NCBI GenBank assembly: GCA_021802705.1
Contig: JAJZRL010000006.1
Coordinates: 1 to 53,851, forward strand
Direction of reading: 5' to 3'
Length of the DNA: 53,851 nucleotides
DNA from: a bacterium
GTDB taxonomy: Bacteria; Patescibacteriota; Minisyncoccia; Phycocordibacterales; Phycocordibacteraceae
In this document: piece after piece, positions 1 through 53,851 of the stretch
Layout of the letters: every line of letters starts with the position of its first letter
Position numbering within the stretch: the first letter of the stretch is position 1
Position numbers and translations under genes: made by a program
Notes under the pieces: generated by a model
Database searches by the model: none
The model's input: the letters and a program-made list of their open reading frames with translations, nothing else
What the model was told of the DNA's origin: nothing

Positions 1-127
1 CTCACTCCTAGCCATCCTCATCACCGCAGCCGTCTCCTCCGGAGCGAACGCCCTTGCCACCCAGTCCTTCACCGAACCCTCCTCTCCTCCTCCGAACAAT
101 AACGCCGACGCTCCGCTTGACGTGAGC
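1..127 (+). repeat. 127-bp exact repeat, left copy
   Basis: Bases 1-127 are identical to 53630-53756. The repeat codes for the signal-peptide and proline/asparagine-rich linker of two paralogous secreted proteins. Immediately after it the copies diverge (gcgaact against tacaacg) but remain homologous at the protein level. Because the flanks differ, this is a true repeat and not the overlap of a circular contig. The length of 127 is also a common maximum k-mer size in de Bruijn assemblers, so the left contig end may be a graph branch point at this repeat. Confidence 0.95.
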
Positions 128-544
128 GCGAACTCCCAATCGAAGTCAGCCGGCCTCCTCCTCAACACCGGAGGAGCCACAAACGGCCTCCTCGTCCAGT
201 ACGGCAACGTGGGCATCGGCACCCTGAACCCCGTCACCACCCTGAACGTTATCGGCAAGGTGGGAGCTGCCGCATACTGCGACCAGAACGGTCAGAACTG
301 CACCTCCACGCTCGGCGGCGGCCCCGTTGCCAACTACAACGACCTGCCGAGCGGGGCGGTGGCGGGGTTTTGTGAAAAACAAAGTAACGCATGTGGTGTA
401 AGTGTTCTTCCGGCATACTGTGGATCTCAAACATTGTGTACATGTCAAACTGGATTCTATAATTTGTATATGGCCTATTGGCAGACGTCGGACATACATG
501 GGCACCTCGTTACACACGAGACTTATACTTGTATCAAAAACTAG
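2..544 (+). CDS. Secreted modular surface protein, 5'-truncated
   Basis: The reading frame is open from the window edge; the start codon and about 11 codons are missing. By comparison with the copy at 53598, the visible part begins inside a signal peptide (hydrophobic LLAILITAAVSSGANA, cleavage probably after ANA or ALA). It is followed by a Pro/Asn linker (about residues 25-38) and a glycine-rich repeat-like segment with the signature GNVGIGTLNP, resembling beta-helical tail-fibre or adhesin stalks. The C-terminal 60 residues are Cys-rich (six Cys, plus a YCDQNGQNC pair upstream), suggesting disulfides outside the cell. By hand count GC falls from about 60-73% in bases 61-360 to 33-47% in 361-540, so the C-terminal module probably has a different origin from the stalk. 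The function is not known; surface attachment is an inference. Confidence 0.75.
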   Translation, partial: SLLAILITAAVSSGANALATQSFTEPSSPPPNNNADAPLDVSANSQSKSAGLLLNTGGATNGLLVQYGNVGIGTLNPVTTLNVIGKVGAAAYCDQNGQNCTSTLGGGPVANYNDLPSGAVAGFCEKQSNACGVSVLPAYCGSQTLCTCQTGFYNLYMAYWQTSDIHGHLVTHETYTCIKN

Positions 545-584
545 CGGTGCGATAATTTTCACACAACAAACCCAGCGCGAACCC

Positions 585-612
585 TTGCGCTTCGAAAACG
601 CTCGCGTACAAT
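585..612 (+). promoter_or_regulatory. Putative greA promoter
   Basis: A TTGCGC -35 (585-590), 16-bp spacer and TACAAT -10 (607-612) precede greA. The predicted start of transcription near 619 lies downstream of the ATG at 611, which argues for the internal Met codons at 635/638 as the true start. Confidence 0.5.
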
Positions 613-637
613 GGATGCATTAGCACACAGATGTATG

Positions 638-1111
638 ATGCCTGACACACACGACTCCTTCGTCTCGCAGGAGAAGTTCGATGAGATGGTGAAAGAGCTT
701 GAGCATCTCAAGACGGTTCGCCGCACCGAAATCGCGGAAAATCTCGAATACGCCCGTTCGCTCGGCGACCTCTCAGAGAATGCCGAATACCAGGAGGCCC
801 GCGATCTGCAGGCCGCGACCGAAGAGCGCATCAAGAAGCTCGAGGAATTCGTCAAGCACACGAAGATCGTTACCGATGGAAAGAAGAAGAACGAGGTCGG
901 TTTCGGCTCGAAGGTGTCGATCAGGAAAGAGGGAAGCGCCGAAACGCATGAGTATACGCTTGTCGGGAGCGAGGAAGTCGACATGCGCGTGAAGAAGCTC
1001 TCGCACCTCTCTCCGCTCGGCGCCGCGCTCATGGGGAAGAAGAAGGGCGATGTCTTCACGTTCGAGACGCCGGCCGGCAAACAGACCTACCTGATCGAGA
1101 AAGTCAGCTGA
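638..1111 (+). CDS. greA: Transcription elongation factor GreA
   Basis: GreA binds in the RNA polymerase secondary channel and stimulates cleavage of backtracked RNA. The 157-residue product matches the usual 158. It has the N-terminal antiparallel coiled coil with the conserved tip motif DLSENAEYQEA, whose acidic residues position the catalytic metal, and a C-terminal FKBP-like domain with the typical SPLGAALMGKKKGD block. An in-frame ATG at 611 overlaps the -10 box, so the ATG pair at 635/638 was preferred; no Shine-Dalgarno site is visible. It sits 19 bp upstream of lysS in the same direction. Confidence 0.95.
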   Translation: MPDTHDSFVSQEKFDEMVKELEHLKTVRRTEIAENLEYARSLGDLSENAEYQEARDLQAATEERIKKLEEFVKHTKIVTDGKKKNEVGFGSKVSIRKEGSAETHEYTLVGSEEVDMRVKKLSHLSPLGAALMGKKKGDVFTFETPAGKQTYLIEKVS

Positions 1112-1116
1112 TAGGG

Positions 1117-1122
1117 TATAGT
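1117..1122 (+). promoter_or_regulatory. -10 box for leaderless lysS
   Basis: TATAGT ends 8 nt before the lysS ATG, placing the transcription start at or next to the start codon. No good -35 is seen. lysS could also be read through from greA. Confidence 0.5.
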
Positions 1123-1130
1123 GGGAGCAC

Positions 1131-2591
1131 ATGGCTCTGCTTGAGACCGTCCGTGCCGAAAGGATAGCGAAGATAGCCCGCCTCAAAGAGGCGGGCATGA
1201 GCGCGTATCCGTCGCAGGCAAACCGCTCCCACCCGGTCGCCCTCTTTCTCAATGCACATGCGAAGCTCGAGGCGGACGGGATTCCCGTTACGCTTGCAGG
1301 ACGCGTCCTTTCCATGCGCGAGCACGGCGGCTCGCTCTTCGTCGACATCTTCGACGGAGCAAGAGGGCAGTGCTACCTCCAGCGCGACAAGCTCGGAGAG
1401 CCGCTCTATGCGCTCTTTGGCGAAACGGTCGACGTGGGCGACATCATCGAATGCACCGGCACCGCTTTTACGACCAAGCGGGGCATGCTCTCGCTCAACG
1501 TGTCGGGGTGGCGCATGCTCGCCAAGTCCATCCGGCCCTTGCCGGACGAATGGTACGGCATCAAAGACGAAGACGAACGCTACCGGAAACGCTACCTCGA
1601 TATCCTGCTCTCAAAAGACCTTTCGGACCGCTTCCGCCGCCGTTCTCTTTTCTGGAACACGTGGCGCTCGTACCTTCTCGGACAGGGCTTCGTCGAGGTG
1701 GAAACCCCCGTGCTCGAGACAGCGACCGGCGGCGCCGATGCCCGTCCGTTCGTAACGCACCACAACGCTCTCGACATGGACGTCTACCTGCGCATCTCCG
1801 CCGGCGAGCTGTGGCAGAAGCGGCTCATGGTTGCCGGCTTGCCGAAGGTTTTCGAGATCGGCCGGATATTCCGCAATGAAGGCATGTCGCACGAGCACGC
1901 GCAGGATTACACGCAGGTCGAGTTTTACGAAGCGTTCAAGGGATACGAAGCGGGCATGGACATGATCGTCGACATCTACCGCACCCTCGCGGATACCGTA
2001 TACGGCACCCAGCGCTTCAGCATAAAGGAATTCACTGTCGATCTCGGCGCATCTTGGGAGCGCTATGGCTACGGCGCTCTCGTGAAGGGCGAATTCGGGG
2101 TCGATCCGCTTGAAACGACCGCAGAAGAAGTGCGCGACGTGCTTGCGCGCCGCGCGATCCCTTTTGATGAAAAGGGATTCAATCTCGAGCGGGGCGTCGA
2201 CCTTCTCTGGAAACAGGTTCGCAAGACGCTCGGGGGGCCCGGCTTCCTTACCGGCGTACCCGTCTATCTCGAACCGCTCGCAAAGCGCAGCAGCGGGGAT
2301 CCGCGGGTCGTCGAGCGCTTCCAGGTTATCTTAGGCGGGTCCGAGATGGGAAAAGGATTCAACGAGCTGAACGACCCGCTCGACCAGGTCGATCGTTTCC
2401 GTCACCAGCAGGCGCTGCGTGAGGCCGGAGACGCTGAAGCGCAGATGAACGACGCTTCGTTCGTCGAGGCTCTTGAGTATGGCATGCCGCCCACGTTCGG
2501 GTTCGGGGTTTCCGAGAGGCTTTTCAGCGTATTTGAGGGCGTTTCGGTACGCGAGGCTCAGCTTTTCCCGCTTTTACGGCCGAAAGAATAG
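1131..2591 (+). CDS. lysS: Lysyl-tRNA synthetase, class II
   Basis: Charges tRNA-Lys with lysine using ATP. The 486-residue protein has an N-terminal OB-fold anticodon-binding domain (about residues 55-140) and a class II catalytic core. Motif 2 is visible as FEIGRIFRNEGMSHEHAQDY, and motif 3 as FGFGVSERL near the C-terminus; the GGSEMGKGFNELNDPLDQ segment is typical of bacterial LysRS. The length is close to the family norm of about 500. The start is supported by the -10 box at 1117-1122, which predicts leaderless transcription. A strong hairpin follows the stop. Confidence 0.97.
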   Translation: MALLETVRAERIAKIARLKEAGMSAYPSQANRSHPVALFLNAHAKLEADGIPVTLAGRVLSMREHGGSLFVDIFDGARGQCYLQRDKLGEPLYALFGETVDVGDIIECTGTAFTTKRGMLSLNVSGWRMLAKSIRPLPDEWYGIKDEDERYRKRYLDILLSKDLSDRFRRRSLFWNTWRSYLLGQGFVEVETPVLETATGGADARPFVTHHNALDMDVYLRISAGELWQKRLMVAGLPKVFEIGRIFRNEGMSHEHAQDYTQVEFYEAFKGYEAGMDMIVDIYRTLADTVYGTQRFSIKEFTVDLGASWERYGYGALVKGEFGVDPLETTAEEVRDVLARRAIPFDEKGFNLERGVDLLWKQVRKTLGGPGFLTGVPVYLEPLAKRSSGDPRVVERFQVILGGSEMGKGFNELNDPLDQVDRFRHQQALREAGDAEAQMNDASFVEALEYGMPPTFGFGVSERLFSVFEGVSVREAQLFPLLRPKE

Positions 2592-2604
2592 CCGCTCGGA
2601 TCGG

Positions 2605-2646
2605 CATAACGCAACCGCGCAGCTCTCGCTGCGCGGTTGCGTTATG
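2605..2646 (+). terminator. Perfect 18-bp hairpin after lysS
   Basis: The arms 2605-2622 and 2629-2646 are perfect reverse complements with a 6-nt loop (ctctcg). No T-tract follows on either strand, so it may be an incomplete intrinsic terminator or an mRNA 3'-end stabiliser. Confidence 0.6.
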
Positions 2647-2667
2647 TGGATAACCAGACCGCCGGTG

Positions 2668-2688
2668 TGGGGGAGAGTGGGATATAAT
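2668..2688 (+). promoter_or_regulatory. mraZ promoter with two MraZ-type boxes
   Basis: TGGGG (2668-2672) and TGGGA (2678-2682) are direct TGGGN repeats separated by exactly 5 nt, the arrangement described for MraZ operators. They abut a perfect TATAAT -10 (2683-2688). The predicted transcript starts near 2695, about 62 nt before mraZ. Binding here would block RNA polymerase, so negative autoregulation is inferred. Confidence 0.6.
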
Positions 2689-2756
2689 CCAAGAATGGTC
2701 AGCGAAGTGGGAAGCGGGAGTGGTGGCCGGCTTCCTTCTCCGAAGAACCATTCCCT

Positions 2757-3191
2757 ATGTTCCTCGGCGAATACCTTCACACATTCGATTCAAAGAATAG
2801 GATTTCCATCCCTTCGAAATTCCGGAAGGATCTGGGCCGCGTCGTTGTCGTAACGCGCGGCCTCGATCATTGCTTGTACGTCTATTCGCGGAAGGCGTGG
2901 GAAAAAGAGGCGCGCGCATACGCGGCTGATGTAAACGGCAGCGCGGCGCGGCGCGGCCTGGCGCGGCTCTTCCTTGCCGGCTCTTCCGAGGTCGAAGTCG
3001 ACCGGTCGGGTCGCGTGCTCATTCCCGAACATCTCAAATCTTTCGCGTCCATTTCCGAGAAGGCTGTTGTCGCCGGTATCGCCGACAGGGTCGAAATATG
3101 GGAAGAAGGGGCGTGGGAGAAATATACCGCCGGGATCGAACGGGATGCCGACGCTTTTGCGGAGAAAGTCGGCGCGCAAGCGCAAAACTGA
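2757..3191 (+). CDS. mraZ: Transcriptional regulator MraZ
   Basis: MraZ is the DNA-binding regulator that heads division and cell-wall (dcw) clusters. The 144-residue protein starts with the typical FLGEYLHTFDSKNRISIPSKFR and carries two SpoVT/AbrB-like repeats; the second has the conserved DRSGRVLIP. The rsmH start lies 1 nt after its stop, so the two are probably translated together. Two candidate MraZ boxes lie in its own promoter. No clear Shine-Dalgarno site precedes the ATG, but N-terminal family conservation supports this start. Confidence 0.95.
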   Translation: MFLGEYLHTFDSKNRISIPSKFRKDLGRVVVVTRGLDHCLYVYSRKAWEKEARAYAADVNGSAARRGLARLFLAGSSEVEVDRSGRVLIPEHLKSFASISEKAVVAGIADRVEIWEEGAWEKYTAGIERDADAFAEKVGAQAQN

Positions 3192-3192
3192 T

Positions 3193-4155
3193 ATGGAAGC
3201 CCGTCACGACAGTGTGCTCATGCGTGAAGTGCTCGAGACACTCGACGTGCAGCCCTCCGACACTGTCGTTGATGCCACGCTCGGCGGAGCGGGGCATTTT
3301 GCCGCGCTCCTCTCCATGCTCGGCGAAGACGGCACGATCATCGGCATCGATGCGGACGCGGCGGCGGTCGAGCGGGCGCGGTCGGCATACGCGGCCGATC
3401 GCCGACCCCATCGCCCCGTCGCGCATCTTATAAACGACAACTTCCGCAACTTGTCGCGTATCCTCGAGAGGCTCGGGATCGTCTCGGCCGACAAGATGCT
3501 CTTCGACCTGGGATGGAGCGGTTACCAGATCGCCGCGCCGCGCGGGTTCTCTTTTCAGAGAGAAGACGATCCTCTCCTTATGAACTACGACGAGAACGGC
3601 GAAGCGGCGGCTGATATCGTCAACTCCTCTTCGGAGGAAGAGCTCGCGCGTATCATCTTCACGTATGGGGAAGAGCGGTTTTCGCGCGGTATCGCCCGTG
3701 CGATAGTCGCGGCGCGCTCTCGGGAACGCATCCTCACGACCGGGGCGCTCGCTGCGGCGGTCCTTGCTGGAACGCCGGCGTGGTATCACAAGCAGAAGAC
3801 CAATCCGGCAACCAAGACTTTCCAGGCTCTCCGCATCGCTGTCAATGACGAGCTTGCGAGCCTGCGCGAAGGGCTCGGCGCGTCGCTGAAAGTACTCACC
3901 GCTTCCGGGCGGCTGGCGGTCATTTCCTTCCATAGCATCGAGGACCGCATCGTGAAGAACGTTTTTCGCGATGCCGTACACGCGGGGCTTGGTTCGCTCT
4001 CGCCGAAGAAACCGATTGTCCCTTCGCGCGAAGAGATCCTTGCGAATCACCGTGCGCGAAGCGCGAAGCTTCGCGTTTTCGAGCGTAACGCGAGTACGAT
4101 GTCTGTCGATATCGCCGGCGCGGAAATGTCGCCCGCCCGCTTTTCTTATGTATAG
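3193..4155 (+). CDS. rsmH: 16S rRNA (cytosine1402-N4)-methyltransferase RsmH
   Basis: Methylates N4 of C1402 in the 16S rRNA decoding centre using S-adenosylmethionine. The 320-residue product opens with RHDSVLMREVLETL, then the SAM-binding DATLGGAGHF, and ends with the SFHSIEDRIVK block typical of MraW/RsmH. The frame is open further upstream inside mraZ, but the ATG at 3193, one base after the mraZ stop, gives the family N-terminus. It overlaps the next gene by 8 nt, consistent with one dcw operon. Confidence 0.96.
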   Translation: MEARHDSVLMREVLETLDVQPSDTVVDATLGGAGHFAALLSMLGEDGTIIGIDADAAAVERARSAYAADRRPHRPVAHLINDNFRNLSRILERLGIVSADKMLFDLGWSGYQIAAPRGFSFQREDDPLLMNYDENGEAAADIVNSSSEEELARIIFTYGEERFSRGIARAIVAARSRERILTTGALAAAVLAGTPAWYHKQKTNPATKTFQALRIAVNDELASLREGLGASLKVLTASGRLAVISFHSIEDRIVKNVFRDAVHAGLGSLSPKKPIVPSREEILANHRARSAKLRVFERNASTMSVDIAGAEMSPARFSYV

Positions 4156-4441
4156 ATTCCACTATCGCCTCCCGTTCCCTTTCGTGTCGCTGTGTCTCGG
4201 CAGTATCGCGGTCCTGGCTGTCGCCTATATCGGACTCATCGCTGTCGTCATGAGCTACGCTGCTTCCACTGTCGAGTTCGCGCAGTCGGTCAGGAACGAC
4301 GAAGCCTCTGTCGCGAGTCTCGAGTCGCGATATCTCGCTGCGGTGGCGAGCATCACGAATACGGATTACACCGCCGAGGGGTATGCCAAACCTGTAGCCG
4401 AAGCATTCGTCCCGTCAGCGAGCATGACCGCCTTGCGTTAG
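4148..4441 (+). CDS. FtsL-like small division protein
   Basis: A 97-residue bitopic membrane protein: a short basic N-terminus (MYRFHYRLP), one transmembrane segment around residues 11-36, then an alpha-helical extracytoplasmic region. Its position between rsmH and ftsI is the usual place of ftsL, and size and topology fit, but FtsL sequences are poorly conserved, so the assignment rests on context. The ATG lies inside the rsmH 3' end (8-nt overlap) and the stop is 4 nt before ftsI. In the family, FtsL recruits and activates the FtsW-FtsI septal synthase. Confidence 0.7.
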   Translation: MYRFHYRLPFPFVSLCLGSIAVLAVAYIGLIAVVMSYAASTVEFAQSVRNDEASVASLESRYLAAVASITNTDYTAEGYAKPVAEAFVPSASMTALR

Positions 4442-4445
4442 GCGT

Positions 4446-6191
4446 ATGCGCGCGCAGTTCCGTACCCGTATCCGTCTTGTCCTTGCCTGCATCGTCTTTG
4501 TTGCGCTCCTTATCCTTACGCGTCTGTATTTCATCCAGATCGTGCATGGGCAGGAGTATTCCCAGAAAGCGGATTCCCAGTTCGCCTCGGGCGGAAGCGG
4601 GCTTTTTGACAGGGGCTCCATCTATTTCACCCGTAAGGACGGGACGCTCATCTCGGCGGCGACGCTCGCGAGCGGTTTTCTTGTCGCCATAAATCCGCAG
4701 ACGCTCGCCGACCCTGAGGCGGCATATATGGCGATAGATGCTGTCGCTTCCACGACGCTTGCATTCGATCACGCCGGCTTCCTTGCCGCCGCGGCAAAGA
4801 AATCGCAGGTGTATATCGAAGTCGCGCACCATCTTTCCGACGCTGCGGGACAGACGCTCGCCGCGGAGAATATCCCCGGCGTCGAGGTCTTGCGCGAGCG
4901 CTGGCGCTACTATCCTGGCGGATCGCTCGCCGCACAATCGATCGGCATCGTCTCGTACGGCTCGGGCGACGTGCTTTCCGGCCAGACCGGCCTCGAGGCG
5001 ACGTATGACGAAACGCTCTCGCGCTCGGGGAATTCGCTCTATAAGAATTTTTTCGCCGAGCTTTTCTCGAATGTCGGGAATCTCCTCGTCAACGCGCAGG
5101 ATGCGCGCGAGGGTGATGTCGTAACGACGATCGAACCTGAAGTCGAGACGCGGCTCGAGACCGACCTTGCGAAGATAACCACGACGTATTCGAGCCAGAG
5201 TTCCGGGGGCATCATCATGGATCCATCGACCGGTGCTATCATTGCGCTTGCGACCTATCCGACTTTCGACGGGAATGATCTCCAGAACATCGATCCGCAA
5301 CGCTTGAGCAATCAGCTGGTCGAGCACGTCTACGAATTCGGTTCCATCATGAAGCCGATCACCATGGCGTCGGCGCTTTCGGCAGGCGTCATAACCCCGC
5401 AGACGACCTACAACGATACCGGCTGCATCATCGTCGATAAGGCGCGCATCTGCAACTGGAATTACAAGCCGTACGGAGTCATCCCGATGCAGACGATCAT
5501 CGAGCAGTCGCTTAACGTCGGCGCTTCGTGGGTGGCGGAACAGCTCGGACAGACCCAGTTCAGGGCGTACTTCACCAAGATTTTCGGACAGAAGACCGGC
5601 ATCGATCTTCCGAACGAGACGGACGCGCTCATCGGGAACCTCTTTAAACCGCAACAGGTGTATTATGATACTGCGGCTTTTGGCGAGGGTATTGCCGTGA
5701 CGCCGATACAGATGATTCGCGCGCTTGCCGCGGTAGCAAACGGAGGCATCCTGGTGGAACCGCATCTCGTGAGCGCGATACGTCTTGATTCCGGTATCGT
5801 CCGCCCGCTCGACTGGGGGGAAGGTACTCGGGTCTTTTCCGGTACTGCCGCCCGGGATACGACTGTCATGATGGATGCGCTCTTCGACCACACGCTCGAC
5901 GGCGGGAAAGCGATGATCCCCACGATGTCCGTCGCGGCGAAGACGGGAACCGCACAATTGCCGACGCCGACGGGTACCTACTACACCAACCGTTTCTTCC
6001 ATTCCGAGGTAGCGTTCTTCCCGTCGTTCAATCCCCGTTTCATCATCTTGCTGTATACGAATGATCCGAAGGGGGTTGAATACGCGTCAAAGAGCCTGAC
6101 ACCGTCGCTGCTCGACCTGACGCACTTCCTTATCGACTACTACGCCATACCGCCTGATCGCGGTTTTGCAACCGTAACGCCATCCGTATGA
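4446..6191 (+). CDS. ftsI: Penicillin-binding protein, FtsI/PBP2 transpeptidase
   Basis: Membrane-anchored class B penicillin-binding protein that cross-links septal peptidoglycan. The 581 residues contain a basic N-terminus with one membrane anchor (about residues 10-31), a dimerisation/pedestal domain and a transpeptidase domain. All three active-site motifs are present: SxxK as S300-I-M-K303, SxN as S355-L-N357 and KTG as K499-T-G501. No PASTA domain is visible. The gene lies between the ftsL-like gene and murF, with an ATGA overlap to murF. PBP2 of the elongation machinery is an alternative, but dcw context favours FtsI. Confidence 0.93.
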   Translation: MRAQFRTRIRLVLACIVFVALLILTRLYFIQIVHGQEYSQKADSQFASGGSGLFDRGSIYFTRKDGTLISAATLASGFLVAINPQTLADPEAAYMAIDAVASTTLAFDHAGFLAAAAKKSQVYIEVAHHLSDAAGQTLAAENIPGVEVLRERWRYYPGGSLAAQSIGIVSYGSGDVLSGQTGLEATYDETLSRSGNSLYKNFFAELFSNVGNLLVNAQDAREGDVVTTIEPEVETRLETDLAKITTTYSSQSSGGIIMDPSTGAIIALATYPTFDGNDLQNIDPQRLSNQLVEHVYEFGSIMKPITMASALSAGVITPQTTYNDTGCIIVDKARICNWNYKPYGVIPMQTIIEQSLNVGASWVAEQLGQTQFRAYFTKIFGQKTGIDLPNETDALIGNLFKPQQVYYDTAAFGEGIAVTPIQMIRALAAVANGGILVEPHLVSAIRLDSGIVRPLDWGEGTRVFSGTAARDTTVMMDALFDHTLDGGKAMIPTMSVAAKTGTAQLPTPTGTYYTNRFFHSEVAFFPSFNPRFIILLYTNDPKGVEYASKSLTPSLLDLTHFLIDYYAIPPDRGFATVTPSV

Positions 6192-7462
6192 AAAATATCT
6201 TGAAACATATCGTCGCTTTCGCACTCGGACTTCTCGCGCGTGCCGTCGTGCAGCGATATCGTCCGCATATCGTGATGGTGACCGGCTCGGTAGGGAAGAC
6301 GTCGACGAAAGACGCGGTCGCGGCGGTGCTTACCGCGCGGTTTCTCGTTCGCAAGAGCGAGAAGAGCTTTAACAGCGAGTTCGGCGTCCCCTTTACCATC
6401 CTTGGCGTAGGGAATCCGTGGGGCAATCCTTTCGCATGGTTTTCCGTCGTGAAGAGCGCGTTCGCTCTCCTCTTCCTCCCCAATCACTATCCGAACATGC
6501 TCGTGCTTGAGATTGGTGCCGACCGACCCGGCGATCTCGCTCGGATATTGCGCATCGCGACGCCGGAAGCGGTTGTCGTGACCAGGCTGCCTCAGATACC
6601 GGTGCATGTCGAAGCCTATTCTTCTCCGGAGGCGGTACGGGAAGAAGAGTTTTCTCCCGCATACGCTCTCCGCGCGGGAGCGCCGCTTATCATCCCTTCT
6701 GACGACGCATATGCGCTCGATATGGCAGCGCGCATCCCGGCTTGCGTGATTTCGTATGGCACCGCAGAGGACGCGACCGTGCGTATCGGCGAGGCGGAGT
6801 TCCACGAGACTGACGGAGCCGTCGACGGGATGAGCACCCGTGTCCGCGTGGGAGAGGCGAACGAGGGTCTTTTCGTGCGAGGCTCGGTAGGGAGGACCCA
6901 GCTTCTTCCTGCGGCCGCCGCGCTCGCCATAGCGGTCGCTTTCGACATAGAGACTCTCGACGCGCTCCGTGCGCTCGGGGAATACGACCCCCCGCCCGGC
7001 CGCGGACGGCTCTTGCGCGGGAAGAACGGCTCGATCGTCATCGACGATTCATATAACGCATCTCCCGCGGCTGTCGAAGAGGCGCTTACGACCTTGAAAG
7101 CGTTTCCGCACGCGAAGCGGCGCATCGCCGTCCTTGGCGATATGCTCGAACTCGGACGCTATTCGGTGATGGAACATGAACGCATCGGCGCTCTCGCTCG
7201 GGATTCCGCCGACATCGTCGCGGCCGTCGGGATTCGCGCCCGCATCTTTGTTGACACGCAAGGGAGCGCCGAGGTGATCCTTTTCGATAACGCGAGGGTC
7301 GCGGCGCATTCGCTTGCCGAACTTGCGCGCGACGGAGACGTTTTCCTCGTGAAAGGCTCGCAGTCCGTTCGCATGGAACGCATCGTCGAGGCTTTGCTCG
7401 CCGATCCGGTTGATACGGTACGGCTCGTGCGTCAGGAGAAAGCGTGGCGCCGCCGCGTGTAG
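6188..7462 (+). CDS. murF: UDP-MurNAc-tripeptide--D-Ala-D-Ala ligase (MurF)
   Basis: Adds D-Ala-D-Ala to the UDP-MurNAc tripeptide in the cytoplasm, the last step of the soluble precursor pathway. The 424-residue protein has the Mur-ligase ATP loop TGSVGKTSTKD, a central domain with EIGADRPGD, and the C-terminal DDSYNASPAAVE and LGDMLELG motifs that mark MurF. The first 20 residues are unusually hydrophobic, so it may be membrane-associated. It overlaps ftsI by 4 nt (ATGA) and ends the plus-strand dcw half-cluster; other mur genes are in a separate block at 26-30 kb. Confidence 0.93.
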   Translation: MKNILKHIVAFALGLLARAVVQRYRPHIVMVTGSVGKTSTKDAVAAVLTARFLVRKSEKSFNSEFGVPFTILGVGNPWGNPFAWFSVVKSAFALLFLPNHYPNMLVLEIGADRPGDLARILRIATPEAVVVTRLPQIPVHVEAYSSPEAVREEEFSPAYALRAGAPLIIPSDDAYALDMAARIPACVISYGTAEDATVRIGEAEFHETDGAVDGMSTRVRVGEANEGLFVRGSVGRTQLLPAAAALAIAVAFDIETLDALRALGEYDPPPGRGRLLRGKNGSIVIDDSYNASPAAVEEALTTLKAFPHAKRRIAVLGDMLELGRYSVMEHERIGALARDSADIVAAVGIRARIFVDTQGSAEVILFDNARVAAHSLAELARDGDVFLVKGSQSVRMERIVEALLADPVDTVRLVRQEKAWRRRV

Positions 7463-7482
7463 CGCTTCAAGAGCCTATTTGT

Positions 7483-7488
7483 TATAAA
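7483..7488 (+). promoter_or_regulatory. -10 box for tRNA-Glu
   Basis: TATAAA lies 9 nt upstream of the mature tRNA 5' end, in an AT-rich pocket between murF and the tRNA. No clear -35 was picked out. Confidence 0.45.
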
Positions 7489-7497
7489 CAATTCTAA

Positions 7498-7572
7498 GGC
7501 CCTATCGTCTAACGGTTAGGACAGCGCCCTCTCACGGCGTAAATCGGGGTTCGATTCCCCGTAGGGTCACCA
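7498..7572 (+). tRNA. tRNA-Glu (anticodon CTC)
   Basis: A 75-nt cloverleaf: acceptor GGCCCTA/TAGGGTC, D arm, anticodon stem GCGCC/GGCGT with loop CTCTCAC giving anticodon CTC, T arm GGGGTTCGATTCCCC, discriminator A, and an encoded CCA (7570-7572). The 3' half is overlapped on the minus strand by the end of a recombinase reading frame, marking it as a probable former integration site. Confidence 0.96.
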
Positions 7573-7900
7573 GTTTAGAAGAATCGGTACCAACCGTCTC
7601 ATTTAGCTCGAAAACAAGCGACATTTTCGTGGTTCCAAATTCTATTCCATCAAAAGTGGTTTTCTGAGGAAATACAAGTTTTTGGAACCGCGCACGATAC
7701 GCTGGCATCTTCTCAAGCTCGGCCCAGGTCTTGCCGCTATCTCGTACAAAGTTAAAGCAATAGTTCAGGGCGTCTTCCATATTGAGTTCCTCGATGCGTT
7801 TCTCCTCTAGTAGCAATTTCTTTTGCTGAATCAGCAGAAATACGGCGTCGTCGGCATCCGCCTTGGACTGCTTGATTAACCGGACAGAAAGCCGCTTTCT
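7532..7900 (-). pseudogene. C-terminal relic of a serine recombinase/integrase
   Basis: Directly after the enolase stop, an open frame runs on the minus strand for about 110 codons without its own convincing start. It reads as a charged helical stretch (QQKKLLLEEKRIEELN), then AYRARFQKLVFPQ and FGTTKMSLVFELNE. This resembles the extreme C-terminus of large serine recombinases of CPR mobile elements; the catalytic N-terminal domain and Cys-containing zinc domain are absent. The final residues (LRGIEPRFTP) are only the antisense translation of the tRNA-Glu gene. The pattern suggests a recombinase whose end abutted a tRNA attachment site and whose remainder was deleted up to eno. Family assignment is from pattern memory. 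Confidence 0.6.
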
Positions 7901-9136
7901 TTAGCCGGCTTCGGTATCAGCGCTCGCGATCTCGATAAGCCGTTCTATCTTCGCCATCCTTTCTTTCGTGCGCGGCGCTCCGACCTTGATGCCGAGCGTT
8001 CCGAACGCAAACGCGAGATCGGCGATAAAGGTGTCCATCGTTTCGCCGCTCCGATGGCTTACGATGCAATCGATCCCGTGTTTCCGGGCGAGACCCATGG
8101 TCTCCAGGGTCTCGCTTATGGTCCCTATCTGGTTCGGCTTGATGATGACGGCACGGATGCTCCGCTTGTCGATCGCTTTTTGCAGGCGCCACGCGTTCGT
8201 CGTCGTGAGGTCGTCGCCGACGATCCTCGTGTCAGGCAAGGCGGCCTGCAATCCCGCGAATGCTTCGAAATCCTGCTCTTCAAACGGGTCTTCGATCGAA
8301 AACAGGTCGTACGTAGCGGCGTATTCCGCGATTTTCGCACCGAGTTCTTCGGAAGAGAGGGTATGTTCTCCGATGCGATAGGAGCCGTCGCTCCAAAACG
8401 AGCTTGCGGCGATGTCGAGAGCGATCTCGAAGGAGCCCTGGTTTTTGAGCGAATCCCGGACTTCGCTCAGTATCCTGAGGGGAATCTCGGTATCTTCGAC
8501 ATCGAGCGCGACGCCGCCCTCGTCGCCGATGGCCCATGCGCCCTGGTGCCGGTTCGTAACGTGTTCTTCGACGCGCCGCAATGCTTCGACGCCCATAGAA
8601 AGCGCCTCTTGCGGCGACTCCGTCTGCGGGACGATCAGGTACTCCTGGAAAGCGAGCCGGGTAGAGGCGTGCATCCCTCCGTTTATGAGATTCATGTACA
8701 AAAATGGCGCGATCCGGTTTGATGGCGGGATATCGGCGAGCGACCGGAGATACTCGTACAGCTCGATACCGGAGCTTGCGGCGGCAGCTCGGCAGACCGC
8801 TCCGCTTACGCCGATCGTCGAGTTTCCGCCGAGCCTCGATTTACGCTCGGTTCCGTCAAGCGCTATCAACGCAGCATCTATTTTTCCTTGCTCGGCAACC
8901 TCCATTCCGCGAAGCGCGTCATTAACCTCGGTCGCGATGTGGCGGATAGCCGTGAGGACGTGCCCTCCCGAGGCGGATTCATCCCGGAGCTCGACAGCCT
9001 CTGTCGCACCCGTGCTTGCTCCGGAGGGTACCGCGAAAGAGCCCTTCGTGCCGTCCTCGCAGGAGACGGTCACATATAACGTCGGATTGCCGCGAGAGTC
9101 CCGTATCTCCTCGGCGGATATCGAGGCGATCTTCAT
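7901..9136 (-). CDS. eno: Enolase
   Basis: Converts 2-phosphoglycerate to phosphoenolpyruvate. The 411-residue protein has the N-terminal DSRGNPT and SGASTG loops and the key blocks LAFQEYLIVP, GDEGG, SIEDPF, GDDLTTTN, KPNQIGT and SHRSGET, covering the Mg-binding acidic residues and catalytic lysine. Length is slightly under the usual 420-430. It is last in an operon after a dehydrogenase and glycerate 2-kinase; it overlaps the kinase gene by 4 nt (ATGA). Its stop codon directly adjoins the recombinase relic. Confidence 0.97.
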   Translation of the reverse strand: MKIASISAEEIRDSRGNPTLYVTVSCEDGTKGSFAVPSGASTGATEAVELRDESASGGHVLTAIRHIATEVNDALRGMEVAEQGKIDAALIALDGTERKSRLGGNSTIGVSGAVCRAAAASSGIELYEYLRSLADIPPSNRIAPFLYMNLINGGMHASTRLAFQEYLIVPQTESPQEALSMGVEALRRVEEHVTNRHQGAWAIGDEGGVALDVEDTEIPLRILSEVRDSLKNQGSFEIALDIAASSFWSDGSYRIGEHTLSSEELGAKIAEYAATYDLFSIEDPFEEQDFEAFAGLQAALPDTRIVGDDLTTTNAWRLQKAIDKRSIRAVIIKPNQIGTISETLETMGLARKHGIDCIVSHRSGETMDTFIADLAFAFGTLGIKVGAPRTKERMAKIERLIEIASADTEAG

Positions 9137-10419
9137 ACCGGTTCGTGCGAAGTGATAAGGAAATACCAGTCGGAGACATTCGCTTGTACCGGTCCCGTGA
9201 TTATCTCGTCTCCTGTCTTTGCGAAGACAGACAGGGCGTCGGCGTGCGCGCGGGCGGCAGAGAAGTCTATCTGCAAAGCCGTTCCGCGCTCCAGCGTGCT
9301 CTTGCCGACTATGGCTCCGGCTCTGTCGCTGTTGTCGCTGCCGTCGGACGCTGCCGCGACGAAAACGTCTTGCGGGCCGAGAGAGGACAGACTATCGAGC
9401 GCAAGCATCTCGCAACGCCCGCCGTTTCCATGATCCTTCGGGACACGCACGCGGACTTCGCCTCCCGCAAAGACCGCCCGGCCCGGCTTGGCGTGCGCGC
9501 GTATGCTTTCGAGCGTCTCTTCCGCAGACGCATAGAGCGGCTCCGCGATAACGATGCTCTCATAACCCATGGTACGGGCGATTTCCGCCATGTGCTCTCG
9601 CGAATCTTCATTCGAGACAAGGACGATGTTCGTCACTCTCTCAAAGTATTTCTGTTCCTTCGGCGTTTCTTCGAGCGTGAATGTTCCGCCAAGCCCGTAC
9701 CGCTCAAGGATGGCGTTCGCGTCTTCAGCGGTCGAAGTGTCGCGGTAAGTGGGTCCGGAAGCGACTTCCTCGGGATGTCCGCCGACGATATCGGAAAAGA
9801 TAAGCCCGATTACGGTCGCGGGGTAGAGCGCGCGAGCCAGTCTGCCTCCCTTGAGGCTTGAGAGGTGTTTACGGACCGTATTCATTTCCTGGATCGTCGC
9901 CCCGACCTCTTCACATTTTTCAAAGAGCCGCATCTCCTGGTCGCGCTCTTCGAGGGAAGCGCAGAGCAGCGCGGACCCTCCTCCGCCGACAACGACGAGC
10001 ACCAGATCGTCTTCGCCCGCGTCTTCCGCGAGACCGAGGACGACCTTCGTCGCATCCACGTTCGCTTCTGACGGAAGAGGGTGCGTTCCGACGAATGCCT
10101 CGACTTCCGCCGGACAGGTCGTCAGCACCGTCTTGTCAATGACGACGCTCTTCTTGATCCGGGCTTTGAGGAGGGAATACAGTTCCGATACCGCCGCGCA
10201 AGAGCCTTTCCCGAATCCGACGAGGAATACGTTTTTAAACGGTTTCAGGTCGAAAGAGCGCTCTCTTATCGTCAAGGAAGCGCCCGAGACGGACACTTTC
10301 GTTCGCAGCACTTCCGCCGGATCGATCGAGTCGTATCCGGCCTCGAGGATGCGGAGCGCATCTCTCCGCACGCCGCTGGTCGCAAGCGCGTCAAAATTCT
10401 TGATCCAGTGCGGCCGCAT
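9133..10419 (-). CDS. Glycerate 2-kinase (MOFRL family)
   Basis: Phosphorylates D-glycerate to 2-phosphoglycerate, the substrate of the neighbouring enolase. The 428-residue protein has the DUF4147-type N-terminal domain with VGFGKGSCA and VVVGGGGSALL, the GGRLA and FSDIVGG blocks, and a C-terminal MOFRL domain with GNGGRCEMLA and AAASDGSDNSDRAGA. Length is normal for class II glycerate kinases. It sits 12 nt after the dehydrogenase gene and overlaps eno, so the three are likely one transcript. Together they would feed glycerate into lower glycolysis. The older annotation hydroxypyruvate reductase (TtuD) for this family is less likely. Confidence 0.88.
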   Translation of the reverse strand: MRPHWIKNFDALATSGVRRDALRILEAGYDSIDPAEVLRTKVSVSGASLTIRERSFDLKPFKNVFLVGFGKGSCAAVSELYSLLKARIKKSVVIDKTVLTTCPAEVEAFVGTHPLPSEANVDATKVVLGLAEDAGEDDLVLVVVGGGGSALLCASLEERDQEMRLFEKCEEVGATIQEMNTVRKHLSSLKGGRLARALYPATVIGLIFSDIVGGHPEEVASGPTYRDTSTAEDANAILERYGLGGTFTLEETPKEQKYFERVTNIVLVSNEDSREHMAEIARTMGYESIVIAEPLYASAEETLESIRAHAKPGRAVFAGGEVRVRVPKDHGNGGRCEMLALDSLSSLGPQDVFVAAASDGSDNSDRAGAIVGKSTLERGTALQIDFSAARAHADALSVFAKTGDEIITGPVQANVSDWYFLITSHEPV

Positions 10420-10431
10420 AGGCTTCGGAGC

Positions 10432-11439
10432 TTAAGAAGCGCCGAGAGGAGTCGTGACGGTTCCCAGATACTTCTCGATCTCCTGTACCGCTTTCGAGAC
10501 GCGATCCTGATCAGCCTCTCTTGAATGGAAGGCGATGTGCGGCGTTACTATCACGTTCGGCATGTCCATCAGCATGCGGTCGCCGAGAAGCGGTCGCAGG
10601 TCGTGTCCTTCGGGGACGTCAAGCAGTCCGTTCTTATCCGCCGTGTGAAGCTCATGCTCTCCTTCAAGGACATCAAGACCCGCTCCGGCGATGCGTCCGC
10701 TCTTTAGAGCGTCGACGAGCGCGATGGTATCGACGACTTCGCCCCGCGCGGTATTTATGAGGATGACTCCCTTTTTCATCACCTCGAAAATGGATGCGTC
10801 GATGAGATGGTGGGTCTCCGGAAGGTAGGGGACATGGAGCGTAATGACGTCAGCTTTTGCCGCAAGCTCGGGAAGCGGCAGGTACGAGAAACCGAGCGCA
10901 GTGGCGCGTTCCTGATCCGGATGCACGTCGAAGGCGACGATGTTCATACCGAATCCCCGCGCGACCTCGATGACGTGCGTCCCGATGCGTCCCGTTCCGA
11001 CGACGCCGAGCGTCTTTCCGCAGAGATCGAATCCCTGGAACGCTTTTACGTCGAAAATCCCGCGTTCCCGGACCTGGTCGGCCGAGAACATGATGTTTCG
11101 GGAAAGGTTCAATAAGAGCCCGAACGTAAACTCGGCGACGGCATTGACGCCGTATCCCGGAACGCTCGCGACCGTGATGCCGCGTTCCTTCGCGTATGCC
11201 ATATCGATATGATCGACGCCGGTTGATTCCGTAACGATAAGCTTGACGTTCGGAAGCGCGTCAAGCACCTCTTTCGAAACGTCGCAATCGACGAACACGG
11301 AGATAATATCGGCGTCATGCGCCATGTGAGCCGTCGCAAGAGAAAGCGGTTCCGGAATGAAGGTAAGCTCATGACCATTAAAAGCACGGGTGAAAAATTC
11401 TTCGGTGTCTTTGAACGAGCTGAATCGTGTTATGTGCAT
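10432..11439 (-). CDS. D-isomer-specific 2-hydroxyacid dehydrogenase
   Basis: NAD-dependent reduction of a 2-keto acid; D-lactate dehydrogenase is the likeliest role in a fermentative cell. The 335-residue protein has the Rossmann motif GVVGTGRIGTHV and the catalytic Arg (INTARGEVVD), Glu (GLDVLEGE) and His (TPHIAFHS). The frame is open further upstream, but TATACT at 11449-11454 ends 9 nt before the ATG at 11439, supporting this leaderless start; an ATG at 11448 adds three residues. It is first in the operon with glycerate kinase and enolase. A glyoxylate/hydroxypyruvate reductase is the alternative and would also make glycerate. Confidence 0.88.
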   Translation of the reverse strand: MHITRFSSFKDTEEFFTRAFNGHELTFIPEPLSLATAHMAHDADIISVFVDCDVSKEVLDALPNVKLIVTESTGVDHIDMAYAKERGITVASVPGYGVNAVAEFTFGLLLNLSRNIMFSADQVRERGIFDVKAFQGFDLCGKTLGVVGTGRIGTHVIEVARGFGMNIVAFDVHPDQERATALGFSYLPLPELAAKADVITLHVPYLPETHHLIDASIFEVMKKGVILINTARGEVVDTIALVDALKSGRIAGAGLDVLEGEHELHTADKNGLLDVPEGHDLRPLLGDRMLMDMPNVIVTPHIAFHSREADQDRVSKAVQEIEKYLGTVTTPLGAS

Positions 11440-11448
11440 ATACGTCAT

Positions 11449-11454
11449 AGTATA
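11449..11454 (-). promoter_or_regulatory. -10 box for the dehydrogenase-kinase-enolase operon
   Basis: TATACT on the minus strand ends 9 nt before the ATG at 11439. No clear -35 element is seen. Confidence 0.5.
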
Positions 11455-11534
11455 TATCAGATGCGAGCGGGGTAGTCGGCGCGAAATACGGCCAGTCATG
11501 CATAAATGGGGATTATCGCAGGTCTCGCCTGTGT

Positions 11535-11568
11535 AAAAAAAGGCGCGGGAGCCAGAGGCCACCCGCGC
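11535..11568 (-). terminator. Rho-independent terminator
   Basis: On the minus strand a GCGCGGG/CCCGCGC stem (11562-11568 with 11543-11549) containing an inner GGC/GCC pair is followed by seven T (11535-11541). It ends the yqeY/small-protein operon just before the dehydrogenase promoter. The remaining intergenic sequence 11455-11534 shows no gene. Confidence 0.9.
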
Positions 11569-11591
11569 AAAGCTCGCGCACTGCTCTTCCA

Positions 11592-11840
11592 CTACTCGTG
11601 TAAGATGATTCCGTCCGGGAATTCGCCGTCCTCGCCCTCGGGCGAGAGGATGTGCTCGTTACTTTGGTAGCGAGCTTCTAACAGCTCTTCGGCGCGTTCC
11701 GCCGCACGAAAATCTTTTAACTGTTGTTCTTCGTGCCGTTTCTCCGCTGACGCTTTCGCGCCTTTTTTGCCCATTCTGACCAGGGCATCGCGGTCATGGT
11801 TTAGCCGTGCACGCTGTACGTTAAAAGGTTTTTCCAACAT
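11592..11840 (-). CDS. Small charged protein of unknown function
   Basis: An 82-residue hydrophilic protein rich in Lys, Glu, Arg and Ala, with the motif RMGKKGAKASAEKR followed by a predicted helix and an acidic, disordered tail. The ATG at 11840 was chosen because GGAGG lies 4 nt upstream. An upstream in-frame ATG at 11879 overlaps the yqeY stop (TAATG) and would add 13 residues by translational coupling. No known domain is recognised; the basic GKKG stretch could bind nucleic acid, which is only a guess. It is followed by a strong terminator. Confidence 0.7.
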   Translation of the reverse strand: MLEKPFNVQRARLNHDRDALVRMGKKGAKASAEKRHEEQQLKDFRAAERAEELLEARYQSNEHILSPEGEDGEFPDGIILHE

Positions 11841-11878
11841 GGCGCCTCCAGGAATCAAGGACCCGCATTCATTAAACA

Positions 11879-12343
11879 TTAATTCTGTTCCAAAAGCAAG
11901 TTATCCACAACAGCTTTCACATCTTCCCCATCGGCCTTTCCGCGAAGCTCTTTCATGAGCGAACCCATGAATTTTCCCATTTCCGCTCTTGAGGTGACCC
12001 CTGACTCTTTCAGTTTTGCCTGTGCGAACGACGCAATCTCTTCACGGCTCATGCGGGCGGGGAGATAGGACTCTATAATGGCGAGCTCGGCCTTTTCCGG
12101 CTCGGCGAGATCCTCGCGATGCGCGCTCTCGAACTGGCTGATAGCGTCTTTGCGCTGGTTTGCCGCGCGTCTGATGACCACGACCGCTTCTTCGTCGGTC
12201 AGGAATTCGTCGGGCTTACGTTTTTTTGCGACGACTTCGTTTGTGAGAGCAGTGACAAGCGAACGAAGCGTCCGCAGCCGCACTTCATCTTTCGCTCGTA
12301 AGGCGTCGGGGATCGATTTTTTCAGCGTTTCGTGGATGGACAT
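11879..12343 (-). CDS. yqeY: GatB/YqeY domain protein
   Basis: A 154-residue protein of the YqeY family, related to the tRNA-binding tail of GatB, the amidotransferase subunit that converts Asp-tRNA-Asn or Glu-tRNA-Gln. Diagnostic sequence includes RLRTLRSLVTALTNEVV, the EEIASFAQ helix and GKFMGSLMKELRGKADG at the C-terminus. The exact role of stand-alone YqeY is unknown. The ATG at 12343 lies 7 nt after a TATACT -10, predicting a leaderless message. It is divergent from rmuC and shares the same promoter core. Confidence 0.9.
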   Translation of the reverse strand: MSIHETLKKSIPDALRAKDEVRLRTLRSLVTALTNEVVAKKRKPDEFLTDEEAVVVIRRAANQRKDAISQFESAHREDLAEPEKAELAIIESYLPARMSREEIASFAQAKLKESGVTSRAEMGKFMGSLMKELRGKADGEDVKAVVDNLLLEQN

Positions 12344-12350
12344 AGAGCAG

Positions 12351-12358
12351 AGTATACT
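12351..12358. promoter_or_regulatory. Palindromic AGTATACT shared by divergent -10 boxes
   Basis: AGTATACT reads the same on both strands. TATACT on the plus strand (12353-12358) ends 7 nt before the rmuC ATG (12366); TATACT on the minus strand (12351-12356) ends 7 nt before the yqeY ATG (12343). The two start codons are only 22 bp apart. Confidence 0.75.
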
Positions 12359-12365
12359 ACACACG

Positions 12366-13406
12366 ATGAGCATCCTCGCAGTCGCCCTCCTTATCGTGGT
12401 GTTATTCCTCGTACAAGGCGTCGGTCTTTACCTCATACTGCGCCGCTCTCCCCACGAGGAGGGCGGCATGGTGCTTTTGCAACGGCAGATGCAAGAGCTC
12501 GCCCGTACGCTCGACGAGCGCGTCTCGGAATCGTCTAAAGCGATGCAAGAAAACGCATACCGTCAGTTTTCAGAATCCGCGCGCCTCATCAAAGAGATAA
12601 CCCAGGAAGTAACATCGGTGAAAGAGATCGGTCGCCAGACCCAAGGGTTCGCCGAGCAGCTGCAGAACCTTCAGGACATCTTGAAAAATCCGAAACAGCG
12701 CGGCATCCTCGGCGAGTATTACCTTGAGACCGTTTTGAAAAACGTGCTTCCGCCGGGGATGTATCGCATGCAGTACCCGTTCAAGAACGGGGAGATCGTC
12801 GACGCGGCTGTATTCGTGAATGAGAAGATAGTGCCGGTCGATTCAAAGTTTTCGCTCGAAAACTACAACCGGTTCATCCAGGCAAGCGAAGGCGAGCGCG
12901 ACTCTTTCGAAAAGGCATTCGTGAACGACCTCAAGCAGCGTATCCAGGAAACCGCGAAATACATCCGTCCGGAGGAGGGGACGATGGATTTCGCCTTCAT
13001 GTTCATCCCTTCCGAAGGGATCTATTATGATCTCCTTACCAATCAGGTAGGCGCCGGAGAGGACGAGAATCTCATCCAACGGGCCGCGAGCAAGCATAAG
13101 GTGATCATCGTTTCGCCGACATCCTTTCTCGCTTATCTCCAGACGGTGCTGCAGGGACTCAAAGCCCTCCAGATAGAACAGAAGGCGACCGAGATCCAGC
13201 AACGGGTCGGAGAGCTCGGGAAGCACGTGAGCGCCTGGCAGGAGCTCTACCGCAAACTTGGCGGCGCTCTCGGCACCACGGTTTCGCACTATAACAGCGG
13301 GTACAAGGAGCTTCGGAAGATCGATAAGGATGTCTACCGTATCGCCGATACGAAAATCGGGATCGAACCGGAGCTTCTTGAGAAGCCATCGGCAGAGCTT
13401 GACTGA
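12366..13406 (+). CDS. rmuC: RmuC-family DNA recombination protein
   Basis: A 346-residue membrane-anchored protein: one N-terminal transmembrane helix (about residues 2-24), a long coiled coil (about 35-105), then the RmuC core with QRGILGEYYLETVLKNVLP, VDAAVF, VPVDSKFSLENY and the SPTSFLAYLQTV block. The core is related to restriction-endonuclease folds, and RmuC limits some DNA rearrangements in E. coli; its biochemical activity is not settled. The start is fixed by the leaderless promoter 12353-12358. It is somewhat shorter than E. coli RmuC (475). Confidence 0.92.
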   Translation: MSILAVALLIVVLFLVQGVGLYLILRRSPHEEGGMVLLQRQMQELARTLDERVSESSKAMQENAYRQFSESARLIKEITQEVTSVKEIGRQTQGFAEQLQNLQDILKNPKQRGILGEYYLETVLKNVLPPGMYRMQYPFKNGEIVDAAVFVNEKIVPVDSKFSLENYNRFIQASEGERDSFEKAFVNDLKQRIQETAKYIRPEEGTMDFAFMFIPSEGIYYDLLTNQVGAGEDENLIQRAASKHKVIIVSPTSFLAYLQTVLQGLKALQIEQKATEIQQRVGELGKHVSAWQELYRKLGGALGTTVSHYNSGYKELRKIDKDVYRIADTKIGIEPELLEKPSAELD

Positions 13407-13427
13407 GTCTCCTGAGTGTTGTACATA
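13399..13427 (+). promoter_or_regulatory. Putative promoter of the 96-aa membrane protein
   Basis: TTGACT (13399-13404), a 17-bp spacer and TACATA (13422-13427). The -35 lies over the rmuC stop codon. It predicts a leader of about 45 nt. Confidence 0.5.
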
Positions 13428-13477
13428 AAACCCCAGAGATCCTCAGAGTGAGGTTCTTGTTCTTGGGAGGAATCGAA

Positions 13478-13768
13478 ATGGACGCGGAATTATTCCGAAA
13501 CACTGTCGCTCTCATCGGGTTCGGTGCCGGAGCTGTCGTCATGGTCATGTTCGGTATGAAGGAGAACGCCTGGAGGAGGTTCATCGCTTTCAGCATCGGG
13601 TCATTCTTTTTCGCGGCGTTCCTGTTTGCTTGTTTCACCATGGCTCAAAAGTATGCAGAAAGGGGCACCGCGGAGATCCTCTTGCCGAAAGACAGGGAGA
13701 TCGTAAGCGGGAGGCTCATACGCACGCATTCGGTCGTACAGCGAGAAAAGACGCTTCTTGAGATCTAG
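13478..13768 (+). CDS. Small two-helix membrane protein, unknown function
   Basis: A 96-residue protein with two predicted transmembrane helices (about residues 7-24 and 33-56) and a soluble C-terminal tail of 40 residues. The ATG at 13478 is preceded at 7 nt by GGGAGG (13465-13470), one of the strongest Shine-Dalgarno sites in the window. Upstream, GATCCTC (13437-13443) can pair with that site. A Rho-independent terminator follows, so it is a one-gene transcript. No family is recognised. Confidence 0.75.
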   Translation: MDAELFRNTVALIGFGAGAVVMVMFGMKENAWRRFIAFSIGSFFFAAFLFACFTMAQKYAERGTAEILLPKDREIVSGRLIRTHSVVQREKTLLEI

Positions 13769-13783
13769 CCTGTTCGGGCTTCG

Positions 13784-13814
13784 GGCTCCGCTTTCTAGCG
13801 GGGCCTTGTTTTTT
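13784..13814 (+). terminator. Rho-independent terminator
   Basis: Stem GGCTCCGC/GCGGGGCC region (13784-13791 with 13798-13805, one G-T pair), loop tttcta, then a T-rich tail ttgtttttta. The tail also contains the TTGTTT -35 of rplU. Confidence 0.85.
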
Positions 13815-13834
13815 ATGAATGAACGTGCTAGTAT
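13806..13834 (+). promoter_or_regulatory. rplU promoter inside the terminator tail
   Basis: TTGTTT (13806-13811), 17-bp spacer, TAGTAT (13829-13834). The -10 ends 9 nt before the rplU ATG; overlapping TATATA (13832-13837) is an alternative. Leaderless or nearly so. Confidence 0.6.
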
Positions 13835-13843
13835 ATAACCACT

Positions 13844-14161
13844 ATGGAAGTGGCCGTAATCAAGACCGGCGGTAAGCAATATGTCGTCTCGAAAGGCGAC
13901 TCTATTTCGATAGAAAAGCTCCCCGGGGATTTGAAAAAAGGCGATACGGTTGTCTTTGACGAGGTACTCCTCGTTGATAACGGTTCGGACACGACCATCG
14001 GAGCGCCTACCATCAAAGGCGCTGAAGTCAAAGGTACCGTTGTCCTCGTCGGAAAAGAGAAGAAAATCGATGTCGTGAAGTACAAGCCGAAGAGCCGATA
14101 CTACAAACGTCGCGGCCATCGCCAGCCGATTCTCAAAGTTAAAATTGATAGCATTTCTTAA
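13844..14161 (+). CDS. rplU: 50S ribosomal protein L21
   Basis: A 105-residue 23S rRNA-binding protein. The N-terminus EVAVIKTGGKQYVVSKGD and C-terminal YKPKSRYYKRRGHRQP are characteristic of L21. Unlike in most bacteria, rpmA (L27) does not follow; it lies about 8 kb away on the other strand. The gene has its own promoter overlapping the preceding terminator. Confidence 0.97.
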   Translation: MEVAVIKTGGKQYVVSKGDSISIEKLPGDLKKGDTVVFDEVLLVDNGSDTTIGAPTIKGAEVKGTVVLVGKEKKIDVVKYKPKSRYYKRRGHRQPILKVKIDSIS

Positions 14162-14228
14162 ATTTAATTCTTAACAGACGGATGAGAGCCTCCGGAGGAG
14201 GCCTTCGTCCGCGTTGAGGTATCACTAT

Positions 14229-15542
14229 ATGCAAATAGGAAGATGGAATCATCAGACGTCCGGCGGATCGTCCGGCGAACATTCGCGCTCACCGTACCCG
14301 TCTCGATACAAGGGTAGGGGGGGCACGCGTTATTCCGGTACTCGCGATAGGAACCGGCCCTCAGACCGTTATAGCTCAAGCGGCCGCGGACACGCGTCTC
14401 CCCACCGGCGAGGATTCGGCGCCTTCGGCGAAACGGAAGCCGAAATCGAGAAGTTCATGAATAAATCTTTCGTGACGGCTGAAGAGCCGGCGTATGTCCC
14501 CGAGCATAAATTCTCCGACTTCGACGTAGACGATCGGTTGAAGAAAAATATCGCCACCAAAGGCTACGAGCTTCCGACGCCTATCCAGGACAAAGCCATT
14601 CCTCACATCTTGCTCGATAAGGACGTGGTCGGACTCGCCGAAACCGGTACGGGGAAGACGGCGGCCTTTCTCGTACCGCTTATCGATAAGATCATGAAGC
14701 GTCCACAGGAGCGCGTCTTGGTGATGGCACCGACGCGTGAGCTCGCTGTCCAGATCGAGAGAGAGCTCGCGGGGTTCGCAAAGGGTCTCGGATTCCGGGG
14801 CATGGTCGCCGTCGGCGGCGCGAACATCGCCCCGCAGATATCGGCGCTCCGGCATGTTCCGGCTTTCGTTATCGGTACGCCCGGACGTCTCAAGGATCTC
14901 ATGGAGCGTAAAGCGCTCGATCTTTCCGGTTTTGGCACCGTCGTTTTGGACGAAGCCGACCGTATGCTCGACATGGGCTTCATCGACGATATGCGCTTCA
15001 TCCTCTCTCATATGCGGCATGAGCGGCACACGCTCTTCTTTTCGGCGACGATGTCGAAGGAGATCGAACGGCTCATCGGCGATTTCCTTTCGGATCCGGT
15101 CATCATTTCCGTCAAGGCTCGCGATACGTCGAGGAATGTCGAGCAGGACGTCGTCCGCATCCCGCGCAGCGCCGATAAGTTCGAAACGCTCGCCCAGATG
15201 CTCGAAGGGAGCGAGTTCAGCCGGGTGCTCGTTTTCGGACGTACGAAATTCGGCGTCGAGAAGCTCGCTAAAGAGCTTTCTCGTCGGCACATCCATGCCG
15301 AAAGCATCCACGGCAATAAGACGCACTCCGCACGGACGCGCGCGCTCGAAGCGTTTAAGCGGGGAAGCGTAAGCGTGCTCGTGGCGACCGATGTCGCCGC
15401 GCGCGGCCTCGACATACCCTCCGTTTCGCATGTCATCAATTACGACCTCCCTTCGACGTACGAAGACTACGTCCACCGTATCGGCCGCACCGGCCGGGCT
15501 GCAAACAAGGGGAAGGCGTTGACGTTCGTTCGGGAGCGCTAA
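14229..15542 (+). CDS. DEAD-box ATP-dependent RNA helicase
   Basis: A 437-residue RNA helicase with all core motifs: Q motif YELPTPIQ, Walker A AETGTGKT, PTRELAVQ, TPGRL, DEAD, SAT, and C-terminal RGLDIP and HRIGRTGR. The core is preceded by about 75 residues rich in Arg, Gly and Ser, an RNA-binding tail placed at the N-terminus rather than the usual C-terminus; the protein ends soon after the core. The ATG at 14229 is preceded by GAGG at 9 nt; a TTG at 14214 would add five residues. An imperfect GC-rich hairpin (about 14178-14213) lies in the leader. Roles in ribosome assembly or mRNA decay are likely. Its stop overlaps the recR stop on the other strand. Confidence 0.93.
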   Translation: MQIGRWNHQTSGGSSGEHSRSPYPSRYKGRGGTRYSGTRDRNRPSDRYSSSGRGHASPHRRGFGAFGETEAEIEKFMNKSFVTAEEPAYVPEHKFSDFDVDDRLKKNIATKGYELPTPIQDKAIPHILLDKDVVGLAETGTGKTAAFLVPLIDKIMKRPQERVLVMAPTRELAVQIERELAGFAKGLGFRGMVAVGGANIAPQISALRHVPAFVIGTPGRLKDLMERKALDLSGFGTVVLDEADRMLDMGFIDDMRFILSHMRHERHTLFFSATMSKEIERLIGDFLSDPVIISVKARDTSRNVEQDVVRIPRSADKFETLAQMLEGSEFSRVLVFGRTKFGVEKLAKELSRRHIHAESIHGNKTHSARTRALEAFKRGSVSVLVATDVAARGLDIPSVSHVINYDLPSTYEDYVHRIGRTGRAANKGKALTFVRER

Positions 15543-16141
15543 GCCTCTCTGCGGTTGTTGAGCGCCGCGCGGAGCGTTTCGGCGTCAGAATATTCGAGTT
15601 CGCTGCCGGTCGCAAGCCCGCGGCCGAGCACCGAGACCGCCATGCGTCCGCGATATGGCGCGAAGATTTCGCGTATGCGGTCGGCGGTATGTTCGCCTTC
15701 GCTCGTCGCCGAAAGGGCGAGGATCACCTCCTTCAATCCCTCCTCCAAGCGCTTGTCGATCGCCTGCAGCAATTCTTTTTCGCGGAAGGACCCTTTTCCT
15801 GAGAGCGTGAGCACGCCGCCCAGCACGAAATAGCGGCCCGTATAGGTTCCGGCCCGTTCGACGGCGAGAAGATCCTGGTCTTTCTCGACGAGCATCAGTT
15901 GGGTATCGTCGCGGTTCTTATCGGAACAGTATCCGCATACGGCATCCGCGGTGCCGTTATGGAAGCGCAGGCACCGGGGGCATTGGCGAGCGTTCGTATC
16001 GAGCGCCGCGATGAGTTTCGCAAGCTTCGCCCTTTCGGAAGCCGGCGCTGCAAGGAGGTGGAAAACGAAACGTTTCCCCTGGCGCGGACCGACACCGGGT
16101 AAGCGGGTAAAGGCGAGCGCGAGTTCGTCAATGTGGTCCAT
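15539..16141 (-). CDS. recR: Recombination mediator RecR
   Basis: A 200-residue protein acting with RecO to load RecA on gapped DNA. Visible are the helix-hairpin-helix (TRLPGVGPRQGKRFVFHLL), a four-Cys zinc finger (CPRCLRF and CGYC), and the Toprim domain with LVEKDQDLLAVE, GRYFVLGG, LALSATSEGEHTA and the Walker-like RGLATGSELEY. The frame continues upstream, but the ATG at 16141 gives the family N-terminus and lies 4 nt after the dnaB stop. The usual partner dnaX is not adjacent. It converges on the helicase gene with overlapping stop codons. Confidence 0.96.
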   Translation of the reverse strand: MDHIDELALAFTRLPGVGPRQGKRFVFHLLAAPASERAKLAKLIAALDTNARQCPRCLRFHNGTADAVCGYCSDKNRDDTQLMLVEKDQDLLAVERAGTYTGRYFVLGGVLTLSGKGSFREKELLQAIDKRLEEGLKEVILALSATSEGEHTADRIREIFAPYRGRMAVSVLGRGLATGSELEYSDAETLRAALNNRREA

Positions 16142-16145
16142 GCGG

Positions 16146-17504
16146 TTAAAATTCTGCTGCAAGCTCCCCGTAGCCCGACGTATCGATCGGTTGGAACGTG
16201 GCGCGTTTTTCATCGAAGTAGAGTTCGGCTGATCCGGTCGGCCCGTTTCGATGCTTTTCGATGAGGATTTCCGCGATGTTCTGCCTCTCGCTCTCGGGAT
16301 TACGCTTGTCATCGCGGTGGATGAACATCACGACATCCGCATCTTGTTCTATGGAGCCCGAATCGCGCAGGTCCGAGAGACGCGGCTTGCCGCCGCGCTG
16401 CTCGACCGCACGGGAAAGCTGGGAAAGCGCGATGACCGGGACGGAAATCTCGCGTGCGAGCGATTTGAGCGAGCGGGATATCTCGGTTACCTGCTGGACG
16501 AGCGAGTCGGATGCCTTTGTCGACGTCGGGGACATGAGCTGGAGATAGTCGACAATGATGAGACCGATGCCGCGTTCCCGCTTGAGCCTTCGGGCGACCG
16601 CACGCATGGCGAGGATGTTATTCCCCGGCTTATCATCGATGAAAATGGGGGCTTTCGAGAGCGATTCGAGCGCATCCCGGATACGGCCGAAATCCTCTTC
16701 TTCTTTTATCTGGCCGGTCCGAAGCTTCCACGAATTGACGAACGATTCGGCGGCGAGCATGCGGTCGATGAGCTGTTCCGAGCTCATTTCGAGAGAAAAG
16801 ATACCGACAGGGACATTGTGCCGCACGGCGGCATTCCGCGCGATATCAAGCGCGAGCGATGTTTTTCCCATCGAAGGACGGGCGGCTATGATGACGAGGT
16901 CTGAAGGATGGAAACCTGAAAGGAGATTGTCGAGGGCAGGGAAGCCTGAAGGGACGCCCCGGATACCGTCCTCTTTTTTCGAAAGCGCTTCGATACGGTC
17001 CCACACGTCATGGATCTTGTCGCCGATCGCGGTGAACTTGTGGGCGGTAGAAGCATTGCTTATGGCGTAAATGCTTTTCTCGGCCTCGTCGAGCACCTCC
17101 ATGGTGTCGCGCGCGTCGTCGTATGCGGATTCGGTGATGTGGTAGGCGGTATCGATGAGAGAACGCAACAAGAACTTACGGGAGACGAGTTCGGCATAGT
17201 GCGAAAAGTTTCCCGGGGTCGGAGCCGATCCGGCAAGCTCGGCGAGATAACTGCGGCCGCCGGAGCGTTCAAGGAGTCCCTGGTCCTGCATCCGTTCGGA
17301 GAGCGAGAGGAGGTCGATCGGTTCGCTCCGTTCGGTAAGTTCGCGCATGGCGGCAAAGATGAGCCGGTGTTTTTCCGCATAGAAAGAATCCGGACCGACG
17401 ATATCGGACACATCGTATATGGCGTCCGGCTTGAGGAGGAGCGCGCCAAGCAGTGCCCGTTCGGATTCGAGTGATTGCGGAGGGACGCGGTCGACGGCAG
17501 ACAT
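16146..17504 (-). CDS. dnaB: Replicative DNA helicase DnaB
   Basis: Hexameric 5'-3' helicase that unwinds the fork. The 452-residue protein has the N-terminal collar domain (SLESERALLGALLL, about residues 11-105) and a RecA-like ATPase with RPSMGKTSLALD (Walker A), SLEMSSEQL, DYLQLM (Walker B) and the SQLSRAVEQR and LRDSGSIEQDAD blocks. No intein is seen. TACAAT at 17513-17518 ends 8 nt before the ATG at 17504, giving a leaderless message; an upstream in-frame ATA/other start is not needed. recR follows after 4 nt. Confidence 0.97.
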   Translation of the reverse strand: MSAVDRVPPQSLESERALLGALLLKPDAIYDVSDIVGPDSFYAEKHRLIFAAMRELTERSEPIDLLSLSERMQDQGLLERSGGRSYLAELAGSAPTPGNFSHYAELVSRKFLLRSLIDTAYHITESAYDDARDTMEVLDEAEKSIYAISNASTAHKFTAIGDKIHDVWDRIEALSKKEDGIRGVPSGFPALDNLLSGFHPSDLVIIAARPSMGKTSLALDIARNAAVRHNVPVGIFSLEMSSEQLIDRMLAAESFVNSWKLRTGQIKEEEDFGRIRDALESLSKAPIFIDDKPGNNILAMRAVARRLKRERGIGLIIVDYLQLMSPTSTKASDSLVQQVTEISRSLKSLAREISVPVIALSQLSRAVEQRGGKPRLSDLRDSGSIEQDADVVMFIHRDDKRNPESERQNIAEILIEKHRNGPTGSAELYFDEKRATFQPIDTSGYGELAAEF

Positions 17505-17512
17505 CACTCGAA

Positions 17513-17518
17513 ATTGTA
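17513..17518 (-). promoter_or_regulatory. -10 box for leaderless dnaB
   Basis: TACAAT on the minus strand directly follows the cysS stop codon (17519-17521) and ends 8 nt before the dnaB ATG. Confidence 0.55.
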
Positions 17519-18979
17519 TCAAAGAGTCGCTCGAGTCAACACCGGCCCGTTCGGCCCGTCATCCACACGATATCCACTGCGCTCTATGGCGGCTCTTATG
17601 CGGTCGGCTTCCTTAAAATCCTTGGAAACGCGTGCTTTTTCGCGCTTTTCGAGCATGTCTTGTATGTCGTCCGGCACGTCCTCCCGAGACAGCGTGTGCA
17701 AAGACGGAGGAGAGAGGAGCGAAAGGCCGAGGTGTCCCTCCGCATCTTCGAGGAGACCCCATTTTTCCTCCGGAGCGTATTCTTCGCTTCTAAGCGAGCT
17801 CCAAAGGATGCTGAGCGCTTGCGGCGTCGCTATATCGTTGCGCATCGCCGCAAGAAAGCTTTTCCGCGCTTCCGAAGGCGCGCTGTGGCGCTCGGATTCC
17901 TTGGCGATCTCGCGGGAAAGGTTCCAGAGCCGTTCGAGCGCTCCGGCAGCACCGTCAAGCGCGTCAAAAGAGAAAGAGAGCGGCGTGCGATGATGCGCCT
18001 GGAGGAAGAAATAACGGAGGGAGAGGGGATGATAGCCCTTCGCGACCAGATCGGAAAGATAGATGACGTTACCGGTCGATTTCGATATCTTTTCGCCGCC
18101 CATGTTCAGGAACGCGTTGTGCATCCAGTAATGGACGAACGGTCGTCCGAAAGCCGCCTCCGATTGGGCGATCTCATTGTTGTGGTGCGTCGGCGCGAGA
18201 TCCTCGCCTCCGGTATGGATGTCGATTTCAACGCCGAGCAGCGTATGCGCCATCGCCGAACATTCGATGTTCCACCCCGGGCACCCTCGCCCCCAGGGAG
18301 AGTCCCACTCCTGCAGGCGGTGTACGCCGCGCGGCGTCTTTTTCCAGAGGACAAAGTCGGCGGGATTGTGTTTCTCCGGATCCGTTTCGATGCGCGCACC
18401 GGCTTTCAGCTCCGCATCTTTCAGGCCGCCGAGCTTGCCGTAAGCGGGGAAGCGGTTCGTATCGAAATACAGGCCGCTGCGCGTGCGGTAAGCGAACCCT
18501 TTCTCTTCAAGCCTGCGGGCAAGCGAGATCTGCTCCTCGATGTACTGGGTGGCGCGCGGGAAAAAGATGTCTTCCGTGTCGACATTGAGTTCCGCAAGGT
18601 CGTCGAGGAACATTTTCGTATAGCGTTCGGCAATGGTGGAGGCCGAAAGACCCTCCCGTTTCGCGCTCTCTTCGACCTTGTCTTCTCCTATGTCTCCGTT
18701 GCCGACGAGGTGACCGACATCGGTTATGTTGATGACGCGGCGTACGCGATAACCGGCATGCGTGAATACTCGCGAGAGCGTATCCGAAAAAAGTATCGAT
18801 CGCAGGTTGCCTATGTGCTGGCGACTATAGACGGTCGGTCCGCAGGTATAAAGCAGCACCATGCCGGGCTTCAATGGCACGAACACCTCTTTCGTCCCGG
18901 AAAGGGAGTTCGTGAGGAATATACGCGGTCTCTGGCCGCTTCCCGTCGACTTTCCGAACACGCGGGCCAACCATCCCAT
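17519..18979 (-). CDS. cysS: Cysteinyl-tRNA synthetase
   Basis: Class I synthetase charging tRNA-Cys. The 486-residue protein has the HIGH-type motif HIGN (YTCGPTVYSRQHIGN), zinc ligands including the Cys of the TCGPT segment, C and H of GWNIECSAMA and EDLAPTHHNNEIAQSEA, and a KMSKS-type loop GGEKISKSTGN. The C-terminal helical domain ends with a short wHTH-like region. Length is normal. It is downstream of the CorA-like gene by 3 nt and has a 15-residue N-terminal extension before the core, possibly a misplaced start. Confidence 0.97.
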   Translation of the reverse strand: MGWLARVFGKSTGSGQRPRIFLTNSLSGTKEVFVPLKPGMVLLYTCGPTVYSRQHIGNLRSILFSDTLSRVFTHAGYRVRRVINITDVGHLVGNGDIGEDKVEESAKREGLSASTIAERYTKMFLDDLAELNVDTEDIFFPRATQYIEEQISLARRLEEKGFAYRTRSGLYFDTNRFPAYGKLGGLKDAELKAGARIETDPEKHNPADFVLWKKTPRGVHRLQEWDSPWGRGCPGWNIECSAMAHTLLGVEIDIHTGGEDLAPTHHNNEIAQSEAAFGRPFVHYWMHNAFLNMGGEKISKSTGNVIYLSDLVAKGYHPLSLRYFFLQAHHRTPLSFSFDALDGAAGALERLWNLSREIAKESERHSAPSEARKSFLAAMRNDIATPQALSILWSSLRSEEYAPEEKWGLLEDAEGHLGLSLLSPPSLHTLSREDVPDDIQDMLEKREKARVSKDFKEADRIRAAIERSGYRVDDGPNGPVLTRATL

Positions 18980-18982
18980 ACG

Positions 18983-19903
18983 CTAAAAAATCCAACGCTT
19001 TCGTGCGAAAAAGAGCGTCATGACGCCGGCGATGCCGAGCATGAGCGCCATGATGATCCAGAACGCATTTTGGTTTTGTTCGAGCGGCGTACCGAGCGCA
19101 TGCATGCCGAAAACAAGAGCGATAAGCTCGAGAGGCAGCACGCTGAACGTTATGACCGTCAGCGTTTTCATGATTTCGTTCTGACGAGCGGCAAGGAGCG
19201 TGCTATTGGTTTCGCGCAGATCGGTTGCGACGGCGCGGTACGTGTGCACGAGATGCGCGACCTGCGTGCGTTCGGCCGCGACACGTACTGCGCGTTCGGA
19301 GAACGTGGTGTCGAAGAAGTTCCGCTGGACGAGCGACTGCAAGAACCGGTTAAGCGGTTCATTCTGGTTCGCAAGCGCAGCCTCAAGATGCAGGAATTCA
19401 CGACTGATATCCGAGATGGTCCGTACGGTAGCGCGCTCGCGGCCGCTGAACATGTCCTGTTCGACGCGGGAAAGATGGCTCGCGATACTGCTCGTGTGGT
19501 TGCGGACAGCCGTATAAAGATGGGCGAAGAGTATTTCGATCAAGACATCGGTCGTGAGCGGCGCTCTGCCGGTGATAAGCTTCTGGGCTTCAAGGATCTT
19601 TTTCAGGTGGTGTAGGGGAGCGATGACCTCGTATCGCACCGTTATGATAAACCCGCTCGCGACGACGAAATCGATCTCCTGGCTTTTCGTCTCGCCGTCG
19701 TTCGTGCCTTGCGCCGGAAAATGCAAGACGAGGAATGCGGTTTGAGAATCTCCCGAAACGAGCGGCGCCGGGGTAGGGGAAAGCAGCTCCATTTCGATCC
19801 GTTCACTGATTGAAAACTCACGCGAAACCTGTTTAATCTCGTCTTCTGTCGGTTGCTCGAGGTCTATCCAGACCCCGTCTTTATATTCGTGCCGGAATAT
19901 CAT
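18983..19903 (-). CDS. CorA-like divalent metal transporter
   Basis: A 306-residue protein with the CorA architecture: cytoplasmic alpha/beta domain, long coiled-coil helix (about residues 140-240), and two C-terminal transmembrane helices. The loop between the helices, normally GMN, reads VFGMHALGTP, so the signature Asn is replaced by His. The basic C-terminus ARKRWIF is typical. TATCCT (19910-19915) ends 6 nt before the ATG. It is most likely a Mg/Co/Ni channel or efflux protein; the altered motif makes substrate uncertain. Confidence 0.88.
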   Translation of the reverse strand: MIFRHEYKDGVWIDLEQPTEDEIKQVSREFSISERIEMELLSPTPAPLVSGDSQTAFLVLHFPAQGTNDGETKSQEIDFVVASGFIITVRYEVIAPLHHLKKILEAQKLITGRAPLTTDVLIEILFAHLYTAVRNHTSSIASHLSRVEQDMFSGRERATVRTISDISREFLHLEAALANQNEPLNRFLQSLVQRNFFDTTFSERAVRVAAERTQVAHLVHTYRAVATDLRETNSTLLAARQNEIMKTLTVITFSVLPLELIALVFGMHALGTPLEQNQNAFWIIMALMLGIAGVMTLFFARKRWIF

Positions 19904-19909
19904 GGGTAT

Positions 19910-19915
19910 AGGATA
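19910..19915 (-). promoter_or_regulatory. -10 box for leaderless CorA-like gene
   Basis: TATCCT on the minus strand ends 6 nt before the ATG at 19903. Confidence 0.4.
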
Positions 19916-19944
19916 CCACGCGTACCGTTACCGTTTTCCTCGTG

Positions 19945-19953
19945 TGCTACACT
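19945..19953 (+). promoter_or_regulatory. Extended -10 for the S41 protease gene
   Basis: TGCTACACT (extended -10, TGn plus TACACT) ends 7 nt before the ATG at 19961. It predicts a leaderless message. Confidence 0.6.
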
Positions 19954-19960
19954 TTTCAGG

Positions 19961-21223
19961 ATGGAGCCTTCCGGAGAAGCATATGGCCGCAGCGCTCATA
20001 CCCGCATAAAGCGCGGTTTTTCGTTCGCGCTTATAGCGCTTCTCGCCTTCAGTGCGGGCATCGTCGTGGGCGGCAAGAATTCTGCGGCCGAGATGGTGAG
20101 CAGTCTTCCTCTCGTCGGAGACGGTCTCGACGCGACGCCGAATCAGAGCGTCGACCTTTCTGATTTCTGGAAAGCATGGAATGCGCTCGAAGCGAACTAC
20201 GTCATCACCCATGCGTCCTCGACGCTCCCGTCGGCAAAAGACCGTATCTTCGGCGCGATACAGGGTCTCGTCGCTTCGTACGGCGACCCGTATACGGTCT
20301 TCTTCCCGCCCAAAGAAGCCGCTGCGTTTTCCGATAACATATCGGGAAGTTTCGCGGGTATCGGCGTAGAGATCGGCGTAAAGAACAAGGTCTTGACCGT
20401 CATCGCCCCGCTTAAGGGAACGCCGGCGGCAACAGCAGGCCTCAAGGCCGGCGACATCATTACCGCCATCGACGGGGTCTCGACCGATGGCGTTTCGATC
20501 GATGAGGCGGTAAGCAAAATCCGCGGCCCGGCCGGTACGGCGGTCGACCTCACCATCATTCGCGGAGGATCCTCATTTGACGTCAAGATCGTCCGGGAGA
20601 CGATACAGGTACCCGAGACGAGCGACGGTCTCGATGCCGCAAGCGGCGTCTATCACATCGCGCTCTACGAGTTCACCGCGAATTCCGCCAGCTTGTTCGA
20701 CCAGGCTCTCGCTCGCTTCAGAGCTTCCGGCTCCAAGAAGCTCATTATCGACCTGCGCGGCAACCCGGGCGGCTACCTTGATTCAGCGGTCGACATCGCA
20801 AGCCACTTCCTTCCGAAAGGCGCGACGGTCGTGACGGAAGACTTTGACGGGAAGGAGCCGAACCAGGTGCATACGAGCCTCGGATACGGAGACATTCCTT
20901 CGGGTACGAAAGTCGCCGTGCTTATCGACGGAGGTTCGGCATCGGCTTCCGAGATCCTCGCCGGAGCGCTCCAGGACAATCATGCCGCGACTATCATAGG
21001 GACGCGCTCTTTCGGCAAAGGATCGGTACAGACGCTCATTCCTCTTGATGGAGGGGCTCTCAAGGTTACGGTTGCGCGTTGGATAACTCCCGCGGGGCAT
21101 TGGATCATGGGGAACGGGATAACCCCCGATATCGTCGTTCCGATTACCGAGGCGGACATAAAGGCGGGCAAAGATCCCCAGATGGCGCGTGCGATAACCT
21201 TTTTGACTACCGGCGCGCGATAG
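19961..21223 (+). CDS. S41 carboxyl-terminal processing protease
   Basis: A 420-residue membrane-anchored periplasmic-side protease: N-terminal transmembrane anchor (about residues 19-38), a PDZ domain (about 115-205, with GIGVEIG and LKAGDIITAIDG), and the S41 catalytic domain. The catalytic Ser328 in GGSASASEIL and Lys353 in GTRSFGKGSVQT are 25 residues apart, as in known CtpA enzymes. It trims or degrades exported proteins from the C-terminus. The frame is open upstream, but the extended -10 at 19945-19953 fixes the ATG at 19961. Confidence 0.94.
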   Translation: MEPSGEAYGRSAHTRIKRGFSFALIALLAFSAGIVVGGKNSAAEMVSSLPLVGDGLDATPNQSVDLSDFWKAWNALEANYVITHASSTLPSAKDRIFGAIQGLVASYGDPYTVFFPPKEAAAFSDNISGSFAGIGVEIGVKNKVLTVIAPLKGTPAATAGLKAGDIITAIDGVSTDGVSIDEAVSKIRGPAGTAVDLTIIRGGSSFDVKIVRETIQVPETSDGLDAASGVYHIALYEFTANSASLFDQALARFRASGSKKLIIDLRGNPGGYLDSAVDIASHFLPKGATVVTEDFDGKEPNQVHTSLGYGDIPSGTKVAVLIDGGSASASEILAGALQDNHAATIIGTRSFGKGSVQTLIPLDGGALKVTVARWITPAGHWIMGNGITPDIVVPITEADIKAGKDPQMARAITFLTTGAR

Positions 21224-21238
21224 GGTAGGCTGGTGTGC

Positions 21239-21685
21239 ATGAAAGTCATCCTGACGAAAGATACGAAGAAGATCGGGCGCGCGCACGAGGTGGTCGACGT
21301 CGAAGGCGGCTATGCGCTCAATTACCTTGTTCCGAAAAAGCTGGCCATTTTCGCGACACCCTCTGCGGTGAAGCAGGCCGAGACGCGTCGAAAGCAATCA
21401 GAAGCCCGTCGCGAACTCGATACGAAGCTCTTTGAGCAGAACATCGCTCACCTCGCCGAAGCGCGTATCGTCATCAAAGCGAAAGCGAATGAAAAAGGCC
21501 ACCTGTATGACGCGGTCGGGGAGCCTGAGATTATCGATGCGGTAAAAGAGCAGGCGCGCATCGACCTTCCGAAAGGCTCCGTAAAGCTCGAGAAGCCGAT
21601 AAAAGAATTGGGAACGTTCACGGTACCTCTCGCCGCAGGCGAGGCGTTCGGCGCCTTTTCCATCATCCTCGAAGCAGAGACGTAG
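21239..21685 (+). CDS. rplI: 50S ribosomal protein L9
   Basis: A 148-residue two-domain rRNA-binding protein: N-terminal MKVILTKDTKKIGRAHEVV with GGYALNYLVPKKLA, a long connecting helix, and a C-terminal domain. L9 is absent from some CPR groups such as Microgenomates, so its presence fits a Parcubacteria origin (from memory). The ATG at 21239 gives the family N-terminus. It lies 15 nt after the protease gene; a weak TAGGCT (21226-21231) could be a -10. Confidence 0.95.
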   Translation: MKVILTKDTKKIGRAHEVVDVEGGYALNYLVPKKLAIFATPSAVKQAETRRKQSEARRELDTKLFEQNIAHLAEARIVIKAKANEKGHLYDAVGEPEIIDAVKEQARIDLPKGSVKLEKPIKELGTFTVPLAAGEAFGAFSIILEAET

Positions 21686-21702
21686 CTTTCCTCTCATCTC
21701 CC

Positions 21703-22242
21703 ATGAGAGAGATCATTGTCGACAGTGCCATGAGTTTCAGCGAAGCTCTCGCTGAAAAGGAGATTCCGGACAATATTCGAAAGACCCTCTCGCTTGTCGA
21801 GATTCCGCACTATTCCTTCGACGGGAAGCTTCATCAGGGTCAGCTTGTCGTGCACGCAGATGTCGCTCAGGAAATCAGGCGTATTTTTGACAGGTTAGCG
21901 GAAAAACGATTCCCGATCGCGCGCGTCATCCCCATCGTCGCATACGGATGGGATGACGATCGCTCAATGGTCGCGAACAACACCTCGGCGTTCAATTATC
22001 GCCCCATCCGCGGGACCGATCGTCTTTCGTGCCACTCGTTCGGGCTTGCTATAGATATAAATCCGGCGCTCAACCCCTGCATTCAATATGACGGCGAAGT
22101 CGTCCCGCCCGGCGCCCGGTATGATCCGGGACAGCCGGGGACGGTAACTGCCGATATCGCGCCTCTTTTTAAATCATGCGGTTGGGAATGGGGCGGAGAT
22201 TGGCACAATAAGGATTGGCAACATTTCCAAAAAACGGTTTGA
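21703..22242 (+). CDS. M15-family peptidoglycan peptidase
   Basis: A 179-residue zinc peptidase of the M15 (VanY/L-Ala-D-Glu endopeptidase-like) type. The ligands are visible as the His and Asp of SCHSFGLAIDINP and the His of DWQHF near the C-terminus. No signal peptide is seen, which is odd for a wall hydrolase; it may act on recycled muropeptides or be exported by another route. It is 17 nt downstream of rplI and probably co-transcribed. The 76-nt gap to rpmA carries a small imperfect hairpin (about 22241-22261) and no gene. Confidence 0.85.
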   Translation: MREIIVDSAMSFSEALAEKEIPDNIRKTLSLVEIPHYSFDGKLHQGQLVVHADVAQEIRRIFDRLAEKRFPIARVIPIVAYGWDDDRSMVANNTSAFNYRPIRGTDRLSCHSFGLAIDINPALNPCIQYDGEVVPPGARYDPGQPGTVTADIAPLFKSCGWEWGGDWHNKDWQHFQKTV

Positions 22243-22318
22243 GCGGAATAGATTTCTACCGCTTATCTAAATAGAAAGATTAAAGAGGGAAGGGGAGACG
22301 GCTTTTCGCTTCAAGCGA

Positions 22319-22591
22319 TCAGACGACCTCAGCGAATTTCTTTTTCAGGATGCGTCCGTCAAAAGAGCGCTTGCGTTTCGTGCGGAAGGCGACGGTACCG
22401 GAAGCGATGGCAAAAAGAGTGTGGTCACGGCCGACCTTTACGTTTTGGCCCGCCTCGATCTTCGTGCCGCGCTGGCGGACGATCACCATTCCCGGGCGAG
22501 CGGATGCTCCGTCAGCGAGCTTCACGCCGAGATACTTCGGGTTCGAATCAGTAAGGTTTTTTGCCGATCCTCCGGCTTTCGTTGATGCCAT
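22319..22591 (-). CDS. rpmA: 50S ribosomal protein L27
   Basis: A 90-residue ribosomal protein whose N-terminal tail reaches the peptidyl-transferase centre. KAGGSAKN near the N-terminus, YLGVKLADG and [18 protein letters not shown] are diagnostic. The N-terminus MASTKAGGS shows no bacillus-type cleavable leader. The ATG at 22591 was chosen by family alignment; the frame runs further upstream. It is divergent from the next gene with only 19 bp between start codons. Confidence 0.96.
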
Positions 22592-22596
22592 AGTGG

Positions 22597-22602
22597 TATA
22601 GT
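22597..22602 (+). promoter_or_regulatory. -10 box for leaderless 116-aa protein gene
   Basis: TATAGT ends 8 nt before the GTG at 22611. On the other strand the overlapping TATACC/ACTATA may serve rpmA, but the spacing to its ATG is short. Confidence 0.5.
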
Positions 22603-22610
22603 TGTGTGCA

Positions 22611-22961
22611 GTGACTATAGCAGAAACGCGCGAGAAATGCAAAGACCTTGCCGCCCGTATTCCGCGGGACGTCCTGCTCATCATCATTCTCGTCCTCGCT
22701 TCCGTACTCAGTTTCGGGCTCGGCTATCTTGCCGGCCTTGACGCTTCGGAACAGCAGCCCGTACCGATTTCGATCAGCCAGCCTCCTTTCGCAGCTACCT
22801 CGACCATGGAAGGGAAGGTCGTCGCCTCGAAGAATGGCACGAAGTACTATTCATCGTGGTGCGCAGGAGCGGATCGTATCGCGCAGGCGAACAAAGTCTG
22901 GTTTGATTCCGCCGCGCAAGCCCGCGCGGCGGGATATGTTCCGGCCGCGCATTGCGACTGA
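22611..22961 (+). CDS. Small membrane-anchored protein with Ada-like Cys/His motif
   Basis: A 116-residue protein: short basic cytoplasmic N-terminus, one transmembrane helix (about residues 20-45), a Ser/Pro linker, and a C-terminal module of about 45 residues ([17 protein letters not shown], then [10 protein letters not shown]). The module resembles the small Ada-type metal-binding or YHS-like domains seen in exported CPR proteins (K.YH..WC and AGY.P...C). The GTG at 22611 was chosen because of the -10 box 8 nt upstream; a TTG at 22602 would overlap that box. The role is unknown. Confidence 0.7.
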
Positions 22962-22969
22962 TTTCGATC

Positions 22970-22978
22970 TGCTACAAT
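22970..22978 (+). promoter_or_regulatory. Extended -10 for the LOG-family gene
   Basis: TGCTACAAT (TGn plus TACAAT) ends 13 nt before the ATG at 22992, predicting a leader of about 7 nt. Confidence 0.6.
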
Positions 22979-22991
22979 AGACAGACAGCAA

Positions 22992-23741
22992 ATGCACACC
23001 CACACTCCTGCTTCCGGTGCGGTGAACGATCATAAGGCCGCCGAGCGGCTTGCGAAAGTCGTACACGAAGGCCAGCGAACGATACCTGAAGAGCATACGC
23101 CCCTCGTGTGCAAGCCGAACAAGGTGGAATCATGGCGCATCTTCAAGATCATGTCCGAGTTTGTCGAAGGGTTTGATGTTATCCGTCAGTACGGTCTTGC
23201 CGCATCGTTCTTCGGCAGTGCCCGCGCCTCTTTTGAAGACAGGGTATACCGGGATGCCACCCTGCTTGCAGGACGGCTTGCAAAGAGAGGCTTCGCGATC
23301 ATTACCGGCGGAAGTTCAGGCGTCATGCAGGCGGCGAATAAGGGCGCCTTCGAGGCGGGCGGGGATTCGGTCGGGCTCAATATCAACTTACCGGAAGCTC
23401 AGAGTTACAATCCGTACCTGACAAACAGGTTCGGTTTCGATCATTTCTTCGTACGGAAGGTGATGCTTACCTATGCATCCGAGGTGTACGTCTATTTCCC
23501 GGGCGGTTTTGGAACCCTTGATGAATTCTTCGAGATAGTAACGCTCGTGCAGACGAAAAAGATACACAAGGTGCCTATCATCCTTTTTGGAAAACAGTAT
23601 TGGGGCCCGCTCGCGGCTTTCATCGAGAAAACGCTCTACGAGGAACACAAGGCTATCAATAAAGACGACATGGATCTTTACGTGATCGTCGATTCGGTCG
23701 ACGAAGCCTATGACTATATCGTCGCGAATATCTCCTGCTGA
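22992..23741 (+). CDS. LOG-family protein (TIGR00730-like)
   Basis: A 249-residue Rossmann-like protein of the LOG (Lonely Guy)/lysine decarboxylase-like family. The signature PGGFGTLDEFFE and the substrate-binding ITGGSSGVMQAANKGA are present. Family members are nucleotide 5'-monophosphate phosphoribohydrolases that release free bases; in bacteria a purine-nucleotide hydrolase activity is known for some. The N-terminal 50 residues are an extension before the core. The gene has its own promoter and is followed by a 147-bp hairpin-rich intergenic region. Confidence 0.85.
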   Translation: MHTHTPASGAVNDHKAAERLAKVVHEGQRTIPEEHTPLVCKPNKVESWRIFKIMSEFVEGFDVIRQYGLAASFFGSARASFEDRVYRDATLLAGRLAKRGFAIITGGSSGVMQAANKGAFEAGGDSVGLNINLPEAQSYNPYLTNRFGFDHFFVRKVMLTYASEVYVYFPGGFGTLDEFFEIVTLVQTKKIHKVPIILFGKQYWGPLAAFIEKTLYEEHKAINKDDMDLYVIVDSVDEAYDYIVANISC

Positions 23742-23782
23742 TTTTTAAACAAAATAAATTCCAGTACCAGAATGAGGGTTAG

Positions 23783-23867
23783 CAGGGCGGGGAAGCGTAT
23801 TTTTATCACGCCCGCTCCTGTCGCCAAACAGCATTCTAAATGTCGCACAATATATCTTTTGCGACAT
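23783..23867. terminator. Two hairpins between convergent genes
   Basis: The gap 23742-23888 holds no gene. Hairpin 1 pairs CAGGGCGGG (23783-23791) with CCCGCTCCTG (23811-23820) with one bulge. Hairpin 2 is a perfect 8-bp stem ATGTCGCA/TGCGACAT (23840-23847 with 23860-23867) around a 12-nt AT-rich loop. They probably act as bidirectional terminators for the LOG gene and the M23 gene, though T-tracts are weak. Confidence 0.55.
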
Positions 23868-23888
23868 AGACAAGCTCCCCCTCGGCTT

Positions 23889-25259
23889 TCATGAATTAAT
23901 TAGATATGAGAGCGGGTTAAGGTACGCCGAGAGTGTCGCTACCGGCATAGTGGCATCGGCACAGCCGATTGTCGCGCCGCGGAACTGGCGAAGGGTCATT
24001 ATTTTCGTGCCTTCGGTTGCGTACACGCCGAAATGAAGATGCGGTCCGGTAGCATAGCCGGTCATGCCCGAGAGTCCGATTATCTGTCCCGTTTGGACCG
24101 ACTGTCCCTTCGATACGTCGATTTCAGAAAGATGGGCATACATGGTATTGATCCCATCGCTGTGTTCGAGCATCACCCACTTCCCGAAGGAATAACACTG
24201 CCGGCCTCTTGAGTCGTGCACGAGGTCGGTATCGCCGGTTGCAAGCACGATACCGGAAAGCGCCGCTTCGACCGGCGTGCCGATAGGCGCTGCGATGTCG
24301 ATGCCGTCATGGCCGTGTCCGCTGTAGATCTGCGGATTCGCCGTTGCAAACGGCGTATTGCCGAAATATTGAGTGATGCAAGAGAGATTGCCGAATATAT
24401 TTTTGCGTCGGGCGCAGTTTTGCATGAAAGCATCACTGAAGGGCCAGGAGAGCACGCCGGAGCCCGCTTTCGGCAGAAGGCCCGGATGTACGATAAGGTT
24501 CAATTGGCTCTGGAGGCTGACGAGCTCATCCTCGAAGGATTTTTCAGACGCTTTCTTTTCGGCGATGAGCCGCTGATAGCCCGATTCCTGATTTCTCGTC
24601 TGGGCGAGAAGCTGCTGTTCGGCAACCTTGCTCGCATCGACCGAGCGCTTCTGGAGCGTGAGCTCGCTTTGGAGCGAAACAAGCTGGGTCTTCTTCGCGG
24701 AGACCTGGTCCCGGTTTGTCGCAAGAACGGTCCGTGCGGCCTGGAGGTCGCTGATATTGCTCGCAAGCGCTGCGTTAAATTGCATCGCCTCGTCGGTCCT
24801 CTGCCATGCCTCGCTTAAGGAATTCGAAGAGAACACCTGGGCGATGAAGGGCGTCTGTTCGTTTTCGGCGATGTCCTGGAGCGCCTTCCCTATCGCGATC
24901 TGGTCCGCAGCGACAGCCGACTCCTTGTCGCCGATGGAGAGCGTGAGCTCTTGTATCGCAAGATTCGCGGAGGCAATCTTGTTCTGAGTCACCTTGATCT
25001 GGGCACCGAGCTGCTTTTGCGAGAGCGAAAGCGAATCGATCGTCGACTGGAGCGTGTTCTTCTTGACGCCGAGCGCATTAAGCTGTTTTTGGTACGCGGC
25101 GATCTCAGCATCAAGAGCGTTGATCTGCTGCGTATGCGCGTCTATTTGGGATTGGATATTCGCCGCAGTGTCAGCGCGCCCGGTGCGCGGCATGCCAAGG
25201 ACGAGTCCTGATGAAATTGCGCAAAATAGAAGGAAAAAAAGAAGCCTTGCCGCTCTCAT
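23889..25259 (-). CDS. M23 peptidoglycan hydrolase with coiled coil (EnvC-like)
   Basis: A 456-residue exported protein: signal peptide (residues 1-29, cut near GRADT), two long coiled-coil stretches (about 32-125 and 175-260) and a C-terminal LytM/M23 domain. Zinc ligands are intact: HGHDGIDIAAP and HLHFGV, with a third His in MYAHLSEID, so it may be an active endopeptidase, unlike degenerate EnvC. In the family such proteins split or activate splitting of septal wall. It overlaps gltX by 4 nt and is last in the murG-gltX-M23 transcript. Confidence 0.92.
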   Translation of the reverse strand: MRAARLLFFLLFCAISSGLVLGMPRTGRADTAANIQSQIDAHTQQINALDAEIAAYQKQLNALGVKKNTLQSTIDSLSLSQKQLGAQIKVTQNKIASANLAIQELTLSIGDKESAVAADQIAIGKALQDIAENEQTPFIAQVFSSNSLSEAWQRTDEAMQFNAALASNISDLQAARTVLATNRDQVSAKKTQLVSLQSELTLQKRSVDASKVAEQQLLAQTRNQESGYQRLIAEKKASEKSFEDELVSLQSQLNLIVHPGLLPKAGSGVLSWPFSDAFMQNCARRKNIFGNLSCITQYFGNTPFATANPQIYSGHGHDGIDIAAPIGTPVEAALSGIVLATGDTDLVHDSRGRQCYSFGKWVMLEHSDGINTMYAHLSEIDVSKGQSVQTGQIIGLSGMTGYATGPHLHFGVYATEGTKIMTLRQFRGATIGCADATMPVATLSAYLNPLSYLINS

Positions 25260-26587
25260 TTTTCAAGTATACCAACCGCTTTTTGTATACGCGAAAGGGC
25301 TTCATCCTTGCCGAGGATCGCTGTGATCGTAAAGGGGTCCGGTGAGCGTTCTTGTCCTGAGAGGGCGTAGCGCAGCGGCCAGAGCACGGCGCCCCGGCCA
25401 CCTTTCCCTTCCGTCTCCTTAGCATCGGCGAACGGCATGACCGTCTCCTTCACGCCTTCGACGGAAACGCCATCCGGAAGGGTTCTTATGAGCTCAGCAA
25501 GCTTTTCGAGGGTTGGTCTTGTCATCCCGGAGCGATCGGGAGGTTCTTTGATGGTGAGGCGGTCCCGTTCGAGTACCGGTTCGGAAAAGAAGAAAGCGAG
25601 CTCAAGCGCAAGCACCGATCGCGCTTCCGCGAATGTACGCGCCCGTTCCTTAAGAAGCGGCACGATCGCATAGAGTGTCCTTTGATTGTTTGCTGAAAGG
25701 TTGCCGCGCATGATGAAATCTTCGGCCGAAAGGGTCCGCATCCAGTGCTGGTTTACCGAAAAGAGCTTCGTTTCGTCGAAGATGGCCGCGCCTTTCTGTA
25801 TGCGTGCGAGATCGAACGTTTCGATGAGCGCGTCCCGCGAGAAATATTCCCGGTCATCGCCCGGATTCCAGCCGAGAAAAGCGAGATAGTTGAGCATCGC
25901 CTCGGGTAAGACGCCCTGGTCTCGGTATTCGGTGAGCGCTTTCGCCCCCTTTCGTTTCGAAAGCTTCGTACGATCCGTATCGAGGATGAGCGGCACGTGG
26001 GCATAGACGGGCGTGGTGAAGCCGAGCGCCCGTTGGATGAGTATCTGCCGCGGCGTGTTGGCGATATGATCCTCGCCTCGGATCACATGCGTAACGCCTT
26101 CGTCCGCGTCGTCGACGACGACGGCGAGATGGAATACCGGCTCCTCGAAAGAACGGGCGATAACGAAGTCGCCGAGATCGGTCACGTCCATCGTTATGTC
26201 GCCGCGGATGACATCGGGAAAAGAGATATTCCCGCCCGGATTCCTGAAACGGATGACCTCTTCCCTCTCACCCGGGTTTTTCGGCGTTTCTTTTGAGATA
26301 TAGGCCGAACCCGCGGAAACGAGCTTCTCGAGGAGTTCGCGGTGGCGCCCGGCGTTTTCGCTCTGACGGTATTGCCGATCGATGGGGAGATCAAGCCACG
26401 CGAGCGATTCGAAGATATTCGCTTCGTACTCCGGCCTCGAACGTTCCCTGTCGGTATCCTCTATGCGCACGATGAACGTGCCGTCCTCGTGTTTTGCGAA
26501 AAGATAGGCGAAAACGGCCGTGCGGTAATTTCCGGCGTGGAGAAGACCGGTCGGTGACGGTGCGAAGCGCGTGACAATGCCGCTCAT
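25256..26587 (-). CDS. gltX: Glutamyl-tRNA synthetase
   Basis: Class I synthetase charging tRNA-Glu. The 443-residue protein has the HIGH-type motif APSPTGLLHAGN and KMSKS-type KLSKRKGA, RIEDTDRERS and the HVIRGEDHIANTPRQ block. It is shorter than typical GltX (about 470-490), mainly in the C-terminal anticodon-binding region. Whether it also charges tRNA-Gln cannot be told. It overlaps murG upstream and the M23 gene downstream by 4 nt each. Confidence 0.96.
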   Translation of the reverse strand: MSGIVTRFAPSPTGLLHAGNYRTAVFAYLFAKHEDGTFIVRIEDTDRERSRPEYEANIFESLAWLDLPIDRQYRQSENAGRHRELLEKLVSAGSAYISKETPKNPGEREEVIRFRNPGGNISFPDVIRGDITMDVTDLGDFVIARSFEEPVFHLAVVVDDADEGVTHVIRGEDHIANTPRQILIQRALGFTTPVYAHVPLILDTDRTKLSKRKGAKALTEYRDQGVLPEAMLNYLAFLGWNPGDDREYFSRDALIETFDLARIQKGAAIFDETKLFSVNQHWMRTLSAEDFIMRGNLSANNQRTLYAIVPLLKERARTFAEARSVLALELAFFFSEPVLERDRLTIKEPPDRSGMTRPTLEKLAELIRTLPDGVSVEGVKETVMPFADAKETEGKGGRGAVLWPLRYALSGQERSPDPFTITAILGKDEALSRIQKAVGILEK

Positions 26588-27723
26588 GATTCGTGCGCAA
26601 GCGCGATGCCCAGCACTCTTTCGGCGAGGATACGAGCGGCGTCCGGATCGGTAAAACCGGCGGCGGAAGCTTCCATGCGCTCGGCGAGTCCGGGGTCGCT
26701 AAGAACGCGTTGTATCTCGGAAGCGAGGATATGGGGCGTGAGATTCTCTTCTTCGATGACGATCGCTGCGCCCGTCCTCGCATACGTGTACGCGTTGGCA
26801 CGCTGGTCGTGACTCACGGACTCGGGGATCGGGATAAGGATGGTCGGTTTTCTCCAGAGGCTGATTTCGGCTATGGCGCTCGATCCCGCGCGCGATACGA
26901 TGACGTCGGCGACGCCCGCGGCTCTTTGGAGCGACGTCTCAGAGAGGTAGCTGAAAGGGTGGTACCGATTCGCGTGAGCGTCCTTCGTAAGGATGACGCT
27001 GGCGATAGCTTCCACGCTCTTCAGGTGTGCCTGGCCGGTTTGATGGATGACATTGGCGAAAGAAACGAGTGTCGAGAGCGAAGAGAGGACAGATTCGTTT
27101 ATCTTCGCCGAACCTTGCGAACCGCCCAGGATAAGGATCGTCGGCATCTCCGCTTCAAGGCCGAGGTATTGTCGCGCCCCTTCCGGTTCCACACGCATGA
27201 GCGCTTTGCGGATCGGGATACCCGTACGAGCGATCTTGCTCTGAACGCGTTTGGGGAAATATTTCGCAGCTCCTTCGAAAGAGACGGCTATCCTCTCCGC
27301 GAACCGGGCTGCGAGGAGATTCGCACGTCCGGGTTTCGCGTCTGATTCGTGGATGATGACGGGGATACGGAGTACCCATGCCGCGAGCACGACCGGTACG
27401 CTGCCGTAGCCGCCCTTGCTTACGACGACATCCGGGTACAAGCGAAAAAGAGTTTTAAGGGCGGCAAAAAAGCCGGCAAGCGTCACGAATGCGCCGGTTA
27501 CGTTTTCAAACGAAGCGTATCGCCGGACTTTTCCAGCCGGAATCTTCACATAGGCAACCCCGTTTTCAAAGAGAGCTTTCTGGTCAAGCGGTTCCGGAGC
27601 GAGGAAATAAAGCTTGGGAGGCACGAGCCGCTGCTCCCTCACCATATCGTTTATTGCTTCGGCAATGGCAATGATCGGATAAAAATGTCCTCCGGTCCCG
27701 CCGCCCGTAAACACGATAGTCAT
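26584..27723 (-). CDS. murG: UDP-GlcNAc--lipid I GlcNAc transferase MurG
   Basis: Peripheral membrane GT-B glycosyltransferase making lipid II from lipid I. The 379-residue protein has the N-terminal FTGGGTGGHFYP, KGGYGS, LGGSQGS, SRAGSSAIAE and the substrate-binding IPIPESVSHDQRANA. The ATG at 27723 is supported by an extended -10 (TGCTATAGT) ending 6 nt upstream; a TTG two codons earlier is not needed. It lies 19 nt after ftsW and overlaps gltX. Confidence 0.96.
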   Translation of the reverse strand: MTIVFTGGGTGGHFYPIIAIAEAINDMVREQRLVPPKLYFLAPEPLDQKALFENGVAYVKIPAGKVRRYASFENVTGAFVTLAGFFAALKTLFRLYPDVVVSKGGYGSVPVVLAAWVLRIPVIIHESDAKPGRANLLAARFAERIAVSFEGAAKYFPKRVQSKIARTGIPIRKALMRVEPEGARQYLGLEAEMPTILILGGSQGSAKINESVLSSLSTLVSFANVIHQTGQAHLKSVEAIASVILTKDAHANRYHPFSYLSETSLQRAAGVADVIVSRAGSSAIAEISLWRKPTILIPIPESVSHDQRANAYTYARTGAAIVIEEENLTPHILASEIQRVLSDPGLAERMEASAAGFTDPDAARILAERVLGIALAHES

Positions 27724-27729
27724 ATCCAA

Positions 27730-27738
27730 ACTATAGCA
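27730..27738 (-). promoter_or_regulatory. Extended -10 for leaderless murG
   Basis: TGCTATAGT on the minus strand ends 6 nt before the murG ATG, in the 19-bp gap after ftsW. murG may be expressed both from here and by read-through. Confidence 0.55.
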
Positions 27739-27742
27739 GTTT

Positions 27743-28840
27743 TCAGCTTTTACGCCGCGTGCCGACGTTGAGGATAAAACCGCACATGAGGAAGGTCGCC
27801 ACGAGAGCGGTTCCTCCGTGAGAGACGAACGGAAGCGGCAGGCCCGTAAGCGGGATGATGCCGAGCATCGCGCCGATATTGATGAAAGCCTGCAGGATGA
27901 TGATGAAAGAGAATCCGAGCGCCACTAATCCGCCAAAAAGGTCCCGTGCATTCCCGGCGATGACGATACCGCGCGCGGCAAGCCCGACAAAGAGCGCGAG
28001 AAGGGTCATGGCGCCGATAAACCCCGTCTCTTCCGCAAATACGGCAAAGACGGAATCGCCGTCAGGCTCGGGGAGGTAATTGAATTTTTCTACGCTTTGC
28101 CCGAATCCTCGCCCGAGGATTCCGCCGGAGCCGATCGCGATCAAGGATTGTTGTATCTGGTATCCGCTGCTCAGCGAATGGGCTGAGGGGTCGAAGAAAG
28201 TTTTTACGCGCTCAAGGACATACGGTCGCGGAATGACGATAATGCCGAATACAAGAATGGTGCCGATAGCGAGGATACCGAAGTCGCGCCACGGGGCTCC
28301 GGCGGCAAAGTACATCACGGCCCCTGTCGCGACGATAAGCAGCGTCGTCGACGTGTTCGGCTGCGCGAGCAGGAGCCCGACCGGCAGAGCGAGGAACGCG
28401 GCGAAAGGCAAGAGCCCCTTTTTCGGATTCGTAAGCTGGCGCGCGCGAGGAGCGAGCCACCACGCAAGCCCGAGCACGACGCCGATTTTCAGGAACTCCG
28501 CCGGTTGCAGGGTCGTAAAGCGGAGGTTGATCCATCGCGTTGCCCCGCCGGCATGAAACCCTATTCCCGGTATGAATACGCTCGCTGTAAGGAGGAGCGC
28601 CGCGGCATAGAGGTACGGCGCGAAGGCTCGTATCCGCTCGAGAGGAATCGCGCGGGCGGCAAAGAATGCTACAAGCCCGAATCCGAGCCCGAGCCCCGCT
28701 TGAAGCAGGATGTCCCGGGAAATGGAGACGTTCCCGCGCGCGAGAAGGCCAAGTGTTGCCGAAGAGAATATCGCGAGACCGGCAAGCGCGATAGAGAGCA
28801 TGAGGGCGAAGAAGATGCGATCGCCGGAAACGAATTTCAT
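27743..28840 (-). CDS. ftsW: Lipid II polymerase FtsW/RodA
   Basis: SEDS-family integral membrane glycosyltransferase that polymerises peptidoglycan with its partner PBP. The 365-residue protein has about ten hydrophobic segments, and the conserved blocks GGATRWINL, QPAEFLKIG, YQIQQSLIAIGSGGILGRGFGQS, LPEPDGDSVFAV, EETGFIG and PFVSHGGTAL. It is shorter than E. coli FtsW (414). Position next to murG favours FtsW over RodA. It overlaps mraY by 4 nt, leaving no room for murD, which often lies here. Confidence 0.94.
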   Translation of the reverse strand: MKFVSGDRIFFALMLSIALAGLAIFSSATLGLLARGNVSISRDILLQAGLGLGFGLVAFFAARAIPLERIRAFAPYLYAAALLLTASVFIPGIGFHAGGATRWINLRFTTLQPAEFLKIGVVLGLAWWLAPRARQLTNPKKGLLPFAAFLALPVGLLLAQPNTSTTLLIVATGAVMYFAAGAPWRDFGILAIGTILVFGIIVIPRPYVLERVKTFFDPSAHSLSSGYQIQQSLIAIGSGGILGRGFGQSVEKFNYLPEPDGDSVFAVFAEETGFIGAMTLLALFVGLAARGIVIAGNARDLFGGLVALGFSFIIILQAFINIGAMLGIIPLTGLPLPFVSHGGTALVATFLMCGFILNVGTRRKS

Positions 28841-29904
28841 GGAAGGCGCGCGAGAAGCGCGATAGAGAGCCCGAGCACTCCTGCGATAATGGTGATAATC
28901 CAGTAGCGCATGGTGACTTTCGCGGCCGACCAGCCGATTGCTTCGAAGTGGTGGTGGATGGGAGCGACTCGGAACAGTTTTCTATGGAATGCTTTTTTCC
29001 AGAAAATCTGAAGGAGCGTCGTTACGACGGTCGCCGTCAAAGGGAGAGCGACAAGCGGAAGCACGAATATGCCGACGCCGCCGGCAAGCGCGTCTGAAGC
29101 GAAAGCCGTCATTGCAAGCGCGAGCGTGAGCGCCATACTTCCGGTTTCCGACATGTAGAAACGAGCCGGAGGAACGTTGAACCAGAGGAAGGCGAGCGTC
29201 GCTCCCGCAACCGATGCGGCAAACGCTGCAAGCGACGTCTGACCTTCTCCGAAGGCTATGCCGGCGTAAACCATGAATATTATCGCGAATACGCCGCCGG
29301 CAAGGCCGTCAAGACCGTCTATCGTGCCGCCTGCATAAATGGCGAGCGTGACGAGTGCGAAAAACGGGATGATGAACCAGCCGATCACAAGCGGAGCGCC
29401 GAAAGGGACGCCGATAGCGGTAACGCCGAGTTTTGTGTAGAACCACCAGCCGCCGGCAAGGCCGATGCTTCCGACGATGATAAGCCGGCGGGCAAGCGAA
29501 AGCCCACCTTTCCCTTCGGTAATCTCAAGGAAGTCGTCGATGAGCCCCGCGTATGCGCCGGCAGCGAGAGCGAAGAGAGGCAGCCATGTCTCACGGCGAT
29601 TTACGAAGTCGAGCACCGGCCAGAACGTGCCGAGCGAATGAGCGAGGATCCAGAAAAACAGAGCCGTCCACAGGACCGAAACCCAGATGAGGATACCGCC
29701 CATGCGCGGCGTCGAAACTTCCCGCTCTTTGTGCAGCTCATCGAAGATCGGGGTGCCTCCCCCGCCGATGCCATTCCCCTTCCCCGCTTTTTTCTTCCAA
29801 GCTTTTGCCCGGTACAGGATGTTTGCGAGGAAAGGAGCAAGCGCGATGCCGAATGCAAACGACGTTGCGGAAGGTATGAGGATCCTTGCGGCGGTGCTGA
29901 TCAT
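28837..29904 (-). CDS. mraY: Phospho-MurNAc-pentapeptide transferase MraY
   Basis: Integral membrane enzyme that transfers phospho-MurNAc-pentapeptide to undecaprenyl phosphate, forming lipid I. The 355-residue protein has about ten membrane segments and the catalytic blocks STPRMGG, GLIDDF, GTIDGLDGLAGG and APIHHHFE. In the third block the usual N..NLTDGLDG reads AGGTIDGLDG, losing the upstream Asn residues but keeping the Asp pair. It lies between dacA and ftsW with 4-nt overlaps on both sides. Confidence 0.95.
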   Translation of the reverse strand: MISTAARILIPSATSFAFGIALAPFLANILYRAKAWKKKAGKGNGIGGGGTPIFDELHKEREVSTPRMGGILIWVSVLWTALFFWILAHSLGTFWPVLDFVNRRETWLPLFALAAGAYAGLIDDFLEITEGKGGLSLARRLIIVGSIGLAGGWWFYTKLGVTAIGVPFGAPLVIGWFIIPFFALVTLAIYAGGTIDGLDGLAGGVFAIIFMVYAGIAFGEGQTSLAAFAASVAGATLAFLWFNVPPARFYMSETGSMALTLALAMTAFASDALAGGVGIFVLPLVALPLTATVVTTLLQIFWKKAFHRKLFRVAPIHHHFEAIGWSAAKVTMRYWIITIIAGVLGLSIALLARLP

Positions 29905-30854
29905 AGAGAAGCGACGCCCGCGAAATGCGCGAATGTCGCCGCGACGAGCGCGGCGCCGTCGGTGAAACGAGCTTTCAGCGATGACCCGAGAACGACCACC
30001 GCTATCGGATGTTCGATACCGACGTCAAAGACGAGCGCAAGGTTGCCCCCCGCGAGATCGGTATAGCCTGTCTTCGAGAGCAGGAGATGCGGGATGGTGG
30101 TGACTATCGGGTCTGTGTTTCTTACGGAAAAAGATACGCCCTCTTTCGAGACGGCGTGAGCCGAAGGCTGCGTTGTCGCGGCTGTTATCTCCGGAGCTCG
30201 CTCGACCAAAGCACCCGCGAGGCGGGCGATATCGTGTGCGGAACCGTAGCCGCCCGAAACGGCAGTGTTCGCATCAAGGCCGTTCCCGTTGACCGCGTAG
30301 GTTTGCGAAAGTCCGAGCGCGGCGGCCGTTCCGGCAAGCATGGCGTTTTCCGTTTCGTTTTTCCGTTTCGCTGTCGCTTCGGCAATCGCGGCAGCGCCGT
30401 CGTTCAGCGATGCGGTGAGCGTGAGGCGCGCGAGATCGGACAGAGAGAATACCTGACCCGGAGAAAAGGCGTGAGGCGCATCGAGTCCCATGACGTCGGC
30501 AGGGATGGTTATCGGCGTATCCGGTGAAAATTCGGAAAGAGCGGTATAGATGGTCAGGAGTTTCGTAAGCGAGGCGAGAGGAAGCTGGGCATCGGCGTTT
30601 TTTGCGTATAGCGTTTTGCCGGTGGCAAGATCATAGACGGTCGCAGCTTTCGCTTCGACATGGATGTGTGCGAAGGCATTCGGCGGAGTGGAGGTCGCTA
30701 TGGTGATCGGCGAGGGCGCTTCTTTCTTGTCGGGAGAAAACGGCAAGAAAAAGAAGAGGGCGAGAAGTCCGGAAGAAAGTACGAGCGCGGTTCCGATCTC
30801 GCGCAGGGACCGGATGCGCTGCTGTTCCGCCGCCGCCATATCTTGAGCATCCAT
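29901..30854 (-). CDS. dacA: D-Ala-D-Ala carboxypeptidase (S11, DacA-like)
   Basis: Low-molecular-mass penicillin-binding protein that trims the stem peptide. The 317-residue protein has an N-terminal membrane anchor (about residues 23-41) and an S11 domain. The active-site motifs are S95-L-T-K98 (ASLTK), SLND for SxN, and SKTGYTD for KTG. The C-terminal membrane-binding amphipathic helix of classical DacA is not seen; the N-terminal anchor would replace it. An ATG two codons upstream is possible. It lies 17 nt after scpB and overlaps mraY. Confidence 0.9.
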   Translation of the reverse strand: MDAQDMAAAEQQRIRSLREIGTALVLSSGLLALFFFLPFSPDKKEAPSPITIATSTPPNAFAHIHVEAKAATVYDLATGKTLYAKNADAQLPLASLTKLLTIYTALSEFSPDTPITIPADVMGLDAPHAFSPGQVFSLSDLARLTLTASLNDGAAAIAEATAKRKNETENAMLAGTAAALGLSQTYAVNGNGLDANTAVSGGYGSAHDIARLAGALVERAPEITAATTQPSAHAVSKEGVSFSVRNTDPIVTTIPHLLLSKTGYTDLAGGNLALVFDVGIEHPIAVVVLGSSLKARFTDGAALVAATFAHFAGVASL

Positions 30855-30877
30855 AAGCATGTTTACGAAGAGGGATG

Positions 30878-31423
30878 CTATTCCGACGGATAATCGACTT
30901 CCTTCACGATTGCCGCTATTTTAAGAGAAAGCTCTTGCTTTCGTGGGAGTTCATCGGCATTTCTAAGTCCCAGGTGCGCGAGCGCCTCGGTGGTGAGATA
31001 GTAGCGTATCCGCCGTTTGTCATGCTCGTCTTCCCTCCCCTCGATAAGGCCGCGCAGGAGGAGAGTCCGCAATGACGCAGAGGAATTGACTCCGCGCACC
31101 CAGTCGATCTCGCCGCGCGACGCCCCTTCCTGGTAAGCGATGATAGAGAGTGTTTCCAGGCTTGCCTTGCCGAGATCGCGGGCAAGGGTCTGTTCTCGGA
31201 ATTTGTTTATGACGGCAGCCGCCTCCGGGGCGGTACGCAGCTCAACCTCGGTTTCGGTCTCGACGAGAACGACGCCGCTTTCGTCGAGAGAGCCGGCGAG
31301 CGCCGAGAGCGCCGCGGCAAGCCCTTCCCTATCAAGCCCGACGAGAGCGGCTAACTGTCCTTTATCGAAAGGCTCGCCGGAAGCGAAAAGGAGCGAAAAG
31401 ACGGCGGCCTGAGGGGTGAGCAT
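30878..31423 (-). CDS. scpB: Segregation and condensation protein ScpB
   Basis: A 181-residue winged-helix kleisin-associated protein that works with SMC and ScpA in chromosome compaction. Family features are the N-terminal LLFASGEPFDKGQLA, SLETLSIIAYQEGASRGEIDWVRGV and the second wHTH with LLLRGLIE. TATGAT (31430-31435) ends 6 nt before the ATG, so it may be leaderless despite the 54-nt distance to scpA. Confidence 0.94.
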   Translation of the reverse strand: MLTPQAAVFSLLFASGEPFDKGQLAALVGLDREGLAAALSALAGSLDESGVVLVETETEVELRTAPEAAAVINKFREQTLARDLGKASLETLSIIAYQEGASRGEIDWVRGVNSSASLRTLLLRGLIEGREDEHDKRRIRYYLTTEALAHLGLRNADELPRKQELSLKIAAIVKEVDYPSE

Positions 31424-31429
31424 CCATCT

Positions 31430-31435
31430 ATCATA
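31430..31435 (-). promoter_or_regulatory. -10 box for scpB
   Basis: TATGAT on the minus strand ends 6 nt before the scpB ATG. Confidence 0.4.
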
Positions 31436-31477
31436 GCCGTGCTCTCTTCCCCAAGCAACGTGTGTCCCTGGGGATGC

Positions 31478-32224
31478 TTATCCGTACCGCGGAACCGTGT
31501 TGACGGCCGTATGATTGATGCGGATATCGCCTACCGTGTCGTACTGGTCAGCGGAGACCGTGCCCTGCTTAACAAGCTCAAGGAGAGCGAGAAAAGAGAC
31601 GATGATTTCGACCTTTTCTTTCGTATCGCCGGTAAATTCCCTGAAAGAAAGCGTCATGGCGCGTGCTACGCGCTTAGCGAGGCGGTCCATCATTTCCTCT
31701 ATGGTGACGAGAGGTTTGATGCGTGTTTCCGGTAATTTTTCGGGTATCGTTTGCGCGGAAGAGAGGACTCGCATAAGCGCGCTCTCAAGAGCTTCTTTCG
31801 TGCAATCGCGTGTCGGGGAGAAGAAGGGTTCCGGAGGGCGGCGGCTTGCCGCCCTCATGAGATTTTTCCCGAAAATGCGTCCAAGTTCGCGCGCCGCTTC
31901 GCGGGCTTTTTCATAGATTTCGAGCCGATGCTTGAGGTCTTCGACATCCGTACGTTCCTCTTGGGTCAGGACAAGATCGGGGATGAGCGATTTTGACTTT
32001 ATGAGGAGCAGCGTCGCTGCTATCTGGATGAAGTTTGCGGTTTCTTCGACCGGGAAGGTTTCCTGCGCCCGTACATGCTCGATGAAGTCATCGGTGATGC
32101 TTGCGAGGGCGAGATCATTGACAAGGAGCTTCCGTGCTTCGATAAGCTCGAGCGCAAGCTCGAATGGCCCCTGATAGGCTTCCGTCTCTACGATGAAGTT
32201 GGTTTTAAGCGTCGTCGGATTCAT
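31478..32224 (-). CDS. scpA: Segregation and condensation protein ScpA (kleisin)
   Basis: A 248-residue kleisin that bridges the SMC heads. The N-terminal block FIVETEAYQGPFELALELIEARKL and the following FIQIAATLLLIKSKSLIPD are typical of ScpA, and the C-terminal winged helix (VEIIVSFLALLELVKQGTVSADQ) binds the SMC cap. The start lies 20 nt inside the aspS 3' end. smc itself is not in this window. Confidence 0.94.
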   Translation of the reverse strand: MNPTTLKTNFIVETEAYQGPFELALELIEARKLLVNDLALASITDDFIEHVRAQETFPVEETANFIQIAATLLLIKSKSLIPDLVLTQEERTDVEDLKHRLEIYEKAREAARELGRIFGKNLMRAASRRPPEPFFSPTRDCTKEALESALMRVLSSAQTIPEKLPETRIKPLVTIEEMMDRLAKRVARAMTLSFREFTGDTKEKVEIIVSFLALLELVKQGTVSADQYDTVGDIRINHTAVNTVPRYG

Positions 32225-33527
32225 CGGGGATCGAGCTTGAAAGCAACACGTCGATGCGATTCATATCACGAGGGAAAAGCGCCGCCTTCTTCACGTTGTC
32301 GAGGAGGAGAAATTTCTGCGTGAGACGTTCAAGGCCCATGCCGATACCGCCGTGGGGCGGCATGCCGTACTTGAAAGCCATGAGATAGAACGAAAACTTT
32401 TCCGGATCAAGGCCTTTTGCCCGCATATGCTCGACGAGCATGTCGTAGTCGTGTACGCGTTGACTGCCCGAAACGATCTCGACGCCGCGGAAGAGGAGGT
32501 CGAAGCTCTTCGTCATGCCTGGATCGCTCGCGTCTTCCATCGTGTAGAATGGGCGCTTCGAGACCGGGTAGTGCGTGACGAAAACGAAGTCGCTCCCCTT
32601 CTCTTTCGCCGCCCACTCCGAGAGCGCACGCTCGTGTTCAGGCTCGAGATCGGGCTCGTCGGTGGAGACGCCGAGGAGCGTCTGTGCCTCGCGGAGCGTC
32701 ATCGTCGGGAAGTGTTCAGGCACTTGAGGAAGCGGCACCTGATCCGGGAGTTTCTCTTCGAGGCGCTTGGTGATGTGCTTCAGCGTTCTCTCGAGCATGC
32801 GCATGACATCGGTATGGTCTTCGATGAAGCCCATCTCGAAATCGAGCATCGTGAGCTCGTTCAGGTGCCGGGTAGTCGCATGCTTCTCCGCGCGGAACTG
32901 GGCGCCGGTCGTGTAGACGCGCTCGAAGGCGCCGACCATCATCTGCTTATAGAGTTGCGGCGAGGTAGCGAGGTAGGCGCTCCGATCCTTGAAGTATTCG
33001 ACCTTGAAGACGCCGGCGCCGCCCTCGGCATCGTCGCCGACGAGTTTCGGCGCCTGGAACTCGGTAAAGCCCTGGCTGTCGAGGTATTCGCGAAAACCCG
33101 CGATGATCTCGCGCTGCGCCGCGAAGATGAGCCGTTCATGATCGCGGCGGACGGTGAGCGGGCGGTAGTCGAGCATCGTGTCGAGGTTGATATCGGCGTC
33201 CGCTTCAAATGGAAGCGTTTCCGCTTTCCCGAGCACTTCGATGCCACGCACCTCGAGCTCGATGTCGCCGTTCTGACGGTCCACGGCGTTTCTCTCCGGA
33301 CGCTTGTTCACGGTGCCTTCGACGCGCACGACGTATTCCGGACGGGTCTCCTTGGCGGTTTCTATGGCCGGCGAGCCTGGCAGGACGACGCCCTGCACCT
33401 TCCCCGAGCGGTCGCGGAAATCGAAAAAGACGAGTTTCCCTTGGTCACGGCGGACGTCAATCGACGCCCCGATCGAAATCGTCTCGCCCATGTGTTTCCC
33501 AAGCTCTCCGATAAGCGTGCGCTCCAT
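32205..33527 (-). CDS. aspS: Aspartyl-tRNA synthetase, archaeal-type
   Basis: A 440-residue class IIb synthetase: OB-fold domain (about residues 1-105) and catalytic core with motif 2 near GAQFRAEKHATTRHLNEL and motif 3 GIGMGLERL. It lacks the GAD insertion of the bacterial enzyme (about 590 residues), and the FRGVEIVSGSQRVHDY block is that of archaeal/AspS2-type enzymes. Such enzymes are often non-discriminating and also make Asp-tRNA-Asn for GatCAB; this is inferred. The ATG at 33527 follows a TATAGA/TTTTAT box closely. Confidence 0.93.
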   Translation of the reverse strand: MERTLIGELGKHMGETISIGASIDVRRDQGKLVFFDFRDRSGKVQGVVLPGSPAIETAKETRPEYVVRVEGTVNKRPERNAVDRQNGDIELEVRGIEVLGKAETLPFEADADINLDTMLDYRPLTVRRDHERLIFAAQREIIAGFREYLDSQGFTEFQAPKLVGDDAEGGAGVFKVEYFKDRSAYLATSPQLYKQMMVGAFERVYTTGAQFRAEKHATTRHLNELTMLDFEMGFIEDHTDVMRMLERTLKHITKRLEEKLPDQVPLPQVPEHFPTMTLREAQTLLGVSTDEPDLEPEHERALSEWAAKEKGSDFVFVTHYPVSKRPFYTMEDASDPGMTKSFDLLFRGVEIVSGSQRVHDYDMLVEHMRAKGLDPEKFSFYLMAFKYGMPPHGGIGMGLERLTQKFLLLDNVKKAALFPRDMNRIDVLLSSSIPDESDDA

Positions 33528-33532
33528 AATGT

Positions 33533-33637
33533 CTATAAAATAACACACCCCGCGATGTTTTGCGGGGTTCCCGCTACCAGGCCGCCATATCTTGTCATCG
33601 GATCCGTAATGCGGACAAGTAAGGTTTTGGTGTCCAA
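33533..33637 (-). CDS. Possible 34-codon leader peptide upstream of aspS
   Basis: A TTG-initiated frame of 34 residues (begins LDTKTLLVRITDP, ends AGCVIL) fills the gap between trpS and aspS. AAAAGGAG lies 6 nt upstream of the TTG, stronger than most Shine-Dalgarno sites here, and the stop is 5 nt before the aspS ATG. It overlaps the trpS terminator hairpin. It could be a leader peptide coupled to aspS, or an accidental frame. Confidence 0.35.
   Translation of the reverse strand: MDTKTLLVRITDPMTRYGGLVAGTPQNIAGCVIL
33547..33568 (-). terminator. Hairpin between trpS and aspS
   Basis: ACCCCGC (33547-33553) and GCGGGGT (33562-33568) form a 7-bp stem with an 8-nt loop. On the minus strand it is followed by gtgttatttta, a moderate T-rich tail that also contains the aspS -10 region. 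Confidence 0.65.
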
Positions 33638-33665
33638 GACGTACTCCTTTTGATGTCGAAACGGG

Positions 33666-34625
33666 TTATACAACGCCGATAGCGCGACGGACTTGTTCCA
33701 TCTTCGCCTCGCTTACGACGCGGGCTTCTTGCATCCCTTCCCTAAGGATCTCTTCGACAGTATCCGGATTTTCCTGCAGCTCTTCGTATCTTGCTCGCAT
33801 CGGCGCGAGATAACGATCGAGATCCTCGACGAGGAACTCTTTGAGCATCTTGTAATTCCCTTCATACTCGGCATAGAGCTTTTCAAGCTCGTGTTCGCCC
33901 CGCACGAGCTTATGGATGGCATAGACGATCTCCGGCCGTTTCCCTGATGAGTCGGTTACGATACTCATGACGTTTTTCACAAGTTCGTCATGACTCGCGA
34001 AAAGCGGTATGACATTCCCGTAACTTTTGCTCATTTTTTGACCGTCGACGCCCGGGACAATGGCGACATCGGGCAGGATGTAGGGTTCGGGGAGCGTAAA
34101 GACTTGCGACTTGAAGATCCGGTTGAATTTCTCGGCAGTGTCGCGCGCATATTCGATGTGCTGTTTCTGGTCTTGACCGACCGGAACGATCTTCGCGTCG
34201 TAGAGCAAGATATCGGCCGCCATGAGCATCGGGTAATTGAAGGTGCCGACGCTTATCTCTTTGTTTTTCGCTTCGGCATCCTTGAAGGCGTGCGCCCGTT
34301 CAAGGTAAGGCATCGTGGTGAGAGTATCGAATATCCAGCAAAGCTCGGTATGAGCGGGGACGTCCGACTGCTTGAAAAGCACGATGTCCTCCGGATCGAG
34401 ACCGACGGCAAGGTACGCCATCGCAAGCTCGCGGGTACGGCGGCGCATCTCATCCGCATCATGTACGAAATTGAGGGCGTGGTAATCAGCGATGAAGATA
34501 AACGGACGACACTTCTTGGTTTTCGAGAGATCGACCAGCTGGCGCATCGCGCCGAAGTAATTGCCGATATGAAGATTGCCTGTCGGCTTTACGCCGGAGA
34601 CGAGGACGGGTTTCGTCGCGGTCAT
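33666..34625 (-). CDS. trpS: Tryptophanyl-tRNA synthetase
   Basis: Class I synthetase charging tRNA-Trp. The 319-residue protein has SGVKPTGNLHIGNYFGA (HIGH-type), the KMSKS loop GQKMSKSYGN, and PMLMAADILLYDAKIVPVGQDQKQHIE. Length is normal. The ATG at 34625 was chosen; TAGCAT on the minus strand (34633-34638) ends 7 nt upstream. A GTG two codons earlier is possible. Confidence 0.97.
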   Translation of the reverse strand: MTATKPVLVSGVKPTGNLHIGNYFGAMRQLVDLSKTKKCRPFIFIADYHALNFVHDADEMRRRTRELAMAYLAVGLDPEDIVLFKQSDVPAHTELCWIFDTLTTMPYLERAHAFKDAEAKNKEISVGTFNYPMLMAADILLYDAKIVPVGQDQKQHIEYARDTAEKFNRIFKSQVFTLPEPYILPDVAIVPGVDGQKMSKSYGNVIPLFASHDELVKNVMSIVTDSSGKRPEIVYAIHKLVRGEHELEKLYAEYEGNYKMLKEFLVEDLDRYLAPMRARYEELQENPDTVEEILREGMQEARVVSEAKMEQVRRAIGVV

Positions 34626-34663
34626 GTCCACTATGCTACCACGAAAGCTTGCGATATGCCGAT

Positions 34664-34692
34664 AAAAAAACTCCGCGCTTTAAGACGCGGAG
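34664..34692 (-). terminator. Rho-independent terminator
   Basis: CTCCGCG/CGCGGAG stem (34671-34677 with 34686-34692), 8-nt loop, then seven T on the minus strand (34664-34670). It terminates the 164-aa protein gene upstream of trpS. The stretch 34693-34751 shows nothing else. Confidence 0.93.
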
Positions 34693-34751
34693 CGAAATAA
34701 GGAGCGGAGCCCCTTAAGGAGGAAGACCTCTTTAATTTTACAGGTAAAGAA

Positions 34752-35246
34752 CTAAAAGCTAGTAGGGTTGTACACAACTACTCGACGCCTGTCATTGAGC
34801 TCCCCATCAACATATTCACTGCTCCAATACCAGTAGTTCCTGTCTTTATAGAGATACCGGACGGAAAGCTTTCCGAACAGATCCCGATATTCGGTTCCCC
34901 AGAAAAGAGGATAAATGGATTCCCATTCTTCTGGTATGAGGTGCTGATGGGCAAGAAGGAAATCAAGGACGTTAGCGTTCAAGGCAGGCATGTCCGCAAG
35001 TTCCGCGCGGATGATTCTGCCATGCGCTTCGCCTTTTTCTTTCTGACTCTTCGAAAGCCAAAGCGTTATCCTTGAGGGATCCCAGACGAGCTGCCCATTC
35101 TTTTTGTGGTTTTTGTACCCCACCCATCCTTCAGGGATGAAAGGTTCGGCATCGCAATCGATGATGTGAAGAGTGCGCTTGTTTTCAGCGACGTAGCCGG
35201 AGCTACGTTCGCTACCGTTCTCAACGTCAAACGTTGAATCATTCAT
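34752..35246 (-). CDS. CPR-type protein with FWGTEYR motif, unknown function
   Basis: A 164-residue protein. Its C-terminal half reads IPEEWESIYPLFWGTEYRD, then VRYLYKDRNYWYWSSEYVD, a Trp/Tyr-rich pattern I recognise from uncharacterised proteins common in Parcubacteria, where FWGT.YR is followed by VRYLYW and W.W...WLD. The N-terminal half is acidic and lacks a signal peptide. The ATG at 35246 has GGAGG at 7 nt (35254-35258). It has its own promoter, a 100-nt leader with a strong hairpin, and its own terminator. The frame is open upstream to 35621, but that includes the leader. No biochemical role is known. Confidence 0.75.
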   Translation of the reverse strand: MNDSTFDVENGSERSSGYVAENKRTLHIIDCDAEPFIPEGWVGYKNHKKNGQLVWDPSRITLWLSKSQKEKGEAHGRIIRAELADMPALNANVLDFLLAHQHLIPEEWESIYPLFWGTEYRDLFGKLSVRYLYKDRNYWYWSSEYVDGELNDRRRVVVYNPTSF

Positions 35247-35345
35247 CGGTATACCTCCAATGTCTGCCAGCGGGCTCCGGAGGACTTTCCCCGGTTTGCC
35301 GTAGCAAAAAATAGCCCGTTGCGAGCTGCTTTTTGCTACGGCAAC
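35247..35345 (-). promoter_or_regulatory. Structured 5' leader, candidate cis-regulatory RNA
   Basis: The predicted transcript starts near 35345. Almost at once it forms a perfect 15-bp hairpin (35344-35330 with 35310-35296) enclosing a 19-nt loop. After it, CCTCC (35279-35283 on the minus strand) can pair with the Shine-Dalgarno GGAGG (35254-35258), with about 20 nt between. This arrangement would allow switching of translation. Confidence 0.5.
35296..35344. repeat. Perfect 15-bp inverted repeat
   Basis: Arms 35296-35310 and 35330-35344 (TTGCCGTAGCAAAAA and its complement) flank a 19-nt loop. It lies at the 5' end of the leader of the 164-aa protein gene. Confidence 0.95.
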
Positions 35346-35351
35346 ACCGCT

Positions 35352-35380
35352 ATAATACCACACGCACCATTTCTTGCCAA
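35352..35380 (-). promoter_or_regulatory. Promoter of the FWGTEYR gene
   Basis: On the minus strand TTGGCA (35375-35380), 17-bp spacer, TATTAT (35352-35357): both hexamers match the consensus at five of six positions. The start of transcription is near 35345. Confidence 0.8.
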
Positions 35381-35470
35381 TACTTCTGAGCTCAAAGTAA
35401 AGCGAGAGCCCCAAGCGGAAGTTTCTGCGAGAGGCTCGAATGTGATGATTCCAATGAACAGCGGGAAACT

Positions 35471-35653
35471 TCAGTGACGCAAGCGTTTCAGGTGCTTTAA
35501 AAACCTGCAGTCCGCGATTCCTGACGCCGCACAGTAGAGTGCGGCGAGCGAGTAGGCTGTCGTCGTCACCCACTCGCCTTGTAGCGAAGACAGGACGGCT
35601 AGGATGATGAAACTCACGCACAAAAACACACCAAGAAAGATTAATGGTCTCAC
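35471..35653 (-). CDS. Small two-helix membrane protein, unknown function
   Basis: A 60-residue protein with two predicted transmembrane helices (about residues 4-22 and 31-46) and a short Lys/Arg/His-rich tail (KHLKRLRH). The GTG start at 35653 is preceded at 7 nt by GAGGAGGT (AGGAGG at 35661-35666), the best Shine-Dalgarno site in the window. A near-consensus promoter lies about 85 bp upstream. The leader contains ACCTC able to pair with the Shine-Dalgarno. No family is recognised. The stretch 35381-35470 downstream holds no other gene. Confidence 0.7.
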   Translation of the reverse strand: MRPLIFLGVFLCVSFIILAVLSSLQGEWVTTTAYSLAALYCAASGIADCRFLKHLKRLRH

Positions 35654-35735
35654 AGTATTACCTCCTCAAGGTACAATTTCTCCACGGTACTTACCGCAGA
35701 GGTCGGCGGGTTTTTGGGATCCCGATGACACAACC

Positions 35736-35764
35736 AGTATAGCATATACGCGCTCAAAAGTCAA
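35736..35764 (-). promoter_or_regulatory. Strong promoter of the 60-aa membrane protein
   Basis: On the minus strand TTGACT (35759-35764), 17-bp spacer, TATACT (35736-35741) with an extended TGC before it. It is among the closest matches to a sigma-70 promoter in the window; the leader would be about 75 nt. Confidence 0.85.
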
Positions 35765-35807
35765 GCGCAGCAGAAAGCCTCATTTTGTGGCTTTTAGGTT
35801 TCTGTGA

Positions 35808-35894
35808 TGGTGCGCCGGGAAGGATTTGAACCTTCGTAGGGCTATGCCCGACAGGTTTACAGCCTGTTGCGATTGACCACTCCGCCACCGACGC
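35808..35894 (-). tRNA. tRNA-Tyr (anticodon GTA)
   Basis: An 87-nt class II tRNA: acceptor GCGTCGG/CCGGCGC, anticodon stem ACAGG/CCTGT with loop CTGTAAA (anticodon GTA), a long variable arm, T arm AAGGTTCAAATCCTTC-like, and encoded CCA (35808-35810). It lies 30 bp downstream of tyrS on the same strand. A weak AAAGCC/GGCTTT hairpin (35774-35794) may end its transcript. Confidence 0.96.
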
Positions 35895-35905
35895 AAGTCC
35901 TGCCT

Positions 35906-35933
35906 ACTATAGCGGATTTTCTATTTATTTCAA
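35906..35933 (-). promoter_or_regulatory. tRNA-Tyr promoter
   Basis: TTGAAA (35928-35933, inside the last codons of tyrS), 16-bp spacer, TATAGT (35906-35911), ending 11 nt before the tRNA. Confidence 0.65.
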
Positions 35934-37178
35934 AACGAGAATGAGAACGTTCTGTTTTCCTTTGCGTACGAGCGCGTAACCGTTCGAGAAATCTGCAAGT
36001 GAGAGCTTACGTTCGGGGTCCTCAATGCGCATCCCCGAGAGCGTGATCCCCTTCCCTTCCACGAGCCGCCGGGCTTCGCTTTTCGAGGCGGCAAATCCGC
36101 CCGCGATGAGCGCTTCGACAAGCGGGAACCCCTTCTCGATATCCTTTCCCGTGATGGTTACCGATGGCGCTTCGGCAAGAGCGATGCCGCGTGCTCCGAG
36201 CGGAAGTTCCGAGAACGGCGTCGTGCCGAACAGGGCGCCGCTTGCGGTAGCGGCCTGAGCAGCCGTTCTCGATCCGTGTACGGTTTCGGTTACGAGCCGC
36301 GCAAGTGTTTGTTGCGCTTCACGAGCGGCCTCGTTGCGGCGATGACGCTCCATAAGAGCGTCTATCTCGCTAAGCGGCAGGAACGTGTACACGTTAAGAT
36401 ATTTTTCGATACCGGCATCGGGAAGATTGACCCAGAATTGATAAAAACTGAAAGGGGATGTTTTTTTCGGATCAAGCCAGACGGCATTCCCTTCCGTTTT
36501 TCCGAATTTCTTGCCGGCTGCATCGGTCACAAGCGGCATGCCGAGCGCGTATACCTGCTTCCCGAGCCGCTTCCGGATGAGGTCGACGCCGGAAAGCATG
36601 TTTGTCCACTGGTCTGATCCTCCCACCTGAAGGTCGACGCCGTGCCGCTCGTTGAGCATCAGGTAATCGAAGCCTTGCAAGAGCGCGTATGTGAACTCGG
36701 TGTACGAGATGCTTTCGTCCGGTGTCTCGAGGCGTTTCTTGATAATCTCGCGCTTCATGAGGTCGTTCACCGTGAAGTACTTGCCGACCTCGCGCAGAAA
36801 CGGTATGAGCCTGGCGCGCATGAGCCAGTCGGCATTATCAACCATCTTAAACGGCGTGCGGCCGAGGATACCCTTTAGCTGCGCCTTCAGTGCGCGGGTG
36901 TTCTTTGCGACTGTCTTCGTATCGAGCATCGGACGTTCGCCCGTCTCCTTCGGATCGCCGATCATGCCGGTCGCTCCGCCGATGAGGAAGACGAGCTTAT
37001 TGCCCGCTTCGCCAAGCCGCTTCATGAGGAGCACCCACGCGAGATGCCCGACATGCAGCGAATCGGCGGTCGGATCCGTACCGATATAGACCGTCCGCGA
37101 TACCTGGAGTACCTTCTCCGGTTCGGCGGACGAGTGCTCGATCAGCCCGCGGGCCCTCAGTTCTTCAACAAGCGTCAT
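35925..37178 (-). CDS. tyrS: Tyrosyl-tRNA synthetase
   Basis: Class I synthetase charging tRNA-Tyr. The 417-residue protein has the HIGH-type motif DSLHVGHLAWV, the KMSKS-type KKFGKTEGNAVWL and DLQVGGSDQWTN, and ends in an S4 RNA-binding domain (about residues 345-415). It belongs to the TyrRS form with KFGKS motif. TATATT (37185-37190) ends 6 nt before the ATG. Its cognate tRNA-Tyr lies 30 bp downstream, with a promoter starting in the tyrS 3' end. Confidence 0.97.
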   Translation of the reverse strand: MTLVEELRARGLIEHSSAEPEKVLQVSRTVYIGTDPTADSLHVGHLAWVLLMKRLGEAGNKLVFLIGGATGMIGDPKETGERPMLDTKTVAKNTRALKAQLKGILGRTPFKMVDNADWLMRARLIPFLREVGKYFTVNDLMKREIIKKRLETPDESISYTEFTYALLQGFDYLMLNERHGVDLQVGGSDQWTNMLSGVDLIRKRLGKQVYALGMPLVTDAAGKKFGKTEGNAVWLDPKKTSPFSFYQFWVNLPDAGIEKYLNVYTFLPLSEIDALMERHRRNEAAREAQQTLARLVTETVHGSRTAAQAATASGALFGTTPFSELPLGARGIALAEAPSVTITGKDIEKGFPLVEALIAGGFAASKSEARRLVEGKGITLSGMRIEDPERKLSLADFSNGYALVRKGKQNVLILVLK

Positions 37179-37184
37179 GGGAGA

Positions 37185-37190
37185 AATATA
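37185..37190 (-). promoter_or_regulatory. -10 box for leaderless tyrS
   Basis: TATATT on the minus strand ends 6 nt before the tyrS ATG, in the short gap after the ABC transporter gene. Confidence 0.45.
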
Positions 37191-37193
37191 ACA

Positions 37194-38987
37194 CTATTTA
37201 TGCAGGCCGATGTGGAGCTCATAGAGCCGATGGTATGTGCCGGCCTCGATTCGCATGAGCTCGTCATGAGTGCCGCTTTCGGCAATACGGCCGTCCTTCA
37301 AGACGAGGATCTTCCCCGCTGTCCGAACGGTCGAGAGCCGGTGCGCGATGATGAAGGTCGTGCGGCCGCGCATGAGCTTCTCAAGCGAATCGGTGATGAG
37401 CCGCTCCGTCTCCGGGTCGAGAGCGGAAGTCGGCTCGTCGAGAATGAGGATTTCCGGGTTGCGCAAGATCGCGCGGGCGATCGCGATACGCTGCTTCTGT
37501 CCGACCGAGAGCTTGATGCCGCGCTCGCCGACGAGCGTGTCGTATCCTTGCGGTTGCTTCACGATGAAGTCGTGGATATGCGCATCGCGCGCAGCACGCT
37601 CGACAGCTTCGTCGGACGCGTCGAAGGTGCCGTAGCGGATGTTCGCGCGAACCGTGTCGTTGAAGAGTGCGACTTCCTGCGGTACCACCGCGATACGGCG
37701 CCGAAGCTCGGTCAGGTCCCACTGTCGCGTGTCGACGCCATCGACGAGCACGCGTCCGCTCGTCGGGAAATAGTAGCCGGAGATAAGCGAGACGGCCGTG
37801 CTTTTCCCGCTTCCCGATTCGCCGACAAGCGCGATCGTCTCGCCCGGGTTCGCGACAAACGAAACGTCGGAAAGCACCTCAACCTCCTTGTCTCCGTAGT
37901 CGAATGAGACGGCGTCGAAGACAGTCCTCCCCGAACGCTCTGTTTGCGTCACGGCGCCGTCCGGATGGTAGACCTCTTCCGGCTCGACAAAGACTCGTTC
38001 GAGCTGTCCGGCCGATGTAAGGCCGTTCTGGATGGTCTGCCAACTGTACCCGAGCGCGACGAAAGGACCGAAGAACATGAGCGCATAGCCGTTGAGCGCG
38101 ACGAGATCGCCTACGGTCATGAAACCTTTCGCCACGAGGCTCGCCGAAGCGACGAATATCGCGAACTGCGTGAGGAAGACGATGATGCGCTGGAAGAATC
38201 CGATATTGCTCCATACCTTCTCGAGCGAATACCAGATCCCCGCTGTTTCTCCGATCAGATTCCTACGCGCTTTCGCGATCTCGTGTTCTTCCGCCGCCGC
38301 CTGTTTGATAGCGGTTACTTGTTGGACCGCCGAAGCCGAATCATCCCAGTGGCGATTCCACGATTCATGCGCCGTGTGATCGATCGCTGCGATCGGTCGA
38401 AGCATGAAAACGAGCGATACGACATATGCGCAGACGCCGGCTGCGAGAATGCCCGCTATCGGCACGTTGATACTTGCCGCAAGGACGATGCCGATCACGA
38501 CGGAGAGGAGCTGCGGCGCGATCTGGATGGCGTTCTGCATGATGGATGAGACGCGCCACCCCGCTGTTCCGATCTTCGAGAGCACGCCATTGATGTGTTC
38601 GTTCGTATGGTATGCGATCGGGAGCCGGAAGAGGTGGATGAACCCTTCAGTCTGGATACCGAGGTGCACGTACGTATCGATCTTGCGTCGCGAGCGGTCT
38701 ATCACCCAATCGATGCTGTTCGCGATAATCTGGATGCCCGCCCATGCGGCGAGCATCATCGCCCAAAACGGGAACGCGCCACCCGCTGCCCCGCCTTGCG
38801 AAAGGCTGATAAGCGCATCGAAGAAGCGGCCCGTGACGTACGGCACGCTGCCGTTTGCCGCTGCAGAGATGAGGCCGAGAAACGCGAGGAACAAGAGTTC
38901 CCCGCGATACGGTCGTGCGTGCCGCCAGATGCCGCGCATTCCCTCGCGGAAAGATACCGGCGTGTCGTTTCCTGTCATCTCGGACAT
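37194..38987 (-). CDS. ABC exporter, fused permease-ATPase (MsbA-like)
   Basis: A 597-residue half-transporter: six-helix type 1 exporter domain (about residues 25-325) and nucleotide-binding domain with Walker A LVGESGSGKST, signature LSVGQKQRIAIARA, Walker B ILILDEPTSALD and H-loop IAHRLSTVR. It would act as a homodimer; family substrates range from lipids to peptides and drugs, so the cargo is not predictable. The start is 4 nt after the stop of the preceding membrane protein gene, suggesting one transcript. Confidence 0.95.
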   Translation of the reverse strand: MSEMTGNDTPVSFREGMRGIWRHARPYRGELLFLAFLGLISAAANGSVPYVTGRFFDALISLSQGGAAGGAFPFWAMMLAAWAGIQIIANSIDWVIDRSRRKIDTYVHLGIQTEGFIHLFRLPIAYHTNEHINGVLSKIGTAGWRVSSIMQNAIQIAPQLLSVVIGIVLAASINVPIAGILAAGVCAYVVSLVFMLRPIAAIDHTAHESWNRHWDDSASAVQQVTAIKQAAAEEHEIAKARRNLIGETAGIWYSLEKVWSNIGFFQRIIVFLTQFAIFVASASLVAKGFMTVGDLVALNGYALMFFGPFVALGYSWQTIQNGLTSAGQLERVFVEPEEVYHPDGAVTQTERSGRTVFDAVSFDYGDKEVEVLSDVSFVANPGETIALVGESGSGKSTAVSLISGYYFPTSGRVLVDGVDTRQWDLTELRRRIAVVPQEVALFNDTVRANIRYGTFDASDEAVERAARDAHIHDFIVKQPQGYDTLVGERGIKLSVGQKQRIAIARAILRNPEILILDEPTSALDPETERLITDSLEKLMRGRTTFIIAHRLSTVRTAGKILVLKDGRIAESGTHDELMRIEAGTYHRLYELHIGLHK

Positions 38988-38991
38988 GAAG

Positions 38992-39513
38992 CTAGCGAGC
39001 GAGGAAGAAGAGGCCTATGGCTGGCGCCGCGAACCACCAGAAGAAATACTGACTCGGCGCGAAAAGCGCGCTTATGGCGGAAGTGAAGTGGTATGCCGTA
39101 GCAACCGAGAAGAGATGGTATGCGAGCGCGAGAAGGAACGCGGCGCCGAAGAACGAGAGGATGATAAGCCCGAGGAAGCCTATCGAAAGGAAATCGGAAA
39201 CGACGACGCGCCGCAGGGTGATGTAGAAGGCTCCCGCAAGGCCGGCGTACAGGCCGATGTGCGCCAAAAGCGCTGTCATGAGCGGTGCTGAAGGGAGCAG
39301 AGAAGCGTACGGGAATGCGATATACAGCGCATACGCGGCATAGAAAGAGAAAAGGAGCGCGACGAAAGGACCTCGTCCGACGTATCGTGCGAAAAGGAAA
39401 AGGAGCGCGACCAGAACGATGATGATGAGAAAATTGCTCGCGACGGACCACGCGGTGAGCGCGGTATGCGTCGTCAGAGCGCTTGCTTGAGCGACACTGT
39501 TAAGGGCGTGCAT
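38992..39513 (-). CDS. Polytopic membrane protein, unknown function
   Basis: A 173-residue very hydrophobic protein with about five predicted transmembrane helices (near residues 26-43, 48-70, 78-100, 106-135 and 150-172). No enzymatic motif is visible. TATACT (39521-39526) ends 7 nt before the ATG. It directly precedes the ABC exporter gene and is probably co-expressed, so it may be an accessory subunit; that is inference only. Confidence 0.75.
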   Translation of the reverse strand: MHALNSVAQASALTTHTALTAWSVASNFLIIIVLVALLFLFARYVGRGPFVALLFSFYAAYALYIAFPYASLLPSAPLMTALLAHIGLYAGLAGAFYITLRRVVVSDFLSIGFLGLIILSFFGAAFLLALAYHLFSVATAYHFTSAISALFAPSQYFFWWFAAPAIGLFFLAR

Positions 39514-39520
39514 ATCACAC

Positions 39521-39526
39521 AGTATA
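39521..39526 (-). promoter_or_regulatory. -10 box for leaderless membrane protein/ABC operon
   Basis: TATACT on the minus strand ends 7 nt before the ATG at 39513. Confidence 0.6.
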
Positions 39527-39556
39527 CGGTACGGCTTCGGGAGAAGCGGAAGGTTG

Positions 39557-40636
39557 TCAGATGCCCTCGTTTCTCAAGTCCTCCATCGCCTTCTTCGCTT
39601 TGCTTGAGAGTTTCTGCGGAAGCGCCGTTTCGAGCCGGATAATGAGATCGCCGCGTGCAAATTCGCTCGGGATGCCCTTGCCGCGCACGCGCAAAAGCTC
39701 CTCGGCGCGCTTCATCGGGGGTATTTTCACCTCGAGTGTCTTCCCTTCGAGCGTTTCAACGGGTACCGTCGTCCCGAGAAGAGCATCGGTGAGCTTAACC
39801 GGAAGATCCATGACGAGATTCAAATCCTCCCGACGGAATACGGGATGCGGCTTCACGTGTATCTTCACATAAAGGTCTCCTGCGATGCCTGTTTTTACCG
39901 CCTCGCCTTGCTGAGGCAACCGTATCATTTCTCCATTATCGATACCGGGCGGGATGTTGATCTTTATTTCCTCTTCGCGGCGGCGCGTACCGTGACCCTT
40001 GCATTCGGGGCATTTTTCTTTCGGGATCTTGCCGCTGCCATCGCACTGCGTGCACAGGCGCACGCTGCTGAACTGCCCGAGGATAGAATTGCGTATCTCG
40101 TGTACCCGGCCGCTACCGTTACAAGTCTTGCAGGTCTCAAGCTCGGTGCCCGGTGCAGCGCCGGTGCCGCGACAGAGCGTACACGTCGAGACTTTCGCGA
40201 TAAGCACCGTGCGGGCCGTCCCGAACACGGCATCTTTGAACGGGATTTCGAGATCGATAGAGATATCGCGTCCTCGCGGCGTCCGGGGGCTGCCGCCTCG
40301 GCCTCCTGAAAACATCTCGCCGAAAATATCGCCGAGGTCGAACTCGACGCCGCCTTGTCCGAAACCTTGCTGGAATTGGCTGAAATCGAATCCGCCAAAC
40401 CCGTTCCCGTTCCCCGCCGGACCGCCGCCGGGGAACGCCTGGCCGTAAGCGTCGTATTCGCGGCGCTTCTTATCATCGCTCAGAACGGCGTAAGCTTCGG
40501 TGATTTCCTTGAATTTCTCGTCGGGGCCTCCTTTGTCCGGATGATACTTATGGGCAAGCTTCCGAAATGCTTTCTTGATATCATCCTTGCTCGCTTTCTT
40601 GTCGACGCCAAGCACGCTGTAATAATCTTTCGCCAT
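39557..40636 (-). CDS. dnaJ: Chaperone DnaJ
   Basis: Hsp40 co-chaperone that delivers substrates to DnaK and stimulates its ATPase. The 359-residue protein has the J domain (residues 1-65, HPD in HKYHPDKGG), a Gly/Phe-rich region (about 70-115), four zinc-binding repeats [24 protein letters not shown] and CPECKGHG, and the C-terminal substrate-binding domain. Slightly short (E. coli 376). It has its own promoter between the dnaK terminator and the ATG. Confidence 0.97.
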
Positions 40637-40643
40637 ATCCGCG

Positions 40644-40672
40644 ATTATACGCTCTTACAAATTCACATGCAA
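40644..40672 (-). promoter_or_regulatory. dnaJ promoter
   Basis: TTGCAT (40667-40672), 17-bp spacer, perfect TATAAT (40644-40649) ending 7 nt before the ATG. The -35 is formed by the end of the T-tract of the preceding terminator. Confidence 0.8.
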
Positions 40673-40701
40673 AAATTCGCTGCGTTTTTAAACGCGACGA
40701 A
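40671..40701 (-). terminator. Terminator after dnaK
   Basis: On the minus strand TTCGTCGCGTTT pairs with AAACGCAGCGAA (10 of 12 positions; 40690-40701 with 40676-40687), followed by five T. It lies just downstream of dnaK. Confidence 0.75.
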
Positions 40702-40705
40702 CTTC

Positions 40706-42592
40706 TTATTCTTTTTCTTTGAACTCTGCGTCGGCCGGTCCGGCGGCGTCGGGAGGATTCTGATCGCCGTTCGAAGCTGGCGGCGGCGTCTGGTTTTTCA
40801 TCATCGCTTCACCGATCTTAGAGAGCGTTGACGAGAGCTTCTCGGTCGCGTTCTTGATGGTCGCCGCATCTTCGCTGTTCCGCGCTGTCTTAAGTGCGTC
40901 GACACCGTCTTGGACCTCTTTCACTACTTCGGCGCCGGCCTTCTCGCCGTTTTCTTTGATCGCTTTTTCAGCCGCGTAGATAGCCTGATCAGCGATGTTG
41001 CGTACCTCGATAAGCTCTTTGCGTTTCTCGTCGTCCGCCGCATGAGCCTCGGCATCTTGGCGCATTTTCTCTATGTCCTCTTTCGAAAGGCCGGTCGAGC
41101 CTTCGATGCGGATACTCTGCTCCTTCCCTGTCATCTTCTCTTTCGCTTTTACGGTAAGGATGCCGGAAGCGTCGACATCGAACGTCACTTCGATCTGCGG
41201 CATGCCGCGCGGCGCGGGTGGAATACCGTCGAGCATGAAACGGCCGAGAGACTTGTTGTCGGTGCTCATCGCGCGCTCTCCTTGGGTGATGTGGATTTCG
41301 ACAGAGGGTTGGTTATCGGCTGCGGTCGAGAATGTCTGCGTGCGCGAGGTCGGTATCGCCGTATTGCGCTCGACAAGCTTCGTCGCGACGCCCCCCATCG
41401 TTTCTATCGAGAGCGAGAGCGGAATGACATCGACGAGAAGGATGTCTTTCACGTCGCCCTGGAGGATGCCGGCCTGGATGGCGGCACCGATAGCGACAAC
41501 CTCATCAGGGTTTACGCTCATGTTCGGTTTCTTGCCGAAGAACGACTCGACGGCTGCCTGGATGGCGGGCATACGGGTTTGGCCTCCTACGAGAATGACC
41601 TCGTCGATATCGCCTATCTTGAACGGTGATGCTTCCATCGCTCGTTTCGTGATCGCCATCGCGCGCTCGATGAATTCTCCGGAAAGCTCTTCGAGTTTCG
41701 CGCGTGTCATCTTGATGAGGAGATGTCGCGGTCCCGCAGCATCGGACGTGAGGAACGGGATGTTGATCTCCGTCTCCATCGCGCTTGAGAGCTCGATCTT
41801 CGCCTTTTCCGCGGCCTCATCGAGACGCTGTCGCGCAAGCGCGTCGCTCCTTACGTCGATGCCGCTCTCTTTCTTGAATTCGTCGGCGAGCCAGTTGATG
41901 ATCTTCTGATCGATATCCTTTCCGCCGAGGTGTGCGTCGCCATCGGTCGATTTCACCTCGATCACGTCATCCCCCACCTCAAGGACGGATATATCGAACG
42001 TGCCGCCGCCGAAATCGAAGACCGCGATTTTTTCGTCTTTCTTTTTATTGAAACCGTACGCGAGCGCGGCCGCCGTCGGCTCGTTGATGATGCGCTTCAC
42101 GTCGAGTCCGGCGATCTGTCCGGCGGCCTTGGTCGCGCTGCGTTGGTCATCGTTGAAATAGGCGGGAACGGTGATGACGGCCTCGCTTATCGTCTCGCCG
42201 ATTTTCGCTTCGGCATCGGCTTTCAGCTTGCCGAGGATCATCGCCGAGACCTCTTCCGGACGGCACCACGTATCAGCCATACGCACCTCGATGCCTCCGT
42301 TATCGGCTTTACGCATTTCAAACGGCACCGCCGCTTTATCCTTCTGAACCTCCGGCTCGTCATACGAGTGTCCGATAAAGCGTTTGATCTGATAGATCGT
42401 ATTCAAAGGATTCGTCACCGACTGGCGCTTCGCGAGCGTACCGACTGTACGTTCTCCCGTCTTTCCGATAGCGACGATAGACGGCGTCGTCCGCGCCCCC
42501 TCTGCGTTTTCAAGGACGCGCGGTTCGCCGCCTTCGACGATCGCCATCGCGGAATTAGTCGTACCAAGATCAATGCCAAGAATTTTTGCCAT
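40706..42592 (-). CDS. dnaK: Chaperone DnaK (Hsp70)
   Basis: ATP-driven folding chaperone. The 628-residue protein has the N-terminal ATPase domain ([44 protein letters not shown]) and the C-terminal substrate-binding domain and lid ([29 protein letters not shown]). The tail is Asp/Pro-rich and ends in KEKE rather than EEVD, as usual in bacteria. It follows grpE by 23 nt and is separated from dnaJ by a terminator and promoter. Confidence 0.98.
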
Positions 42593-42615
42593 ACGTATTA
42601 TGCGTTATTTATATT

Positions 42616-43179
42616 TTACGCTCCTTGATTCTCGCTTGCAAAGCGGGCAACGCGAACTTTCGCGGGGCGGATGACCATCCCGCCCACCTTCCACCCCTTC
42701 TCGAGGACGGTCGTGATGGTCCCATCCTTCTCTGCCGTATCGACGCTATCTTGGCCGAGCGCTTCGTGTATGACAGGATCAAACACTCCGGTTCCGATTC
42801 CTATCTCTTCAAGACCGAGCTTGGCGAATGCGTCCTCAAGGCTTTTTACAATAGCCAAGAAGCCTTCGGGAAGCTCTCCATGCCATTTCGCGCGTTCGAT
42901 CGCATCGAACGCGGGGAACATTTCCTCCACTGCTTTTGAAATCCCGATCTGCTTCGCTCGAGCAACTTCTTCGTTGCCTCGCTTCAAGAGGTTCACATAG
43001 TCGGCTTTTGCACGCTGCCAGCCGTCCATATATTCCTGCTTCTCCGCACGACAGGCCTCAAGTTCGCTTTTGAGCTTCACGACTCTCTTCTCGGCGCCAC
43101 CGTCCTCGAGCGGCTCGTCATTCTCCTCCTCAAGGACAACGTCCTCCGGGTCTATATCATCTCCATGCCATTCCTTCAT
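42616..43179 (-). CDS. grpE: Nucleotide exchange factor GrpE
   Basis: Dimeric exchange factor releasing ADP from DnaK. The 187-residue protein has an acidic disordered N-terminus (about 1-30), a long coiled coil (about 32-85, with DGWQRAKADYVNLLKR), and the C-terminal beta domain with FDPVIHEAL and GWKVGGMVIRPAKVRVA. It has a good promoter (43186-43214). No CIRCE operator (TTAGCACTC-N9-GAGTGCTAA) is found upstream. Confidence 0.95.
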   Translation of the reverse strand: MKEWHGDDIDPEDVVLEEENDEPLEDGGAEKRVVKLKSELEACRAEKQEYMDGWQRAKADYVNLLKRGNEEVARAKQIGISKAVEEMFPAFDAIERAKWHGELPEGFLAIVKSLEDAFAKLGLEEIGIGTGVFDPVIHEALGQDSVDTAEKDGTITTVLEKGWKVGGMVIRPAKVRVARFASENQGA

Positions 43180-43185
43180 GCGTTC

Positions 43186-43214
43186 ATAATGCCCGAAGCG
43201 AAGCGTCGAGTCAA
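43186..43214 (-). promoter_or_regulatory. grpE-dnaK promoter
   Basis: TTGACT (43209-43214), 17-bp spacer, CATTAT (43186-43191) ending 6 nt before the grpE ATG. It lies in the 63-bp gap after rpsI, so heat-shock genes can be expressed apart from the ribosomal operon. Confidence 0.7.
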
Positions 43215-43242
43215 AAAGAGGGTGTGGGGATGAGAGGAGTAC

Positions 43243-43641
43243 TCAGCGCTTGCTCCACTGCTTGCGCTTGCGTGCCTTGACGAGACCCGGCTTCTTGCGT
43301 TCTTTGGCGCGCGGATCCCGGGTAAGAAGCTTCGCTCCCTTCAGCACCGTTCGAGTGCCCGGTTCGGCTTTGACGAGCGCGCGGCTAATGGCGTGCCGGA
43401 GCGCGTCGGCTTGCGCGGCAACGCCGCCTCCTTCGATATGAGCAGTCACGGCGTACGTCTGTGCGCTGTCAGCTATCTCGAAGGCTTCTCCGGCGATCTT
43501 CGCGCGTTCAGCCGTCTTGAAATATTCGTTCAAACTCTTGCCGTTTACCGTGATGAGAGCTTCGGGAGCCGGTGATAGCCGCACGCTTGCGACGGCGGTC
43601 TTGCGGCGTCCAACGGCGGTGATAAAAGCGGTTGTTGTCAT
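43243..43641 (-). CDS. rpsI: 30S ribosomal protein S9
   Basis: A 132-residue protein whose C-terminal tail reaches the P-site tRNA. It has the family start GRRKTAVASVRL, GGGVAAQADALRHAISRAL, and the terminal KARKRKQWSKR (normally ending in KR, as here). It follows rplM by 6 nt, the usual L13-S9 pair. Confidence 0.97.
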   Translation of the reverse strand: MTTTAFITAVGRRKTAVASVRLSPAPEALITVNGKSLNEYFKTAERAKIAGEAFEIADSAQTYAVTAHIEGGGVAAQADALRHAISRALVKAEPGTRTVLKGAKLLTRDPRAKERKKPGLVKARKRKQWSKR

Positions 43642-43647
43642 AATAGG

Positions 43648-44013
43648 CTACGCGTTGACGATTAGATTTTTCATCCGCGGCGCGCGGAGCTTATTGCGGG
43701 GGATCATCCCATCCACCGTTTTTCGCACGACTTCTTCGATACCTTTCTTCGCAAGCATTTCTTCCATGCTCATTTCACGCAAGCCCCCGGGATATCCGGT
43801 GTAGCGGGTATAGATCTTCCCTTTCGTCCGGCGTTCCGGCAGATTGAGCTTACTGGCGTTTTCGATAACGACTTTCATGGGAAGCGCTTGGTTTCTCGCA
43901 AAACGAACCGAACGCTTCCCGAGAAGCGCGTGAGCGGCTTCGCTCGCAACGCGTCCGAGCGAGCGGTTTGCGGCGTTTATCGTGTACGTGGTCTGTCCGG
44001 TTTGCGGTGTCAT
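43648..44013 (-). CDS. rplM: 50S ribosomal protein L13
   Basis: A 121-residue 23S rRNA-binding protein. Visible family blocks are RSLGRVASEAAHALLGK, TGYPGGLREMSMEEML and the C-terminal GMIPRNKLRAPRMKNL. It is shorter than E. coli L13 (142), missing part of the N- and C-terminal extensions. The ATG at 44013 was chosen; TAGTAT on the minus strand (44024-44029) ends 10 nt upstream. It follows rplQ. Confidence 0.96.
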   Translation of the reverse strand: MTPQTGQTTYTINAANRSLGRVASEAAHALLGKRSVRFARNQALPMKVVIENASKLNLPERRTKGKIYTRYTGYPGGLREMSMEEMLAKKGIEEVVRKTVDGMIPRNKLRAPRMKNLIVNA

Positions 44014-44026
44014 AACAAGATGCATA

Positions 44027-44380
44027 CTAGACAAATGCGATATAAGCAAGTTTTCGCGCGTCGTTCGCGCCCCGTCGCGTCCGTTTTACGATGCGCGTAT
44101 ACCCTCCGGCTCGTTCGCTGTAACGCGGCCCGATCGATTCAAAAAGCTTCGCTACCGCGACGTCATCATTGAGGCGGGCTTTCGTAAGGCGCCGGCTTGC
44201 GAGCGTATTTTTCTTTGCATAGGTTACGAGCCGTTCGACGAACGGGCGAAGCTCCTTCGCTTTCGCTTCGGTGGTCGATATGCGTTCATGCATGACGAGC
44301 GAACGTGCGAGCGAGCGGAGCAACGCCCGGCGCTGGTTAGCCGGCCTGTTAAACGAACGAGGTTTGCTTCTCTGGCTCAT
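44027..44380 (-). CDS. rplQ: 50S ribosomal protein L17
   Basis: A 117-residue protein at the exit-tunnel side. Family blocks are NRPANQRRALLRSLARSLVMHERISTTEAKAKEL split across the first half, and TRIVKRTRRGANDARKLAYIAFV at the end. The ATG at 44380 lies 10 nt after the rpoA stop; the frame is open upstream inside rpoA. Part of the alpha operon. Confidence 0.96.
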   Translation of the reverse strand: MSQRSKPRSFNRPANQRRALLRSLARSLVMHERISTTEAKAKELRPFVERLVTYAKKNTLASRRLTKARLNDDVAVAKLFESIGPRYSERAGGYTRIVKRTRRGANDARKLAYIAFV

Positions 44381-44390
44381 GCTTTCTTCA

Positions 44391-45326
44391 TTACTCTCCC
44401 TTAAGTCCGAGCCCGAAACGCGCAAGCGCTGCCGAAATCTCTCCGAGCGCCTTCTCGCCGATACCGTCGATCTCCTTGAGAGTGTTTGCGGATTTTCGTG
44501 CGAGGCCGGCAACGCTCTTTATGCCGGCTTCTTCCAGGGCCGAGACGACGCGCGCGGAAAGTTCGAGATCGGCGATTTTCGTTTTCGCAGGATCGGGTGA
44601 CTCGGCCGTGCTTGCGGCTTCTTCGGGAATGCTCGAATCTTCCTGGAAACCGACGATAGCTCTCAGCTGATGGATCATGATCTCGATCGATTGTTCCAAC
44701 GCTTCGCGCGGAGCAATGGTACCGTTCGTTTCGATGAGGACGCGCAGGCGGTTGAAATCGGTACGGTCGCCGACACGCATGTTCTCCACCTCGTAATTTA
44801 CGCGTCGTATCGGCGTGAAGGTGGCATCAAGCGCGATGGTGCCGATATCGACCTTTTCCTTCGTGAGCACTTCGCGCGATACGTAGCCGAGGCCGCGCTC
44901 GATCGTCGCCTCGAACTCAAGCGACGCTTTTCCGGAAAGGTCGGCGATATGCTGATCGGGATTCTTTATCTCGACCTGAGTCGGCAGATCGAAATCCTTT
45001 GCCGTAGCTTCTACCGCACCCTTGGCTGAAAGCCTTATGGTCTGCGGCTCGTCGCCATGAAGGACGAAGTGGACGCGCTTAAGATTCATGAGTATCTCCA
45101 TGACGGTTTCGCGGACGCCCTCTATGGTGGCGAACTCGTGCGGGACGCCGTCGATCTTCACTTGCGTGACAGCGGCGCCGGGAAGAGAGGAAAGAATGAT
45201 ACGCCGCAAAGAGTTTCCGAGCGTATGCCCGTATCCCGGATACAGCGAATCAATCTCATAAATCCCCTGCGTGTTCTCTTCAGAAACGACACGAGGTTTG
45301 CTGGGAAGTGTGATGTGGTATTCCAT
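44391..45326 (-). CDS. rpoA: RNA polymerase alpha subunit
   Basis: A 311-residue subunit that nucleates RNA polymerase assembly. The N-terminal domain has YPGYGHTLGNSLRRIILSSLPG and the TNGTIAPREAL block; a flexible linker (about 228-248) leads to the C-terminal domain with two helix-hairpin-helix motifs that bind UP elements. The frame is open about 120 codons upstream, but the ATG at 45326 gives the family N-terminus. It lies between rpsD and rplQ, the conserved order. Confidence 0.97.
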   Translation of the reverse strand: MEYHITLPSKPRVVSEENTQGIYEIDSLYPGYGHTLGNSLRRIILSSLPGAAVTQVKIDGVPHEFATIEGVRETVMEILMNLKRVHFVLHGDEPQTIRLSAKGAVEATAKDFDLPTQVEIKNPDQHIADLSGKASLEFEATIERGLGYVSREVLTKEKVDIGTIALDATFTPIRRVNYEVENMRVGDRTDFNRLRVLIETNGTIAPREALEQSIEIMIHQLRAIVGFQEDSSIPEEAASTAESPDPAKTKIADLELSARVVSALEEAGIKSVAGLARKSANTLKEIDGIGEKALGEISAALARFGLGLKGE

Positions 45327-45370
45327 AACGCAATCGTAATTACCGTTTAATTCGGATACATGAATAAAAG

Positions 45371-45982
45371 CTATCTCGTGTAGAACGAGAGCACGGCCGC
45401 AAGGTCGCCCGCCGGATCGGCTGAGGCGATGGTGGGCAACTCGACAACGCCGCCCTCCATGCCTTTCGGATCCCATGAAAGCCAGCTTACGAGCGGACGT
45501 TCGAGAAAACGTTCGCCGAAGCCGAGAAGAGAGGTGTGCTTTCTCGATGCTTCCCGTATCGCGATCCGATCCCCGACTGAAAGCGTGTGCGAAGGTACCC
45601 GCATCTTCTTCCCGCCGACGAGCACATGGCCATGAGACACCATTTGACGGGCTGCCCGGCGCGTCGGGGCGAGACCGAGCCGCCATATGACGTTATCGAG
45701 CCGGAGTTCGAGAAGCTCGTGGAGACGCTCGGAAGGCTGTGCGCTATGCGCCGCAAGCGCTTTGCGCACATAGTTGCGGAATTGTCTTTCCGGCAGACCA
45801 TAAGTGACGCGCACCTTCTGCTTTTCAAGCATCTGTTTGCTATATTCGCTTGCCCGCCCGCGTCCGCCGCGCTTGTTTTTCGCGCTGCGATCAGCTGAAA
45901 GCGCGAACTTTTGCGTCTGCGCTTTCTCGAAGACGGAAGCGCCGAGGCGTTTTGCTATTTTATATCGTGGACCTGTTTTCAT
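45371..45982 (-). CDS. rpsD: 30S ribosomal protein S4
   Basis: A 203-residue 16S rRNA-binding assembly initiator. It starts GPRYKIAKRLG, has the LPERQFRNYVRKAL block and the S4 domain RLDNVIWRLGLAPTRRAARQMVSHGHVLV. No zinc-binding Cys are present. It follows rpsK by 18 nt. Confidence 0.97.
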   Translation of the reverse strand: MKTGPRYKIAKRLGASVFEKAQTQKFALSADRSAKNKRGGRGRASEYSKQMLEKQKVRVTYGLPERQFRNYVRKALAAHSAQPSERLHELLELRLDNVIWRLGLAPTRRAARQMVSHGHVLVGGKKMRVPSHTLSVGDRIAIREASRKHTSLLGFGERFLERPLVSWLSWDPKGMEGGVVELPTIASADPAGDLAAVLSFYTR

Positions 45983-46000
45983 AATATATCGTTGGAATGA

Positions 46001-46435
46001 TTACACGCGTCGTGGTTTTGGCGGGCGCGGACCATTGTGCGGAACCGGCGTCACATCCCGTATGGAAGAGATCTGGATGCCCTTGCCTGAAAAAGCGCGC
46101 AGGACCGACTCGCGGCCGGAGCCGACGCCGCAAATGACGACCGATGCCTCTTTGAGGCCGATCATCGTACCCTTCTCTCCGAGGAACTCGCCGACTTTCG
46201 CTGCAGCATACGGCGTCGACTTCCTTGCGCCGGAAAAACCGAGCGAACCGGCAGAGGAACTGACGACGGCATTGCCCTTCTCGTCGGTAAGGACGGCTTT
46301 CGTATTGTTGAATGTCGCTTCAATATGGAGAACGCCCTTTTCAAGATGACGCTTCGTCGCTTTCGACAGCGCGCGCTCTTTGCGTCCTTGGTCAAGGCCT
46401 TTCCCGCTCTTTTTGATGATTCGTTTTTTTCCCAT
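46001..46435 (-). CDS. rpsK: 30S ribosomal protein S11
   Basis: A 144-residue platform protein. Family blocks are GVLHIEATFNNTKAVLTD, GFSGARKSTPYAAAKVG and the C-terminal VTPVPHNGPRPPKPRRV. The basic N-terminal tail of about 30 residues is longer than in E. coli (129 in total). It follows rpsM by 3 nt. Confidence 0.97.
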   Translation of the reverse strand: MGKKRIIKKSGKGLDQGRKERALSKATKRHLEKGVLHIEATFNNTKAVLTDEKGNAVVSSSAGSLGFSGARKSTPYAAAKVGEFLGEKGTMIGLKEASVVICGVGSGRESVLRAFSGKGIQISSIRDVTPVPHNGPRPPKPRRV

Positions 46436-46438
46436 AGA

Positions 46439-46819
46439 TTATGTTTTTTCAAGAGTACGGCGTCCGGATGTCATCGTCTTGCGGACGTTGCCCCGCCGTG
46501 TTCGTGAGTTGGTTTTTGTCCTCTGTCCGCGCACCGGCAATCCTCGCTCGTGCCGGATCCCGCGTGCGGAACGGATATCCTTGAGCCGCTTGATGTCCTG
46601 CCCTATCTCACGGCGCAGCTCTCCTTCTATGACGAATGATTCGGCGAGCGAACGGATCTGCTGTTCTTCTTCGCTCGAAAGCTCGGAACCCTTCCTTGTC
46701 GGCTCGATGCCGGCTTTTTTCAAGATATCCTGTGCGCGCGTCATACCGATGCCGTAGATGAGCGGCAACGCATAAGCGAGCTGTTTATTATCGGGAATGG
46801 TGATACCGGCGATACGCAT
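46439..46819 (-). CDS. rpsM: 30S ribosomal protein S13
   Basis: A 126-residue head protein contacting the P-site tRNA. Family blocks are RIAGITIPDNKQLAYALPLIYGIG and GIRHERGLPVRGQRTKTNSRTRRG split by the helical middle. It follows rpmJ by 24 nt. Confidence 0.97.
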   Translation of the reverse strand: MRIAGITIPDNKQLAYALPLIYGIGMTRAQDILKKAGIEPTRKGSELSSEEEQQIRSLAESFVIEGELRREIGQDIKRLKDIRSARGIRHERGLPVRGQRTKTNSRTRRGNVRKTMTSGRRTLEKT

Positions 46820-46843
46820 GGTTTTAAGTGGAAATACGGACAG

Positions 46844-46960
46844 TTATCCCTGTCGTGCCTTTCGGCGAGGATTTTTCTTATTGATACGGTACAGACGACC
46901 GCCTCGGCGAACGAGCTGGTCTCCTGTCTGCTGTTTTCTTATCGATGCACGAACTCTCAT
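46844..46960 (-). CDS. rpmJ: 50S ribosomal protein L36, Cys-free form
   Basis: A 38-residue protein found by reading the infA-rpmM gap: starts [19 protein letters not shown] and ends NPRRKARQG. Position and ends match L36, but the zinc ligands (Cys11, Cys14, Cys27 and His32/33 in the C+ form) are replaced by Gln, Asp, Asn/Lys and Arg. It is therefore a zinc-independent L36. The ATG at 46960 lies 24 nt after infA. Confidence 0.93.
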
Positions 46961-46984
46961 CGTAATTGTTTATGTGTGATCACG

Positions 46985-47263
46985 TTATGTTAATCGCCGC
47001 ACGATGCGCGCGCGGCCCCCGTAGGGATCGAGCACCATATCTACCTGATCTCCGACAAGGACACGTATGCGATGGAGACGCATCTTGCCCGCGAGATAAG
47101 CGAGTACGAGTTCGCCTTCTTCTCCCTTCTTCGCATCGCTCTTTTCTTCCGATGCGTCGGCAGGAAGACTTGCCGGTGCCGACAAACGGACCCGAAAAAG
47201 CGAATTCGGCAAAACCTCCTCGACGGTACCGACCGCCGTTACAGTGTTTTCGCCTTCATTCAT
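46985..47263 (-). CDS. infA: Translation initiation factor IF-1 with insertion
   Basis: A 92-residue OB-fold protein that occupies the ribosomal A site during initiation. [16 protein letters not shown] and [33 protein letters not shown] align with IF-1, but about 20 residues rich in Glu, Lys, Ser and Ala are inserted in the loop between beta strands 2 and 3 (about residues 28-48); typical IF-1 is 72. TAGACT with TGA before it (47278-47286) ends 14 nt upstream. First gene of the alpha operon here. Confidence 0.93.
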
Positions 47264-47277
47264 GCAGATGCCATGGT

Positions 47278-47286
47278 AGTCTATCA
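47278..47286 (-). promoter_or_regulatory. Putative extended -10 for the infA operon
   Basis: TGATAGACT on the minus strand ends 14 nt before the infA ATG. Matches to the consensus are moderate. Confidence 0.4.
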
Positions 47287-47302
47287 GGTGCGAAAGGAAT
47301 CG

Positions 47303-48547
47303 TCAATGAGGCATGACGACGACCGAGATGGCAGACGGATCTTGCGGGAAACTCTGCCTCCAGAATGGGCGAAGAACGATGATAGCGCGTTTTATTTCAG
47401 GATAATTCGTGAGAGCGACTTCTGCCGCTGAGCGCGTCTTTCCGCTTACCGCCGCCGCTATGCGCGCCGGATCGATGGTGTAGACGAGCGATGCGGTGCC
47501 GCTCAGCGCGAAAGAGAATGAGGATATTTTCTGGTCAATCGAACCGGAGTTCATGGTGAAGCGTAATGCACTCGTGGAAGCGAGCGTCAGCGGCTCCCCC
47601 TGATAATTAAGACCGGATACCGATGTGGCAATCGCTTTGGCGAGATCGGCATTCGGGAAAACGACCGCCGTCACGGTCCCCTCTTCCTGGACGTTTGCCA
47701 TGCCGCTCGTTTGCGAAGGAGCCGGATTGAGGTCCTGGTAGGTCGTCGTCGCCGCACCGGGGAGTAATATATAGCCGGAAGGAACCTGCGTAGCAAGGCT
47801 CGCAGTAAGGTTTGTGGAGAGAGCTGAGATGAGCGCATCACGAGCTTGCGCTTCGGTTGCCGCGTCGACAACCGGAACGTTCCCGGAAGCGCCGCCGGTC
47901 ATAGCTCCGGACGAACGAGCGTAAACCGCATTTTCCTGCGGGGTTCCGGCAAGCCCGGGAACGGTGAAAGAAGTCGGTCCGATATCATAGGAACTTCCTG
48001 CCTGATCGGCATATACGGTTGCCGTCACGGCACCGGGACCCGAAGCCTTCTTTGCCGGAACGGTTATCGGCGCACGGATTCGGAAGATAAGCCCTGATGG
48101 CGTCGCGAATCTGGTATTTGCGATGAGTCTCTGAGGTTTCGCCTGGGTATTGTAGACGACGATAGTCCCGGAAGAGAACGAGTTCACGTCTTTCGTACCG
48201 CTGCTCGTTACGGCCTGCGTCGCTATTTTCTGCGCGGTTATGACTTGGAAAGGGATGCTGGCAGCGGCCGAGGAGTCTTGATTCGCGGTGAATGATCCTT
48301 GGACGGCTACGGAAACGGAGTTTGGCACCACCTCGACCTTAGCGCTCGAAAAATAGAAAAGCACCCCGAAAGAAGCGATGATGACAAGAAGAGCCGTCGC
48401 TATCGTGAGATACGGGAATCGTCCCGGTTTCCCGGGAGCGAGCGACGAACGCGGACGTAACGGTTCCTGTTGGGGTGCGGTTTGCTGCTTTTGCGATTCG
48501 GGTTCTTTCCGGCGTGAAGGAGGGATAATATCGTCAAGCTTATACAT
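47303..48547 (-). CDS. Baseplate J-like single-pass membrane protein
   Basis: A 414-residue protein: Pro/Gln-rich cytoplasmic N-terminus (about 1-43), one transmembrane helix (about 46-68), then a large extracytoplasmic region. The middle part (FRIRAPITVPAKKASGPG through AGSSYDIGPTSFTVPG) has the pattern of baseplate J/gp47-like domains: a beta-rich fold with the vPA...G..g.YNIG motif. Such proteins recur in CPR genomes; no role is proven. TATACT (48557-48562) ends 9 nt before the ATG. It follows the ASKHA gene on the same strand by 56 nt. Confidence 0.75.
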   Translation of the reverse strand: MYKLDDIIPPSRRKEPESQKQQTAPQQEPLRPRSSLAPGKPGRFPYLTIATALLVIIASFGVLFYFSSAKVEVVPNSVSVAVQGSFTANQDSSAAASIPFQVITAQKIATQAVTSSGTKDVNSFSSGTIVVYNTQAKPQRLIANTRFATPSGLIFRIRAPITVPAKKASGPGAVTATVYADQAGSSYDIGPTSFTVPGLAGTPQENAVYARSSGAMTGGASGNVPVVDAATEAQARDALISALSTNLTASLATQVPSGYILLPGAATTTYQDLNPAPSQTSGMANVQEEGTVTAVVFPNADLAKAIATSVSGLNYQGEPLTLASTSALRFTMNSGSIDQKISSFSFALSGTASLVYTIDPARIAAAVSGKTRSAAEVALTNYPEIKRAIIVLRPFWRQSFPQDPSAISVVVMPH

Positions 48548-48556
48548 ACGCTAAAG

Positions 48557-48562
48557 AGTATA
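48557..48562 (-). promoter_or_regulatory. -10 box for the baseplate J-like gene
   Basis: TATACT on the minus strand ends 9 nt before the ATG at 48547. Confidence 0.55.
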
Positions 48563-48603
48563 ACAATGCTAAGGGATAAGGCGAAGTCTGTTGTGCACAC
48601 AAC

Positions 48604-49641
48604 CTACGGAGAGCTCGCCTCATCCTTGTTGAGGGTCTGATGCCAGTAGAGAGTCATGAGAAGGAGCGAAAGGTCCGGAGCTGCCGTCGTCACGTGTCGC
48701 ACCGAATCGGAGAACTGGCTGGTCAGGACAGGGACAACCGCAGGAGGATTGTCGGAGAGCCAGAGCGATCCGAGATTTGCCGAATCAAGCCTTTCCCGCA
48801 GTACCGACGCGTCGGACTCGCGGGACAATAGCAATATCGTCCGGGGCAGGGGGTACTGCTTCGCGATATCAGCGAACTCGTCCTTTACGGCATGAACCCA
48901 TGACTCTTCTTCAGTACCGGCTCCAATCTCCGATACGGCGACAAAGAGTCCTTTGCGTATAAGCACGCTCGAGGTATAGGATTTCGTCGCATCAAGCACG
49001 AGCGCATCGTGTTCGTGCGGAAATCGGGCGCGAAGCACTTGATAGCGTAACGAGTTGCTGGATATGGTGGCGATGCGTCTCGTATGATAGAGCGACCGGA
49101 ATACCGAGGCGATTCCTCGAGCGATCTTTTCTTCGATAAGCGACGTAAGGATGACGATCGTAGCCCTATGGGCCCTTTTCCCGTAGGGATCGGACGTCTC
49201 GTAGCCGTTTAGCATGGTACCGATAATGCTCTCGTCAGTTGCCAGTTTTCCGGCTTCGACGGCGTTTTTCTCGAGAATCTCGGCAACGATATTCCTGTTG
49301 AAGACGAAGGGTTCTTTCTGTTCGAAACGTTCGGTACGGACACGCGTCTCTTGCCATGGCGCGTCGATAGCGACGAATATGTTTTCTATGCTGCCGCTTC
49401 CCGTTACTCGGGCGAGCGCCGGCGCGCCTTCATGGATGAGGATATCGCCCAGAATCTTAAGCGCCCGCAGCATGGCGCGTTCATGAGCTTCGTCTTCGCG
49501 TACCTCGATAGGAACGCGTCGGGTATAGATGAGCGCCGGCTTCTCCCCTTCCTCATACCGCACATAAGCTCCGGCAACCGAGTCGGAAGCGATATCGACG
49601 AGCACGACCGAAGCGGCGTACTTCCTGCGGAAAAGACCCAT
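48604..49641 (-). CDS. ASKHA-fold protein, PilM/FtsA-like
   Basis: A 345-residue protein with features of the actin-like ATPase fold: N-terminal VVLVDIASDSVAGAYV (phosphate 1-like), a middle ALVLDATKSYTSSVLIRKG (phosphate 2-like) and a helical tail. Similarity to PilM or FtsA is only at motif level, and the adenosine loop is not obvious. PilM-like proteins couple membrane proteins of type IV pilus machines; linkage to the adjacent single-pass baseplate J-like protein would fit an envelope assembly. An extended -10 TGCTAGAAT ends 6 nt before the ATG. It starts 4 nt before the alaS stop. Confidence 0.65.
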   Translation of the reverse strand: MGLFRRKYAASVVLVDIASDSVAGAYVRYEEGEKPALIYTRRVPIEVREDEAHERAMLRALKILGDILIHEGAPALARVTGSGSIENIFVAIDAPWQETRVRTERFEQKEPFVFNRNIVAEILEKNAVEAGKLATDESIIGTMLNGYETSDPYGKRAHRATIVILTSLIEEKIARGIASVFRSLYHTRRIATISSNSLRYQVLRARFPHEHDALVLDATKSYTSSVLIRKGLFVAVSEIGAGTEEESWVHAVKDEFADIAKQYPLPRTILLLSRESDASVLRERLDSANLGSLWLSDNPPAVVPVLTSQFSDSVRHVTTAAPDLSLLLMTLYWHQTLNKDEASSP

Positions 49642-49645
49642 GCCG

Positions 49646-51574
49646 TCATTCTAGCACCGCTTTGATGCGACGGATGCCGGAAGAGGACGCTTCCTCTTTT
49701 TTTATCCTGAAACGTTTCCCGCCTTCGCCGAGCTCTCGCGTATTTGAAACGTGCGGACCCCCGCAGAATTCGATGGAGAATGCCTCGGAGAATCTCGGGT
49801 CATCTTCGGTCGCTCCTTTCGGTCCGACCGAGTACACGCTCACCTGTGCGGGATACGTCGCGCCGAACTCATGTTCAGCGCCGATGCGTTCGGCGTCCTC
49901 TTTTTTCATGAAGACGCGGGTAACCGGCAGCTCTTCGTCTATCGCATCGTTGACGATCTTCTCTGCGGCCTCTTTTTGTTCCGGAGTCATTTTTTCGCCG
50001 TATGAAAAATCGATGCGCAGGCGCTCGCTCGTGATATTGCTACCGCGCTGGTGCACGTCCGGTCCGAGTACTGTCTGAAGCGCTTTCAAGAGAAGATGGT
50101 GCGCGGTGTGGTAGCGGATTGTCTGTTCGGCATGATCGGCAAGCCCGCCTGCGAATTTTTGCGCAGCGCCCGCGCGCGATTTCTCAAGATGAGTGGAGAA
50201 TCGTTCCTTGAAGACAGGAACGAGATCGTCGCTCGTCTTGATGTTTCGCGCGCCGATTTCCACGAGCGTCAACTCAAGAGGAAAACCGTATGTCGTGAAA
50301 AGGAAGAACGCGTCATCTCCCGAAAGGACGCCGGATCGTTCAATGATCCTGTCGAGCTCGCGCAACCCGCTCGCGAGAGTCTTGCGAAACTGTTCTTCTT
50401 CTTTCTGCAGCCCTTCGCGGATAACGTCATGCTGCTCCGAAATGAAAGGATAGTGTTCTGCGTACGAAATACCGAATCCTTTCGCGACATCGGCAAGGAC
50501 GGCATCTTTGATGCCGAGCCGGTCCGCCGCGAGTATCGCGCGCCGGACAAGCCGGCGAAGCACATAGCCCTGCTCCGTATTGCTCGGACGGATACCGCCC
50601 GCGAACATGAATGCCGCTGCGCGGATATGGTCGAGGATGATGCGGTATTCGAATCTCGTCTCGTCGTTCTGGCCGTATTTCCAAAGCGCTCGGCTTTCGA
50701 TCGTCGAGCGGGCGGCATCAAATACGTCGATCAAGAAGATATCGTGATTCCCGCGTGTCGCCGCCGTCAAGCGTTCGAGCCCGCCGCCGAAATCCACGTT
50801 CCTCTTCGGTAACTCCTCGAATGCCCCGTCCGATCTCTTGACGAACTGCATGAAAACCGAATTGCCGACCTCGACAAAGCGGCCGCAATCACAATTCGGG
50901 TGGCACTCTTTCCCGAACTTTTCGTCATGCGGCAATCCGAAATCGTAAAAAACCTCCGAGTCGGGGCCGCCGATTTCTCCCGGCGGCATATTGGACGGAA
51001 CACCCGCGCGGCTCCACCAGTTCTTCTTCGCTCCATAAGAGAAGATGCGGCCGCCTTGCATCCCGGCCTCGCCCCCCTTCTTTTCGGTATCGAGCTCCAC
51101 GAACGCCGCTTCTATCCCCTTCTTGTTGAAAAGGCTCTTCCATATCTCGACGGATTCCGTGTCCGCTTCCATCCCGCTCTCTTTATCGCCGCCGAAAACG
51201 GTCACGTAAAGCCTGTGCGGGTCGAGTCCGAGCCCTTCTTCCGCGTTCGTCAGGTACTCGAAGAGCCACGGAAGTTGTTCCTGCTTGAAGTAATCCCCGA
51301 GCGACCAGTTACCGAGCATTTCGAAAAACGTCGTATGCCGGTTGTCGCCTATCTCTTCTATATCTTCGGCGCGGAAAGACATCTGCGCGTCGACGAGGCG
51401 ATTCCCTTCCGGATGCGGCTGTCCGAGAAGGTACGGCACGAGAGGTTGCATGCCGCTTGAGGTGAAGAGCGTCGACGGGTCGTTTTCAGGCACGATAGGC
51501 GCCGACGGGATTATCGTATGCCCGCGCTTCGCGAAAAAATCAAGATACCGCCTCCGTACCTCGGAAACATCCAT
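49646..51574 (-). CDS. alaS: Alanyl-tRNA synthetase, C-Ala-less
   Basis: Class II synthetase for tRNA-Ala. The 642-residue protein contains the catalytic core (FTSSGMQPLVPYLLG, FFEMLGNWSLGDYFK, NVDFGGGLERL), tRNA recognition domain and editing domain with the zinc motifs HTAHHLLLKAL and CGGPHVSNTREL. It stops there, lacking the oligomerisation/C-Ala domain of the 875-residue E. coli enzyme. The ATG at 51574 was chosen; an upstream in-frame start exists at 51595. TGCTATCTT (51586-51594) ends 11 nt upstream. Confidence 0.96.
   Translation of the reverse strand: MDVSEVRRRYLDFFAKRGHTIIPSAPIVPENDPSTLFTSSGMQPLVPYLLGQPHPEGNRLVDAQMSFRAEDIEEIGDNRHTTFFEMLGNWSLGDYFKQEQLPWLFEYLTNAEEGLGLDPHRLYVTVFGGDKESGMEADTESVEIWKSLFNKKGIEAAFVELDTEKKGGEAGMQGGRIFSYGAKKNWWSRAGVPSNMPPGEIGGPDSEVFYDFGLPHDEKFGKECHPNCDCGRFVEVGNSVFMQFVKRSDGAFEELPKRNVDFGGGLERLTAATRGNHDIFLIDVFDAARSTIESRALWKYGQNDETRFEYRIILDHIRAAAFMFAGGIRPSNTEQGYVLRRLVRRAILAADRLGIKDAVLADVAKGFGISYAEHYPFISEQHDVIREGLQKEEEQFRKTLASGLRELDRIIERSGVLSGDDAFFLFTTYGFPLELTLVEIGARNIKTSDDLVPVFKERFSTHLEKSRAGAAQKFAGGLADHAEQTIRYHTAHHLLLKALQTVLGPDVHQRGSNITSERLRIDFSYGEKMTPEQKEAAEKIVNDAIDEELPVTRVFMKKEDAERIGAEHEFGATYPAQVSVYSVGPKGATEDDPRFSEAFSIEFCGGPHVSNTRELGEGGKRFRIKKEEASSSGIRRIKAVLE
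49648..49656 (-). promoter_or_regulatory. Extended -10 for the ASKHA gene
   Basis: TGCTAGAAT on the minus strand lies over the alaS stop region and ends 6 nt before the ATG at 49641. Confidence 0.55.
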
Positions 51575-51585
51575 AAGATAAGGAA

Positions 51586-51594
51586 AAGATAGCA
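51586..51594 (-). promoter_or_regulatory. Extended -10 for alaS
   Basis: TGCTATCTT on the minus strand ends 11 nt before the alaS ATG. It is divergent from the pepO promoter in the 50-bp gap. Confidence 0.45.
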
Positions 51595-51610
51595 TGAGAT
51601 AAGAAATTCA

Positions 51611-51616
51611 TATACT
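51611..51616 (+). promoter_or_regulatory. -10 box for leaderless pepO
   Basis: TATACT ends 8 nt before the ATG at 51625. Confidence 0.55.
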
Positions 51617-51624
51617 ATGCGCGT

Positions 51625-53601
51625 ATGAGAAAAAACGGCCAAGGGTTCGACAGGCGCGATATGGACACGAACGTGCGGCCGCAAGACGATTTCTATCATC
51701 ATGTGAATGGCGGATGGTTGAAGAAGAATCCGGTTCCGCCGCACGAATCGCGCTGGGGTTCGTTCCTCATGCTCCGATACGAAACCGAAAAGAAGCTCCA
51801 CGCTATCGTCTCAAGGCTGCAGGACGAGAAGAATCTCAAAGCCGGCAGCGCCGAGAGGATGATCCGTGATTTCTATCGTTCAGGCATGGACACGAAGCGC
51901 CGGAACGCGCTTGGCGCGACTCCCCTTGCGCCCTGGCTTGAGCGTATCGCGAAGATAACCGACGTCCGTTCGCTCGTATCGGTGTTCGCGCATCTCGAGA
52001 CGATCGGCGGCGGCGGCCCGTGGGGAATCGCGGTCGATCAGGACATGAAAGACAGCAGGAAATACGTCGCATACCTGCATCAAAGCGGGCTTGGCATGCC
52101 CGATCGCGATTACTATCTCAAGGATGACCGTGAATCAGTTCGCGTGCGTACCGCATATGTGAAGCACCTCGAAGCGATATTCGCGCTCATGGGAAAGACG
52201 AAAGCCGAGGCGAAGGACGGCGCGAAGACGGTGATGCGTATCGAGACCGCCATCGCGAAGATATCCATGACGAAGGAAGACCTGCGTGATGTCGATAAGA
52301 CATACCATCCGATACGCCGCGCCGCGCTCGCCCGCCTGACGCCCGCGATAGATTGGGATTCTTTTTTCCGGATCGTCGGAGCTCGGGATGTGAACCGAGT
52401 CATTCTCATGCAGCCGGAATTCTTCAAAGCGCTTGATGCGCTTCTCGTGAAAGAGCCTCTTGAGGACTGGAAGACATTCCTGTCCTGGCATCTTGTCGGC
52501 GGTGCTGCAAGCTATCTCACTGCAAGATTCGAAAAGCAAAACTTCGCCTTCTATGGCACGACGCTTTCCGGTGTGACGAAAATGAAGCCGGCGTGGCGGC
52601 GCATCCTTGCCTCGGTGAACGGCAGCCTCGGCGAACCGCTCGGCAGGCTCTACGTGCAGGAGTATTTCAGCCCGGAAGCGAAAAGAAAGGCGGCACGGAT
52701 GGTCGAAGACCTCTTTGAAGCCTACGAAGCGCGCATCAGGAATCTCGACTGGATGAGCGCCGCGACGAAACGGAAAGCGGCGAAAAAGCTGCGTCAGATT
52801 GATCGCAAGCTCGGGTATCCCGATAAATGGAGGAAGTATCGCGGACTCATGATATCCCCTCATGATTATTTCGGTAACGCGGTTCGTACGGCGCGATTCG
52901 AACATGCGCGCATGATGCGCCGTCTCAAGAAGCCGGTGGATCGAAGCGAGTGGTTCATGAACCCGCAGACCGTGAACGCATATTACAGTTTCGGCCTGAA
53001 CGACATCGTCTTCCCTGCCGCGATACTGCAGCCGCCTTTCTTTTCGGTCGATGGCGATGATGCGCTCAACTATGGCGCGATGGGTTCGGTTATCGGCCAC
53101 GAGATCACCCATGGCTTCGACGATCAGGGATCGAAATTCGATGGTACGGGAAACAGGAGAACGTGGTGGACGAAAGAAGACCGGAAACGTTTCGAGAAGA
53201 AAGCAGAGGCGCTCGTCAGGCAGTTTAACGCGTACACCGTCGCGGACGGGCTCGCCGTGAACGGACGACTGACGCTCGGCGAGAATATCGCCGACCTCGG
53301 AGGGGCTTCGATCGCGTATGACGCGTTCCGGCTCCGTCTCGCGAAAACGAAACAGAAAGCAGGCAACGACGCCACCGGACTCACGCCCGAACAACGCTTC
53401 TTCTTCGGTTTTGCCCTCTTTGAACGCGAAAACCGCCGGCCGGAAGCGGAAAAGACCCAAGTCCTCACCGATCCGCACTCGCCCGGTACCTTCCGCATCA
53501 ACGGCCCCGCCTCGAATCTTCAGGAGTTCTATCAAGTCTTCGATGTTCGGAAAGGCGACAAGCTGTACCGAGAGCCGGCGAAGCGAGCGAAGGTTTGGTG
53601 A
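51625..53601 (+). CDS. pepO: M13-family metalloendopeptidase (PepO/neprilysin-like)
   Basis: A 658-residue zinc peptidase. The zinc motif is H492-E-I-T-H496 (VIGHEITHGFDDQG), the third ligand is E553 of GENIADLGG with D557, and the substrate-binding NAYYSFGLND and the start DFYHHVNGGWL are typical of M13. No signal peptide or membrane anchor is visible, so it is probably cytoplasmic, like bacterial PepO, cleaving short peptides. Its TGA overlaps the GTG start of the next secreted-protein gene (GTGA), suggesting coupled translation. Confidence 0.95.
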   Translation: MRKNGQGFDRRDMDTNVRPQDDFYHHVNGGWLKKNPVPPHESRWGSFLMLRYETEKKLHAIVSRLQDEKNLKAGSAERMIRDFYRSGMDTKRRNALGATPLAPWLERIAKITDVRSLVSVFAHLETIGGGGPWGIAVDQDMKDSRKYVAYLHQSGLGMPDRDYYLKDDRESVRVRTAYVKHLEAIFALMGKTKAEAKDGAKTVMRIETAIAKISMTKEDLRDVDKTYHPIRRAALARLTPAIDWDSFFRIVGARDVNRVILMQPEFFKALDALLVKEPLEDWKTFLSWHLVGGAASYLTARFEKQNFAFYGTTLSGVTKMKPAWRRILASVNGSLGEPLGRLYVQEYFSPEAKRKAARMVEDLFEAYEARIRNLDWMSAATKRKAAKKLRQIDRKLGYPDKWRKYRGLMISPHDYFGNAVRTARFEHARMMRRLKKPVDRSEWFMNPQTVNAYYSFGLNDIVFPAAILQPPFFSVDGDDALNYGAMGSVIGHEITHGFDDQGSKFDGTGNRRTWWTKEDRKRFEKKAEALVRQFNAYTVADGLAVNGRLTLGENIADLGGASIAYDAFRLRLAKTKQKAGNDATGLTPEQRFFFGFALFERENRRPEAEKTQVLTDPHSPGTFRINGPASNLQEFYQVFDVRKGDKLYREPAKRAKVW

Positions 53602-53851
53602 AACCTCTCTCTCGTTCGCCCCTTCTCCTCTCACTCCTAGCCATCCTCATCACCGCAGCCGTCTCCTCCGGAGCGAACGCCCTTGCCACCCAGTCCTTCA
53701 CCGAACCCTCCTCTCCTCCTCCGAACAATAACGCCGACGCTCCGCTTGACGTGAGCTACAACGGCCAGTCTAAAACCGGAGGTCTCGAGCTCAACACCGG
53801 CCTCGCCGCAGTCGGCCTCATCGTCCACGGCAACGTGGGCATCGGCACCCT
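53598..53851 (+). CDS. Secreted modular surface protein, 3'-truncated paralogue
   Basis: The start is GTG at 53598, sharing 4 nt (GTGA) with the pepO stop. It encodes a signal peptide (basic KPLSRSP, hydrophobic LLLSLLAILITAAV, then ANALAT), the Pro/Asn linker, and a stalk with GNVGIGT before the window ends. It is a paralogue of the gene at 2-544; the first 42 codons shared are identical in DNA (53630-53756), after which they differ while keeping the same pattern (QSK.GGL.LNTG). The missing C-terminus probably differs, as in the other copy. The function is unknown; secretion and adhesion are inferred. Confidence 0.8.
   Translation, partial: MKPLSRSPLLLSLLAILITAAVSSGANALATQSFTEPSSPPPNNNADAPLDVSYNGQSKTGGLELNTGLAAVGLIVHGNVGIGT
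53630..53756 (+). repeat. 127-bp exact repeat, right copy
   Basis: Identical to bases 1-127 of the window. It spans the signal-peptide core and linker of the 3'-truncated secreted protein. Confidence 0.95.

Follow-up and report, generated by a model that had tools for sequence, protein, structure and literature searches.

Known relatives of the locus

Among diversity-generating retroelements (DGRs), one clade (clade 2) is restricted to the Patescibacteria (Roux et al. 2021, PMC8144416), and the DGR targets of the CPR are mostly without recognisable domains (PMC8144416). The loci described here resemble the Patescibacteria cassettes of that study in having a C-terminal variable repeat, a template repeat 260-440 bp after the gene, a reverse transcriptase (RT) next in order, and A-specific differences between the repeats, whereas the genome from which our window comes has neither RT nor template repeat. 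Judging from the host group rather than from a tree, the loci presumably fall in clade 2. The text of the same study contains no mention of a hairpin, promoter or secondary structure, and none of a structured leader (PMC8144416). As far as the literature that we found shows, the control of DGR target gene expression has hardly been studied.

Like the element reported here, the DGR target-site hairpin or cruciform (Guo et al. 2011, PMC3240598) is formed by an inverted repeat of a DGR target. However, it is a short DNA stem with a GRNA loop just 3' of the variable repeat, whereas our hairpin, P1, is a long RNA hairpin in a 5' leader. The riboswitches and autoregulated leaders of Rfam 15 share with it the 5' UTR position, covarying structure and possible alternative pairing. 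The boxA leaders of rRNA operons and phage nut sites share a boxA-like RGYWCYTTWA soon after the promoter, followed by a hairpin; unlike them, the family described here (R1, as matched by the covariance model CM R1) precedes protein genes, its copy in the window has no boxA, and its binding of Nus is putative. No published description of the leader was found in the open-access literature or in Rfam. As such, the RNA family appears to be new, structured mRNA leaders and DGRs both being already known.

A structured leader RNA before an orphan DGR-type target gene

The window, the whole stretch of 53,851 nucleotides that was analysed (contig JAJZRL010000006.1), contains the following features of interest, all on the minus strand.

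35352..35380 (-): promoter, -35 TTGGCA, 17 nt, extended TG, -10 TATTAT (consensus scan)
35247..35346 (-): leader RNA (5' UTR), about 100 nt; CM R1 core match at 35349-35262
35296..35344 (-): P1 hairpin, 16 bp + 6 bp, conserved core CRUAGC...RAAAG / ...GCUAYG (MFE fold and covariation)
35298..35300 (-): S2 (GGC), in the 3' arm of the P1 base, with S3 as alternative partner (GRC/GYC pairing, predicted alternative fold)
35277..35294 (-): P2 hairpin, CCGGGG-AAAGTC-CTCCGG (MFE fold)
35265..35275 (-): S3 and conserved tail, GCCCGCTGGCA (conserved across leaders as GYCCNCTRGCA)
35254..35258 (-): Shine-Dalgarno sequence (SD), GGAGG (from the sequence)
34752..35246 (-): gene of 164 aa (P0001), orphan DGR-type target protein of the FWGT family, ATG at 35246-35244 (homologues with template repeats)
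34670..34693 (-): intrinsic terminator, GC hairpin and T run, likely transcript end (sequence scan)

A first-pass annotation made from the sequence had proposed a near-consensus promoter followed by a leader of about 100 nt that opens with a perfect 15-bp hairpin. The promoter is there, and P1, which starts almost directly after it, proved slightly better than claimed, with 16 uninterrupted pairs followed by one mismatch and six further pairs. Over a 109-nt stretch, the leader has a folding energy of -50.5 kcal/mol, compared with -30.5 +/- 3.6 in shuffled sequences (z -5.5), and none of 200 shuffles equalled it. At gathering score, Rfam 15 detects only tRNAs in the window, and at E <= 1 the leader returned only chance-like matches, the best of them sub-threshold at 25.4 bits against a cut-off of 50 bits. 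Just upstream of the leader are an ORF for a membrane-like product of 60 aa, preceded by a good SD (35471-35653, -), and a tRNA gene (35811-35894, -), and the gene beyond that tRNA (35925-37178) resembles tyrosyl-tRNA synthetase, judged by motifs. Judged in the same way, the gene downstream of the target gene (33666-34631) resembles tryptophanyl-tRNA synthetase.

P1 covaries and pairs as RNA

CM R1 was built from 14 leaders of FWGT-family genes only, the window copy being one of them. It matches the window leader with 66.5 bits (E 6.5e-19) on the mRNA strand versus 38.6 bits on the opposite strand, and sense scores lie well above antisense scores in nearly all strong leaders. Three leaders of the window genome that were not in the seed score 48-51 bits. 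The window leader is a member of the R1 family.

Compensatory changes are spread over most of P1. In 65 leaders, which are kin, so that the counts are not independent, 92.7% of cells are paired, both-sided changes occur at 18 of 23 pairs, and the covariation score is 0.556 compared with 0.217 for shuffled alignments and about 0.11 in slid controls. The seed alignment of 14 leaders by itself has both-sided changes at 13 of 22 pairs, and the window leader and its nearest relative (L006) differ by four compensated pairs. At two positions of P1 the commonest pair is G.U (47/65 and 45/65), while A.C is found there only twice and once, respectively. That G.U is favoured on the mRNA strand and its mirror image A.C is almost absent indicates that P1 pairs in the mRNA rather than in DNA. 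The window leader is an evolutionarily conserved, structured RNA at the start of the mRNA. The first-pass annotation had proposed such an RNA, and had named homologues without a leader, or conservation without compensatory changes, as evidence that would speak against it; most homologues of P0001 have the same leader arrangement upstream, and the pairs of P1 are maintained by compensation.

Among draft genomes of the class, R1 matches were found in 79 of 383, and leaders of other target families were recovered despite the FWGT-only seed. In a phylum-wide sample outside the class, seven more genomes had matches; three of these were read as lying before DGR-type targets, and one was taken for a chance hairpin. 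No recognisable P1 precedes about half of the FWGT-type targets, so not all DGR targets depend on it. Two candidates, L098:621 and L139, were set aside as probable chance hairpins, having neither a boxA nor a DGR gene. Searches of viral contigs with P0001 and two exact leader patterns, the latter being insensitive, returned matching stretches without a full leader, giving no sign of a viral origin.

Most genes behind the leader are linked to DGR targets

Proteins linked by similarity to DGR targets are encoded behind 78 of the 83 leader loci examined. The remaining five consist of one leader directly before an RT fragment, one before a gene with a variable-repeat-like C-terminus, one, in the window genome, before a gene that looks decayed, one at a contig end and one probable chance hairpin. 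At the threshold used, the first 70 residues of the leader-linked genes form 21 clusters, the largest with 52 members. When 285 genomes of the class were searched with a profile, short second copies of only the C-terminal 40 residues turned up, a few hundred bp beyond the full-length gene on its downstream side. In the 31 leader loci with such a downstream copy, 517 of 557 mismatches fall at an A of the template and only 7 at an A of the target gene. Mismatches concentrated at template A are the hallmark of DGRs, which identifies the short downstream copies as template repeats.

Next in order after the template repeats come DGR reverse transcriptases with the motif GLPLGNLTSQ. An RT lies 1407-1753 bp downstream on the same strand at 26 of 90 leader sites, and in the mirror controls, the upstream side and the opposite strand were free of RTs for 4 kb at all 90 sites; at the level of genomes, leader and RT are associated with p = 1e-6. 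In the genus and order of the window, four more leaders stand about 1.5 kb before an RT (G002, G005, G026 and G051). The first-pass annotation had missed this link, and from the window copy it could not have known of the boxA-like element that many members of the family have before the hairpin. At one locus (L072, G408:C14), the leader is followed by a truncated DGR-type RT with the target gene missing between them, perhaps through a deletion.

Homologues of P0001 share the pattern FWGTxYRD...VRCLYW...W.W....L...W....PAAV.AS. Pfam and NCBIfam returned nothing useful for P0001 and two other target-like proteins of the window genome, PHROGs gave no convincing match for P0001 or one homologue, and searching PDB sequences with the profile of the family was likewise unproductive. 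The predicted structure of P0001 (pLDDT 63) has mostly C-type lectins among its best VIA matches (Z up to 4.9) and also matches the nanoarchaeal variable protein 5ioo (Z 2.2), while Foldseek found no significant match to it. These model comparisons weakly suggest a C-type-lectin-like fold.

The window copy is an orphan

The window genome (G000; 644,803 bases, 98.4% complete) has no match to a DGR reverse transcriptase by either RVT_1 or A3, and RVT_1 finds the RTs of these DGR loci at 1e-25. A template repeat for the window gene, i.e., a second copy of its C-terminus, was not found anywhere in the genome. With neither RT nor template repeat, the window gene is an orphan. No RT was seen in the genome of L006, which is only 84% complete. 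Between the window gene and L006, codon differences are concentrated at third positions (19, 24 and 49 of 90 in the middle part), and P0001 therefore still looks under selection. On balance, and as part of the whole explanation given below, we favour the window gene and its boxA-less leader being a fixed copy that is still constrained after loss of the retroelement.

Including the window copy, the genome has four leaders. The others are at L082 (G000:C2:16535-16617:-) and L083 (G000:C5:162738-162822:- and 163595-163688:-). Each has a boxA-like sequence; two precede intact DGR-target-like genes and one a decayed-looking gene.

Elements flanking P1 and a possible strand exchange

A promoter of the form TTGAC-17..20-TRNNWT is found shortly upstream of about half of the homologous leaders. 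A boxA-like motif (scan pattern RGYWCHTTW) is present in 31 of 82 leaders versus 1.4 in shuffled sequences, and follows 16 of 48 leader promoters versus none of 28 other promoters at the same loci; it is often followed in turn by ACTTGC, 5' of P1. The leaders of the window and of L006 are missing the boxA-like part. The 16S leaders of the window genome and of G254 carry a similar boxA-like CCTTTGAAAA.

Downstream of P1, the first-pass annotation had described two segments as constrained. This holds for the tail, AGCCCGCTGGCAGAC, which is conserved across leaders with the consensus GYCCNCTRGCA. The other segment, CCGGGGAAAGTCC, is the P2 hairpin, in which the sequence is free and only the pairing is preserved, as seen in L006 (CTGAAATGATTTCAG) and in other class A leaders.

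The 3' arm of P1 contains S2 (GACUGCC or GGC), which is complementary to S3 (GGUGGUC or GCC) further downstream. In class A leaders, including that of the window, this GGC/GCC pairing encloses P2. Between the S2 GRC and the S3 GYC, 93% of cells are paired; 28 leaders have A-U and 23 have G-C. S2:S3 pairing reaches 76.9% versus 69.0% for shuffled sequences, with none of 500 shuffles as good; both-sided changes occur at four of seven pairs, by which measure S2:S3 is not better than shuffles. The letters of S1, S2 and S3 covary as Y-R-Y (U-A-U in 31, C-G-C in 29 and mixed in 16), a signal that partly tracks the two leader classes. Holding S1 open in the fold model lets S2:S3 form, in most leaders, beside a P1 that is shortened; this state is about 10 kcal/mol more costly, and a factor would need to pay for it. 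The complementarity suggests strand exchange and a possible switch, on evidence weaker than that for P1. No U run of the terminator type was found after the alternative helix. A further pairing spotted by eye, between ACTTGC and the RGCA tail, was dropped, both partners being too invariant to judge.

Interpretation and alternatives

The explanation that we judge best, and moderately probable, is an undescribed family of structured mRNA leaders before DGR target genes of Patescibacteria, the tiny symbiotic bacteria also called CPR; these leaders would provide shared co-transcriptional control in cis, with an orphaned, boxA-less and still constrained member in the window. The leader would put all DGR targets of a cell under one expression control, and a shared trans factor, probably of the host, would read it; since leaders occur in genomes without any RT, this factor would not be the DGR RT. 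Probably, boxA and P1 would act on the nascent transcript through Nus-type antitermination, pausing or RNase III-type processing. The base of P1 would then exchange S1:S2 for S2:S3 and switch state, which would limit production of the hypervariable proteins to defined conditions; at the window locus, gene and leader would have been retained after loss of the retroelement. Only tentatively do we propose a dedicated class of Patescibacteria RNA switch that outlives the retroelement and in which strand exchange at the P1 base couples expression of the diversified proteins to a cellular or host-contact signal.

That P1 is simply a 5' hairpin for mRNA stability, or an RNase III processing site, with no switching, would suit its length, which at about 22 pairs amounts to roughly two helical turns, and its position close to the transcript start. 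A boxA with a processing stem is also the layout of rRNA leaders, and the 16S leaders of G000 and G254 have a boxA-like sequence. This reading by itself leaves the conserved GYCCNCTRGCA tail and the S2:S3 covariation unexplained, and we consider it unlikely, if still worth keeping in mind. A role in retrohoming, with the leader recruiting the RT or marking the target for cDNA integration, fits the narrowly defined position that it takes up at the 5' end of DGR cassettes. However, leaders are retained in RT-less genomes, including the window genome with four copies, and lie about 500 nt away from the variable repeat, while Bordetella phage BPP-1 needs no sequences upstream of the variable repeat and its required hairpin is 3' of that repeat (PMC3240598). 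The persistence of leaders without an RT and the dispensability of the upstream sequences in BPP-1 make such a use quite improbable.

The first-pass annotation had likened the layout to a riboswitch or a protein-autoregulated leader, with a CCTCC able to pair with the SD. Both CCTCC and GGAGG are present in the window, yet the sequestration is not conserved, a 5-nt anti-SD occurring in 8 of 75 homologous leaders versus 8.6 expected. With downstream genes that are DGR targets and not metabolic, and with the alternative helix followed by no U run of the kind seen in terminators, a metabolite riboswitch acting by SD sequestration is very improbable. A DNA-level palindrome, serving as operator or cruciform, would account for the long inverted repeat with its conserved CATAGC/GCTATG, and covariation by itself is compatible with it; the strand asymmetry, with about 70% of leaders having G.U at two positions of the mRNA strand and A.C almost absent there, leaves it hardly any probability. 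Least credible to us is hitch-hiking, in which a functionless leader is carried along in the upstream DNA as target genes duplicate: genomes do hold multiple leader copies, but compensatory changes occur throughout, even between the two RT-less genomes of the window and L006.

As control by a common leader RNA, the favoured explanation would offer a first handle on how CPR DGR targets are controlled, and a regulatory element open to direct test in bacteria for which few regulators are known. The leader also serves as a tag that finds target genes by their 5' end, including orphans without an RT, and its persistence without an RT suggests that control outlasts the mutator.

Other recurrent hairpins near the Shine-Dalgarno sequence

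A second recurrent hairpin, GCAACACGTTCGCAAGAACACGTTGC, lies just 5' of the SD of FWGT-type targets in L010, L016, L017, L018, L019, L022, L024 and L025, including members without P1 (L017 and L022). Small hairpins (e.g., GGGCAAATTAGCCC and CCGGCATAGCGCCGG) are also found directly 5' of the SD in L077, L089, L090, L092, L104, L106, L112 and L117.

Follow-up and report, generated by a model that had tools for sequence, protein, structure and literature searches.

The window, that is, the whole stretch of DNA that was analyzed, is contig C6, which measures 53,851 bp; the genome comprises six contigs with a total of 644,803 bp and is 98% complete. Both ends of the window fall within genes of one dispersed family that codes for small secreted proteins. 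The copies are numbered 1 to 4 here, and the relevant features, all on the forward strand, are as follows.

1 to 99, forward strand: type A leader segment that opens the contig and is identical to 53630-53728; probably that of copy 3, placed here by the assembler, as the syntenic head on contig C2 has another leader
100 to 226, forward strand: stalk of the beta type (SANSQSKSAGLLLNTGGATNGLLVQYGNVGIGT) of copy 2, and the junction with contig C2 (exact 127-bp C2 end)
227 to 358, forward strand: linker NPVTTLNVIGKVGAAAYCDQNGQNCTSTLGGGPVANYNDLPSGA of copy 2, 91 to 96% identical among the four cassette copies when aligned
359 to 544, forward strand: hypervariable tip and stop codon of copy 2 (AGFC...C...C.C..GF...YTCIKN), with a GC content of 42% versus 66% in the linker
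611 to 1111, forward strand: greA, the downstream neighbor of copy 2
51625 to 53601, forward strand: gene of an M13-type peptidase (PepO), with a stop codon that overlaps the GTG of copy 4
53598 to 53851, forward strand: head of copy 4 with GTG start, (CT)4, signal peptide, leader A, and alpha stalk, running on into contig C5
53605 to 53612, forward strand: (CT)4, a short in-frame counterpart of the (CT)9 and (CT)8 tracts of copies 1 and 2, respectively

All contigs of the genome were retrieved and compared with each other. Bases 1 to 127 of the window are identical to bases 53630 to 53756, as the preliminary description of this DNA had claimed, and beyond these 127 bp the two ends still match at 88% over 198 to 225 bp, far above chance, with the motifs QSK..GL.LNTG and GNVGIGT present at both. 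Family DNA was also found at the right end of C1, the left ends of C2 and C3, and both ends of C5, plus an internal stretch of C4 (C4:52007-52212), and the right end of C3 carries the same upstream element as the other copies, in poor C-rich sequence. The final 127 bp of C6 are the opening 127 bp of C3 and also of C5, and the opening 127 bp of C2 equal C6:100-226. Contig ends that share exactly 127 bp indicate an assembler k of 127, the value suspected earlier. The accompanying suspicion that the family breaks the assembly and has more copies was borne out by the bin-wide comparison, with at least five copies in the 645-kb genome, four of which coincide with assembly breaks.

The broken halves were paired using the gene order of relatives. 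PBP2, upstream of the half on C2, lies directly 5' of greA, downstream of the left half on C6, in 24 of 29 relatives, mostly with no insert and usually with a spacing of ca. 60 bp. The exonuclease gene before the C1 half adjoins the genes after the C3 half in G088, G013, G015, and G079; PAP2, before the right half on C3, adjoins the gene after the right half on C5 in G025, G089, and G081; and PepO, before the right half on C6, is within ca. 1 kb of the gene after the left half on C5 in G025, G079, G115, G022, G087, and G026. Copy 1 is accordingly C1 right plus C3 left, copy 2 is C2 left plus C6 left, copy 3 is C3 right plus C5 right, and copy 4 is C6 right plus C5 left. Each of these four cassette copies is located between genes that are neighbors in relatives, and a fifth, more diverged copy resides on C4. 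The two remaining breaks fall inside the 23S rRNA gene (C4 right/C1 left) and in another repetitive protein (C2 right/C4 left), which allows the contigs to be arranged as a single circle.

Since gene order joins the gene at the left end of the window to the head on C2, its true leader is on C2; that leader and bases 1 to 99 of the window are 93.9% identical with a 3-bp gap. The first ca. 99 bases of the window are probably a graph edge of copy 3 that the assembler set before C6, which explains them best, though they may instead be a real population variant. In part, the perfect 127-bp match seen there is probably a graph or assembly artifact.

The proteins consist, in this order, of a Sec-type signal peptide, a proline-rich leader (TEPSSPPPNNNADAPLDVS), a stalk with GNVGIGT, the linker, and the tip. 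Copy 4 has the type A leader, as do copies 1 and 3 to the extent covered by the contig ends, and that of copy 2 is different. The alpha stalks of copies 1 and 4 are 100% identical over 119 bp, and the beta stalks of copy 2 and the C4 copy are 98.4% identical; the stalk of copy 3 is probably beta, and copy 4 carries one additional stalk unit. The identity between alpha and beta types is 77.9%, and the earlier description of a homologous but diverged stalk was thus correct. The tips have only A-G-[WF]-C, P..C, C..G[FW], and C-[IV]-K-N in common, with 27 to 45% amino acid identity to the first tip; they differ by indels and cysteine spacing and are AT-richer (GC3 of 0.38 to 0.44 versus 0.82 to 0.86 in the linker). 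Read from their sequences, the copies are mosaics of two leader types and two stalk types with one linker type and a divergent tip each. These leader and stalk combinations fit gene conversion or recombination among copies, and to that extent the process proposed in the preliminary description holds, although the exact identity at the left end, on which it had drawn, was probably borrowed by the assembler. Similarly, the constant export part that it had postulated is present, but the exchangeable tips are diverged versions of one cysteine-framed domain and not unrelated 3' modules.

No family copy tested gave a Pfam or NCBIfam match above the cut-off, and a PDB sequence search returned nothing usable (best match, an antibody chain, E = 0.0065). 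An AlphaFold prediction of window positions 2 to 541 alone had a pLDDT of 36.5, too low to be usable. In a search of database contigs, only distant relatives of the leader and stalk were detected, and no near strain with a different tract length. The motifs TEP..PP..N..APL and GNVGIGT of the leader and stalk are shared with secreted proteins of the Parcubacteria type; in the relatives examined, however, leader and stalk are joined to C-terminal domains other than the tips of this family.

Copies 1 and 2 begin with TATACT, ATG, and then AAAC followed by (CT)9 or (CT)8 and CGTTCGCC, after which comes the signal peptide. The stretch from the TAA of the upstream gene to the family gene is 95% alike in the two copies. 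In both, the distance from the first base of TATACT to the ATG is 14 nt (13 nt in the sister species G025, of the same genus). Across the genome, TAnnnT shows a peak at start positions 12 to 15 nt ahead of ATG (9% at 12 nt versus ca. 1%), so that a leaderless or short-leader message probably begins at this ATG. A count of the bases places the signal peptide in the frame of the ATG at 7, 10, or 13 CT units in copies 1 and 2 and at 11 or 14 in G025. The assembled alleles of these two copies, (CT)9 and (CT)8, respectively, are both out of frame, and upstream of the tract in these two copies there is no ATG, GTG, or TTG in the frame of the signal peptide. These two tracts are the sole dinucleotide runs of at least eight units in the 645 kb. 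A different kind of array, a perfect 120-bp stretch of 20 units of the hexamer CTCCGC, is located at C1:116326-116445 of the same genome (G000).

Copy 4 is without promoter and ATG and reads in frame through (CT)4 from the GTG that overlaps the PepO stop; followed through the shared 127-bp end into C5, it gives a complete ORF of 255 codons from the CGT at 53613. Counted from the same CGT point, the ORF that follows the tract in copy 2 has 185 codons. Neither the C4 copy nor one of the G025 copies (C21) contains a tract, and both are in frame. A long tract is proven in two of the four cassette copies, the head of copy 3 being a low-quality C-rich contig end and copy 4 having (CT)4. Three traits of a contingency locus are found here, namely, a short tandem repeat in the coding region whose unit is not a multiple of three, an intact ORF reachable at another repeat length, and a tract length that varies, being 4, 8, and 9 within the genome and 12 at the orthologous locus of G025. 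Downstream of the tract, the ORFs of the out-of-frame genes are intact, and the comparison of G025 with copy 2 gave a dN of 0.27 and a dS of 0.57 (dN/dS of ca. 0.5), which argues against simple pseudogenes. As both assembled alleles are off-frame, the case for expression rests on these ORFs and on dN/dS.

The G025 copy that follows PBP2 is arranged alike, with (CT)12 out of frame, and the other recognizable family copies of that genome likewise terminate contigs. Among the relatives examined, only G025 has this tip family with its CT tract. Across the genus, (CT)8 or longer was found at seven loci in 6 of 92 genomes, and a control with (GT)8 gave one match, at a contig end. Six of the seven loci (copies 1 and 2 and those of G025, G100, G064, and G003) lie between the start codon and the signal or transmembrane segment of a presumed surface protein, in frame in G003 and out of frame in the other five; the seventh, in G108, is in frame within a reverse transcriptase. 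The proteins of sister species at L103 (G100:C76), L099 (G064:C2), and L100 (G003:C2) are unrelated presumed surface proteins in which the tract before the signal or transmembrane segment reads SLSLS or RERERE.

At the level of the order, tracts of (CT)9 or more were present in 34 of 397 genomes. We applied a fixed criterion (ATG no more than 75 nt upstream, a hydrophobic stretch no more than 40 residues past the tract, and the tract near the N-terminus), and 9 of the 34 loci passed, compared with a rate for random positions of 1.6% within these loci and 1.3% within this genome (P of ca. 2e-9, for loci that are partly related and not fully independent). Twenty-three of 35 order loci read CG(AG)n, 16 of them then followed by TA (often TAAA), in unrelated genes and both orientations. 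No graded series of shorter CG(AG)nTAA tracts was found in the genus, nor any tract with its flank in the viral contigs scanned.

Some tracts of the order accompany reverse transcriptase genes. At L203, L206, L217, L224, L225, L228, and L229, (CT/AG)9-15 is situated where the genes of a reverse transcriptase and of a small four-helix, Avd-like protein meet head to head, often inside the N-terminus of the small protein, in or out of frame. At L104 (G108:C8), L215, L216, and L219, (AG)10-15 lies within the reverse transcriptase ORF just before PIGNLTSQ; the frame is kept in G108, which has an RVT_1 match, and apparently lost in the other three. The reverse transcriptase genes with an internal tract are possibly phase-variable.

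Slipped-strand phase variation is well studied in host-adapted pathogens. In Neisseria, several dispersed and separately promoted opa copies carry a CTCTT repeat in the region coding for the signal peptide, are turned on and off by frame, and have conserved and hypervariable segments reshuffled among copies; the product is an outer-membrane barrel. We consider it probable that the present family is a dispersed, recombining, slipped-strand phase-variable family of surface proteins working like opa without homology to it. Leader and stalk segments would be exchanged among copies by recombination or gene conversion while the tips diverge, and CT units would be gained or lost in replication, which would restore or break the frame of the signal peptide and so turn production of the protein on or off. 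Copies 1 and 2 would each be driven by their own promoter-like -10 near the ATG, and copy 4 would have lost both elements and adopted its GTG start. Cells of one population would then display differing mixtures of variant surface proteins, which may act in host contact or in avoiding phages, with the tips perhaps serving attachment to the host in an episymbiotic lifestyle. The likeness to opa is one of working only, in the multiple dispersed copies, the repeat in the leader region, and the mosaic exchange. The unit is CT and not CTCTT, the product appears to be a small stalk-and-tip protein and not a barrel, the bacterium, judged by its named relatives and its genome size, belongs to the Patescibacteria, and there is no sequence relation, so that these genes do not belong to the Opa family.

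A close molecular parallel is the type III methyltransferase gene of Mycoplasma mycoides, which, with (AG)12, terminates at TAA (PMC3498834). The resemblance lies in an AG/CT dinucleotide within a coding region whose wrong length leads to an early stop at TAA, as in several of the Patescibacteria tracts, and the difference in that the product is a DNA methyltransferase, while here the proteins are secreted and the tract precedes the signal peptide. The nearest precedent found in the candidate phyla radiation (CPR) is a hypervariable repeat gene of a gracilibacterium, coding for a surface protein, with repeats that break up the assembly and differ from cell to cell; these are 9-mer PTD repeats with synonymous variation in a single gene, with no frame switch (PMC6851277). 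Among open-licence PubMed Central papers, we found no report of phase variation in Patescibacteria or the CPR. What is new here, and absent from the preliminary description, is the candidate switch of copies 1 and 2, a CT repeat preceding the signal peptide that, by its position and unit, should turn these genes on and off. If so, very small, microbe-dependent genomes use the same bet-hedging on exported proteins, perhaps for tracking changing hosts or evading phages. More tentatively, and with the odds against it, Patescibacteria may possess an unrecognized phasome in which a single kind of tract, CG(AG)nTAA in either orientation, turns surface proteins as well as reverse transcriptase/Avd-like (diversity-generating) modules on and off; episymbionts would then vary both the surface proteins shown and whether the diversifying machinery is on.

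The same dispersed and recombining surface-protein family could have CT tracts that are no more than neutral microsatellites, located in genes that decay or use another start codon, with no functional switch. The off-frame state of both assembled alleles and the lack of a start codon in the signal-peptide frame 5' of the tract in copies 1 and 2 fit such a situation, which we nevertheless regard as unlikely, given that the downstream ORFs are intact and conserved, that the tract is retained with a different length at the orthologous place in another species, and that like tracts precede the secretion signals of unrelated proteins, some of them in frame. It is very improbable that a recombinase joins one expressed head to alternative tips in a site-specific cassette system resembling a shufflon or an integron. 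The last 127-mer of C6 does continue into two tails, on C3 and C5; however, each tail has its own flanking gene and, by conserved gene order, a different head, and no inverted repeats around cassettes were found within the window. The separate flanking genes of the four loci largely refute a reading of this branch as alternative tails of one gene.

Diversity-generating retroelements are common in the CPR, and the hypervariable tips might suggest a target varied through mutagenic retrohoming. This has hardly any probability, since the genome contains no RVT_1 reverse transcriptase, the tips vary in cysteine spacing and through indels, and a comparison of the whole genome with itself disclosed no template-like copy of a tip. 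An equally negligible chance is given to the repeat being purely an artifact of assembly or contamination: the first 99 bases of the window do look misplaced and the right end of C3 is poor sequence, but gene order backs four different loci, to which the internal fifth is added, and the same family ends contigs in the independent genome G025.

Families of this kind, among the most interesting genes of the CPR, fall where short-read assemblies break, and their leaders may be wrong. The protein at the break between C2 and C4 (G000 C2 right end and C4:1-2300; L015 and L014) is likewise repetitive and of a GNVGIGT/NTALG type. Runs of C or G, depending on the strand, occur in the upstream element of the family at the contig ends G000 C3:84008-84033 and G025:C7:1-77 (L171) and are possibly either sequencing errors in a C-rich stretch or homopolymer tracts.
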